Shown piece by piece: positions 1-39,818 of a DNA stretch of 39,818 bases (positions within the stretch are counted from its first letter, which is position 1; the number at the start of each line of letters is the position of its first letter). Origin of the DNA: a virus; the IMG/VR virus record IMGVR_UViG_3300048813_000063, positions 1 through 39,818 of that record. One strand, written 5' to 3'. A program made the translations under genes and the position numbers. The notes beneath the pieces were generated by a model. The model had not been told where the DNA came from, ran no database searches, and saw nothing but the letters and a program-made list of their open reading frames with translations.

Positions 1-90
1 ATCCGGGTGTTCCAGCGACGCGCCTACGGACTGAAGGACGAGGAATACCTCCGCCTCAAGGTCCTCTCTTGCATGCTTCCGGTGCTATGA
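1..90 (+). CDS. IS transposase, C-terminal fragment (ISL3-like), 5' end outside window
   Basis: Only the last 29 codons are present, reading from the window edge to the TGA at 88-90. The tail pattern IxVxQRRAYGLKDEEYLRLKV resembles the C-terminus of ISL3-type (IS204/IS1001/IS1096/IS1165) DDE transposases, where an Arg-x-AYG-x-(R/K) stretch ends the catalytic domain. The stop codon lies 36 bases inside the IS end at 126. The family call is from memory of the tail motif and is moderate; that this is a transposase end inside an IS is better supported, because the next bases form an IS-like terminal repeat that interrupts hsdS. Confidence 0.6.
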   Translation: MRVFQRRAYGLKDEEYLRLKVLSCMLPVL

Positions 91-126
91 TCCGTCAAAA
101 TCACCCACACGATTCACGGAAGACCC
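1..126 (+). mobile_element. Insertion sequence, right end
   Basis: On the minus strand the terminal sequence reads GGGTCTTCCGTGAATCGTGT from 126 inward, resembling the GGxTCTTCxGT...GTGTGGG ends of ISL3-family elements. The transposase stop lies just inside it. The inferred boundary at 126/127 is where hsdS stops matching the internal repeat of the HsdS protein. The left end and any target-site duplication (8 bp is usual for this family) lie outside the window; the flanking bases to look for are those at 127-134, attcgtct. Confidence 0.6.
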
Positions 127-1341
127 ATTCGTCTTAAGGACGTTGAGCTTCCCCACCTGCACGGCGAGCCGAATGTTGAGCGAGGAAAGACAGTCGGCGA
201 TTCGTTGTTGCTCGGCTTTCGCGTCGGGAATGTATACCTCAAGTCGCGACAACTGAGTCGGATAGAGATGAGCGACCGTGTCACCCTGGGCGACCTGGGC
301 GAGTTCCCGACGCCGCGAGCCATTTAGGTAGTAGCTGAAGAAGCGGCCATCAACTGGCGAGCGAATGACATTCAAGTCGCTCCCCAGAGCGACGCCGCCA
401 TGAACGACACAAGCGCAGGTTGCGATGTCCTCTTTGGTTTCACCGGAGGCGGGAATGATCACGTCCCCCGCGTTGCTAAGGACTAAATCGGAAGCAGGAA
501 GGTTGGTTCTCGATTTGACGATTTCGATGATCTCACCGTATGAGGTGTATAGCTCGCCGTATCTGATGCACGGCGTTCGTCCGCCTTCAGCGACATCAGA
601 CTTGGAAATGCCTTTGCCTTTCGATATCTCCGCGATGTCGCCAAGTGCGCACCTTTGCCACTCCACCGCGCTGCGGAACTCGGGGAACCGAAGTCGAGGT
701 CGGGACTCGCCGGGCTGGGGGAAGAGCTGCTGCATCAGCCCTTGCTTGTGCTGCCGCAGGGCTTCGAGCTTCCGGCCCTCCGCCGCGATCAGATCGTCCA
801 GCGAGCCGAGGCAGTCGGCGATCTTCTGCTGCTCGGCGACTTCTGGTAGTGCCAACTCAATCTTTAGAAAATCCGCTTTGTTCAGTACACGGTTTCGTCC
901 AGCACCACCCGGTGAGATCACACCGAGGTTGTAAATGAACTGTTTATCAAGGATCGGATATCGGAAGAACTCAGGTAGTACGGTTTTCCGGTCAAATCGG
1001 TAGGTGGGAAATCGATGCGAGACCAGGGCGCCCGAATCTTCTGGTCGCACAATTGCGATCGCCCCTTCCCATGCGAAAGTGATATTGACTATGAGGTCAT
1101 CGCAATCGACCTCGTAAAGACGCTCCATCGACGTTTTCTCGGGCTGCTCAAGTTCCTTTCGAAATGTGCCCCTTCCATGGCTTCTGATACCTAGGCCTAG
1201 GTATGGAATTGCGGGCTTCTCTCGCTCACGAACGATTGGCGTGAGAAAATCTTCAAACGGCCTTTTCAACCAACCCGGCGTATCCCGAAACTCGGGAAAC
1301 CGCAGATTCGGCACTAAGCGCGACGGCGTGTCGGCTGTCAT
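85..1341 (-). CDS. hsdS: Type I restriction-modification specificity subunit HsdS, C-terminus replaced by IS sequence
   Basis: HsdS is the DNA-recognition subunit of type I enzymes, carrying two target-recognition domains separated by conserved helices. The 418-residue product shows the expected duplication: each half opens with LRFPEFR (around residues 13 and 217), and each ends with an AEQQ(K/R)IADCL helix. The first half closes with HKQGLMQQLFP; the second reads KLNVLKTN and then departs into 13 residues encoded by the IS end, stopping at 85-87. So roughly the last dozen native residues, part of the C-terminal conserved helix, are lost. The start ATG overlaps the hsdR stop by four bases (ATGA), so the two were translationally coupled. 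Sequence recognition may survive, but subunit packing is doubtful. Confidence 0.9.
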   Translation of the reverse strand: MTADTPSRLVPNLRFPEFRDTPGWLKRPFEDFLTPIVREREKPAIPYLGLGIRSHGRGTFRKELEQPEKTSMERLYEVDCDDLIVNITFAWEGAIAIVRPEDSGALVSHRFPTYRFDRKTVLPEFFRYPILDKQFIYNLGVISPGGAGRNRVLNKADFLKIELALPEVAEQQKIADCLGSLDDLIAAEGRKLEALRQHKQGLMQQLFPQPGESRPRLRFPEFRSAVEWQRCALGDIAEISKGKGISKSDVAEGGRTPCIRYGELYTSYGEIIEIVKSRTNLPASDLVLSNAGDVIIPASGETKEDIATCACVVHGGVALGSDLNVIRSPVDGRFFSYYLNGSRRRELAQVAQGDTVAHLYPTQLSRLEVYIPDAKAEQQRIADCLSSLNIRLAVQVGKLNVLKTNGSSVNRVGDFDGS

Positions 1342-4300
1342 CGCGCGCTCCCCTGCTCGTAGGCGTTGAGGCCCGAGATGTCCCGGCCGTGGGCCCGCTT
1401 GTTCAGGAGCGGAACGAGGTCGGCCATCAGAACGAGTTCCCGCTCGCGGCGTTCGCGCCAGCCCAGGCCGAGCGGCTCCATCAGGTCGGTGAGCTGCTCG
1501 CCGTCGAAGATCATGCGCTGGAGGATGGTGTCGACGAAGGCCGCGAGGGCCTCGGTCGTCAAACCGTGGGTCTGGGCGAGCCCCTCGATCTCCTTGGCCT
1601 GCTTTGCGGCCTTGAACCGCTCGTAGCCGGCGCGGATGGCGGCCTCATCGAGGCCTTCGCCCTCCTTGAGCGAGCGGACGTACTCGGTGATCGCCTCCCG
1701 CTCGTCGAGGAACTTGGCGTCGGACTGGATCAGCCCAATGAGCTGCTCGCGGCTGATTGTGAGCTTCTTCGGGTCCTGACCCGAGTACTTGGCGATCAGC
1801 TTCATGATGTAGTCGTAGTCGATGACGGCGGAGGCGAAGAGGACGAACTCGAAGTCGAGCTGGTCGACCTCGGGGTTGGCCGGCTCGCCGTCCCCGCCGG
1901 GCGTGTCCTGCTGCTCCTTGAGGCGCTGGGCGGTTTCGAGGTAGGCGCCGCGGAAGGCGCGGAGGTCGTCCTTGGGGAGGGCCTGCTCGATCTGCTCCCG
2001 CTGCTCTTCGGTGAGGTCGGTGTACTGGTCGAGCTGCGTCTGGAGGCGTTGGACCTCCTTGAAGCGCTTGATGAACTGGGCACGGGCGTCGTCGCCCATG
2101 AGGTTGTTGACTTGATCGGGCGTGGCTTCGAGGCCCTGCGACTGCATGAACGCGCCGAGGTCGGCGACGGCCTGCTTGAAACTGCCGATGACGACGGGCG
2201 CCTTGTCGACCAGCCAGATCTCACGGGCCCGGTCAGCCTGCGCACCAGAGAAGAGCGCGATGGCGGTGTCGACGCTGTCCTGCTGCTGGCGGAAGTCGAG
2301 GATGTTGCCATAGGGCTTGGTCGCGTTGAGGACGCGGTTGGTGCGGGAGAAGGCCTGGACCAAGCCGTGGTGCTTTAGGTTCTTGTCGACGTAGAGCGTG
2401 TTGAGAAACTTTGCGTCGAAGCCGGTGAGGAGCATGTCAACGACGATGGTGATGTCGATCTTTTCCTGGCCCTTGTGGGGCAGGTCGCGGTTGGCGAACT
2501 GCTGATCCTTAATGCGCTGTTGGACGTCCTGGTAGTAGAGATCGAAGTTGTTGATGTCGTCGTTGGTGCCGTACCGCTGGTTGTAGTCGGCGATGATCGC
2601 CTTGAGCGCGGTTTTCTTGCCCTCGGGGTCCTGCCGGTTGTCCTCCTTCTCCTGGGGGAGGTCCTCCTGGAGCTGCTGGACGTCCTTGTTGCCCTCTGCG
2701 GGCGGCGAGAAGACGGCTGCGAACTTCAGAGGGACGAACTCGGGGTCGGCGGCTTGACGCTCGGCCTGGAGCCTCTTGAAGACATCGTAGTATTCGATGG
2801 CGTCGTTGATCGAGGCGGTAGCGAGCAACGCGTTGAAGCGTCGGCCTCCGGTGGCGGCATCGTGCTTATCGAGGATAGCCTGGGCGACCGCCTGCTTGGT
2901 GAGAATCTGGCCGGGCTTGAGGGCAGCGGCGTCCTTGGGTTTGTAATAATCGACGTGGAAACGGAGGACGTTCCGATCCTCGATCGCGTGAGTGATGGTG
3001 TAGGCGTGGAGCTCTTTCTGGAAGAGGTCCTTGGTGGTTCGAAGGGTGGCGACGTCTCCCTCGATCTGCTTGACGGTCGCGTTGTCCTCAAAAATCGGGG
3101 TGCCAGTGAAGCCGAAGAGCTGGGAGTTCGGGAAGAACTCCTTGATAGCCTTGTGGGTTTCGCCGAACTGCGACCGATGGCACTCATCGAAGATGAAGAC
3201 CATCCGCTTGTCTTGGAGCTGTTCGAGCCGCTGCTTGAACGTTGACCGCCCCTGAGCGACGTTCTGCTTGTTGTGCTTGCTGTTCTCGTCGAGGGCGAGC
3301 CCGAGCTTCTGGATGGTCGTGACGATAACCTTGTCCGCGTAGTCGTCGGACTCGAGCCGGCGGACAAGCGCCGCGGTGTTGGTGTTTTGCTCGACGCAGT
3401 TCTCTTGGAACCGGTTGAACTCCTCGCGGGTCTGGCGGTCGAGGTCCTTGCGGTCGACGACGAAGAGGCACTTGTGGATGTTCTCGTTGGTCTTGAGGAG
3501 CGTCGAGGCTTTGAATGAGGTGAGCGTTTTGCCCGAGCCGGTCGTGTGCCAGATATATCCGTTGCCGCAGTTCTGATCGATGCAATCGACAATCGCCTTC
3601 ACTGCGTAGATCTGGTACGGGCGCATCATCAGGAGCTTCTGCTCACTGGCGATGAGGACCATGTACCTGCTGATCATCTCGCCAAGCGTGCACTTGGCGA
3701 GGAAGCGATCGGCGAAGTCGTCGAGGTAAGTGATCTTCGTGTTGTCCTCGGCCGCGAACTGGTAGATCGGAAGGAACCGCTCGTCCGCGTCGAAGGCGAA
3801 GTGCCGCGCGTTGTTGTTGGCGAAGTACCACGTGTCCGTGCGGTTGCTGACGATGAAGAGCTGGACGAAGCAGAGAAGCGTCTTGGTGTATCCGTTACCG
3901 GGGTCGTTCTTGTAGTCGACGATCTGCTCCATCGCCCGCCGAGGGCTGATCCCAAGCGTCTTTAGCTCGATCTGAACGACGGGGACGCCGTTGATCAGGA
4001 GTATGACGTCGTAGCGGTGATGGCTGTTGTCCGTATTGATGCGGAGCTGATTGATGACCTCGAAGGCGTTCTTGCACCAATCCTTGATGTTGACGAGGGT
4101 GTAGTTGAGCGGCGTGCCGTCGTCGCGGACGAAGGCTTCCCGGTTCCGGAGAGACTGGGCGGCTTCGTAGACGTCCGGTGTCACGATCTCGTCGAGGAGT
4201 CGCTGGAACTCGCCGTCGGTGAGTGTGACACGATTCAGGGCTTCGAATTTTTCCCTGAAGTTTGCTTCAAGCGTGGTTCGATCGCGGATGTCGGAGCGAT

Positions 4301-4373
4301 ATTCATACTTGAGGTCCCGTAGCTTTGCGACAAGCGACTCTTCAAGTTTGCGCTCGGCTGTGATCATCGGCAT
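1338..4373 (-). CDS. hsdR: Type I restriction enzyme motor/endonuclease subunit HsdR
   Basis: This 1011-residue protein is the ATP-dependent translocase and nuclease of a type I system, close to the usual length (about 1000-1050) of EcoR124-type subunits. The N-terminal RecB-like nuclease has Asp122, Glu136-Leu-Lys138 and a downstream QxxxY motif at 150-154. The SF2 helicase core follows: Walker A GSGKT at 279-283, DECH at 396-399, FTGTP near 422, and the LLTGFDAKFLNTLYVDK and QAFSRTNR motifs near 690-720. A coiled, acidic C-terminal region would contact the methylase core. The reading frame and motifs look intact. Without HsdM no M2S core can form, so the subunit is probably idle; it would cut only if an HsdM from another locus substitutes. 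Confidence 0.96.
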   Translation of the reverse strand: MPMITAERKLEESLVAKLRDLKYEYRSDIRDRTTLEANFREKFEALNRVTLTDGEFQRLLDEIVTPDVYEAAQSLRNREAFVRDDGTPLNYTLVNIKDWCKNAFEVINQLRINTDNSHHRYDVILLINGVPVVQIELKTLGISPRRAMEQIVDYKNDPGNGYTKTLLCFVQLFIVSNRTDTWYFANNNARHFAFDADERFLPIYQFAAEDNTKITYLDDFADRFLAKCTLGEMISRYMVLIASEQKLLMMRPYQIYAVKAIVDCIDQNCGNGYIWHTTGSGKTLTSFKASTLLKTNENIHKCLFVVDRKDLDRQTREEFNRFQENCVEQNTNTAALVRRLESDDYADKVIVTTIQKLGLALDENSKHNKQNVAQGRSTFKQRLEQLQDKRMVFIFDECHRSQFGETHKAIKEFFPNSQLFGFTGTPIFEDNATVKQIEGDVATLRTTKDLFQKELHAYTITHAIEDRNVLRFHVDYYKPKDAAALKPGQILTKQAVAQAILDKHDAATGGRRFNALLATASINDAIEYYDVFKRLQAERQAADPEFVPLKFAAVFSPPAEGNKDVQQLQEDLPQEKEDNRQDPEGKKTALKAIIADYNQRYGTNDDINNFDLYYQDVQQRIKDQQFANRDLPHKGQEKIDITIVVDMLLTGFDAKFLNTLYVDKNLKHHGLVQAFSRTNRVLNATKPYGNILDFRQQQDSVDTAIALFSGAQADRAREIWLVDKAPVVIGSFKQAVADLGAFMQSQGLEATPDQVNNLMGDDARAQFIKRFKEVQRLQTQLDQYTDLTEEQREQIEQALPKDDLRAFRGAYLETAQRLKEQQDTPGGDGEPANPEVDQLDFEFVLFASAVIDYDYIMKLIAKYSGQDPKKLTISREQLIGLIQSDAKFLDEREAITEYVRSLKEGEGLDEAAIRAGYERFKAAKQAKEIEGLAQTHGLTTEALAAFVDTILQRMIFDGEQLTDLMEPLGLGWRERRERELVLMADLVPLLNKRAHGRDISGLNAYEQGSAR

Positions 4374-4504
4374 CGCGGGGATTCACTCTTTTTTGGATCT
4401 ACCGAATGCGTCCGGCTGCCCGGTGTTAAATGCGAACGCGAGCGGAGGTTGGCCTCGATGCCGCAGATGAAGGAGACGATCTTGTTGTGGATGGCCTGAT
4501 CCAT
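4364..4504 (-). pseudogene. hsdM: hsdM remnant: N-terminal ~20 codons of the type I methylase, rest deleted
   Basis: The 46-codon frame begins MDQAIHNKIVSFICGI, the characteristic opening of HsdM (HNKIVSFIWGI... in relatives). After about residue 20 the resemblance stops, and an unrelated tail runs to a TGA overlapping the hsdR start. A full HsdM is 500-800 residues, so essentially the whole methyltransferase (SAM-binding and NPPF domains) has been lost. The ATG overlaps the TAA of the upstream antitoxin gene (TAATG), so the two were translationally coupled. In another frame the bases after the junction read AFNTGQPDAFGRSKKE and stop before hsdR, possibly the tail of a second deleted gene. 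Recognition rests on 16 residues, but they are distinctive and in the right place. Confidence 0.75.
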
Positions 4505-4701
4505 TATTCTGCGTTCCGGGTCGCGCTTGGGCTGTTATCGACGTGGCCTGTCTCAAAAACCTTCAGCCGCTCGTACTCCTCCACCGCCATCACAACTACA
4601 ACCGGCCGCCCATGCTTGGCGACCGCCACCGGTCCGGCCCGGGCAAGGTCGATCAGCCGGCCGAAGCCGTACTTGGCGTCCTTCGCGGTCAGAGTCCTCA
4701 T
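4504..4701 (-). CDS. Phd/YefM-type antitoxin at the head of the restriction operon
   Basis: A 65-residue protein starting MRTLTAKDAKYGFGRLID. Phd/YefM antitoxins open with a DNA-binding fold in which a short strand leads into a helix of pattern AxxxFGxLxxxA, followed by a strand of the type GPVxVxKHGRPVVVVMxxEEYERL; both are visible. The inner ATG at 4701 was preferred over one at 4755 because the domain begins there. No toxin gene is adjacent: the stop codon overlaps the hsdM start. Antitoxin-like genes at the head of type I restriction operons can act as transcriptional regulators, and autoregulation here is an inference. The upstream sequence at 4733-4748 contains two TTGGCC half-sites (imperfect palindrome) that could be an operator. 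Confidence 0.8.
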   Translation of the reverse strand: MRTLTAKDAKYGFGRLIDLARAGPVAVAKHGRPVVVVMAVEEYERLKVFETGHVDNSPSATRNAE

Positions 4702-4817
4702 CCGATTCCCCGAGCTCGTCGAGGCGTGTTTCGGCCAATATGGCCAAATATGCAATCCGTAGCGGAGCAGCCGGCCTTCCGTTCAGCCTTTCAGTCCGGG
4801 TACGGCGCCTCGTAGCG

Positions 4818-5198
4818 TCATGGCCAAACGGCTGCCGTGCCAAACCCCGCCGAGGGGGCCGCCTTCGGCTGATCGGTGACCAGCACGGGATCAATCCGGA
4901 CCTTGAACAGGTATTCGCTGACCAGGCCGTCCGATCGTGTCGCCGTCAGCAGCAGTGTATAGCACCGCGTCGGTTGACCGGACGCCAGCGTGAAGCTGAC
5001 GATCTCGGACCCATAGCCCAGGCCGGAAATCGCCAGCTCGCCGGTGCCCGATGGCGCAGCGGCGAGCGACAACGAAGTCAGCACCTGCGCATCGAGCGGG
5101 TCGATCTCGTAGCGATAGCCCTTGATGGCAGTTGGCAGTTTCGACCGGAGCCAGATCGGCCCGCGACTCACCGGTACGCCACGAAGCGCGCCATACAT
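4818..5198 (-). CDS. Phage fibre-tail adaptor-like protein
   Basis: This 126-residue protein closes the phage late block. It opens with SRGPIWLRSKLPT and continues as an alternating beta-strand protein (YRYEIDPLDAQVLTSLSLAAAP..., ...YTLLLTATRSDGLVSEYLFKVRI). That pattern fits small phage proteins annotated as fibre-tail adaptors, which attach the distal fibre. It sits immediately downstream of the glycine-rich fibre gene with one base between them, as an accessory of that fibre would. Identity is by pattern and position only. The 116 bases from its end to the antitoxin start hold no gene and probably contain the prophage/host junction. Confidence 0.55.
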   Translation of the reverse strand: MYGALRGVPVSRGPIWLRSKLPTAIKGYRYEIDPLDAQVLTSLSLAAAPSGTGELAISGLGYGSEIVSFTLASGQPTRCYTLLLTATRSDGLVSEYLFKVRIDPVLVTDQPKAAPSAGFGTAAVWP

Positions 5199-5199
5199 G

Positions 5200-6081
5200 C
5201 TACCACCTCACGATGCACAGGCCGGCTGCACCGGCCGCGCCGTTCTGTGCCGTCGTGCCCGCTGCTCCGGTGCCCGCGCCACATGCGCCGCCGCCTGGAA
5301 AATAGCCCGCTATACCGACGCCATTCGCCGTGTCGTTGCACCCGCCAGACAGAGGCCCATTGCCGCCGAAGCCGCCCCAGACGCCGCCGACAACCCCGGA
5401 GTTGCCCTGTCCCGTGCCGCCATTGCCGCCGTCGCCGCCATACAGGTTGACGTCTCCGCCGGAACCGACGCCGGCCTTGTTTCCAAACACCGGAATGCTG
5501 GTCGTGCTTGAGACGCTGACGACGCCGCCGGTCGCACTGACGGTGGTAAACCCGGCTCCCGCGAAGCTGGTTGTGCCGCCGGCGCCAGGCGCGGCCGGAG
5601 CGGTAGTCCCGGCAGTCCCGCCGGCCCCGATCGTCACCGTGATCGACGCACCAGACGTTAGGCCAGACAGGCGCTTTCGCGCGTAACCACCGCCCGATCC
5701 GCCGCCGCCAGGAATACCCGACACGGATGCCCAGGAGCCGGAACCACCGCCCCACACCTCGACGTCGAGGGCGGTGACGCCGGTCGGGACCGCGAACGTC
5801 CCCGACGACGTGAACGTCTGCACCCCATGCGGAACGGCCGCGATCAATGCCTTGATCGAAAGCAGAACCTGATTGAACACGGTGCCCGTGGTGTCGGCGG
5901 TAATGCTCGCCGCTGCCAGGATCGACATCAGCTCCTCCTGGAGCATGGTGACGAACCAGTAGCGGACGCGCGTCGCCGGCGATATGCCCGGCACCGCAGG
6001 CCCGAAATACCCGGTCGTTCCGGTCAACGCCGGAGGCGACGGCAGCGTGGCAACCGCCGTCGGATCAGTGATTCTTTGCAT
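5200..6081 (-). CDS. Phage tail fibre with glycine-rich receptor-binding domain
   Basis: The 293-residue product has a short attachment region (1-90), then FTSSGTFAVPTGVTALDVEVWGGG, the typical opening of the glycine-rich domains in phage fibres and adhesins. The remaining 190 residues are full of Gly-rich turns (GGGGSGGGY, YGGDGGNGGTGQGN, GFGGNG), as in polyglycine-helix tip domains that contact the host surface. It follows the gp48-like baseplate gene, the position of the Mu tail fibre S. No separate long fibre shaft is present, so the fibre is short. Gly-rich tips of this kind vary quickly between phages and set host range. Confidence 0.75.
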   Translation of the reverse strand: MQRITDPTAVATLPSPPALTGTTGYFGPAVPGISPATRVRYWFVTMLQEELMSILAAASITADTTGTVFNQVLLSIKALIAAVPHGVQTFTSSGTFAVPTGVTALDVEVWGGGSGSWASVSGIPGGGGSGGGYARKRLSGLTSGASITVTIGAGGTAGTTAPAAPGAGGTTSFAGAGFTTVSATGGVVSVSSTTSIPVFGNKAGVGSGGDVNLYGGDGGNGGTGQGNSGVVGGVWGGFGGNGPLSGGCNDTANGVGIAGYFPGGGACGAGTGAAGTTAQNGAAGAAGLCIVRW

Positions 6082-6093
6082 GAAGTGCCCCGA

Positions 6094-6690
6094 TCAGGAG
6101 AAAACGAAAAGCACCAAGGTTCCCGCCGGCGCGTCTTGCGTGATGCGGCAGACCAGCTCGCCGGCGTCATAGGTTTCCAGCGGATCGTCCACGCTGGACT
6201 CTTCGACTGAGAAATAGAAAGTCGTGATCTGCGGTGCGTTCACCTGCCAGATGAACGCCCACTCCGGTTCGAGCAGCGGTTCGTCGCAAGGCATGTCCAC
6301 GGTGTACGGCGAGAACTCGGTAACGGTGATGGTGAACCCGAGCGCCGCCGCCAGCGTGATGAAGTACGCCGTGGTCAACGCTCCCCGCGCGCCAAACTTT
6401 GCACGGACCGCGGCCTGGCGCTGCTCGATCGAGGGATTCGGCGCCGTGCACGGGTCAGGCAGGCCGAGCGAGTTCTCCCATTCCACCAGCAGGTTTTGCG
6501 TCGTTGCCGGGCTGGCGTCGATCAGGACCTGTGCCGCTGCCGCCGTGCTGCGGGTATAGGTCGGTGCCAGCGCCAGCATGACCGCCGACAGCGTGGACGC
6601 GGGATCGCGGCGCCAGACGCGGCCCGTTGGCAAAAGCCGCAGCATCGCCTGCTGATAGTCGGCATCGCCAAATGCGGGAGGGGTCGGCAT
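6094..6690 (-). CDS. Mu gp48-like baseplate/tail protein (YmfQ, DUF2313)
   Basis: A 198-residue protein starting MPTPPAFGDADYQQAMLRLLPTG. The YQxxLxxLLPxGxxW opening and the WExxLGLPDPC segment mark the YmfQ/DUF2313 family, equivalent to Mu gp48, which joins the baseplate wedge to the fibre. The conserved RQAAVRAKFGARG helix follows. The ATG at 6690 overlaps the stop of the gp47-like gene (TGATG), so I prefer it to any upstream start. Its order between gp47 and the fibre is that of Mu. Confidence 0.85.
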   Translation of the reverse strand: MPTPPAFGDADYQQAMLRLLPTGRVWRRDPASTLSAVMLALAPTYTRSTAAAAQVLIDASPATTQNLLVEWENSLGLPDPCTAPNPSIEQRQAAVRAKFGARGALTTAYFITLAAALGFTITVTEFSPYTVDMPCDEPLLEPEWAFIWQVNAPQITTFYFSVEESSVDDPLETYDAGELVCRITQDAPAGTLVLFVFS

Positions 6691-7817
6691 CAGGAATAGG
6701 TGACCGTTCCGAGGGTGAACAGGTAGCCGGGCGCAGACGTGATCGGCCACGTCGAGGGCGTGGTGATCGCGAACGACGGCAGACCGCCGATGGCGGTGAT
6801 CGCCGCGGCGCAATCGCTCTGCTCGATCGACGTGGTTGCGAGCGGGCTGTCCTTTTGCAGGAACAGGGTGGTCAGCGCGGCCGACACCTGCGTCTGCTGC
6901 GCGCTCGAAATCCCGGACAGGCCGGCGAGCGTGAACGCCTGCGTCGAGGCCTGCGGCGCGACGGCATAGACCAGCATCGTCACCGCGCGCAGCGCATAGA
7001 GGAAATTCGCCACCGCGAGCTGATCGCCGGTCGCAGCGGTGTCGCGAGTTTCAAGCGCGGCGACGCCATTGGTCCCCTGCGGGAAGCCGCCATAGGCCGA
7101 TTCCGCCACGTCCATCATGAAGAAAACCGTGACGGTGCCGGCCCCGGCGATCCACGGTGCGCACCATGCGCGGGTGACGCCGGTCACCTGCAACGCCCAG
7201 GTGACGAAATCCGCTTGGTTCCCGCCGTGCGGCGGTGCCGCGTAGCTCTCCTGCATGCGGGTCCGCATGGGGCCGTCCGTCTCCAGGTCGGCGCCCCCGG
7301 TAATCGCGGCCGTCGCGGCGCCGGTCGCGTTGATGCCGCCGATCGAGACTCCAAGCTCCAGCGGCGTGCCGCTGTCGGTGTTGCCGTTCGAGCCCGCCAC
7401 CAGGGCAACCACGATCACCGCGACCGATCCGCCGCCGCCAACCGTCGCGTCGGCCGCCGTGGCGTACTGGACGCCATCGCCGCGGCTGCAAACCGTCCCG
7501 CCCGGCAAGGGGGTGTTGACCACGCCCGGCCAGGACGCAGGGCCGGAGGCGAAGGTCGGTGCCTCGCGCAGCACCGGGGTCGGCGCCATCGCCGCCCACC
7601 CCTCCAGGTATTCGCCGGTCGAGGTGAACGGCGTCGATTGCAGGGAGATCCAGTCGAGGTAGCCGTAATGCAGATAGGCGAGGCCGGCCTGCACCCAGGC
7701 CAGCACGCGCAGCACGGCCCTGCGCAGGAACCCGTCGGCGTTCGGCAGATCGGACGCGGTGATGTCCTGCATCGCCTGCGCGCGAAGTGCAGTGAGGGTC
7801 GGCCTTGGAAATGGCAC
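6690..7817 (-). CDS. Baseplate wedge protein, Mu gp47/P2 gpJ-like
   Basis: The 375-residue protein matches the baseplate J family: a helical N-terminal segment (LRAVLRVLAWVQAGLAYLHYGYLDW), a central beta domain with Gly/Ser-rich strands, and the conserved block ETDGPMRTRMQESYAAPPHGGNQADFVTWAL with TGVTRAWCAP, where J-family proteins carry the E(S/T)DxxLRxR motif and a xGxxxDYxxWA motif. Wedge proteins of this type link the hub to the fibres and trigger sheath contraction. GTG start at 7817 with AGGA upstream; four bases from the gp46-like stop. Confidence 0.9.
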   Translation of the reverse strand: MPFPRPTLTALRAQAMQDITASDLPNADGFLRRAVLRVLAWVQAGLAYLHYGYLDWISLQSTPFTSTGEYLEGWAAMAPTPVLREAPTFASGPASWPGVVNTPLPGGTVCSRGDGVQYATAADATVGGGGSVAVIVVALVAGSNGNTDSGTPLELGVSIGGINATGAATAAITGGADLETDGPMRTRMQESYAAPPHGGNQADFVTWALQVTGVTRAWCAPWIAGAGTVTVFFMMDVAESAYGGFPQGTNGVAALETRDTAATGDQLAVANFLYALRAVTMLVYAVAPQASTQAFTLAGLSGISSAQQTQVSAALTTLFLQKDSPLATTSIEQSDCAAAITAIGGLPSFAITTPSTWPITSAPGYLFTLGTVTYS

Positions 7818-7820
7818 GGA

Positions 7821-8285
7821 TCAGGATTCCTGCGACCAGGCGTAGCTGTAGAGGTTCGGAACGCCGTTCGCCGTGATGGTGACAATCGCGCCGATGCCGC
7901 CCGGGCCTGTGAAAAACGGTTGCGCGTCCACCGCCGACGCGACGCCATCGGTAATCATCCAGCCGTGGCATTGGATGATCTGGTCGCGCAACCAGTTCAG
8001 CGTGTCTTGCGTGCGCGGCCTTGCGAAAGCCTGGTAGATTTTCGAGCCGATATGATCGTCCGGGATCACGGCGAGAGTCGGGTCCTCCAGCGCCGCATAG
8101 GTGTCGATCCAGCTTCCGTGCGGATCGTTGTCGAACACGATGTCGCCGGGATCGACCTGGGCATCGGTGAACATGCTGATCAGGGAAGCCGTCTCCAGGT
8201 CGTGCCCCAGCTCCAGCCCGGCGCCGAGCATGTTGAGGTCGCCGGTCCCCGTGGCCGGGTCCCAGACGATGCGAATGTCGCCCAC
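7821..8285 (-). CDS. Mu gp46-like baseplate wedge protein
   Basis: A 154-residue protein beginning at a GTG (MGDIRIVWD...). DLETASLISMFTDAQVDPGD fits the Mu gp46 family, in which a DGxL..GxxLxTAVxISLFTDRRA motif is conserved. Gp46, with gp47 and gp48, makes the wedge of the simple Mu-type baseplate. The start was chosen because upstream in-frame sequence is Arg-rich and belongs to the intergenic palindromic element; AGAGGCGG lies about 11 bases upstream. This is one of only two late genes whose leader is entirely that element. Confidence 0.85.
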   Translation of the reverse strand: MGDIRIVWDPATGTGDLNMLGAGLELGHDLETASLISMFTDAQVDPGDIVFDNDPHGSWIDTYAALEDPTLAVIPDDHIGSKIYQAFARPRTQDTLNWLRDQIIQCHGWMITDGVASAVDAQPFFTGPGGIGAIVTITANGVPNLYSYAWSQES

Positions 8286-8399
8286 CGTGCTAACCGCCTC
8301 TCGACGGATGACGCATCGCGGTCGCGTCGCGAGTGCGGCAGACGCCAAACGGCACATCAGTCCGCGTCGCGGCCTGATCGCTGGCAAGATGCGTCATCA
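8286..8399. repeat. Intergenic palindromic element, copy A
   Basis: This stretch fills the whole gap between the spike stop and the gp46 start. Its ends are inverted repeats ATGACGCATC (8312-8321) and GATGCGTCAT (8388-8397). It shares GTGCTAACCGCC, CGACGGATGACGCATC, TCGCGAGTGCGG, GACGCCAAACGG and CGCGGCC.GATCG with copy B 17 kb away, allowing mismatches and one central indel. Internal GC-rich inverted segments suggest a folded RNA. Confidence 0.8.
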
Positions 8400-8957
8400 G
8401 GTGCTGGCCGTAGGCGCGGTGGTGCCCGCGGCAGCGGTGCCCTCGCCGTGCTTGTGCGTCTGCAAACCGACTTGGTCGGCGCCGCCATAGCCCGCGATGA
8501 CCGCGCCGGTGACGTGCAGATCGCCGGCAATCGTCATGGGGTTGCCCGCGCAGGCAACCGAGGGACCGCCGGCGGTCAGCCAGACATAGGCGCCCCGGAG
8601 GTCGTAAAGCGCGGAATCGCCCACGCCGAGGTTCCGCAGCCGATAGGTCTGGTGACCGCCGGCGATCGCCAGGGACTTCGCCCGGTCGCCGTCGAGGAAA
8701 GCCAGATGCAGGTCGGTGCCGATCGGCGGCGAGCCGGTGACGCCGAACCCATAGAGCAGCGGGATGTTGTCGCGCGTGGACAGCGCATCGAGCTGCGCCT
8801 GCACCGTCTGCACCGGCCCGGTGTCGTTCACCGTCAGCGTCGTGCGGGCAAGCGCGAACGGTGCGCCACGGCGCAGCATCAGCGCACTCACCTGCCGCTC
8901 CAGCATGACAACCTGGCGCGCCAGCATGGCGACGGTTGCTTCGAGAGATGTGGACAT
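8397..8957 (-). CDS. Central spike, Mu gp45/gpV-like baseplate protein
   Basis: The 186-residue product is the membrane-piercing spike. An N-terminal helix (TVAMLARQVVMLERQVSAL) is followed by an OB-like domain with the conserved pattern TVQAQLDA...NIPLLYGFGVTGSPPIGTDLHLAFLDGD, then beta-rich repeats (AGNPMTIAGDLHVTGAVIA). The C-terminal HKH in QTHKHGEG matches the His-x-His motif that binds an iron ion at the tip of Mu gp45 and P2 gpV. Start ATG at 8957 with GGAG about six bases upstream; it follows the hub gene directly, as in Mu. Confidence 0.9.
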   Translation of the reverse strand: MSTSLEATVAMLARQVVMLERQVSALMLRRGAPFALARTTLTVNDTGPVQTVQAQLDALSTRDNIPLLYGFGVTGSPPIGTDLHLAFLDGDRAKSLAIAGGHQTYRLRNLGVGDSALYDLRGAYVWLTAGGPSVACAGNPMTIAGDLHVTGAVIAGYGGADQVGLQTHKHGEGTAAAGTTAPTAST

Positions 8958-8971
8958 TCAGGCTCCGGCCG

Positions 8972-10144
8972 CTAAGGCGGCGTGTTGGTGGACGGCGGCG
9001 CGGGGGCTTGCGAGGTCTGCGGCGCGTTCGCCAGCTCCGCGTCGAACAGGTTCAACGGGTTCGGCTCGGGGCTGAACGCATCGGGCGGCATCAGGATCAG
9101 GTCGGTGTGCGTGCCGCTCATGTCCTTGCGAAAGGACAGCGAGCCGATGATCCACGTCGCGTTGGAAATGTCGGCCGCCGGCGCGTCGATCGTCGCCAGC
9201 CAGTTCGGCGTCCAGAGGTTGCCGCTGCTGTCGCGCCAGCTATCGCAGGTGATAGACGCGCCCTGGCTCCGGCCGATGCGCCGGGCCTTTTCCCAATTCG
9301 CGCGCTGCTTGGCGATGGCGTCGTTGTCGATCGTCTGCTGCCCGGCCGGGGTCGGCGCGATCTGTTCGGAGACAATGATGCGCAGCCGGTATTCGCCCAG
9401 CGTGTCGTCCAGGATGGTTGCCCGGCGATTGGCCAGGCCGCCCAGGTCGGCGGTTTGGTCGACGCCTGAGTAGACCACCACGTATGTCGAGAACCGGCCA
9501 TCGACAGACCGCTCCCCGTTGATCGCCTCGACGTTGCCCGGGAGGGTAAAGCCGGAGGCGTGCTGCGAGGTTCCAATGCGATCCAGCACGAGTCTGCCGA
9601 ACACGTCCTCGTAGACCAGGTAACCGGCGTAGCGCGCCACGCTCTCGATGATCTGGTAAGGCGTCTCGCCCAGCGGCACCTGAAACGACGGGATCGCGAT
9701 GCCAAGGTCGGCGACGGCCGAGCGGGCTGTGATGCCGTACGCCTTGCAGAGCTTGGCCGCCACGTCGAGCGCGTTCGCCCCGTTGATCTGCCCGCCGCGG
9801 ATGCCCGGATCGTTCAGCAGATCGGCCGAGCAATCGACCAGGTTGCGGGTGATGCCGCGGCCCGAGAGGGTGACCTGGTGGTTGCGCGCGTCGATCGGGA
9901 TGGAGCGGCGGTCGATTTTCCCGGTGATGACGAGGTCGGACCCGATATAGATCAGGCACGACTGCCCCGGCCGCGTCCCCGCCAACGCCGCGCCTTGCAG
10001 GAACTCGGCACTTGCGCTTAGCGTCCAATTGTTCGGCATCGACTCACAGGACCGGCTGATGCTCACGTTCTGCCAGCCGACGAAGCGATTGGAGCCGACC
10101 TGGATGGTCACGTCATCCGGGCCGGAGCCGAGAGAAGCCGCCAC
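8972..10144 (-). CDS. Baseplate hub, Mu gp44 (gpP)-like
   Basis: This 390-residue protein carries the two beta domains of the hub family: VTIQVGSNRFVGWQNVSISRSCESMPNNWTL at the start, GKIDRRSIPIDARNHQVTLSGRGITRNLVDCSA near residue 80-110, and PYQIIESVARYAGYLVYEDVFGRLVL near 165-190, all typical of Mu gp44. The hub caps the tail tube and holds the spike. GTG start at 10144, with GGAG nine bases upstream. A Pro-rich tail (QAPAPPSTNTPP) is unusual but harmless. It is the first late gene downstream of the accessory insert, so how late transcription crosses that insert is an open point. Confidence 0.9.
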   Translation of the reverse strand: MAASLGSGPDDVTIQVGSNRFVGWQNVSISRSCESMPNNWTLSASAEFLQGAALAGTRPGQSCLIYIGSDLVITGKIDRRSIPIDARNHQVTLSGRGITRNLVDCSADLLNDPGIRGGQINGANALDVAAKLCKAYGITARSAVADLGIAIPSFQVPLGETPYQIIESVARYAGYLVYEDVFGRLVLDRIGTSQHASGFTLPGNVEAINGERSVDGRFSTYVVVYSGVDQTADLGGLANRRATILDDTLGEYRLRIIVSEQIAPTPAGQQTIDNDAIAKQRANWEKARRIGRSQGASITCDSWRDSSGNLWTPNWLATIDAPAADISNATWIIGSLSFRKDMSGTHTDLILMPPDAFSPEPNPLNLFDAELANAPQTSQAPAPPSTNTPP

Positions 10145-10420
10145 AGTTTATCGCTCCGTCGCATTGGGGGGATTGTGCCGGCGCCGCGGCCTTCCCGGCC
10201 GCAAGGATGGCAAGTGCACAGTTCGGTCTCGCGGCCGTCGCCAGGACGATCGGTGTGAGAATCGTCAGAGCGTAGTGATCGATGGTCTCTGGGATGATTT
10301 CCCGGAACAAATCCTATGGCGGGCTGGGAATGCCGTTCGACCCAAGGGACATAAACCGGCGACGGTTGGCTGTGATCTTTGCCACCTCGTCCGAATGGGC
10401 GTTGGAAGGGAGCTAACCCG

Positions 10421-11509
10421 ATGCTGAAAAGGAACCAGTGGACGTTAGGTGAGCGCCATCATGTGATACCTCCTCTGCCGGAGGGCATCAGAGGCGTATG
10501 GGGTTGTAGCTTGCAACGCACCACTTTCGATCCGTCGATAGGTCAGGAAGTTCACGCCGTATATACAGAAGAACCTGACCAAGCGGGAGAATTCACTGAT
10601 ATTTCTCCGTTCAATATGCTTGTTCACAAGGGACTGGTACGCACGCCGTATGGTGTGGTTGCCTTCTTGATATGGCAGATAGCGATGGGAACCCCCCAGC
10701 AGGTTGCCGTTGAGCAGTACCTGAATCCGCACAACGTGAAGGCGCTGAGGCTTGTGTCAGACGCCGCAAATCAAACGCATTTCAAACTTCTTGTAGTCAA
10801 CAACCAGACTTCGGAAGTGACTGCGTTCATCGACTTTGAGAATGTGTTTAGATTTGACGAATTAGCGTCAGCCATGGTCTTGGCTATCGGGCACGAACCA
10901 GAGGGAGAATTTGACGCTGCGATGAGGCATGTAATGGACACCATGACTGTAGACCAACTTATTGCTCTTTCCTCTCAAGATGAATCAAGCCCCACATCCG
11001 AAGATGGGTCGTCTGCGTCAGACAGACTCATTGGTGAGCCGTTGATTATAGTGGTCTCCCGAGAGGAGGTCGAGGGGCGAGTTCCGGCAACATCGCTGAA
11101 AGCCTTGGTGGAATGTCTGTCACCACCAGACCGAGCACGTCAACTTTGCGGAAAACTCGACATCGCATTCCATGGATATAACAATGATCGACGAGAACTT
11201 TTCGAAATACCAGAGGTCCGAAACTTCGTGAGCAAGTTAGACGACCAATTTCCCTTTTGGTTGTTTTTCCTGACAAAGAGCGGATTGGGTCTTCAATGTA
11301 TCATGCTGTGCATGATGCCGCCCTTTTTGACCGAGGCGGCTCGGCGGACTGTGCATCCTCAACGCTTAGATGATCTCCTTAATACGAGGTGGTTTCCAGC
11401 AATGAATCATATGTGCGAGATGGTCGGATTCTCGGAAGAGAAGATTGAAGCTCTTACAGAGGAGGCGGTTGACTATTTCGTGAACGGCCCATCTACCCAC
11501 CGGACCTAA
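10421..11509 (+). CDS. Accessory (moron-like) protein with a CRR6-like C-terminal region
   Basis: A 362-residue plus-strand protein embedded in a minus-strand structural operon, with visibly lower GC (about half) than its neighbours, which suggests separate acquisition. ATG at 10421 has GGAAGGGAG upstream. Residues 1-170 form an unrecognised domain; an acidic/Ser linker (SSQDESSPTSEDGSSASD) follows. The C-terminal part contains IAFHGYNNDRRELFEIPEVR and FPFWLFFL, resembling bacterial proteins named for the chlororespiratory reduction 6 domain. That name implies no known role here. A role in superinfection exclusion or host benefit is an inference from its place. The 276 bases upstream, to the hub start, contain no convincing gene. 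Confidence 0.75.
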   Translation: MLKRNQWTLGERHHVIPPLPEGIRGVWGCSLQRTTFDPSIGQEVHAVYTEEPDQAGEFTDISPFNMLVHKGLVRTPYGVVAFLIWQIAMGTPQQVAVEQYLNPHNVKALRLVSDAANQTHFKLLVVNNQTSEVTAFIDFENVFRFDELASAMVLAIGHEPEGEFDAAMRHVMDTMTVDQLIALSSQDESSPTSEDGSSASDRLIGEPLIIVVSREEVEGRVPATSLKALVECLSPPDRARQLCGKLDIAFHGYNNDRRELFEIPEVRNFVSKLDDQFPFWLFFLTKSGLGLQCIMLCMMPPFLTEAARRTVHPQRLDDLLNTRWFPAMNHMCEMVGFSEEKIEALTEEAVDYFVNGPSTHRT

Positions 11510-11635
11510 TTATGTTCAACGTCCGGGGACAGAGAGGGGTGGTTGTTGATTCAAACAGCCCGCCACGCTACTCCCAGCCCCAGTTGGTAGAATGCGGGAC
11601 CACAAACCCCGGCGTCGGTGGACCGATCGTGCCCC

Positions 11636-11854
11636 CTACCTGCGCGGCTTGGTGCGAGATCCTCGCGCGGTCGCCGGCTTCTTGGCCGGGGTCGGCTTTC
11701 GCTCGGCCACCTCCAGGCCCATCACCACCAGCTCGCGGAGGGCAGCGGACTCGCTCTCCAGGAACTGGGCGAAGCGGTAGGCGGTGACGCGCTTCCACAG
11801 GTCGTCGTCAAGCCCGACTTGTCTGCGGTTCGGTGCGGTTGCTGGTCTGCCCAT
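11636..11854 (-). CDS. Small ribbon-helix-helix-like DNA-binding protein
   Basis: The 72-residue protein has the length and layout of a ribbon-helix-helix repressor: RRQVGLDDDLWKRVTAYRFAQFLESESAALRELVVMGLE reads as a beta strand, helix, turn and helix, followed by a basic Lys/Pro/Ala/Arg tail (residues 50-72). It lies divergent to the gene at 11959, and a near-perfect 17-bp palindrome sits between them, as expected for an autoregulated repressor. Partner genes are not recognised. It could be a plasmid-type CopG relative carried with the accessory insert. Confidence 0.65.
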   Translation of the reverse strand: MGRPATAPNRRQVGLDDDLWKRVTAYRFAQFLESESAALRELVVMGLEVAERKPTPAKKPATARGSRTKPRR

Positions 11855-11885
11855 GTGCGTCGCCTAGCACGGGAAATCCGGGTTT

Positions 11886-11902
11886 ACAAGTAATTTACTT
11901 GT
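11886..11902. promoter_or_regulatory. Palindromic operator candidate
   Basis: ACAAGTAA and TTACTTGT form 8-base arms around a single T, in an AT-rich divergent intergenic region between the ribbon-helix-helix gene and the gene at 11959. The surrounding bases (TTGTGG at 11899 and TGCAAT at 11922, 17 apart) could give a weak rightward promoter overlapping the palindrome. Binding by the adjacent repressor is inferred. Confidence 0.5.
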
Positions 11903-11958
11903 GGCATTGTAGTTGCTTTTATGCAATAGTAAGTCATTGAAAAACGGGACGCGCCTCA

Positions 11959-12264
11959 ATGACCAGGTCCGCCTTTATCCAATTCTCCGCCAGCGAAAAC
12001 AGGTTCACCAGCGAGGCCGTCGAATACCGGGTCGAGGCCTGGGGCGACACTCCGATCGGGCAACTCTTCGCCTCGATCCGCACCAAGCTGCGCCGCAGGA
12101 AGGCAGGCCGCGTTCGCCTCTCCGACCCGGAGATTGGCGAGCTGGTCTGGCTGCTCGACAACGTGATCCACCACAAATATCCGGCCGACACGCTCCGCGC
12201 CTTCAAGCGAACCCTCGCCAAACTGCGCGGCGCCGTGCTGACCGAGGACGCGCCAGTCAGGTGA
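11959..12264 (+). CDS. Hypothetical protein of the accessory insert
   Basis: A 101-residue protein I do not recognise. It is mostly helical, with a basic stretch RTKLRRRKAGRVRLSD in the middle, then WLLDNVIHHKYPADTLRAFKRTLAKL. It is divergent from the ribbon-helix-helix gene across 104 bases and ends convergent with the FN3 tail gene, their last eight bases overlapping. Protein-like composition and the regulatory-looking leader argue that it is real. It may be the regulated partner of the small repressor. Confidence 0.55.
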   Translation: MTRSAFIQFSASENRFTSEAVEYRVEAWGDTPIGQLFASIRTKLRRRKAGRVRLSDPEIGELVWLLDNVIHHKYPADTLRAFKRTLAKLRGAVLTEDAPVR

Positions 12265-12979
12265 TGGTGAAGGCGACCACAGCGCCGCCCTGCCACGGCT
12301 GCGTGTACTGAACCGCGCTCGCGACGATGGTGCCGCCGGCGTTCGTTTCGACCGACCAGAAGTAGTAGGTTCCCGCGGTCGCCGGGGTCGGCACGCCGTA
12401 CGCATACCAATAATTGTGACCGCTGTTTGAAATCTGACCCTGCGCGATCGTCATCCCTGAGATCGACGTTGGCGCGACCGTCGATGACGTGCTCCATCCG
12501 AAATAGACGTTGGCCGGAACGGTGTGGCTGCCATCGCTGGACGATGAACCATCGTCGGCGTTGGCGTTGCACGTTGAAGCGTGCGCGTAGCTGGTGCCGC
12601 TGCCATAGGGCTGAAAGCCGCTGCCCATCGCGTAGTTGTACGTCGAGGTCGTGCTACTGCCAGACCAGGACCCGGGTGAGGATGGCGAGGCGTTGGTGGC
12701 CTGCACCTGCACATCATACGACGTGCCGGCGGTAAGTCCGGTGATGCCGAACGGGCTGGTGACACCGCTGACCGTTGTCCAGGAGTTCGCCGCGTGAACG
12801 CTGTAGCGCAGATTGTAGCCGGTCGCGGTGCCGCCGCTGCTTGGCGCGGTCCAGGTCGCGGTCAGGCCGGTGTTGCCGGTCACCGCGACCACGCTGCTGA
12901 TCACCGGCACGCCGGGCGCGGCGATCACCGCGGCGGCGGCGGACAGGTGCCCCAGCAGCAGGTTCCGCAGGTGCGGCAT
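12257..12979 (-). CDS. Tail protein with one FN3 domain and shared C-terminal module
   Basis: The 240-residue product starts MPHLRNLLLGHLSAAAAVIAAP at an ATG overlapping the upstream stop (TGATG). Residues 22-110 form one fibronectin type III domain (PGVPVISSVVAVTGNT... TATWTAPSSGGTATGYNLRYSV ... ITGLTAGTSYDVQVQATNA). The C-terminal 110 residues contain FGWS, YWYAYGVPTPATAGTYYFWSVE and GGTIVASAVQYTQPWQGGA, a pattern also found at the end of the 652-residue FN3 protein. It probably decorates the tail or binds surface sugars. It is the last gene before the accessory insert. Confidence 0.75.
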   Translation of the reverse strand: MPHLRNLLLGHLSAAAAVIAAPGVPVISSVVAVTGNTGLTATWTAPSSGGTATGYNLRYSVHAANSWTTVSGVTSPFGITGLTAGTSYDVQVQATNASPSSPGSWSGSSTTSTYNYAMGSGFQPYGSGTSYAHASTCNANADDGSSSSDGSHTVPANVYFGWSTSSTVAPTSISGMTIAQGQISNSGHNYWYAYGVPTPATAGTYYFWSVETNAGGTIVASAVQYTQPWQGGAVVAFTIT

Positions 12980-13623
12980 CAGTTGCTGACCACGGGCGTC
13001 AGCGTGAAGGTCTGTCCGCTGATCGGAGTCAGTGACCCGCTCGAAGTGTATTGCAGGTCCCAATAGACGGCAGAGCCGGACGCCAGCTTTATCCACAGCG
13101 CGCTGCCGGCCGCCGGGGTGCCGACACCGGCGGCGCCGTCGCCGAACTGGCTCAGCGTGACACTCATCGAGCCAAGGTAACCCGCCGCCCCGGTCGCTAC
13201 CCCATAGGCCCCGCCGTCGCCGTTGGTATAGGTCGGCGCGGCCGACCAGAACCGCACGGCCGCGACCACGGCACCCCACCCGGTGGTGACGTTGGTCGTC
13301 AGGATGATCTCGGGGATGGCGGCGGCGCCCCCCGCGTTGGCGATGGCGAACGACGGCACAACCACCGATCCGGCCGTGGTGCTGCTGGCAATCAGTTCGT
13401 TCTGCGCATAGGCCGTGGTGTTCGCCGGCCGCGTCAGGGTCGAACTCGGTCCGGTGACCAGCGGCGACAGCGGAGCGCCAACTGGGAACGGATGCGCGGC
13501 GCTGACATCATTCCCCGCCCCGTCCTGCTGCTGCGAGCGCAGCCCGCCGCTTGGCGTGAGGCTGCCATACGTCGTGTCCCCGACCGTCAGCGACGGCGGA
13601 GCAGACGAAACGATGCCTTCCAT
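12979..13623 (-). CDS. Phage tail-associated beta-rich protein, function unknown
   Basis: A 214-residue protein with no Cys and a composition of Ser, Thr, Gly, Ala and Val typical of virion structural proteins. Residues 60-214 alternate beta strands (LTRPANTTAYAQNELIASS..., IPEIILTTNVTTGW, SALWIKLASGSAVYWDLQYT, QTFTLTPVVSN), reminiscent of jelly-roll or lectin-like domains. No family is recognised. It lies between the gpN-FN3 fusion and the small FN3 gene, overlapping the latter's start, and is part of the tail region. Confidence 0.7.
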   Translation of the reverse strand: MEGIVSSAPPSLTVGDTTYGSLTPSGGLRSQQQDGAGNDVSAAHPFPVGAPLSPLVTGPSSTLTRPANTTAYAQNELIASSTTAGSVVVPSFAIANAGGAAAIPEIILTTNVTTGWGAVVAAVRFWSAAPTYTNGDGGAYGVATGAAGYLGSMSVTLSQFGDGAAGVGTPAAGSALWIKLASGSAVYWDLQYTSSGSLTPISGQTFTLTPVVSN

Positions 13624-13661
13624 GAATTGAAATTCCCTTAGTCGCTAGGTGACGGTGCGGG

Positions 13662-16304
13662 TTAGGTGACCGTGTAGGGGCCAGCAACAAGCAGGCCGAT
13701 CGTCGCGCCACCGCTGTTCTGCGCCTCGATCCACAGGTACGAATTGCCAGCCGTCCCGACCTCAGCCGGATAACCACCCCAGAGGTTGCCGCTGTAGTTG
13801 TTCGGCGTGATCCAGCCGGAGGCCGGTTGCGTGGTGGCGGAGGTTCCGAACGCCTCTCGCATCGCGGCAGGCGTCGGCGTCGCTGTGACGTTGACGCCAG
13901 GGCCATAGCCCGGGGCAAACGGTCCCGCTGGCGAAACGTAATTCAAGGTCAGTGTGGTGGTGTAGGTCGTCCCGTTCATCGTCGCCGTGAAACTGCTCGC
14001 ACCGGCTGCATTCACTGCTGCCACCTGGAAATCATATTCCGTGGCCGAGCTAAGACCGGTGATCGTCGTCGCGGTGCCGGCAATCCCGGTCACCTGAGTC
14101 CAGGAACCGCCGACGCTCGTCACGCGATACCGGGCGGTGTAGCTGGTCGCCGCGTCATGCGTGCCGTCGATCGCCGCCGCCGACCAGGTGATGGCGATGC
14201 TCGACGTGGTGATCGCCAGCAGCGTGCCCGCCGCAAGGCCGGTGGGCACGTTCGGCGCGGCGGTCGAGGTGGTCGCGCTCGCGGAGGATGACGTTGCGGT
14301 GCCCGCACTATTGGTGGCGATCACCTGGAAATTGTAGGCCGTCGCGTGCGCCAGCCCGGTGACGCTGACCGAGGTTCCGGCGATCGGCGAGCCGAACGTC
14401 GCCCAGCCTCCGCCCGACACCAACTGGTATTGCGGCGTGTAGGTCGCTGCCGCGTTGTGCGTGCCGTCCGTGGCCGAAGCCGTCCACGACAGCGCGACTA
14501 CGCTGTAGGCCGGCGAGCCGGCAGTCGCCGCGAGGCCGGTCGGCGCGTTCGGCGGGTTGAGCGTCGTGGTGGCCGTGGCCAGGATCGACGGAGATCCAAC
14601 GCCCGAGGTGTTGCTCCCCAACACCTGGAAATCGTACGCCGTGTTGCTCGACAGGCCGGTCACCGTGAAGCCGGTCGGCGAAGGCCCAACCGTGCCCACG
14701 GTTGACCAGATGCCAGCCCCGTGCGCGCTGACCTGGACGATGTAGCCCGACGCCTGACCGCCGGTCGTCGCCGGCAACCACGACAGCACTGCGGTGCTCG
14801 CCGTCGTGCTGACCACGGCCAAGCCCAGCGGCGCGTTCGGGGAGGGAAGCTGGTAGACTCCAACGCTCGGCGCCGGCGCGATCAACGGGGCGCTCGCGCC
14901 CGCCGCCAGGTCATAGGTCGCGTTCACCGTAGGGCCGGTGCCCGAGGCAAGCGCCTGAAACGTTGTTGGGCAAAACGCCGGATGGATCGCACCCGATTCC
15001 GCCGCGATCTGATCCGACCGGCTCGCGTCGAGGTAGAGGCGGTGTGCGATCACCAGCGACGGAAGCGGGAGCTGCATGTTGACCGTCACGATGCTCGGCA
15101 GGCTGGCGCCGCGCACCGTCAGGTCCTGCACCACGGCCGAGCGTAGCGCCTTCAATGCGGTATAGCTGGCATCCTCCCCGGCATCGCCGGCAGCGGTGAT
15201 CTCGCTGTCCAGGGCCGCGGCAAGCGCCACGCGCAGCGCGGCGGCATCATCGTAGCTGCTGGGCTGGTAGGCAGCCGATGCGCGCGCCAGGCTGACCAGC
15301 GCCGCGCGTCGGCACGCCGCCGCCATCGCGTCCCGCATCGCCGCCATCGCCGCACCTATGCCCACCGTCCCGCCGGCACTGTCCGCGAACGTGAACCCGG
15401 CCAGCGCGAGCAGGACCTGCACCTGGTCGGACGGATCGGTGATCCCAGCGCGCATCGCCTCCACAAGCGCCGCCAGGGCGTCGGGCATGTCGGTGCTGGC
15501 AGAATACGAGCCAGCGGCTGCGGCGGCTCCAGACGCAGCCAGGGCCAGCGCGGCGCGCTGATTCGCGAGTTGGGCCTGGAGCGTCGCAACCGTGGTGCCG
15601 ATCGGCAGCATGGTCGAGGCCGAACCCGCGCCATAGCGGCCATAGGATGTATTGGCATCGGGCGGCGGGAGCGCCGCTGCCATGCCGACGATCGCGGTGG
15701 GATTGGCGCCTCCGGCGATCGTCGCCGCGGCGAAGTTCGCCACCACCGTCTGGCCCTCGCCAGTGACGGCCGGGCCGGCCGCGGCGGCGGGAATAGCCGT
15801 GCCGCCCAGGTCGCTGCCGGAGGCCGTCAACGCGCTGTCGGCCGCGGCAAGCACCGCGATGACCGTGGCGATGATGGTGGACGGGAAAACCGGGCTGCCG
15901 GCTTCAATGAATTGGAACGCGACCTCGATCACCCGCATCTTGTCGCGGTGGATGGCGGTCGAGGCCGAACCGACAGCCACCTTCACGGCGCCGATCGTCG
16001 GGTGGATCAGCAGCCCCGGACCCTTTGTCTCCACCGCGTTGTCGAGCAGGAGCTGCATGACCGGCGCCAGGTCGCCGATCAGGTAGCCGGAGAAGCTGTA
16101 GAGTCGCAGCGCGCGGCCCATATCCTCCGGCCAGCCGCCATCGATGTAGGGGTATTCGTGGATCGCCTGCCGCCGGCCCTTCTTGGCCTGCGCCGCGATC
16201 ACCTTGAACGGCACCCCGCGAAAGCTCGCCGTTTGCAGCAGGCCCATGAAGCCCGCGATGCTGGTCGGGGGCGCAAAGCCCGTAACACCCGTAAACCCGC
16301 TCAC
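13662..16304 (-). CDS. Mu gpN-like (DNA circularisation N) tail protein fused to three FN3 domains
   Basis: The 880-residue product begins at GTG 16304, with GGAG eight bases upstream, just past the tape-measure stop. Residues 12-110 are the DNA_circ_N domain of the Mu gpN family: GLLQTASFRGVPFKV, GRRQAIHEYPYIDGGWPEDMG, RLYSFSGYLIGD. An Ala-rich helical middle follows to about 500. Mu gpN is about 490 residues and ends there; here three fibronectin type III domains (roughly 525-800, each with a TGLxxxTxYxFQV signature) and a final strand-rich module are added. Family role: injected or tail-tip protein associated with the tape measure. The FN3 extension is the odd part and probably faces outward. 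Confidence 0.85.
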   Translation of the reverse strand: MSGFTGVTGFAPPTSIAGFMGLLQTASFRGVPFKVIAAQAKKGRRQAIHEYPYIDGGWPEDMGRALRLYSFSGYLIGDLAPVMQLLLDNAVETKGPGLLIHPTIGAVKVAVGSASTAIHRDKMRVIEVAFQFIEAGSPVFPSTIIATVIAVLAAADSALTASGSDLGGTAIPAAAAGPAVTGEGQTVVANFAAATIAGGANPTAIVGMAAALPPPDANTSYGRYGAGSASTMLPIGTTVATLQAQLANQRAALALAASGAAAAAGSYSASTDMPDALAALVEAMRAGITDPSDQVQVLLALAGFTFADSAGGTVGIGAAMAAMRDAMAAACRRAALVSLARASAAYQPSSYDDAAALRVALAAALDSEITAAGDAGEDASYTALKALRSAVVQDLTVRGASLPSIVTVNMQLPLPSLVIAHRLYLDASRSDQIAAESGAIHPAFCPTTFQALASGTGPTVNATYDLAAGASAPLIAPAPSVGVYQLPSPNAPLGLAVVSTTASTAVLSWLPATTGGQASGYIVQVSAHGAGIWSTVGTVGPSPTGFTVTGLSSNTAYDFQVLGSNTSGVGSPSILATATTTLNPPNAPTGLAATAGSPAYSVVALSWTASATDGTHNAAATYTPQYQLVSGGGWATFGSPIAGTSVSVTGLAHATAYNFQVIATNSAGTATSSSASATTSTAAPNVPTGLAAGTLLAITTSSIAITWSAAAIDGTHDAATSYTARYRVTSVGGSWTQVTGIAGTATTITGLSSATEYDFQVAAVNAAGASSFTATMNGTTYTTTLTLNYVSPAGPFAPGYGPGVNVTATPTPAAMREAFGTSATTQPASGWITPNNYSGNLWGGYPAEVGTAGNSYLWIEAQNSGGATIGLLVAGPYTVT

Positions 16305-16308
16305 AGCT

Positions 16309-18138
16309 TTAGCTCCACGGACCGCCGACCATCGGCATGCTGTGCTCGACCCTCGGCGGCGACGCGCTGGCCGCGCCCGTCGCCACTGCGCTTGCCGTGG
16401 TACCCTGCGGCGCGCCATGCAGATGCACGTCCACCTGGACGTGTCCATTCGGCGCGGCAGCAGCGGCGGCCGTGTTCGCAGCGAGTGCCGTATCGAACGT
16501 GGACAGCGACTGATTCGACTGAGACCCGCCGGGCAGCGACGGCCAGATCGAACCGAGCGCGGACGCGATCTGCATCTGGTGGTTGCCCGCCTTCAAGTCG
16601 TCTTCAAGGTCGCGGCCAGTCCGCGCGCGATACGCGGTCGTTGCGAGATACCACGCCCCCTTGTCCTGACTGTCCGGACTGAAATCGGTCAGCCCGGCAG
16701 CATTGGCGACGGACCGCCACGTACCGGAAATGAACTGATATTTGCCCGCCGCCGTGCTGGTGCCGCCCGGCGCGATGCCTTCGGGAAACTGCGAATAATC
16801 ACTGAACCGGGTCCTGCTGTTATCGTTGGTCGGCGACCATCCGTTCTTGATGTCATACCGGCCGTGGGACTCCGGGCCGGCGAGGGTTTCCAGGAACCCT
16901 CGCTTGGTGGGGTCCATCGACAGATCGACATTCGACTTGCGCGACCCGCCGCTAAGCCAGTGCCACGCGCGCTCATACCAAGGCGGCCGGTAATCGTCCG
17001 ACGACGGCGCCGGGTTGAACGGTGAGCCGACCGGCGCAAAGGGAATGCTGACACCGCCCGGAGTGAAGATCGTCCTGGTATCGTCAAACGTCTTCGCGGG
17101 TGGGAGTTGGTTCGCCAGGTAGCCGATTCCGGCTGACACCGCCAACAACTCAGTCGGTCCAAGCAGGCCGAGCGCGCGCAGTATCCACACCGCCGGCTTG
17201 ATCGCCGACAGCGCAGCGACCGCGCCGATCACCGCGCCGGCATTGGTCCCGTAGGAATCTGCGAGGGCTTGGTTCCGCTCGATCCAGTGCGACGTGGTGT
17301 CGAGAACCTTGGTCGCGGTGCCCGACCAACTATCAACGATGCGGTTGCCGACGCCCTCGATCGCGAGGCCGAGTTCGGCCCAGGACGAATTCATTTTCTT
17401 CGCGTTGGCTGCCATCTCGGCAGTCATCACGCCGCCGGTTTCCCGCGCCCGGGCCACGAACGCATCGAGGCCCGCCTGCCCTTTCTCCAGCAGCGGCAGC
17501 AGGTCCTTATCCACGCCGACAGCGGCGAGCGCCCGGCCGGCCGTCGCCTTGTCGGTATAGGTTGACGCTTTGTTCGCCAGCTTGCCGAGGGCATCCTCAG
17601 TCTTCGTGATGTTGCCTTGTTCGTCGCGCCAGTCGATGCCCAGCGCCTTCAAGTTCATCTGCGCCGTCGCGTCGCGATTATAGAACGCGGCGTGCAACGT
17701 TTCGGACAGCCCTTTCAGGCTGCTGTCCATCGCGTCGGCCGAGCTGCCGGCCAGCCGCGCGGCACCACGCAACGCACTCAGCCGATCGACCGGCGTGTTC
17801 AGCAGGTTCGCGGTCTTGCTGATCGAATTGCCCGCGTCGGCCCACCTCCGGCTCAGCTCGACCATCCCACCGAGGCTCGCGGCCGAGGTAATCCCGACCA
17901 TCGGGCCGGCCAGACGTTCCACCGCCCGCGCCGCGCCGAGCGCGCGATCGCCGAGCGTCTGCATGCCCTCGGCAGCCCGGTTGATGCCGGTAACATCGCC
18001 GAATTTCGCCAGGCTCTTGTTGAACCGATCCGCTGGCGCGGTCAGCGCGGCGATGCGCTTGTTGATCGCATCGAGGCCAGCACTCGCGGCGTCGTTGATG
18101 CCGACGCCGATCGCGAACCCGGCTGACTTACCCGCCAC
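16309..18138 (-). CDS. Tape measure protein with an embedded GH104-like lysozyme domain
   Basis: A 609-residue protein following the tail chaperones, where the tape measure lies in contractile-tail phages. Residues 1-340 are helical (INKRIAALTAPADRFNKSLAKFG, RAVERLAGPMVGITSAASLGGM) with a hydrophobic segment near 300-345. Residues 411-545 resemble phage lambda endolysin (GH104): LETLAGPESHGRYD with the likely catalytic Glu423, STAAGKYQFISGTWRSV, GLTDFSPDSQDKGA, and IWPSLPGG matching lambda R's IWASLPGAG. The domain probably opens peptidoglycan during DNA entry. GTG start overlaps the frameshifted chaperone end by 11 bases. At 609 residues it predicts a fairly short tail. Confidence 0.88.
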   Translation of the reverse strand: MAGKSAGFAIGVGINDAASAGLDAINKRIAALTAPADRFNKSLAKFGDVTGINRAAEGMQTLGDRALGAARAVERLAGPMVGITSAASLGGMVELSRRWADAGNSISKTANLLNTPVDRLSALRGAARLAGSSADAMDSSLKGLSETLHAAFYNRDATAQMNLKALGIDWRDEQGNITKTEDALGKLANKASTYTDKATAGRALAAVGVDKDLLPLLEKGQAGLDAFVARARETGGVMTAEMAANAKKMNSSWAELGLAIEGVGNRIVDSWSGTATKVLDTTSHWIERNQALADSYGTNAGAVIGAVAALSAIKPAVWILRALGLLGPTELLAVSAGIGYLANQLPPAKTFDDTRTIFTPGGVSIPFAPVGSPFNPAPSSDDYRPPWYERAWHWLSGGSRKSNVDLSMDPTKRGFLETLAGPESHGRYDIKNGWSPTNDNSRTRFSDYSQFPEGIAPGGTSTAAGKYQFISGTWRSVANAAGLTDFSPDSQDKGAWYLATTAYRARTGRDLEDDLKAGNHQMQIASALGSIWPSLPGGSQSNQSLSTFDTALAANTAAAAAAPNGHVQVDVHLHGAPQGTTASAVATGAASASPPRVEHSMPMVGGPWS

Positions 18139-18702
18139 GTTCGCGCTCCGTGATTCGAGGCATCAGGCTCGCCCAGCGCAGCAGCGCCGAAAGCGGCAGG
18201 GCCAACGCCCACCGCAGGCCGTCGCCATAGAAGCGACCGACTTTCGCCGCGTGGATCTCCAGTTCGCCCGACCGGGCGAGCAGGATCAGGAGGCCGGCGC
18301 CGCTGCTGCCGCCAGCGCGGCGGCGGCCTTCGCCGCTTGCTCGGCCGCCAAAGCCTCGGCTGCGGCCTCGGCCAGCACGGCCTTGCGCCGCGCGGCCCGC
18401 CAGCTCTCCAAAGGGTCGGGGGCTGGCGCGCCCACGAACTCCTCCAGGTAATCCGCGATCTGCTGGTTGAACCAATGCGGCTGCACTTTCAGCACGTCGT
18501 ACGGCACATGCTCGGCCGAAGCCGACTCCAGCATGCGCAGGGTCACGTCGAGGCCGCTCGCGCCGTGAACGGCGGTCGCCTTCAACACGTCCTCGGAGGT
18601 CGGCGCACCAACGGTCAGCGTCGTGTATTGCAGCCCGCCGCTCATCTGCGGCTTCGGCAGCGTCCAGACGATCGGCTCCGGCACCGGCACCCATTCGCTC
18701 AT
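18128..18702 (-). CDS. Tail assembly chaperone, -1 frameshifted long form (G-T type)
   Basis: If ribosomes slip -1 at 18409-18415, translation continues to the TAA at 18128-18130 and gives 191 residues. The shifted frame is Arg/Gly-rich at first, then becomes protein-like: LLILLARSGELEIHAAKVGRFYGDGLRWALALPLSALLRWASLMPRI. The final part resembles the T extension of Mu-type chaperones, which recruits tube subunits and usually contains a short Leu-rich helix and a WxxxxPxxEL-type segment. No independent start codon with a ribosome site serves that tail. It ends inside the tape-measure start, as is usual. Frameshifting here is inferred from frame, site and family precedent. Confidence 0.6.
18286..18702 (-). 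CDS. Tail assembly chaperone, short form (Mu gp41-like, G-type)
   Basis: The 138-residue product is the unshifted tail chaperone: PIVWTLPKPQMSGGLQYTTLTVGAPTSEDVLKA is the typical opening of this family, followed by VQPHWFNQQIADYLEEFVG. From residue 98 on it is an Ala-rich helix (AEAAAEALAAEQAAKAAAALAAAAAPAS). Such chaperones coat the tape measure while the tube polymerises and are absent from the virion. Its ATG overlaps the tube gene's stop region. A slippery heptamer within it (18409-18415) would let some ribosomes shift into the longer form. Confidence 0.85.
   Translation of the reverse strand: MSEWVPVPEPIVWTLPKPQMSGGLQYTTLTVGAPTSEDVLKATAVHGASGLDVTLRMLESASAEHVPYDVLKVQPHWFNQQIADYLEEFVGAPAPDPLESWRAARRKAVLAEAAAEALAAEQAAKAAAALAAAAAPAS
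18409..18415 (-). promoter_or_regulatory. Slippery heptamer for -1 ribosomal frameshift
   Basis: On the minus strand the site reads C CCT TTG in the frame of the short chaperone, a full X XXY YYZ heptamer (CCCTTTG): both tRNAs can re-pair after slipping one base back. The -1 frame is open from here for 282 bases into a conserved-looking T-type tail. Confidence 0.6.
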
Positions 18703-19103
18703 GATCTTGCCCCAATTTCCATGATGGTTCCGGCCACCCCTTCAAACCGGAAATCGAAACCCGCGTCGGCACCGTTCACACCGGGGCGGCCGACATACCA
18801 AAGGTTGTGCCCGACGATCTGCTTGCCGTTGGCAAGCAGGAACACCACCGTCGCATTGCTCAGCCCGGTGAATGACGTGACACTATTGGAACCGGTGTCG
18901 CGGAACTTACCGGAGATGTAGGGCGCGACCGGCTTCTGGTCGTAACCATCAACGCCCGACAGGCTCGCCATCGTCGTGTTCTCGACGTTTGCCGGGTCCC
19001 AGATGAATTCAATGACAGAGATCGCGCTGCCGTTGACGCTCGCCGCGGTGATGCCGGCAAGCCGACGATTGGTCGGCGTGCTCGGCGCCAGAGTTCCTGA
19101 CAT
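18699..19103 (-). CDS. Tail tube protein, Mu gpM-like
   Basis: The 134-residue protein is the inner tube subunit of the contractile tail. It has the family's opening (NRRLAGITAASVNGSAISV) and two-sheet tube fold pattern: GVDGYDQKPVAPYISGKFRDTG, where DGY and I(S/E)G are typical, then NATVVFLLANGKQIVGHNLWYVG and FRFEGVAGTIMEIGA. It follows the sheath gene by ten bases and precedes the chaperone gene, the order found in Mu and P2. Length is close to Mu gpM (118). Confidence 0.88.
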   Translation of the reverse strand: MSGTLAPSTPTNRRLAGITAASVNGSAISVIEFIWDPANVENTTMASLSGVDGYDQKPVAPYISGKFRDTGSNSVTSFTGLSNATVVFLLANGKQIVGHNLWYVGRPGVNGADAGFDFRFEGVAGTIMEIGARS

Positions 19104-19113
19104 GGCTCAGCCC

Positions 19114-20613
19114 CTATGTGCTCTGCTGGAATTGGATGAGCAGGCCGACGTTGATGACCTGATCGCTGAAATCGAGCGGCAGATACATCAGGACCTGCCC
19201 CTTCGTTCCCGGGCCGGCCGTCGCGTTTTGTGCGAAGGTCCGCACGTTCTGCACGATGAAGATGCTCGCGAGATAGGCATAGACCGCGACCACCGCGCCA
19301 AGCATCGCGTTTGGCGTGGTGGCGGGCGACCCAGGCGGGATCAGGGTTCCGTTGCTCACCAGGATTTTGCCCGGAACGATGAACTGGCTGGTGATCTGGG
19401 TCGCGATGTAGCGGGCCGCGTACATCGCCTGGAACATGATGTTCGTGTTCAGATACGAATTGTCCGGCTGGCCGCTGGCATTGCTCTGATAGGTGGTGAT
19501 CGAGCGGTCGATCCGGCAGACCCCGGCTGCATCGACCGTGAAGGTGCTCATGCCGTCGAACAGCAGGGTGTTGCGCTCGCCGGGAGTATCCTGCGAGGCG
19601 ATCGGCGGCGGCAGCAGGTTGAGCGCCTGCGTGGCGAGGCCCTGCGCCGGGTTGACCCGCAGCCGGATGACATGCGCGGCGCACCAGTCCGACGCCTCCA
19701 GCCACGCCGGTGTCGGGCTGTCATAGAAGCCGAGGATGGTGGCGTGCTGGTCGCTGCGGCCGGTACCGAAGGTCGTTCGGGCGCTAAAGGTTCCGCGGTA
19801 GGCCGAGAAGACATGCCCGTACAGCATCGTCTCCGCCGCCCAGCGGCCGGAGGAGTCGGAGAGAAACGTCTGCAACGCATTCAGGCTGGTCGCGTCGGTG
19901 TAGGGCAGGTCGATATAGTCGAAGAGCTGGACGCCCAGGTTCGACAGCAGCGTGGTCAAGGTCGGGTTGGTCGCGCCGCTCGCAAAAGGCGTGATCGTGT
20001 AGCTCACCCCGGCCGGGATGACCTCGCCATTCTGCGCACCGCGATAGGCGAACCGGATGTCGATGTCGTTGAGCGCGAGGCCCTTGTGCAGCGCGGTCAG
20101 ATCGACCTGGTAGGCGTGCGTGCCGTCAACCGCCGCGGAGCATGCAACACCGACCGAGGCCGCGATCGCGGCAACCGTGTTGGTCGCGATGATCGACGCG
20201 GTGTCACCGCTGTTCACCGCAACCGGAATCGACACTCCCATCAAATACAGCGGCAGCGTGCCGGCAGCGGTCGCCGGGCCGGTGAAGCTGATGCTGCCGG
20301 TCGCTGCCGTGCCGGCGCTCGCATCCGACAGCGGGCCAAGCCAGACCTCACCGAACGGGTCCATCAAGCGGTAGGCGGCATATTTCAGCGCCAGCATGGA
20401 GTTCAGACCGCACAGCAAGTTGACCTGGGTCTGGCTGTAGGCCTGCACCGCGACGTTCGGGGTCGCCGTGCCCGAGCTGGTGATCTGGCCGATTAGCAGC
20501 GCGCGCGCATTCTGCGTCGCGGTGTTCGCCTGGCTGGGGTCGAACTCGGCGTTGACGCCGGACGGGCGCCAGTACTGCCAGGGGAAGTACTTGAAGGCGA
20601 GGCTCTCGCTCAC
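19114..20613 (-). CDS. Contractile tail sheath protein, Mu gpL-like
   Basis: A 499-residue protein matching the Mu gpL type: the N-terminal stretch SGVNAEFDPSQANTATQNARALLIGQ is the extended arm and first domain, YRLMDPFGEVWLGPLSD lies near residue 80, and the C-terminal domain includes GDIRIVITYQ-like RIDRSITTYQSN, SYLNTNIMFQAMYAARYIATQITSQF and the closing PLDFSDQVINVGLLIQFQQ, which carries the strand that joins neighbouring sheath subunits. Presence of a full-length sheath shows the phage is a myovirus. Its start overlaps the DUF2635 stop by four bases. Confidence 0.92.
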   Translation of the reverse strand: MSESLAFKYFPWQYWRPSGVNAEFDPSQANTATQNARALLIGQITSSGTATPNVAVQAYSQTQVNLLCGLNSMLALKYAAYRLMDPFGEVWLGPLSDASAGTAATGSISFTGPATAAGTLPLYLMGVSIPVAVNSGDTASIIATNTVAAIAASVGVACSAAVDGTHAYQVDLTALHKGLALNDIDIRFAYRGAQNGEVIPAGVSYTITPFASGATNPTLTTLLSNLGVQLFDYIDLPYTDATSLNALQTFLSDSSGRWAAETMLYGHVFSAYRGTFSARTTFGTGRSDQHATILGFYDSPTPAWLEASDWCAAHVIRLRVNPAQGLATQALNLLPPPIASQDTPGERNTLLFDGMSTFTVDAAGVCRIDRSITTYQSNASGQPDNSYLNTNIMFQAMYAARYIATQITSQFIVPGKILVSNGTLIPPGSPATTPNAMLGAVVAVYAYLASIFIVQNVRTFAQNATAGPGTKGQVLMYLPLDFSDQVINVGLLIQFQQST

Positions 20614-20975
20614 GGCTTGGTCTCCGCCAAAGGTTCTTCAGGGATAGGAAGCGGCGCCGCAGCGTCATGCTCGGCCGCAGCCGGCGGGAGCGGTTCGCCG
20701 GCGGCTGGCGGCAGGTGCAATTGGAAGGCGTCGGCCGCCGCACGCGCCGCGGCCTGGTCGATCATCGGTGGAACCACGGTGACGGCCGCAGGCGGTCGAG
20801 GCGGTGGTGGGGCCGGTGGCTCAGCCAGCACCACGTCGCCATCGCGGACGCGGCGGTGCCAGAACGTTATCTCGGGCACATGCTCGCCCTGCGGCGACAA
20901 CAGGCGCTTGTTCGGCCCGCGCACGATCAGGGGGAGGGCAGGATCATCCTGCCGGTGTCCCGGTTTGACGAACAT
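20610..20975 (-). CDS. Mu gp38-like small tail protein (DUF2635)
   Basis: MFVKPGHRQDDPALPLIVRGPNKRLLSPQGEHVPEITFWHRRVRDGDVV matches DUF2635, whose members open (M)FVKPAPGxxVRDPxxxxxLPxxGxxVPxxxFWxRRLxDGDV. The 121-residue length is longer than usual (about 60) because of a Pro/Ala-rich tail of some 70 residues. ATG 20975 was chosen over GTG 20981 since GAGG lies five bases before it. In Mu the homologue lies just upstream of the sheath, as here. Function unknown. Confidence 0.82.
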   Translation of the reverse strand: MFVKPGHRQDDPALPLIVRGPNKRLLSPQGEHVPEITFWHRRVRDGDVVLAEPPAPPPPRPPAAVTVVPPMIDQAAARAAADAFQLHLPPAAGEPLPPAAAEHDAAAPLPIPEEPLAETKP

Positions 20976-21045
20976 TGTCACCTCGGAATGTAGGAACTGG
21001 CCGCTGGCGCTCAGGTCCCGCGGACTGATTCAGGGTTACGCCCGA

Positions 21046-21300
21046 TCAGGGCGCGTGATGCAGCAGCACGTTGATCAACATCGTAACGAGCGCGCCCATC
21101 AGGCCCGCGCCGGCAGCGATCACGGCAGAGTCCAGTCTCGACGTGACCTGGCTTTGACCCCGCTCCTGGTTCACCCGCTCGGACAGCGTTTCAACCGTGA
21201 CGACCAGTTTTTCGACCGACCGGACGACGGTTTGCAGCAACGTTTCTGCCACCGCCACGCGCTCGCGCACCGTGGCCTCGACGGGGCAATGCTCGGTCAT
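21046..21300 (-). CDS. Holin-like/XhlA-type small membrane protein
   Basis: An 84-residue protein with a coiled-coil N-terminal part (VRERVAVAETLLQTVVRSVEKLVVTVETLSERV, residues 10-43) and one C-terminal hydrophobic segment (SAVIAAGAGLMGALVTMLINVLL, about 58-80). This layout is that of haemolysin XhlA-type proteins, which act with holins in lysis. No endolysin gene neighbours it, so lysis is not proven. It lies between the SGNH tail protein and the DUF2635 gene, interrupting what is normally a continuous gp37-gp38-sheath order. Confidence 0.6.
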   Translation of the reverse strand: MTEHCPVEATVRERVAVAETLLQTVVRSVEKLVVTVETLSERVNQERGQSQVTSRLDSAVIAAGAGLMGALVTMLINVLLHHAP

Positions 21301-21312
21301 ATGGCTCTCCGG

Positions 21313-23397
21313 TTATGTCGGGCTGTCGCTGAGCTGGACCGGCGTGTCGGTCGCCTGCACCGGCAGGTTCCAATCCCAGCCGCTGCCGAGGTCCGCGCCG
21401 ATGTCCCAGCCGGCCGGCCGCTCCACCGAAGCCGAATTGTCCGTCACCGCGTTGCCGCGATAAATCCAGGTGTTGCCGTAGGGGTAGAACAGCAGGCACC
21501 CCGAGCTGGCGGAGGTCAGCGCGGACCCAAGCGTCACCTGGAGATGCGTCGCATCGACGCGCACACACGCCGTCGCGGTTCGGACGGTCCCCGGGCTCGC
21601 TTCATTGCCGCCATCCATCACCGCCCAGCCGACCCCGTTCACCGCTTGCAGTGGCACGATCAGATCGGTGCCGGCATCGTGCGCCACGGTGACGATGATC
21701 ACCGTGTTGCTCTGCCGGTAGGCGTGCGTGATCGTCGGTCCCACGCTCGGCACGCCGGACGGTATCGCGGTGATGCTGTCGCCGCCGCTCGACGCCAGCA
21801 CCGCCCGCGCGATCGGGCCGGCCGAGACCTGGCCCAGCCGCAGGTTGTCGGTTGTGTCCAGGTGATTGTTGTCGCCCGCCGCGGTAATCAGCCCGGTGTT
21901 CGCGTCCCAGGTCGCGCCGCGCGGGTTGCTATCGGCCGTGAGAGGCATCGCACGGAGCGCGTTCTGCGCTGCAAGCACTGACGTCGCCGGCATCTCGTTG
22001 CGGATCATCAGCATGCCGGGCGAGGACCAGAACGCGATCGGGTCCCACCAGGCCAGCGGCAGCGACGCGGCGGTGCGGCCAAGCATGGCGCGGACCCTGG
22101 CGAGGAAGTTCTGCGCGCCGGCCTGCCAGAACGCGCCCTCGCTATATTCGCGCGTGCTGTCGCTTTCGAACCACGGCCACACGATCGCCGCGATGTCCGC
22201 CAGGTCAGCAGCGGACCATTCGGCGAGATACGCCTCGACCGCGATTCCGTCCGTGCCGAGGCTCCAACCGCCCGGGTTGGAGCCGTCGCCGGGGTCCGCC
22301 AGGAAGTTGCCCGGGATGTAGATTCCGCCTGTGCCCGGCGGCTGGCGCACGTTGTAGATGCCGTGGCCGCCGATCGCCGTGTAGGCCGAGCTGCCCTGGT
22401 TGCCGATCACGCCATAGCTGGCCGCGCCGAGATGCCAGGCAAGGCCCTGCGCGCACAGGTTCCAAGCGCCATCCGACAGCGAATTGACCGCGTTGCTCTG
22501 CCCGATCACCAGGACGTTCACGCCACGCCGCGCGCCGCACAGCCAGCGCGCCGAGGCGGTAATCAGCGTAGTCACCTCCGCCGACGACAACGCCCGCTCC
22601 CAGGTGGCCGCCTCGTTGAACCAGCATTGCGCCGATCCCTGAGAGGTCGTGTCGGACAGGAAGGTGAGCGTGCCGGTGTTGCTGCTGGGCAGCGGATTCG
22701 CGACGGCGCTCGCCACCTTCACGCCATCCAGCCACGCATCCACGCCGGTCCCTTGCGTGTAGTGCAGGATGACGTTGTGCGTGTGCCGCCGCTCCATCGT
22801 GACCGACAGGACGGTCTGCGACGCGCCAGGGAACAGCACCAGGCGCCCGGCAACAACGCTGTCCAGCGCCAGCACCACGGTCGAGGCGATGGTCAGCAAC
22901 GCCACCGGATCGGCGTTGTAGCTTGTGCCGGCGCGCAGGTTCGGGCGGGTCCAGACCAGATACCGGGTCCAGGAGCTGCCCGACCCCATCGAAAGCCCGT
23001 TCACAGCGAAGCCGACGCGCGGATCGAGCAACGGCGCCAGCCCGGCGCCTGCCGGCATCGCGGTCGGGAGGCCAGCCCCGCCCAGCAGAACATTGATGCG
23101 CGGCGCGGCCTGCACTGGCAGGCTGGGCACCAGCGCACGGCTTGACCCCGACAGGTCCGTCAGGGCGGCCACAGAGCCGCCTGACAGGCTCGCCAGCGGC
23201 ACGCCGCCAGCGTTCACCATGTTGGCGGCGGCGCCCGCGTCCCACCAGCCGGAAAGGCCCGTGATGCTCCCCGGCGTCGCCGAGGTGACCGGAGGCGGCG
23301 GCAGTGGCGAGACGGTGCCGGTCAGCGGCGCGGCCAGCAATATCTGGCCGGCGCCGAGGCCCTGCGCCGCGCCGGGCTTTGCCTGGAACACGCTCAT
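21313..23397 (-). CDS. Tail protein with LamG-like and SGNH/GDSL hydrolase domains
   Basis: The 694-residue protein has a short head, a LamG/concanavalin-like domain at about 45-280 (GLSGWWDAGAAANMVNAGG, ending FNEAATWERALSSAEVTTLI), an SGNH hydrolase domain at about 293-540, and a beta-rich C-terminus. The hydrolase shows VLVIGQSNAVN with Ser301 as nucleophile and DNNHLD with Asp509 and His512 as the other catalytic residues. Sequences of this type are carbohydrate acetylesterases (SASA-like), so it may deacetylate host surface polysaccharide. Its N-terminus overlaps the preceding FN3 gene by four bases. The pair FN3 protein plus esterase looks like a receptor-recognition unit. Confidence 0.78.
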   Translation of the reverse strand: MSVFQAKPGAAQGLGAGQILLAAPLTGTVSPLPPPPVTSATPGSITGLSGWWDAGAAANMVNAGGVPLASLSGGSVAALTDLSGSSRALVPSLPVQAAPRINVLLGGAGLPTAMPAGAGLAPLLDPRVGFAVNGLSMGSGSSWTRYLVWTRPNLRAGTSYNADPVALLTIASTVVLALDSVVAGRLVLFPGASQTVLSVTMERRHTHNVILHYTQGTGVDAWLDGVKVASAVANPLPSSNTGTLTFLSDTTSQGSAQCWFNEAATWERALSSAEVTTLITASARWLCGARRGVNVLVIGQSNAVNSLSDGAWNLCAQGLAWHLGAASYGVIGNQGSSAYTAIGGHGIYNVRQPPGTGGIYIPGNFLADPGDGSNPGGWSLGTDGIAVEAYLAEWSAADLADIAAIVWPWFESDSTREYSEGAFWQAGAQNFLARVRAMLGRTAASLPLAWWDPIAFWSSPGMLMIRNEMPATSVLAAQNALRAMPLTADSNPRGATWDANTGLITAAGDNNHLDTTDNLRLGQVSAGPIARAVLASSGGDSITAIPSGVPSVGPTITHAYRQSNTVIIVTVAHDAGTDLIVPLQAVNGVGWAVMDGGNEASPGTVRTATACVRVDATHLQVTLGSALTSASSGCLLFYPYGNTWIYRGNAVTDNSASVERPAGWDIGADLGSGWDWNLPVQATDTPVQLSDSPT

Positions 23398-25352
23398 GTC
23401 GCCGTGACGCCCGGCGTGATCGCCGTGCCGTTCTGCATCGTCTGCCCGGTCGTCGCGATCGCGGCGAACACCGCGTCACCGCCGCTATCGTAGAAGATCA
23501 TCCAGCCGTACCAGGTGCCGGCCGATGCGGGCATGTTTGCCGAGTAGGACCCGTAGACCAGCGGATTTCCGTTGTAGAGCGTCATCACCTGCAACGTCGC
23601 CGGCGGATCGACCTGCGTTGCCGACCAGCCGAAGCTCGCCGAGGCGACCGAAGAACTGACGGTGAAGGTGGCAATCGCCCCCGTCGTGCCGTGCGCCACC
23701 GGAGCGTTCGGGTAGCCGCCGGTGCCCCAATAGGTGAGCGTGCCGAGCGCCGGCCCTGGCGTGCCCGTGGTGGTCGTGCCGGAACCGCTGCCAGCCGCAT
23801 TAACCCCGAACACGTTGAACTGGTACTCCAGCCCGGCGATCAGCCCCGTCACGGTGTAGTAGGCGGTCGCAATCCCGCTCGCCGCGGTCGCCCAGTTCGC
23901 AGAGCCGTTGATGCGATATTGGATCGTGTAGGTTGCAGCCGCACCGTGCGAACCATCGATCGCCGGCGCCGTCCACGACAGCGGCACGGTGAAGTTGGTC
24001 ACCGTGCCGGCGGCAAGCGCGGTCACTGCGTTCGGACCCGCGATCGTCGTGGTGGATGCGGTCACCGTGCTTGATGACGTGCTGCCGCTGCCGGCCGAAT
24101 TCGCTGCGACATAGAAATCGTAGGACGTGCCGGACGCGAGGCCGGTCACCGTGTAGCTGGTCGCGCTCGCGGCCAGGCCCGCCGTCGCCAGCGACCAGGT
24201 GCTGCCCGAGTGCAGCTTGAAATAGGCCGAGTAGCCCGAGACGGTGCCGCCGCTCCCCGGCGCACCCCAGGTCAGCGTCATCGTGCTGCTGGTTGCCTCG
24301 CTGGCCGCAAGGTTCGTCGGGGCGCCGGGCGCCGCAGTGGGCGCACCCGTCGAGGCCGTCACCGTCGATGACGCCGTGCCGCTGCCGCCGCTGTTGGTCG
24401 CGATGACCTCGAAGTCGTACGAGGTCGAGGCCGAGAGGCCGGTCACCGTGAAGGGAGATCCGCTGGCACTCGTCGTCGCCGAAGTCCATGAACCGGCGCC
24501 GGTGACCTGGTAGTTCACCGTGTAGGCCGTGGGCGTTCCGCCGCTGCCCGGCGCCGTCCAGGACAGCGTCATGGTCGAGGACGTGGCGCCGGACGCGGCC
24601 AGCCCGGTGACCTGGCCGGGGGTGGCTGGCGCCGCGCCGCCGCTGCCGGCCGAGAGCGTAGCGAAATTCACCGTGCCGCCGCTATAGGTGGCCGAGACGA
24701 TGCGCGCGGATTCGCCGGTCGGCAGGACGTTCCCGGCGTTGCTGGTAGTGATCCCCGCCCCAAGGGTCACATTCGACCCGCTCACGTTCACCACGTCGCA
24801 GACGAAGCCGCTGCCCATCGTGCCGGTCGGCGTGATCGTGATTCCTTGGCTACAGATCAGCAGGCGATTGTTGTGCGTCGATCCGTCGAGGTTGGTGTTC
24901 GCGGTCAGCTCCACCACGGGCTGGTGATAGTCCGGCAGGTGCGACGCCATCAGCGACCAGACGGCCGCCAGGGTCTGCCGCAGCAGCACGTTGCTCCCCT
25001 GGCCGCTCGGGAAGGTGTCGGTGTCGGCGGCCGGGTTGGCCGTCGCCAACAGGTCGATCGTCTCCGGATTGAGCAGGGTCTGGAGAGTCACCGCGACGGT
25101 GCTGCCGCCCTGTCCGATCGGCACGGTGTCGGTCGAAGTCACCGACGAAACCACGTCCAGCGCCGGCACCGACAACGCGACGGCCGCGAGCGCAGCCGCA
25201 GCAGTAGCCGAGGCCTGCGCCACGACGGAGTTCGAAAGCGCGGTGGCCGAATTCGCCAGCGCCGTTCCTGCCGCCGTGAGAGCAGAGGCCGCGTTCGCCT
25301 GCACCGCCGCGACATCGGCCGCGAGTGCTTCGTCGCCGGCCGCGATCGTCAT
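23394..25352 (-). CDS. Tail protein with three FN3 domains
   Basis: The 652-residue product begins with a helical Ala-rich segment (1-65), then a phage-type beta domain to about 240 (TVPIGQGGSTVAVTLQTLL, DTFPSGQGSNVLLRQTL). Three fibronectin type III domains follow at about 245-332, 335-430 and 432-525, each with SWTAPGSGG-like and TVTGLxxxTSYDF signatures. The last 120 residues (TLTYWGTGGYPNAP...ASFGWSATQ...ASAGTWYGWMIF...GGDAVFAA) resemble the ends of two other tail proteins here. Likely a fibre or surface-binding appendage; not recognised at family level beyond FN3. Its leader is entirely copy B of the intergenic element. Confidence 0.8.
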   Translation of the reverse strand: MTIAAGDEALAADVAAVQANAASALTAAGTALANSATALSNSVVAQASATAAAALAAVALSVPALDVVSSVTSTDTVPIGQGGSTVAVTLQTLLNPETIDLLATANPAADTDTFPSGQGSNVLLRQTLAAVWSLMASHLPDYHQPVVELTANTNLDGSTHNNRLLICSQGITITPTGTMGSGFVCDVVNVSGSNVTLGAGITTSNAGNVLPTGESARIVSATYSGGTVNFATLSAGSGGAAPATPGQVTGLAASGATSSTMTLSWTAPGSGGTPTAYTVNYQVTGAGSWTSATTSASGSPFTVTGLSASTSYDFEVIATNSGGSGTASSTVTASTGAPTAAPGAPTNLAASEATSSTMTLTWGAPGSGGTVSGYSAYFKLHSGSTWSLATAGLAASATSYTVTGLASGTSYDFYVAANSAGSGSTSSSTVTASTTTIAGPNAVTALAAGTVTNFTVPLSWTAPAIDGSHGAAATYTIQYRINGSANWATAASGIATAYYTVTGLIAGLEYQFNVFGVNAAGSGSGTTTTGTPGPALGTLTYWGTGGYPNAPVAHGTTGAIATFTVSSSVASASFGWSATQVDPPATLQVMTLYNGNPLVYGSYSANMPASAGTWYGWMIFYDSGGDAVFAAIATTGQTMQNGTAITPGVTAT

Positions 25353-25496
25353 CGTGCTAACCGCCTTTCGACGAATGACGCATCACGTTCGCTTCGCGAG
25401 TGCGGTGGACGCCAAACGGCGCCAAGGCTCGCTTCGCGAGAGGCGTGGTCCGCTTCGCGGCCCGATCGTTTGCAAGATTGCGTCATCCCCACACGT
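25353..25496. repeat. Intergenic palindromic element, copy B
   Basis: This fills the gap between the gp37-like gene and the FN3 gene; on the minus strand it supplies the upstream gene's stop codon. It shares most of copy A, with extra central sequence containing CTCGCTTCGCGAG and CCGCTTCGCGG, self-complementary segments centred on TTC(G). Ends carry ATGACGCA and TGCGTCAT as inverted repeats. Confidence 0.8.
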
Positions 25497-26103
25497 CTCC
25501 ATCATCCCAAACGAAGCCGCCCCAGACAGCGACCGTCCCGCCGACTGCTTCCTCGGCGACAATCGGCGTTGCGAGCTTGATCGGATCGTCAGGCTGAATT
25601 GTCTCTGTAACGTTGGTCAGCGGATCGCCGCGCGGCACGAAGCCATCGGCATCGCTGATCGTCGCCTCGAAGCTCATCCGGAACATCCAGAACAGGCGGG
25701 CGCGATCGAAGGTCAGCAGCTCACCGCCGGCATAGAACAGTCCACGCGCGCCACGCTCCGGGTCGATCACCCAACTCAGCAGCGCGCGGAACAGCGCGTA
25801 CTTCATCGCCTCGACCGGACTGACACCAGCCTGGCCGCGGCGATCGGCCGAGGCGTCGAACTCGACAATGACGCCAATGGTCTCGGTGACGATCTGGAGG
25901 TTGCCGTCCAACAGGTCGTTGCTGCCGGCCTCATCCTCCAACGGGATCACCACGGCCGCCGGATAGACGAATTTGCCGGTCAGCGGATCGGTGATCGCGA
26001 TGACGGACTCGACCCCGGTCTCAAAGTCGGCCGCGCCGCCGACGCGCCCGCCCAGCTCCGGGCAGTAGCGCCGAAGCTGCTCGATCACCAACGAGATATC
26101 CAT
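25483..26103 (-). CDS. Tail terminator-like protein, Mu gp37/DUF1834-like
   Basis: A 206-residue protein with IEQLRRYCPELGGRVGGAADFE and PAAVVIPLEDEAGSNDLLDG, then QIVTETIGVIVEFDA and a YALFRALLSWVIDP helix. This layout fits phage tail terminator proteins (gp37-like), which cap the tube and join it to the head. The position, after gp10-like and before the tail genes, agrees. The ATG abuts the gp10-like gene's stop. Its own stop lies inside the palindromic element. Family assignment moderate. Confidence 0.72.
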   Translation of the reverse strand: MDISLVIEQLRRYCPELGGRVGGAADFETGVESVIAITDPLTGKFVYPAAVVIPLEDEAGSNDLLDGNLQIVTETIGVIVEFDASADRRGQAGVSPVEAMKYALFRALLSWVIDPERGARGLFYAGGELLTFDRARLFWMFRMSFEATISDADGFVPRGDPLTNVTETIQPDDPIKLATPIVAEEAVGGTVAVWGGFVWDDGDVWG

Positions 26104-26606
26104 CAGCCGGACTTCTTGCCCCGCTGAAATTTGAGGCCGCTCATCACCGCGACGCGCACCCTGTCGGCCAGGCCATTTGCCACGGCCTGGTCGAGCGCCG
26201 GCTCCAGGAACGGGCGCGGCAGTAGGATGCGCTTCTTCGAAATCGCGCTGCGCTTCATGCGGCGAGGTCCGGTCAGATTGGACGGCACGAAATTCGACGC
26301 CTTGCTGGTGTCACCGCCGCCGCCCTTCGCGCCACGAGAAAGGAACAGGGCGTAGAACTCGGAGGCGCGAATCGTGACGCCCTCGCCATCCTTCCAGACC
26401 CGGGCGCGGATCGACCGCGCCAGCTTCCCCGAGACGCTCCGCGGCGGCTCGCCAGGGGCTGACGGGTGCTTTCTGCTGCCCGCCCGGATCAGGGCACGGG
26501 CGCGCGCCACCACCTCGGCACCGACGCCCCGCATGACAGCGCGCACCTGCTGCTTGCCGGCGACGATCGTCCAGCCGCCCGGCACGGTGATGTGCAGAAG
26601 GGCCAT
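26103..26606 (-). CDS. HK97 gp10-like tail completion protein
   Basis: The 167-residue product begins MALLHITVPGGWTI at an ATG overlapping the adaptor stop (TGATG). It is basic (many Arg/Lys) with the family's central motif HPSAPGEPPRSVSGKLARSIRARV and SEFYALFLSRG, then RPFLEPALDQAVANGLADRV. HK97 gp10-type proteins complete the neck and allow tail attachment. Length is a little above usual. Position between adaptor and terminator is standard. Confidence 0.88.
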   Translation of the reverse strand: MALLHITVPGGWTIVAGKQQVRAVMRGVGAEVVARARALIRAGSRKHPSAPGEPPRSVSGKLARSIRARVWKDGEGVTIRASEFYALFLSRGAKGGGGDTSKASNFVPSNLTGPRRMKRSAISKKRILLPRPFLEPALDQAVANGLADRVRVAVMSGLKFQRGKKSG

Positions 26607-27001
26607 CAGACGCGCTTCTCCAGTTCGCAATCGAGCCGTAGGAATCGCTGGCGGCCGTCGATCGGCATCACGCGCCGCACCCGGAACCGCTCGACCATTT
26701 CGCTCTCATCCGGCCGCTTCGTGATGCGGAAAATAACGTGCGTCGTGTCAACCCAATCGAGCCACCGAATGACGATGCGATGCGTGACCGGGGTGTTGAC
26801 CTGTTCCGCCGCATAGAAGGTCATCGTCCCGATCGGCTGCACATCGGCCCGCACGGTCTGCCGCTTCGCGATGGTTTCCAGGAATCCCGAGCTGTCCGGG
26901 TCCGCCGCCTGCTCGCGGGTCGCAATCACCACCCGCCAGCGCAGCGAGCCGATCCGGACCGCATTCGGGTCTGGCCCCAGCTCGGGTCCCGGCAAAGCCA
27001 T
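26606..27001 (-). CDS. Head-tail adaptor protein (SPP1 gp16-like)
   Basis: A 131-residue protein beginning MALPGPELGPDPNAVRIGSLRWRV. RWRVVIATREQAADPDSSGFLETIAKRQTVRADVQPIGTMTFYAAEQVNTPVTHRIVIRW follows the head-tail joining family: a (R)I.I......D..G.....W......WA.I......E...A.......H.I.IR pattern. Such adaptors form the ring beneath the connector. The ATG at 27001, four bases after the connector stop, was chosen over an upstream Arg/Cys-rich extension. It is translationally coupled to the gp10-like gene. Confidence 0.85.
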   Translation of the reverse strand: MALPGPELGPDPNAVRIGSLRWRVVIATREQAADPDSSGFLETIAKRQTVRADVQPIGTMTFYAAEQVNTPVTHRIVIRWLDWVDTTHVIFRITKRPDESEMVERFRVRRVMPIDGRQRFLRLDCELEKRV

Positions 27002-27005
27002 CACG

Positions 27006-27647
27006 TCACCCGCCCAGGAACTGCAACCGCTGCCGGTCGAGCAACCACTGCGCCGCGTCCGGCATCGCGGCAGCGGAGTCACCGCGATGCTCGTAGAGAA
27101 ATGCCGTGGTCATCATAATCGCCTGGATCACCGTCGAGGGCACATCGTCTGCCGCGCCATAGCCAGCGACCATCGAGACTTGCAGGTGTTGCAGTTTGGT
27201 CCGGTAGGCCGCGAACCCGCCGCTCAGCACGGTTTCGGGGCCGATCCAGAGCGTGGCCGGCTCCAGCGTCAGGTCGGCGACATAGCCAAGGATCACGGCC
27301 GGCGACGTGACCGGCAACGAAGCCGGCGAGATCGTCGTGGCGTTGCCCCATTCATCGAGCGTGGTCACCGACAAGATCGACTGCACCGGCGCGCGGGGCA
27401 GCTCCAGGGTTCCGCGGAGCCGGAGACGATCGCGGGGCAACTCGGACGACGGCCGCATGGTCCACAGCAGTGTTTGCGTGAGCAGCGCGCGGCTAAGGTA
27501 GCCCTCCGCCATGACCCGAGCCGCGGTCAGGTAGCCGGTCAGCAGTTCGTCGTCCGCGTTGCTGTCGATCCGGCAATGCCGCTTCACCTGCTCGATCGAC
27601 ACCGGCTCCGCGGTCGGTTCCTCCGTCACCGTCAGCGTGGTTCGCAC
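27006..27647 (-). CDS. Head-tail connector protein (HK97 gp6/phiE125 gp8-like)
   Basis: The 213-residue product opens PVSIEQVKRHCRIDSNADDELLTGYLTAARVMAEGYLSRALLTQTL, the signature of head-tail connectors (helix, acidic D..D..L, AR..AE.Y..R.L). A GYGAADDVPSTVIQAIMMTTAFLYEHRGD segment follows, again typical (the YG...PxxIxxAIxxxxxxxYExR pattern). It forms the ring bound to the portal. GTG start at 27647 lacks a clear ribosome site; a well-placed one belongs to a short frame starting at 27717 that reaches this gene only through a run of six G. Confidence 0.88.
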   Translation of the reverse strand: MRTTLTVTEEPTAEPVSIEQVKRHCRIDSNADDELLTGYLTAARVMAEGYLSRALLTQTLLWTMRPSSELPRDRLRLRGTLELPRAPVQSILSVTTLDEWGNATTISPASLPVTSPAVILGYVADLTLEPATLWIGPETVLSGGFAAYRTKLQHLQVSMVAGYGAADDVPSTVIQAIMMTTAFLYEHRGDSAAAMPDAAQWLLDRQRLQFLGG

Positions 27648-27717
27648 CGCTCGGCCCCCCGTCCTTGCGCACCGGCGCCACCAGGGCGCGGTTGCGATAG
27701 TCGCTGCGTTCCATCAT
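27648..27717 (-). other. Short leader reading frame before the connector, ending at a G6 run
   Basis: An ATG at 27717 has AAGGA nine bases upstream and reads MMERSDYRNRALVAPVRKDGG before entering a low-complexity frame after six G residues at 27655-27660. Dropping one base at that run would join it to the connector frame (DGGRAVRTTLTV). It may be an N-terminal extension, a tiny separate gene, or an indel. Confidence 0.3.
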
Positions 27718-27730
27718 CGCGTTGCATCCT

Positions 27731-28093
27731 TCACAGCATTTCCGATCGGGTGACGATGTTCACCACAGCGGCAGCGACCTGGTTCACCGGAGCTGCAAGC
27801 GTGCCGCTGCGCACCTGGAGCAGGTTGACCCCGCGCCAGAGATACGAAGGATCGGCGAGCGGAATGATGAACTGACCCGCTGCGGCGGTGATCGTCACCT
27901 CGTTGCCCGCGCCGTCGTACAGCTCCTGCCAAGTGCTCCCGTCCGGGCTGACCTGAAACGTCAGGGGGGCCGTGGTCCAGACGGCCGGCATCGAAATGCC
28001 GACAAGCGTCAACGCGCCGAGCGACACCGGGCCGGACAGCGAAGCGCCCGCCGCGATCGTCGCCGGGTTAAGGGTAATGCCGACTGACAACAT
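27731..28093 (-). CDS. Small beta-rich head protein, unrecognised
   Basis: A 120-residue protein of beta composition: SVGITLNPATIAAGASLSGPVSLGALTLVGISMP, then WTTAPLTFQVSPDGSTWQELYDGAGNEVTITAAAGQFIIPLADPSYLWRGVNLLQVRSG. The SxDGxTWxxLYDxxG turn recalls small phage beta-sandwich proteins. It is the last head gene before the connector and probably decorates the capsid or neck. I cannot name a family. GGGAG lies upstream of the ATG. Confidence 0.72.
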   Translation of the reverse strand: MLSVGITLNPATIAAGASLSGPVSLGALTLVGISMPAVWTTAPLTFQVSPDGSTWQELYDGAGNEVTITAAAGQFIIPLADPSYLWRGVNLLQVRSGTLAAPVNQVAAAVVNIVTRSEML

Positions 28094-28112
28094 GCCGCGC
28101 GCACTCCCTGGC

Positions 28113-28856
28113 TTACTGCCGGTTCATCCACGCGCGCACATAATCGACCGTCAGGGTGGCAACGCCGGTGCCTGACGCCTTGTATGCCGCGAGATATGGT
28201 TGCAGCACTGCCAGCGTGCCGGTCGCCGCGAAGTTGATCGAGTTGCCCGCATTCACGCGGTTGCCATCGATGTAGAAGGCAACATCGGTCAGCTTCGTCG
28301 CGTCGATCCGATAGATATGCCAGTCGGTGGTGCCGACCGTGACACCGCTCGCCACCGAGGTCGTTGTGACACCATCGAACGCCGTCACCAGCACCGCGCC
28401 GTTCGCCTGCGCGCTGAATTCCAGGTAGCAGGTGTTGTTCTGTGGCCCGTCGATCCAGGCCGAGGCGACACCCCACACCGCCTGCACGCCGGCCGCGCTC
28501 GGCGTCACCGACAACTGAGCGCGGGTCTCGAAGATCAACCCCTTTGTGCAATCCAGGGCAAGGTTGTCGCCCCAGTACAGGACGCAATCCTCTTTCTCGC
28601 TGGTCGCCGCCAACGTGCATGCGACCTGGCCGCCAATGGCGTTCGCGACGCCGGCGAGCGTCGGCGGCCCTGCTCCGACGATCTTCTTGACGAACGGACA
28701 GCCATCGACGGTCGAGCCGGCGGCCGGCACCGCGACATAGGACTGCCCGAGGAAGTCCTCGTAGAAGTGGATCGGCGCGACCGGCAGCATGTACTCGAAT
28801 GTCGCGGTATCGAAGAATTCCAGCCGCCCGGCATGGAATTTCGAGGTCGTGGTCAT
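28113..28856 (-). CDS. Head-region structural protein with lectin-like fold, unrecognised
   Basis: The 247-residue product follows the small capsid-region gene. Its pattern (IHFYEDFLGQSY, GCPFVKKIVGAGPP, CVLYWGDNLALDCTKGLIFETRAQLSV, WIDGPQNNTCYLEFSAQANGAVLVTAFDG, TTDWHIYRIDATKLTDVAFYIDGNRVN) looks like a concanavalin-type jelly roll, with the W/Y-H-x-Y-x-I and F-Y-I-D-G strands seen in LamG-like domains. Five Cys residues are notable for a phage head protein. GGGAGAA precedes the ATG. Capsid decoration or head fibre is a guess from position. Confidence 0.72.
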   Translation of the reverse strand: MTTTSKFHAGRLEFFDTATFEYMLPVAPIHFYEDFLGQSYVAVPAAGSTVDGCPFVKKIVGAGPPTLAGVANAIGGQVACTLAATSEKEDCVLYWGDNLALDCTKGLIFETRAQLSVTPSAAGVQAVWGVASAWIDGPQNNTCYLEFSAQANGAVLVTAFDGVTTTSVASGVTVGTTDWHIYRIDATKLTDVAFYIDGNRVNAGNSINFAATGTLAVLQPYLAAYKASGTGVATLTVDYVRAWMNRQ

Positions 28857-28892
28857 GTCATTCTCCCGATCGACCGCAAGGATGGTCGCCGA

Positions 28893-29375
28893 TTAGACAA
28901 GGGTCGATGGTGCGGACGCGCCCTGGTAGGACTCCCAGAGGAACAGCTCTGCTTCGGTGATGTTCGCCGCGTTCGATGCGCTGGTTTGCACCGCGATCGT
29001 GTGGAACCCGTTGACCAGGTCCAGGCACATTTCCGGTGTGATCTCGAAGACCACGATCTTGTCGGCGACGGTTGCCGAGGTCTGGAAGGTGGCACCCGGC
29101 GTCTGCACCGCGAGCGCATCGCTGGTGGCCGTGGCTGCGCAGAGCCAGGTCGGCATGACGCCGACCGCCTTCGACCCTGTGCCGGTCACGTCCTGACCTT
29201 GCAGGATCGAGAGCGTCACCTGTGCCGCGTTGCCCTGGTTCACATGCACCACGACCCAGGCTTTCAGCGCGTTCGCCAGGTCGCGGTAGGCGCTGGTGCG
29301 ACCCGCGGCGTCGGCCGCCGGCGCCAGCAAGGCGACCGGCGGGAATTGATACGGCATGGAAATCTGACGTGCCAT
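28893..29375 (-). CDS. Head protein downstream of the capsid gene, unrecognised
   Basis: A 160-residue protein beginning MARQISMPYQFPPVALL; the ATG at 29375 has AGGAG nine bases upstream, which rules out the long Arg/His-rich upstream extension of the frame. Strands alternate through residues 35-160 (WVVVHVNQGNAAQVTLSILQGQDV, KIVVFEITPEMCLDLVNGFHTIAVQTSASNAANITEAELFLWESYQGAS). It has the size and place of a capsid decoration or minor head protein. No family recognised. The 119 bases between it and the capsid stop carry no gene. Confidence 0.75.
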   Translation of the reverse strand: MARQISMPYQFPPVALLAPAADAAGRTSAYRDLANALKAWVVVHVNQGNAAQVTLSILQGQDVTGTGSKAVGVMPTWLCAATATSDALAVQTPGATFQTSATVADKIVVFEITPEMCLDLVNGFHTIAVQTSASNAANITEAELFLWESYQGASAPSTLV

Positions 29376-29494
29376 CGTCCATTGCTCCTGGACCGCCCCC
29401 CAAAGCGGCGATGAATCGGCTGCGCGCGGGCCGATGACCCGAACGGCAGAGCGGTGGGGAGCCGCGGGTTGTCGAAGTCCGGCGGCAGCGCCGG

Positions 29495-30862
29495 TTAGCG
29501 GGACGCCAGCGCGATGAACGGGCTCTTGGTGTTGGTGCCTTTGAACGGGGTCAGCGGCACGGACCACATCGGCTTGCCGTCCACGCGATAGGTGATGCGG
29601 AACACCATCTCGTCGGTGAGAAACGCGACGTGCATGCTCGTCGCTGCCTGGACGCCGTTCTTGTCCACCAGCATGTACTGGCTGAGGTCCGCCAGCGTGA
29701 TGTCGCCCGTGGTGCCAAGGGTGGAGTTGTATTCCGTCCACACCACCTCGCGGCCGTAGAGGGTCGAGAATGGCGTGGCGGACAGACCGCCCGGTGGCAG
29801 ATAGACGAGCTGGCCGCCAGTGCCGACCGCCTGGTTCATCGCCATGAGCTGCGGCAAGCAGTCCTGGTTGATGAACCACACCGCGTTCTTCGCCGACCGC
29901 GCCCACAGACGCGCCCACATCTGGTCGATGTTTTCCTTGACGATCGTCGCCGCGGCCTGCCCGGTCACCTTCGGTATCGTAATCAGGGCGGGGCTTTTCA
30001 TGTAGCCGAACGGCATGCCCGCGCCGGTGCCCTCCACGATGGCGTCCTCGGTCATGAACATGACTTCTTCCGAGAACGCCTGCGCCGCGATCGAGGTCAG
30101 CGCCGTCGAGTCCTGCAACAGTTCGTCGGTGGTGTACATCACCGACATCAGCTTTTTCAGGTCGAACTCGATGGTGCGGAACTTCGGCTTCGACGGGGTG
30201 ACCGCCGTCCCTTCGCCTACCCAGTTCGACGCCACGCCACCCCAGCGGCTGCCGGTCGCTCGGCTGGTTTCGTCCACGCCTGGAATTTTGATGCCGTTTG
30301 CGTTGGCGCTGATCGGCAGCTTGTTCACCCGGCTGAGGATCTCGCCCATGTCGTGCGCGAGCATGAAGATCGAGGCCGCGAAATCGACCTGGACCAGGAA
30401 GCCGCCGCCGGTCGGATCGACCTCGCCCGCCCCGGTCGGCGCGCGCACCAGACGGCGGTCGGTGTCGCTGCCCTTCGAGCTGTAGTGCTTGAAAACCGCC
30501 TGGAGCTGCTCGCCCAACGTCCGGTATTGCTCGCCCGCGCGCGGCGTGAAATCCAGCCCCTTTCGGGCCAGGCTGAGATAGTCGTCAAAGCCGCGCAGCT
30601 TGCCCTGGCGCGGGTCCATGCCGCGTATTTGCGACAAGGTGCGCTGCGAGGGGTTGATCTCCATCACATCGTCGCCCGGACCGGCGCCGATCGGCCGCGC
30701 CAGCTTCGCGGCGAGTTTCTCCGCCTTGTCCAGCTCGCCGATCGTGCGTTCGAGCTGCGCAACCTCCGCCTCCTTCGCGGCGAAAGCCGCAGTCCCAGCC
30801 AGCGGCGCGAGTTCATCCACCGCCGTGCCCAGGGCGCGACGGAGCGACAGCAGTGTGCTCAT
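29495..30862 (-). CDS. Major capsid protein, HK97 fold
   Basis: The 455-residue protein has an N-terminal coiled delta-like domain (EVAQLERTIGELDKAEKLAAKL, about residues 30-55), then a cleavable linker region, then the HK97 core from about 120: GGGFLVQVDFAASIFMLAHDMGEILSRV, FRTIEFDLKKLMSVMYTTDELLQDST, DAIVEGTGAGMPFGYMKSPALI, and a beta end FLTDEMVFRITYRVDGKPMW. The polymerising shell protein of the phage head. Preceded by the protease, as usual. GGAG lies about eleven bases upstream of the ATG. Confidence 0.93.
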   Translation of the reverse strand: MSTLLSLRRALGTAVDELAPLAGTAAFAAKEAEVAQLERTIGELDKAEKLAAKLARPIGAGPGDDVMEINPSQRTLSQIRGMDPRQGKLRGFDDYLSLARKGLDFTPRAGEQYRTLGEQLQAVFKHYSSKGSDTDRRLVRAPTGAGEVDPTGGGFLVQVDFAASIFMLAHDMGEILSRVNKLPISANANGIKIPGVDETSRATGSRWGGVASNWVGEGTAVTPSKPKFRTIEFDLKKLMSVMYTTDELLQDSTALTSIAAQAFSEEVMFMTEDAIVEGTGAGMPFGYMKSPALITIPKVTGQAAATIVKENIDQMWARLWARSAKNAVWFINQDCLPQLMAMNQAVGTGGQLVYLPPGGLSATPFSTLYGREVVWTEYNSTLGTTGDITLADLSQYMLVDKNGVQAATSMHVAFLTDEMVFRITYRVDGKPMWSVPLTPFKGTNTKSPFIALASR

Positions 30863-30918
30863 TGTGTTGTAGGCTCCAATTTCTGAAGGAGCGGCGTGTC
30901 AGGTCGCCGCAATACCTC

Positions 30919-30936
30919 GCCCGCCGATCTGCGGGC
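30919..30936 (-). other. Small hairpin between protease and capsid genes
   Basis: GCCCGC and GCGGGC pair around a six-base loop. It is flanked by two copies of GTCAGGTCGCCGC (30898-30910 and 30943-30955), the second containing the protease stop. No T tract, so not a classical terminator; it could adjust capsid versus protease expression or be the scar of a small duplication. Confidence 0.35.
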
Positions 30937-30943
30937 AGGCACG

Positions 30944-32119
30944 TCAGGTCGCCGCGAGGCGGGCCTTCAGCGCGGTTGCGCGGGCCAGTTGCGCGGCCTT
31001 CTCCCCGTCCGGCGCATCAGGGTCGGTGTTCGGCGCGGTCGAGCTGATCGGGTCCGCCGCGTCCAGCGCGTCAACCACACCGCCCAGCAGGTCGATCGCC
31101 TTCGAGTGCTGCGAGACCGCCTCCGTGATAAACGCCTTCGAGGTGCGCAGGCATTTGTGCGCGACGCGGATCGCGTCCTCGTGGCCCACCGGCAAGTCGT
31201 CGTCGGGGTCGCTGGCTTCCTTCCGGCGCGGCAGCAGCCGGCGCAACAGGCCAGCCAGGCGCTTCGCTTCCTCCGGGTCCAAGTCCAGTTCAGTGCCGGC
31301 ATGGATCGAGCACTCCGAGGGGTCTTTCATCCCGCACTCTTCGTCGGCGCTGCGGCCGCAGTTGCCGACAATCGCGCCGCCGGCCGTGGGATCGGTTTCA
31401 TCCGCTCCGCCGGAGCGATGCGCGTTCGTGGGCTTCCCCGCCGTTCGGCGAGGTGTCGGTCGCGTCATAGTCGGTTCCTTTGCTGCCCTGCGCAGACGTT
31501 CCAATTCGGCACGCGGCAGGCTCGCCTTGCCGTCGCCGTCGAGCGTGCGCTCCGCCCATTCCACCAACGGCCGCGTGTCGATGCCCTTGCGGCGCGCCTC
31601 TTGCAGCGCGTTCGGGTTCGCCGGTACCGGGCAGACGCTGATTTCGAGAAGGGCTTGTTCAAGAAAGTCGATGCCGAATCCGCGCTCCGGGTCGTTCTCG
31701 ACAAATGCGTAGCGGGTCGGCAGGAAGCCGACGCTGACCGCGCGCAGGAACTTGCCCAGCACCAGCCGATAGATCGTGTCGGCAAACGCATAGGTCTCAG
31801 GCGGCGCAAACTCGATGTCGCCCAGCAGACGGTCGCCCTCGACGCCGACGTTGCGCGCGCCGCCGATCGGCGGGGCGGAACTGTCGTGCGCCCACAGCGC
31901 CACCGGGTTTGCCAGGAAGTCGGTGAGGTCCCAGCCCGCCGCAGCGATCGTATCGTTCATGCGATCGACGCTGTTGTCCGAGAAGCAGAACCGCAGCGTC
32001 CGCTCCGCGCCGTCCACCGGCAGCGGCTGCGCCACGCTGACCCTGTAGACGCCCCCAACGGGCTTGCGCTTCGCTCGCAGTTCCCCGCGGAATTGGTCGG
32101 CGCTCATCAGCACAGTCAT
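30944..32119 (-). CDS. Prohead protease (HK97 gp4-like, S78) with long C-terminal extension
   Basis: A 391-residue protein whose first 200 residues are the U35/S78 protease: LRFCFSDNSVDRMNDTIAAAGWDLTDFLANPVALWAHDSS contains the catalytic His78, and LGKFLRAVSVGFLP the catalytic Ser129. It cleaves the capsid delta domain during maturation. The start used has GGAGG upstream, seven bases after the terminase stop. The 190-residue C-terminal extension is unusual: it contains a Cys cluster (NCG, EECG, SECSIH near 245-270) that could bind a metal, an acidic helix (LDPEEAKRLAGLLRRLL) and a basic segment. It may serve as scaffold. The portal gene usually found before this one is absent. Confidence 0.88.
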   Translation of the reverse strand: MTVLMSADQFRGELRAKRKPVGGVYRVSVAQPLPVDGAERTLRFCFSDNSVDRMNDTIAAAGWDLTDFLANPVALWAHDSSAPPIGGARNVGVEGDRLLGDIEFAPPETYAFADTIYRLVLGKFLRAVSVGFLPTRYAFVENDPERGFGIDFLEQALLEISVCPVPANPNALQEARRKGIDTRPLVEWAERTLDGDGKASLPRAELERLRRAAKEPTMTRPTPRRTAGKPTNAHRSGGADETDPTAGGAIVGNCGRSADEECGMKDPSECSIHAGTELDLDPEEAKRLAGLLRRLLPRRKEASDPDDDLPVGHEDAIRVAHKCLRTSKAFITEAVSQHSKAIDLLGGVVDALDAADPISSTAPNTDPDAPDGEKAAQLARATALKARLAAT

Positions 32120-32126
32120 GGAATCA

Positions 32127-33845
32127 TTAGCCTCCGACAATTAACAAGCCGCGGCCATCGGCGTAAATGCCCGACTCCTCCGCCATCGAGCGGCCCACCG
32201 CCATGATCACCGCGACGATCGGATCGATGCGCTCGATCGAGCGTTCCTTGTCCGGCTTCACGTTGCCGGCGGGGTCAGTTCGGATCGACACATTCGAGGC
32301 GCACCAGTCGGCCACCGGATCGGCGCCGTGCTGCAGTTCGCGCGCCAGCACCTTGCGCATGAATTCCGCTGCCGCCGGCCCCATGCTGAGGAAACCCTGG
32401 CCGAACTCGACCAGGTTCATGCCCTCGTCGGCGAGGTTGCGGATGATCTCACCGGCGAACGTGCGGTCGAACGCCAGCTCTTCGATGTTGTAGACTGCGG
32501 ACAATTCGAGGATCGCCGCCTCGACAAACTTGAAATCGGTCGTGTTGCCTTCGGTCGCGATCAGGTGGCCTTGGTCGCGCCAGACCAGGTAGGGCGCGCG
32601 GTCCCGCCTCGATCGCTCTTCGATGTTGTCGGCCGGGCACCAATGGCGCCACAGCACTTTCCAACGCTCGCCGTCACTCAGCGGCGGGAACAGCAGCGCC
32701 AGCGACGACAGGTCGTTGATCCGCGCCAGGTCAAGCCCGGCGAAACACCTGCGCCCCCGTAGCGCCTCGGCGTCGATCGGCTCGGCCCCGTCCGCCCAGA
32801 CCTCCATCGGAATCCAGCGCACGAGCTGCTGCGTCCACTGGTTGAGCCGCAAGCGCCGGATGGAGTTCTGCCGCGACGGCATCTCCAGCGCGAGCGCCAC
32901 CTCGGCGCGCAGGTCCTCCATTTGCAGCACCGAACCGAGCGAGGGGTTCGCCTTGCGCCATGCCAGTTCGTCTTGCCAGTCGTCGCCCTCGTCGACGGTC
33001 GCGATGAAGGCGAACCATCGGTCGGCGGTCACCTGCGGAATGACCCCGTCCAGGATTTTCACCGAAAAGTCCCAGTGCAGGTAACAGACTGACGTGCGGC
33101 TTACCCCCGCCGTGGTCGTCTCGTACATCAACGGCTGAAGCCGCGCGCCCATGCCGGTGTCGAGTTTCTCGATCACGCCGGCATCGGGATGCTCGTGCAG
33201 CTCGTCCACCAGCGCGACGAAGACGTTCAAGCCGTCCATCTTCGACGTGTCGGCCGAGAGCGGCCGGAACCACGATGCCGTGGAAAGCACCGCGAGGTTG
33301 TTCGTCGTCTTCACGATCCGGCGGCGCAGCGCGGGCGAACCGGCCCGCATGCGCTCGGCCTCGGAGAACACGATCCGGGCCTGCTCGCGCGTCGTCGCGG
33401 CCGAGTAGATTTCCGCGCCCGGCTCGTTTTCGTCGATCAGCGCCTTCAAGCCGATGCCGGCCTCGATGGTCGATTTGCCGTTCTTCCGCGCCGTGGACAC
33501 GAACGCCGTGCGAAACCGCCTGACCTCGATCTTCTTGTCCGGCAGCCAGAGCTTCCAGCCGAAGATCGAGCCGACGACAAACTGTTCCCAATCCAGCAGA
33601 TCGAATGGCTTCCCGGCATACTGCCCCTTGCTGTGGCGCAGGACGGCCGGGAAGAAGTCGATCGCGCGCTGGGCGGTGGCGCGGTCCCAGCGCAAGTCGC
33701 GCGCCGGGCCGTCAACCAGATCGCGCAGGTGGCGCTCGCAGGCGAGGCGAACCAGGCGCCCCGTGACGAGCTGGTTGCCGACAACCGCCCTGGCATACGC
33801 CTCTACCGGGTCCTGCGGCTCCGCCGGCCGCTTACGCCCTGCCAC
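32127..33845 (-). CDS. Terminase large subunit (HK97-type)
   Basis: The 572-residue protein is the packaging motor and nuclease. The N-terminal ATPase shows LVRLACERHLRDL, FELLDWEQF-like segment (KPFDLLDWEQFVVGSIFGW), the Walker A variant STARKNGKST (about 117-126) and Walker B VFVALVDELHEH (about 207-219). The nuclease half opens with AGLDLARINDLSSLALLF, carrying the first catalytic Asp, and ends with ERIDPIVAVIMAVGRSM. The frame extends upstream to 33887; GTG 33845 was preferred because family members start near here. The C-terminal end (YADGRGLLIVGG) is the family's usual end, so the gene is complete. Confidence 0.93.
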   Translation of the reverse strand: MAGRKRPAEPQDPVEAYARAVVGNQLVTGRLVRLACERHLRDLVDGPARDLRWDRATAQRAIDFFPAVLRHSKGQYAGKPFDLLDWEQFVVGSIFGWKLWLPDKKIEVRRFRTAFVSTARKNGKSTIEAGIGLKALIDENEPGAEIYSAATTREQARIVFSEAERMRAGSPALRRRIVKTTNNLAVLSTASWFRPLSADTSKMDGLNVFVALVDELHEHPDAGVIEKLDTGMGARLQPLMYETTTAGVSRTSVCYLHWDFSVKILDGVIPQVTADRWFAFIATVDEGDDWQDELAWRKANPSLGSVLQMEDLRAEVALALEMPSRQNSIRRLRLNQWTQQLVRWIPMEVWADGAEPIDAEALRGRRCFAGLDLARINDLSSLALLFPPLSDGERWKVLWRHWCPADNIEERSRRDRAPYLVWRDQGHLIATEGNTTDFKFVEAAILELSAVYNIEELAFDRTFAGEIIRNLADEGMNLVEFGQGFLSMGPAAAEFMRKVLARELQHGADPVADWCASNVSIRTDPAGNVKPDKERSIERIDPIVAVIMAVGRSMAEESGIYADGRGLLIVGG

Positions 33846-34296
33846 GCAAGAAGTCTTCGGCCGCGTCGGCGTCTCCCGGCGCGTCACCCGCCTTGATACG
33901 CGAGCGCGCTGAACCCGACAGGCCGATTTGCTCCGACATCTGGCGCACCTGGTCGAGCGCCTTGTTGGCGATCGAGAGATAGGGCGACTGCATCGGGAAA
34001 CCGTTCGCTGCCTTGATGATAAGGCCGGTGGTCACGAGTTGCCGCTCCGCCTCGACATACCGCGCCCAGGCTTGGCAGTAGCCGGCGATGACAGCGCGAT
34101 CGAGCTTGGCGATCAGGCCCACCTCGGCCAGCAGCAGCGTGATGCGGCGCCACTCCGCCAGCGCCTCGTCTTTCAGAATCTCAGGCGGGTCCGGGATCAC
34201 CGTCCGCGGCTTCGCCTCGTGTTCGTTGAGCGGTCGGTGTCCGGGGTTGCCGGTGACCAGCTTCAAGACCGTGGCCTTCGGCTTAGCCCCGCGCAT
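33832..34296 (-). CDS. Terminase small subunit (P27 family)
   Basis: A 154-residue protein opening MRGAKPKATVLKLVTGNPGHRPLNEHEAKP, the hallmark of P27-type small terminases (xLxxGNPGxRPLN). The helical part IPDPPEILKDEALAEWRRITLLLAEVGLIAKLDRAVIAGYCQAWARYVEAE and SPYLSIANKALDQVRQMSEQIGLSGSARSRI is also standard. It binds the packaging site. GGAGG lies six bases upstream of its ATG. Its stop lies inside the large-subunit start, and its start overlaps the ParB-domain gene's end. Confidence 0.93.
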   Translation of the reverse strand: MRGAKPKATVLKLVTGNPGHRPLNEHEAKPRTVIPDPPEILKDEALAEWRRITLLLAEVGLIAKLDRAVIAGYCQAWARYVEAERQLVTTGLIIKAANGFPMQSPYLSIANKALDQVRQMSEQIGLSGSARSRIKAGDAPGDADAAEDFLRGRA

Positions 34297-34978
34297 CGGC
34301 TTCCTCCGTGTCGGTAGCCCCGCGCGCTGCCTCTTCCTCGGCGAGCGCTTTCCCAGCCAGCTCGGCCATCATCCTCAGCGCGACGGCGGTGTTGTGGACG
34401 CCGGTCGAGTGCTTCACCGCGAGCAATCCCTGAAAAAACCGATCGAAGTCCGCATAGGCCCCGACCAGGCGGGTGATCGCGGCCTTGGATTTGGCGATCT
34501 TGTCCAGCCACCCCATGAAGATCGCCGCGTCGGCCGGCAGAAAGGAGATTTGCAGCTCCTCATAGAAGGGATTGCCGACGCGCAGCACAGAGGTATCGAG
34601 GTCCTCGACCTTGAACGCATCGTCGGTCAGGCCGGAATACTCCTTCCAGCCGAAACTCAGCTCCGCATAGAGCGACTGCAAGATGTTCGGATCGTCCTCG
34701 CCGACGACGGCGTTGTGCGCCAGTTGCAGCGCGACGAATTGCTCTCGGGTCAGCGGCGTCAGGATTTCCATGACATCCGCTTCCTCAATGCCCGCCTTCA
34801 TCGCCGCCGGCACGCGATGGTTGCCCGACGCCACCAGCAGCTTGCCGTCCACATGGCCGACCAGCGGAACGCTGGTGAGACAGCCATCCGCCTTGATGTT
34901 CGCGACCAGCCGGGCGAAGGTCGCCCCCCTCATAAACCGGGCGTTCTTTTCAAGCAGCGTCAGGTCGGCGAGCCGCAT
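34283..34978 (-). CDS. ParB/Srx-fold domain protein, probable partner in phage DNA modification
   Basis: A 231-residue protein opening MRLADLTLLEKNARFM, with DGCLTSVPLVGHVDGKLLVASGNHRVPAAMKAGI at about 25-60, which is the ParB/sulfiredoxin N-terminal domain (NxR, then S/GNHRxxA). Its remaining 170 residues are helical (EQFVALQLAHNAVVGEDDPNILQSLYAELSF) and unlike chromosomal ParB. Genes of this type often accompany Mom-like or base-modifying genes in phages; here the partner overlaps it upstream by 29 bases. Proposed roles for such domains include nucleotide kinase or nuclease activity; none can be chosen from sequence. An upstream ATG at 35062 would add 28 residues. It sits just before the terminase genes. 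Confidence 0.82.
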   Translation of the reverse strand: MRLADLTLLEKNARFMRGATFARLVANIKADGCLTSVPLVGHVDGKLLVASGNHRVPAAMKAGIEEADVMEILTPLTREQFVALQLAHNAVVGEDDPNILQSLYAELSFGWKEYSGLTDDAFKVEDLDTSVLRVGNPFYEELQISFLPADAAIFMGWLDKIAKSKAAITRLVGAYADFDRFFQGLLAVKHSTGVHNTAVALRMMAELAGKALAEEEAARGATDTEEADARG

Positions 34979-36278
34979 CCGTGTGACGCGCGTTTGCAAC
35001 GAACCGTTGGAACCACTCGGTGTAGATTTCTCCGGGAGTTTGGCGTCTGATCTTGCTGCCATAGTTCAATATCCCAGGGCCACGGCCCAACAATTCGAAG
35101 ATGCCGCGGTACTTCATGGACACCGGCCTCGACGTGAAGGCCGTGGTCATCACTGAGTCGATCCGCTGCACCAGCCTGATCGCCATGCGGTCAGTGATCG
35201 TCGCCGAGGTCGCCAGCATGGCGATCAGCTTCGACACCCGGCTCCGCGGCGACAGCGCAAAATCGGACAGCAGGTAAAGGAGGTCCCCGCCCCACTTGTC
35301 GCGGGAGTAGATGAAGCCGCCGGCCAGGTGGCCGTCGATCATCACCAGGAAGTTCGCGAGGCCGGCGGTGTGCGTGATCCCCTTCGCCAGATAGATGTCC
35401 TTCAGGAAGTTCATCTGCGCCGACGTTGCGGTGACGATCTCCACCTTCGACGCCGGGGTCAGCGCCGCCGGATCGAGCTTGGTGTAGCGGAACGGTTCGG
35501 ATCGATGCAGCGCGCGCCGCACTGAGCTGGCAGACCTGTCCGCGAAGGTAAAGACCGGCTTGTTCGACTCCCCGCGATAGACGGTCACCGGCTCATGTCG
35601 TTCGAGCGTGTGGTCGGTCAGCACGCAATACCGCACCCGCATCGCGTCCAGCTCATCCAGCCACGCCTCCAGCGCGGCAGGGTCCCAGACACCGTAGGAC
35701 GGCCGTGGCCAGTCGGTGTTTTGATCCACGAAGCGATACAGCCGCTCATACCCGTTCTTGTAGGTAGGCGGGAATGCGGCGACCCCGCCCCCGACCTCGG
35801 CGGCTCGCTTCGCCTGCTCCCGAAAGTCGCCGGGATGGAAGCTCGCGATGTGCAGCCCTTCGAGGAAGGCTTCGAGCCGCTTCCAGACCGGCGCCAGAAA
35901 CTCGACAAACCGTTCCTCGTAGTGCGCAAAGTGCGCCTGGGCATAAGGGTTGGTGCCCTTGTATTTCGCCATCTCTAGCGCGACCTCGACCGCCGCGGCG
36001 CGCGCTGTGAAGGGTTGGCCGGCGATCAGCGGCTCAATGAAGGCGAGGCGACCCTTGAATGCGATCGGGAACTCGGCGCCGGTGGCGAGGGCACCCAGCG
36101 AGCAGGACAGCAGCGAGACATCGTTCGAATGAACGGCGACGGTCGGGTGAACGTCCCGCACCGCGCGGTCGAACCGGAACGACCCGGAGCATCCGACGAA
36201 GACCTGGCGCCAATCGGTGAACGGAACAGAGCGCGTGATCTGCTCGACAGCAGGGCGCGGAACAGCTCCGACGAACAT
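34950..36278 (-). CDS. Mom-like DNA-modification protein with N-terminal methyltransferase-like domain
   Basis: The 442-residue protein has two parts. Residues 20-230 look like a D12/Dam-type methyltransferase relic: VFVGCSGSF (28-33), HSNDVSLLS (50-58) and FPPTYKNGYERLY (169-181), where a DPPY would be expected. Residues 290-400 resemble Mom-like acetyltransferases of the family annotated in phages as putative antirestriction adenine methyltransferase/Mom: LYLLSDFALSPRSRVSKLIAMLATSATI and FTSRPVSMKYRGIFELLGR. Mu Mom modifies adenines to a carbamoylmethyl form and blocks host restriction. It is the first gene of the late block. The fused form is a recognised phage family, but its exact base product is not known to me. 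Confidence 0.8.
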   Translation of the reverse strand: MFVGAVPRPAVEQITRSVPFTDWRQVFVGCSGSFRFDRAVRDVHPTVAVHSNDVSLLSCSLGALATGAEFPIAFKGRLAFIEPLIAGQPFTARAAAVEVALEMAKYKGTNPYAQAHFAHYEERFVEFLAPVWKRLEAFLEGLHIASFHPGDFREQAKRAAEVGGGVAAFPPTYKNGYERLYRFVDQNTDWPRPSYGVWDPAALEAWLDELDAMRVRYCVLTDHTLERHEPVTVYRGESNKPVFTFADRSASSVRRALHRSEPFRYTKLDPAALTPASKVEIVTATSAQMNFLKDIYLAKGITHTAGLANFLVMIDGHLAGGFIYSRDKWGGDLLYLLSDFALSPRSRVSKLIAMLATSATITDRMAIRLVQRIDSVMTTAFTSRPVSMKYRGIFELLGRGPGILNYGSKIRRQTPGEIYTEWFQRFVANARHTDAARRPDAA

Positions 36279-36387
36279 GGGCTAGACGCCCACTGCAACG
36301 TCAATGGAATCATGCTGGATTAGACTTAGAAGTTCGTCAAAGACGTAGGAAATAACTGCAACTTTCAGTGTCATTCGTGACCGGCCT

Positions 36388-36402
36388 GTGCTAGGATAGC
36401 AC
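36388..36402. promoter_or_regulatory. Palindromic operator candidate in the divergent intergenic region
   Basis: GTGCTA-GGA-TAGCAC is a perfect 6-base inverted repeat with a 3-base centre, about 35 bases before the plus-strand gene at 36437. Its centre forms TAGGAT, a possible -10 hexamer, so a bound repressor would block transcription. No clear -35 is visible at 17 bases. No repressor gene is in the window. Confidence 0.45.
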
Positions 36403-36436
36403 CGTCTAAAACGGCTTTCGCGAAGGGACGATTTCC

Positions 36437-37042
36437 ATGCCGGCGCTGCCTCTCATCAAAACTGCGTCGTGGGCAACCAAACTCCCTGACGATCATCTGC
36501 GCGTCGGCATTTCGCGTGGCACGCCGCGCCGGCTGCCGGCCGGTTACCGCGTCTTCCGCTCGCTCGCACCAGGGCCTTGGTTCAACAGCGTCGGGATCGA
36601 GGAGTACTACCGCCTTTATCGAACCGAGATCCTCGGGCGTCTCGACCCCAGGCTCGTGGCCGACGCACTGCTTGGCCTCGCCGGCGGCCGGGTTCCGGTC
36701 CTGCTCTGCTACGAACAGCCGATCCCCGGCCAGTGGTGTCACCGCGCGATGGCGGCGGAATGGCTCGCCGAGGCCCTCGGCGTAACCGTGCCGGAGTTCG
36801 GGTTTGAGGCGCTGCCGCAGCACGAGCATCCCCTGATGCCCCCGCAGCTTCGGCGCGTCATCGCCTCGACCGCCACGCCTGACGTTGGACCCTTCACCGG
36901 CCGCACAGCGACGATCGCCGGCGAGTTGCACCGCGTGGTCGGACCCGACCCCGAGAAGCCCGGCATGGCAATCATCGCCGCCGGTGACAGACAATTCTCC
37001 ACCGGCATCGAGACCCTGCGCCGCCAGTTCGGCAAACCGTGA
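36437..37042 (+). CDS. DUF488 family protein
   Basis: A 201-residue protein with RVGISRGTPRRLPAGYRVFRSLAPGPWFN, YYRLYRTEILGRLDPRLVADAL and VPVLLCYEQPIPGQWCHRAMAAEWLAEALG. The LLCYE...WCHR motif is the core of the DUF488 family, small proteins of unknown function often found in phages and near defence or repair genes. Cys114 and Cys123-His124 are the conserved residues. The ATG at 36437 has AAGGGA about nine bases upstream. The C-terminal 60 residues are unrecognised. Its stop overlaps a possible tiny downstream gene by four bases. Confidence 0.8.
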   Translation: MPALPLIKTASWATKLPDDHLRVGISRGTPRRLPAGYRVFRSLAPGPWFNSVGIEEYYRLYRTEILGRLDPRLVADALLGLAGGRVPVLLCYEQPIPGQWCHRAMAAEWLAEALGVTVPEFGFEALPQHEHPLMPPQLRRVIASTATPDVGPFTGRTATIAGELHRVVGPDPEKPGMAIIAAGDRQFSTGIETLRRQFGKP

Positions 37043-37167
37043 TCCCGACCCTCGCACGGCGCCATCTTTCTGCACTGCGCGCCGCGCGCTTGGAGCGGCT
37101 ACGGGAACTGCACCCGCCCAGGAGTTGGTGCTCCCGGTCAACTAATTGTCGCCGCAAATCGAAGTAA
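37039..37167 (+). CDS. Possible small Arg-rich protein
   Basis: A 42-codon frame starts at a GTG sharing GTGA with the previous stop and runs VIPTLARRHLSALRAARLERLRELHPPRS. The helix-like Arg/Leu spacing and the coupled start suggest a real small gene, but there is no family match and it is too short to be sure. Confidence 0.35.
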   Translation: MIPTLARRHLSALRAARLERLRELHPPRSWCSRSTNCRRKSK

Positions 37168-37169
37168 CG

Positions 37170-37199
37170 GCGCGACTATTCTAGTACAGTCGCGCTTTA
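37170..37199 (+). terminator. Hairpin followed by TTTAT, terminator-like
   Basis: GCGCGACT (37170-37177) pairs with AGTCGCGC (37188-37195) across a ten-base AT-rich loop, followed by TTTAT. It lies after the DUF488 unit and just before the next promoter. It could end that transcript, though the T tract is short, or be an operator. Confidence 0.5.
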
Positions 37200-37202
37200 T
37201 AG

Positions 37203-37242
37203 TTGTTCCGTGTGTGTAATAGTGGTATAAGATACTCACTAA
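37203..37242 (+). promoter_or_regulatory. Sigma70-like promoter, early unit 1
   Basis: TTGTTC (37203-37208), 17 bases, TATAAG (37226-37231). The bases from the -10 through the probable start (TATAAGATACTCACTAA, 37226-37242) recur exactly before the gene at 39460. It would drive the block starting at 37266. Confidence 0.65.
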
Positions 37243-37265
37243 AACACTACCACGGAGCGGCCCAC

Positions 37266-37742
37266 ATGGCCTTGCAACTCACCAACGAAAACCAGGGCGC
37301 GATCACCAGCCCGAACGGCAGCGGCTTCTACACAACCGTGTGGGTCAACTGCCGCAACGGCTTCACTGACGCCGACCTCGTTACCGGCAAATCCCACCGA
37401 ACCGAAGCCGGCGCATGGCGCTGGGCCAGGCAGCAAATCGGCCTCCCGGCCGCACCCCTCCCGCCGAAAGCGACAGCAGCAGAGGCCGCGATGGACCGCG
37501 ACCTAGCCGAAGCCGCAACGCTTCTCCCGCCGGGCATGACGATTGACCGCTGCCGGCACGAGAGCGTCACCGCTACCTCGCTCTGGATATTCGATGCTGA
37601 CGGCAAGCAGATCGCCAGCATCTCCCGCCACCTGTCGGACTGGAAGGCGAACCGGATGGAGCGCGGCACGCCCACGTCGCAACGCTTCACCCCGACGCTG
37701 GCCGCGGCGATCGCGCACGTCACCGAGGAACGCAGGCCATGA
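37266..37742 (+). CDS. Hypothetical early phage protein
   Basis: The 158-residue protein starts MALQLTNENQGAITSPNGS; the ATG at 37266 has GGAG about eight bases upstream, so a longer upstream frame is not used. It has three parts: a polar N-terminal part with two Trp-bearing strands, a Pro/Ala linker (PAAPLPPKATAAEAA) and a C-terminal half with SLWIFDADGKQIASISRHLSDWKANRM. No family recognised. It is the first gene of a tightly spaced plus-strand operon, overlapping the next gene by four bases. Confidence 0.7.
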   Translation: MALQLTNENQGAITSPNGSGFYTTVWVNCRNGFTDADLVTGKSHRTEAGAWRWARQQIGLPAAPLPPKATAAEAAMDRDLAEAATLLPPGMTIDRCRHESVTATSLWIFDADGKQIASISRHLSDWKANRMERGTPTSQRFTPTLAAAIAHVTEERRP

Positions 37743-37960
37743 CCAGCGAGACGATCACCGCCATCCGGTGCAGCGACGGCTACACGCTGCACCTGCCCCC
37801 GCACGCGGTAGCGGGCCGCATCTACTGCGCCAACGCCAATCCGACGCTGCGCCCGCACCGGCTGCGCACCATGGCCCAGGACATGGCGCTGCTGGAACTG
37901 CAAGGCGTCGTCACGACGCGCGCGGCCTGCACCGACTGGATTCTCACCACCGAAGCCTGA
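37739..37960 (+). CDS. Small hypothetical early protein
   Basis: A 73-residue protein, MTSETITAIRCSDGYTLHLPPHAVAGRIY, ending in a helix (MAQDMALLELQGVVTTRAACTDWIL). It starts at ATGA overlapping the previous stop, with GAGGAA upstream. Two Cys residues are present. No function can be given. Confidence 0.65.
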   Translation: MTSETITAIRCSDGYTLHLPPHAVAGRIYCANANPTLRPHRLRTMAQDMALLELQGVVTTRAACTDWILTTEA

Positions 37961-37990
37961 CCCCTCACCCTGCCACGGAGGTTACCACCC

Positions 37991-38794
37991 ATGTCTGACA
38001 CCACCAGGACCGCCGGCCGCACCCAAGCGGAACGGCGCGCCGATCGCCAGGACCGGATCGACGGCAGAGCCGATCGCCTCCGGGACGAGGCCTCCGCGCA
38101 ACTCCGCCGCGCAGACCAAATCTCCGAGCGGTTCGCCGGAGGCCAACCCATCCTGGTTGGCCACCACTCCGAGCGCGGCGCACGGCGCGATCATGCGAGG
38201 ATGGACACCGCGATGCGCAAAGGTGTCGCTCTCAGCCGCGAGGCCGCGGCGGTCGCATCTGTCACGCCGTCAACCGCCGTGCTGGCGACCGACTCAGACG
38301 GCCCCGAGATCATGCAGGCCCGCATCGAGAAGGCGTTGACGCTCCAGGCCCGCATGAAGGCGGCCAATGTCGCCGCCCGCAAAGGCGACCGCGTTGCGCT
38401 CGCGGCGCAGGGCTTCGACCCTCCCCAGATCGAGGAACTGCTCACCCCGCAATGGGGCAACGGCCGCGGCCCGATAGGCTTCCCCAGCTACGCGCTGTCG
38501 AACAACAGCGCCAACATCCGACGCATGCGCGAGCGGCTGGCGGAACTGCGACGCGCCCAGACGATGACACCCACAGAGCGCACCGTCGGCGACGTGCGGG
38601 TGGTCGAAGACCCCGAGGCCATGCGGATCAGGCTGCACTTTCCCGGCAAGCCGACGCCGGCGGTGATCGCCACGCTCAAGTCCAACGGATTCCGCTGGGC
38701 ACCGTCCGAGCGTGCTTGGCAGCGGCAACTGACCCCGGCCGGCCGTATGGGCGCCGATTTGGTGCTCGGTTTCATCAAGATGTCGGGAGGCTGA
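37991..38794 (+). CDS. DUF3560 domain protein
   Basis: The 267-residue product starts MSDTTRTAGRTQAERRADRQDRID; the coiled basic N-terminus (RADRLRDEASAQLRRADQI) and GQPILVGHHSERGARRDHARMDTAMRKGV are the hallmark of DUF3560 proteins found in plasmids and phages. Its C-terminal part (residues 195-265) carries VEDPEAMRIRLHFPGKPTPAVIATLKSNGFRWAPSERAWQRQL, typical of the same family. Function unknown; often near replication or conjugation genes. GGAGG lies nine bases upstream of the ATG. Confidence 0.82.
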   Translation: MSDTTRTAGRTQAERRADRQDRIDGRADRLRDEASAQLRRADQISERFAGGQPILVGHHSERGARRDHARMDTAMRKGVALSREAAAVASVTPSTAVLATDSDGPEIMQARIEKALTLQARMKAANVAARKGDRVALAAQGFDPPQIEELLTPQWGNGRGPIGFPSYALSNNSANIRRMRERLAELRRAQTMTPTERTVGDVRVVEDPEAMRIRLHFPGKPTPAVIATLKSNGFRWAPSERAWQRQLTPAGRMGADLVLGFIKMSGG

Positions 38795-38795
38795 C

Positions 38796-38975
38796 ATGGC
38801 GAAGAAAGCGCAAATCCCCCTCACCGAGCGGCAGGCGACCGCACTGTCTCGCCTGCTCTACGACAGGCTCTACGGAAAGCCCCCAAAGGGGAAGCCGCGA
38901 AACCAGCGCGGGAAGCCCCGAATCTATCGCGACATCCTCGACATGCTCGACCAAGCGGTTTTCCTGGAGGAATGA
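38796..38975 (+). CDS. Small basic hypothetical protein
   Basis: A 59-residue protein starting MAKKAQIPLTERQATALSRLLYDRLYG, then a basic loop KPPKGKPRNQRGKPRIYRD, and an acidic helix DMLDQAVFLEE. The ATG has GGGAGG five bases upstream, directly after the DUF3560 gene, and GGAGG at its end serves the next gene. The helix-basic loop-helix layout suggests nucleic-acid contact, but no family is recognised. Confidence 0.6.
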   Translation: MAKKAQIPLTERQATALSRLLYDRLYGKPPKGKPRNQRGKPRIYRDILDMLDQAVFLEE

Positions 38976-38978
38976 ACC

Positions 38979-39305
38979 GTGGCACAGTTCGCCATCCCGG
39001 CCCGCGTCCTCGCCAACGTCGAGGCCGCTCTCACCACCCTCCGGGGCATCGCTGCCCAGGTCACCGGCGCCAGGACGGCGCTCGATGGCCGGCTCGGCGG
39101 CTGCGGCCGATATGAGGCCGACGTGCTGACCAACCGCGCCGACGACATTGCGTGGTGCAACCAACGGCTCGCGCACTTTCGCGAGTTCGCGCCGCGCAAC
39201 GGCGTGGACGCCGAGGCCGTGCTGGCTGGGCTCGGCGGCGTCCCTGACCTCACCCCAAGCTCGGCCGCGGCCGACTGGCTGCGGGACAGCGCGCCTCCCG
39301 CGTAG
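38979..39305 (+). CDS. Hypothetical early phage protein
   Basis: The 108-residue product uses a GTG at 38979 with GGAGG upstream (inside the previous gene's end). It is helical: MAQFAIPARVLANVEAALTTLRGIAAQVTGARTALDGRLGGCG, then NRADDIAWCNQRLAHFREFAPRNGVDAEAVLAGLGG. Two Cys; no recognised family. It ends the operon begun at 37266; the 154 bases after it hold an AT-rich stretch with the second copy of the early promoter. Confidence 0.65.
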   Translation: MAQFAIPARVLANVEAALTTLRGIAAQVTGARTALDGRLGGCGRYEADVLTNRADDIAWCNQRLAHFREFAPRNGVDAEAVLAGLGGVPDLTPSSAAADWLRDSAPPA

Positions 39306-39391
39306 CCAGGCGGCGCCAGCGCGCGCACCCGACAGTCGAAGTATAGTCCGAAGTAATAGAGATAATATACTGTTGTTGTTACTCTTTTTAC

Positions 39392-39431
39392 TTGGTGCAA
39401 GAGTGTAACTATGCTATAAGATACTCACTAA
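39392..39431 (+). promoter_or_regulatory. Sigma70-like promoter, early unit 2
   Basis: TTGGTG (39392-39397), 17 bases, TATAAG (39415-39420); the 17-base block 39415-39431 is identical to 37226-37242. It precedes the gene starting at 39460. Confidence 0.6.
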
Positions 39432-39459
39432 CACCTTGCTCCGACCGAAAGTCACTCCG

Positions 39460-39818
39460 ATGGCCGCACGGATCACCAAGAAAGCCCAGAGAACCGCAGC
39501 ACTGCACGCGGCCTATGCGGCCCGCACCGGCATGGACAAGCGGTCCGCGAAGATCCTCGTGGCCGCCCACATCGTTAAGCCCGAAACGTTTGAAGACGAT
39601 CAGGGCAACGTGGTTCGGGTGTGGAAGTCGGCGGAAATGTCCTCCTACTCCAACGCCGACATCGCCTCGACCCTGCGCAACCGGGTTGCAGTCGAACCCA
39701 ACGAAATGCTCGGCACCGTCCCTCCCTCCGCGATCAAGTACTGCGTCACCAAGGGCTGGCTGGTCCCGAACGCAAGCAAGACCCTCTACAGCGTCACGCT
39801 GCGCGGCGCTGTCGATCT
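39460..39818 (+). CDS. Hypothetical early protein, 3' end outside window
   Basis: At least 119 codons from the ATG at 39460, open to the edge: MAARITKKAQRTAALHAAYAARTG, DKRSAKILVAAHIVKPETFEDDQGN, VWKSAEMSSYSNADIASTLRNRV and SAIKYCVTKGWLVPNAS. The protein is basic and helical at the start; the last segment resembles a wing-like turn. No family recognised. No good ribosome site is visible, yet codon usage and the shared promoter support it. Confidence 0.6.
   Translation, partial: MAARITKKAQRTAALHAAYAARTGMDKRSAKILVAAHIVKPETFEDDQGNVVRVWKSAEMSSYSNADIASTLRNRVAVEPNEMLGTVPPSAIKYCVTKGWLVPNASKTLYSVTLRGAVD

Follow-up and report, generated by a model that had tools for sequence, protein, structure and literature searches.

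Locus organization

What do two overlapping genes at the head of a viral late block do, and on what substrate do they act? We addressed this question in an IMG/VR virus record of 39,818 bases, analyzed over its whole length (hereafter, the window), which encodes a contractile-tail sheath protein. A sequence-only reading had described the two genes, here called A and B, as a DNA hypermodification pair, in which A is a Mom-like acetyltransferase fused to a degenerate Dam-type methyltransferase and B is a ParB/Srx-domain protein. Both open reading frames lie on the minus strand where that reading had placed them, overlap by 113 nt, and precede the co-oriented genes for the small and large terminase subunits (TerS and TerL). 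On its other side, A is separated by an intergenic region from a divergent DUF488-N3-like gene; no sigma-70-like consensus was found in that region. Coordinates and supporting evidence for all features are given in Table 1.

Table 1. Features of the cassette and its surroundings (window coordinates unless a locus is named)
Feature	Position	Strand	Evidence
Gene A, DAM-like Rossmann and GNAT fusion, 442 aa	34950..36278	-	PF22555 and PF22559, phrog_7858; AlphaFold2 mean pLDDT 92.2
DAM-like domain of A, residues 2-260	35499..36275	-	PF22555; Rossmann-type strand/helix order; dN/dS 0.06-0.13
Motif I-like SAM-site loop of A, VFVGCSGSF, residues 26-34	36177..36203	-	Gly32 invariant
Asp53 of A, end of strand beta-2	36120..36122	-	Invariant across the two clades; sits where the SAM-ribose acid usually lies
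Altered motif IV of A, FPPTY, residues 169-173	35760..35774	-	Sequence; intein-like insertions here in three relatives
GNAT-phage-like domain of A, residues 277-425	35004..35450	-	PF22559, E 8.4e-39; Foldseek matches to GNAT acetyltransferases
SMKYR signature in GNAT domain, residues 387-391	35106..35120	-	Arg391 ~99% conserved, both clades
Gene B, ParB/Srx-fold protein, 259 aa	34283..35062	-	phrog_7405; fold search; ParB-structure profile matches, best E 7.7e-5
ParB/Srx nucleotide-binding box II of B, SGNHR, residues 79-83	34814..34828	-	S79, G80 and R83 invariant; H82 at least 90% conserved
DUF488-N3-like gene, divergent from A	36437..37042	+	PF22751, 25.8 bits; invariant C91 and C101-H102-R103; linkage
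Divergent intergenic region, A/DUF488	36279..36436	.	Between the two genes
Terminase small subunit (TerS)	33832..34296	-	PF05119, phrog_83
Terminase large subunit (TerL)	32127..33887	-	PF03354, PF20441, phrog_9
A genes with intein-like insertion, three distant relatives	L086:4542-6713, L111:6657-8804, L157:6594-8783		Insertion at motif IV

Gene A carries a constrained DAM-like domain

Gene A is a member of phrog_7858 and matches two Pfam families in order, DAM-like-phage1 (PF22555; E 1.8e-42, 145.9 bits) and GNAT-phage-like (PF22559; 133.4 bits), both above the curated cut-off of 27. Searches of solved structures by sequence, with A, an A profile, and the DUF488 protein as queries, gave no useful match. 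An AlphaFold2 model of A has a Rossmann-type order in its N-terminal half, and Foldseek searches with this model returned Rossmann methyltransferases for the N-terminal part and GNAT enzymes for the C-terminal part. In the model, Gly32 follows strand beta-1 in a glycine loop and Asp53 closes strand beta-2, so that the two residues are predicted to sit as they do in SAM sites. The profile match, the fold, the glycine loop, and the beta-2 acid together uphold the DAM-like assignment. The amino-methyltransferase motif (D/N/S)PP(Y/F/W) is absent from A, which reads FPPT; the PPTY previously noted in place of DPPY is indeed present.

The description of this domain as degenerate fared less well. Measured against eight close relatives, dN/dS of the DAM-like part is ~0.06-0.13, purifying selection acts on both domains of A, and the altered signature is common to relatives in many phyla. 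Strong purifying selection on the altered motif IV throughout a very diverse family makes the term misleading, and dN/dS together with family-wide conservation rules out a decaying remnant. We also considered an amidoligase link for A, raised by the top BFVD match and by phrog_2443, and rejected it. Genome-search matches to phrog_2443 fall nearly all in positions ~130-450, whereas A aligns only to positions ~642-761; the label therefore does not carry over to A.

The GNAT domain of A lies outside the Mom family

An acetyltransferase-type domain in A is borne out by PF22559 and by many Foldseek matches to GNAT enzymes (e.g., 2ae6, with a target-normalised TM of 0.54). The R/QxxGxG/A acyl-CoA loop is absent; A has SPRSRVSKL in its place, and relatives are similar, with (R/K)LSKL forms. 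The Tyr of the SMKYR signature is not retained in the sister clade described below.

By contrast, the label "Mom-like" finds no support beyond the common GNAT fold, as the domain belongs to PF22559 and not to the Mom family, PF25680. No match to PF25680 was found in the window at E<=1, while Mu Mom itself scores 253 bits. Alignment of A to the Mom profile with hhalign gave a probability of 0.2-0.5%, against a profile that is shallow. Mom was absent from the top 50 PDB fold matches of the A model and appeared only at rank 42, among generic GNATs, in a BFVD fold search. On the basis of these Pfam, hhalign, and fold-search results, we rejected membership of A in the Mom family.

Gene B has a ParB/Srx fold

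Gene B matches phrog_7405 (4.3e-58) and several ParB-like phrogs, and its ParB domain matches phrog_498, a family of ParB-containing DNA methyltransferases. The AlphaFold2 model of B (pLDDT 85) resembles ParB, Noc, and sulfiredoxin structures, and the protein carries the G-x-(H/R)-R box of this fold. Together with the ParB-structure profile matches, these results confirm that the partner of A is a ParB/Srx-domain protein. Pfam detected no HTH_ParB domain in B, and its known neighbours in the window are A and TerS. ParB-fold proteins bind CTP, ATP, or GTP, and fusions of this fold include an acetyltransferase fusion with GTP and a DUF488-HTH fusion with CTP (PMC12704722).

The part of B that overlaps A (window 34949-35062) corresponds to its first ~38 codons. 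In the frame of B, dN/dS is 1.06-1.49 within the overlap versus 0.08-0.11 over the rest of the gene. A ratio above 1 makes the start of B doubtful; judging from this pattern, Met1 may be annotated too far upstream, with Met29 as the true start.

A, B, and a DUF488 gene form a conserved triad

We gathered relatives of A from viral and genome contigs, down to ~24% identity, and their record titles span roughly ten or more bacterial phyla. Throughout this family the DAM-like and GNAT domains are joined in a single polypeptide. B lies directly after A in >200 homologous loci, far beyond chance, and does so in essentially all loci with enough sequence. The clade that includes the window (clade II) has 159 distinct loci in which the sequence continues for at least 700 bases beyond A, and in 153 of these B passes a strict filter for adjacency. 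The exceptions comprise three loci in which B has a long ORF start (L126, L134, and L154), one in which B precedes A (L169), and two with a truncated A and no B (L131 and L135). In the sister clade (clade I), B is present in 58 of 61. From this near-universal adjacency we infer that A and B almost certainly work together.

The DUF488 gene is a third member of the set. Its product falls just short of the Pfam cut-off of 27 for PF22751, a family matched by 33 of 40 relatives of the gene (E<=0.01). With a profile built from the window gene, 128 loci bearing A proved to encode a homologue, which usually lies no more than a few hundred bases upstream of that gene and is either divergent or co-directional. 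Where enough upstream sequence is available, the homologue is on the locus in 42 of 46 clade I cases; of 139 clade II loci whose upstream flank reaches at least 1 kb, 87 have it within 2.5 kb and 52 lack it nearby. The earlier notion of a pair holds for A and B and is incomplete as a description of the whole set, because the DUF488 gene is conserved with A.

Cultured phages show the same linkage. Among 50,697 INPHARED records, A, B, and the A-linked DUF488 subfamily, the only one that this search reaches, occur in exactly the same 16 (8 Mycobacterium, 5 Gordonia, 2 Faecalibacterium, and 1 Microbacterium), which represent about four lineages and hence not 16 independent events. In ValentiniPuff, A is gene 1 and the DUF488 gene lies at the far end of the record, such that the two adjoin if the ends join. 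Isolated phages carrying the cassette include Jeon, Taptic, Jollymon, and FP_Brigit.

Motif IV differs between two clades and receives intein-like insertions

A tree of the A family splits clade I exactly from clade II, with low support (0.27) at the split. Residues 169-172 in 68 non-redundant clade II proteins are mostly F/Y/S-x-P-T/F; none has D or N at the first position, and one reads SPPT. In the sister clade, of which FP_Brigit and ValentiniPuff are typical members, 50 of 61 proteins have NPPT, 4 have APPT, and 7 show no simple match; motif I of this clade (EPCAG) is closer to that of Dam enzymes. Conserved at ~97-100% in both clades are Gly32, Asp53, Pro171, Glu178, Gly320, Thr378, Arg391, and Tyr406.

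Three distant relatives carry insertions of ~285 residues exactly between FPP(T/F) and GYE. Each starts with Cys, ends with His-Asn, and is followed by Ser or Thr, which are hallmarks of inteins; as Pfam gave no intein match to the insertions at E<=0.01, we call them intein-like on these hallmarks. Inteins favour essential active-site motifs. Since the insertions sit exactly at motif IV, the FPPT...GYE motif of A is probably functional.

The cassette usually precedes terminases of unrelated families

The usual place of the cassette is just before the terminases, which belong to many unrelated families: in 88 loci a TerL-cluster gene is found no more than 4.5 kb downstream of B, and in 78 of these the distance is within 1 kb. 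Two phages, Jeon (Mycobacterium) and Jollymon (Gordonia), have an intact cassette away from the terminase, which makes the link positional, not obligate. Two TerL genes near the cassette have additional domains, a homing-endonuclease domain in one (L146:11482-14256) and an intein splicing domain in the other (L156:10080-11939). One Deltaproteobacteria locus has a DUF5131 (PF07505) gene downstream of its cassette (L119:12047-13429), and a DUF5131 match also occurs among upstream neighbours.

Some sister-clade loci encode a phage SAM synthetase 2-5 kb upstream. It was found in 8 of 23 sister-clade loci with >3.4 kb of upstream sequence in a first set and in 6 of 39 in a wider non-redundant set, in which shorter flanks hide some; L098 is the only clade II locus with one. 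In phage Phi1207.3, a SAM synthetase (orf29), a ParB-DNA methylase (orf32), and a C5 methylase (orf33) are followed by TerS (orf38) and TerL (orf39) (PMC4260502). On positional grounds, this order is the chief reason to propose that the cassette modifies DNA.

Proposed function

We propose that DUF488, A, and B constitute a mobile, late-expressed cassette for covalent modification of phage DNA by acyl-type chemistry, and we put the probability of this reading at about 0.5. It builds on what the sequences show: the domain content, a triad conserved as a unit, a location ahead of diverse terminases, and purifying selection. A DNA-modification role for the genes that lead the late block, as first suggested, remains the best reading, with the DNA substrate itself inferred, as are the acyl chemistry, the use of SAM and of an NTP, and the protective role. 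The DAM-like domain of A would bind DNA and the target base, probably with SAM or a relative, and the GNAT domain, or the GNAT domain together with the SAM site, would attach an acyl-type group. B would act as an NTP-dependent partner of the ParB/Srx type, loading A onto DNA, positioning it there, or licensing it, and DUF488 would contribute an auxiliary reaction, for instance by producing or removing an intermediate. Modification would occur late and near packaging; the modified DNA would then be packaged and would be better protected on entry to a new host. Several findings weigh against parts of this proposal: (i) the clade of the window lacks the catalytic Asp/Asn of amino-methyltransferases; (ii) A lacks the canonical acyl-CoA loop, and the SMKYR Tyr is not kept in the sister clade; and (iii) DUF488 is missing near A in more than a third of the clade II loci assessed, and SAM synthetase occurs in a single clade II locus.

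One subset of the acyl-type reading is that the GNAT domain acylates SAM and a base in DNA then receives the altered group from the DAM-like domain, with NTP hydrolysis by B and the action of DUF488 as further steps. GNAT-fold homoserine-lactone synthases offer a comparison for GNAT acylation of SAM, and motif IV of A no longer suits simple amino-methylation. We regard this specific route as a long shot. The abstract of Iyer et al. 2013 reportedly predicts phage systems that use modified SAM derivatives, and part of the cassette may already have been predicted there.

The substrate could instead be a protein. The GNAT domain would then acetylate a terminase, a host polymerase, or a nucleoid protein, with the DAM-like domain as a dead DNA-binding scaffold, in the service of packaging or host takeover and not of DNA modification. 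The lack of (D/N)PPY in the clade of the window fits this idea, as do the RimI- and RimL-type protein acetyltransferases among the fold matches of A and the prediction that phage GNATs modify host proteins (PMC5512222; PMC7824862). We nevertheless consider it unlikely: the SAM-site signature (Gly32 and Asp53) and motif IV are conserved and constrained, the sister clade retains NPPT, SAM synthetase neighbours occur, and the terminase families beside the cassette are too diverse for one conserved protein substrate. A role within the packaging machinery, with B clamping the packaging site in the manner of ParB and with either A or DUF488 marking or regulating that site for terminase, would account for the frequent TerL genes downstream of B and for its ParB/Srx fold. 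Such a role is hard to reconcile with the intact cassettes of Jeon and Jollymon away from the terminase, with adjacent terminases that are unrelated to each other, and with the lack of a detected ParB HTH domain in B, and seems quite improbable to us.

We likewise give little credence to the idea that A simply methylates adenine at N6 or cytosine at N4, by way of an unusual motif IV and with the GNAT domain as an accessory. Its DAM-like family membership, NPPT in the sister clade, and SAM synthetase near some members point that way, but D/N is absent from the motif in all 68 clade II proteins, four sister-clade members have APPT, and the GNAT domain is a constant feature of the family. That A is a Mom-family enzyme with N6-methylcarbamoyl-adenine as its product is very improbable. 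The two proteins share the GNAT superfamily, and A has a late position like that of Mu mom; against this stand the PF25680, hhalign (shallow Mom profile), and PDB and BFVD fold-search results given above, and the annotated neighbourhood of Mu Mom is without a DAM-like, ParB, or DUF488 partner.

Relation to known systems

Gene A is a full-length member of PF22555, PF22559, and phrog_7858. Its domains are therefore already catalogued in Pfam, under names without tested function, and phrog_7858 is listed as of unknown function. Mu Mom (PF25680; structure 8bv8, a methylcarbamoylase) is a late phage gene tied to DNA modification, as we propose for A; it has no sequence or profile match to A, which differs in its N-terminal DAM-like domain and its conserved ParB and DUF488 partners. 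The nearest functional parallel to the cassette is Phi1207.3, whose orf32, like members of phrog_498, combines a ParB domain with a DNA-modifying enzyme. It lies ahead of the genes for TerS and TerL and, as in some sister-clade loci, near a phage SAM synthetase. In such ParB-DNA methylases, however, the ParB domain is fused to the methylase, whereas here it is a separate gene whose partner joins DAM-like and GNAT domains and has a changed motif IV. With the ParB/Srx (ParB-CTPase fold) superfamily, B has in common the fold and the SGNHR nucleotide-binding box; it differs in having no detected ParB HTH and in standing beside a predicted modification enzyme. The third gene shares the C-x-E ... 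CHR signature of DUF488 families (PF04343; PF22751, the Active DUF488-N3 subclade), but belongs to a phage subfamily that is tied to A-B; the window member scores just under the Pfam cut-off.

Our literature search found no experimental study of A, B, or the triad, and no paper describing the triad. Phage eta was considered as a modified-base lead and set aside, as its paper reports no modified bases. What appears to be new here is the conservation of the triad and the exact match in distribution of its members among cultured phages, together with the division of A into two motif clades and the intein-like insertions. If our proposal is true, the cassette would be a widespread multi-enzyme phage DNA-modification system found, according to record titles, in ~ten or more bacterial phyla, and four vaguely named families (DAM-like-phage1, GNAT-phage-like, phrog_7405, and DUF488-N3) would become one testable unit. 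There is a real chance of new chemistry; a new base would bear on phage escape from restriction and would provide a new DNA-labelling enzyme. Because isolated phages of Mycobacterium smegmatis mc2 155 and Gordonia carry the cassette, virion DNA can be measured without building anything.

Other features of the window

Type I restriction genes occupy window 85-4373 on the minus strand, with an HsdS-like specificity subunit (85-1341) and a full-length HsdR (1338-4373); no HsdM was identified within the window. These genes sit directly after the tail genes and could be phage cargo or host flank. At the left end, window 1-90 (plus strand) encodes the fragment IRVFQRRAYGLKDEEYLRLKVLSCMLPVL, followed by a stop. 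We take this fragment to resemble a transposase C-terminus, which suggests a mobile element or host junction there. At window 37991-38794 (plus strand) lies a gene for a DUF3560 protein that also matches a phage primase phrog (19458).
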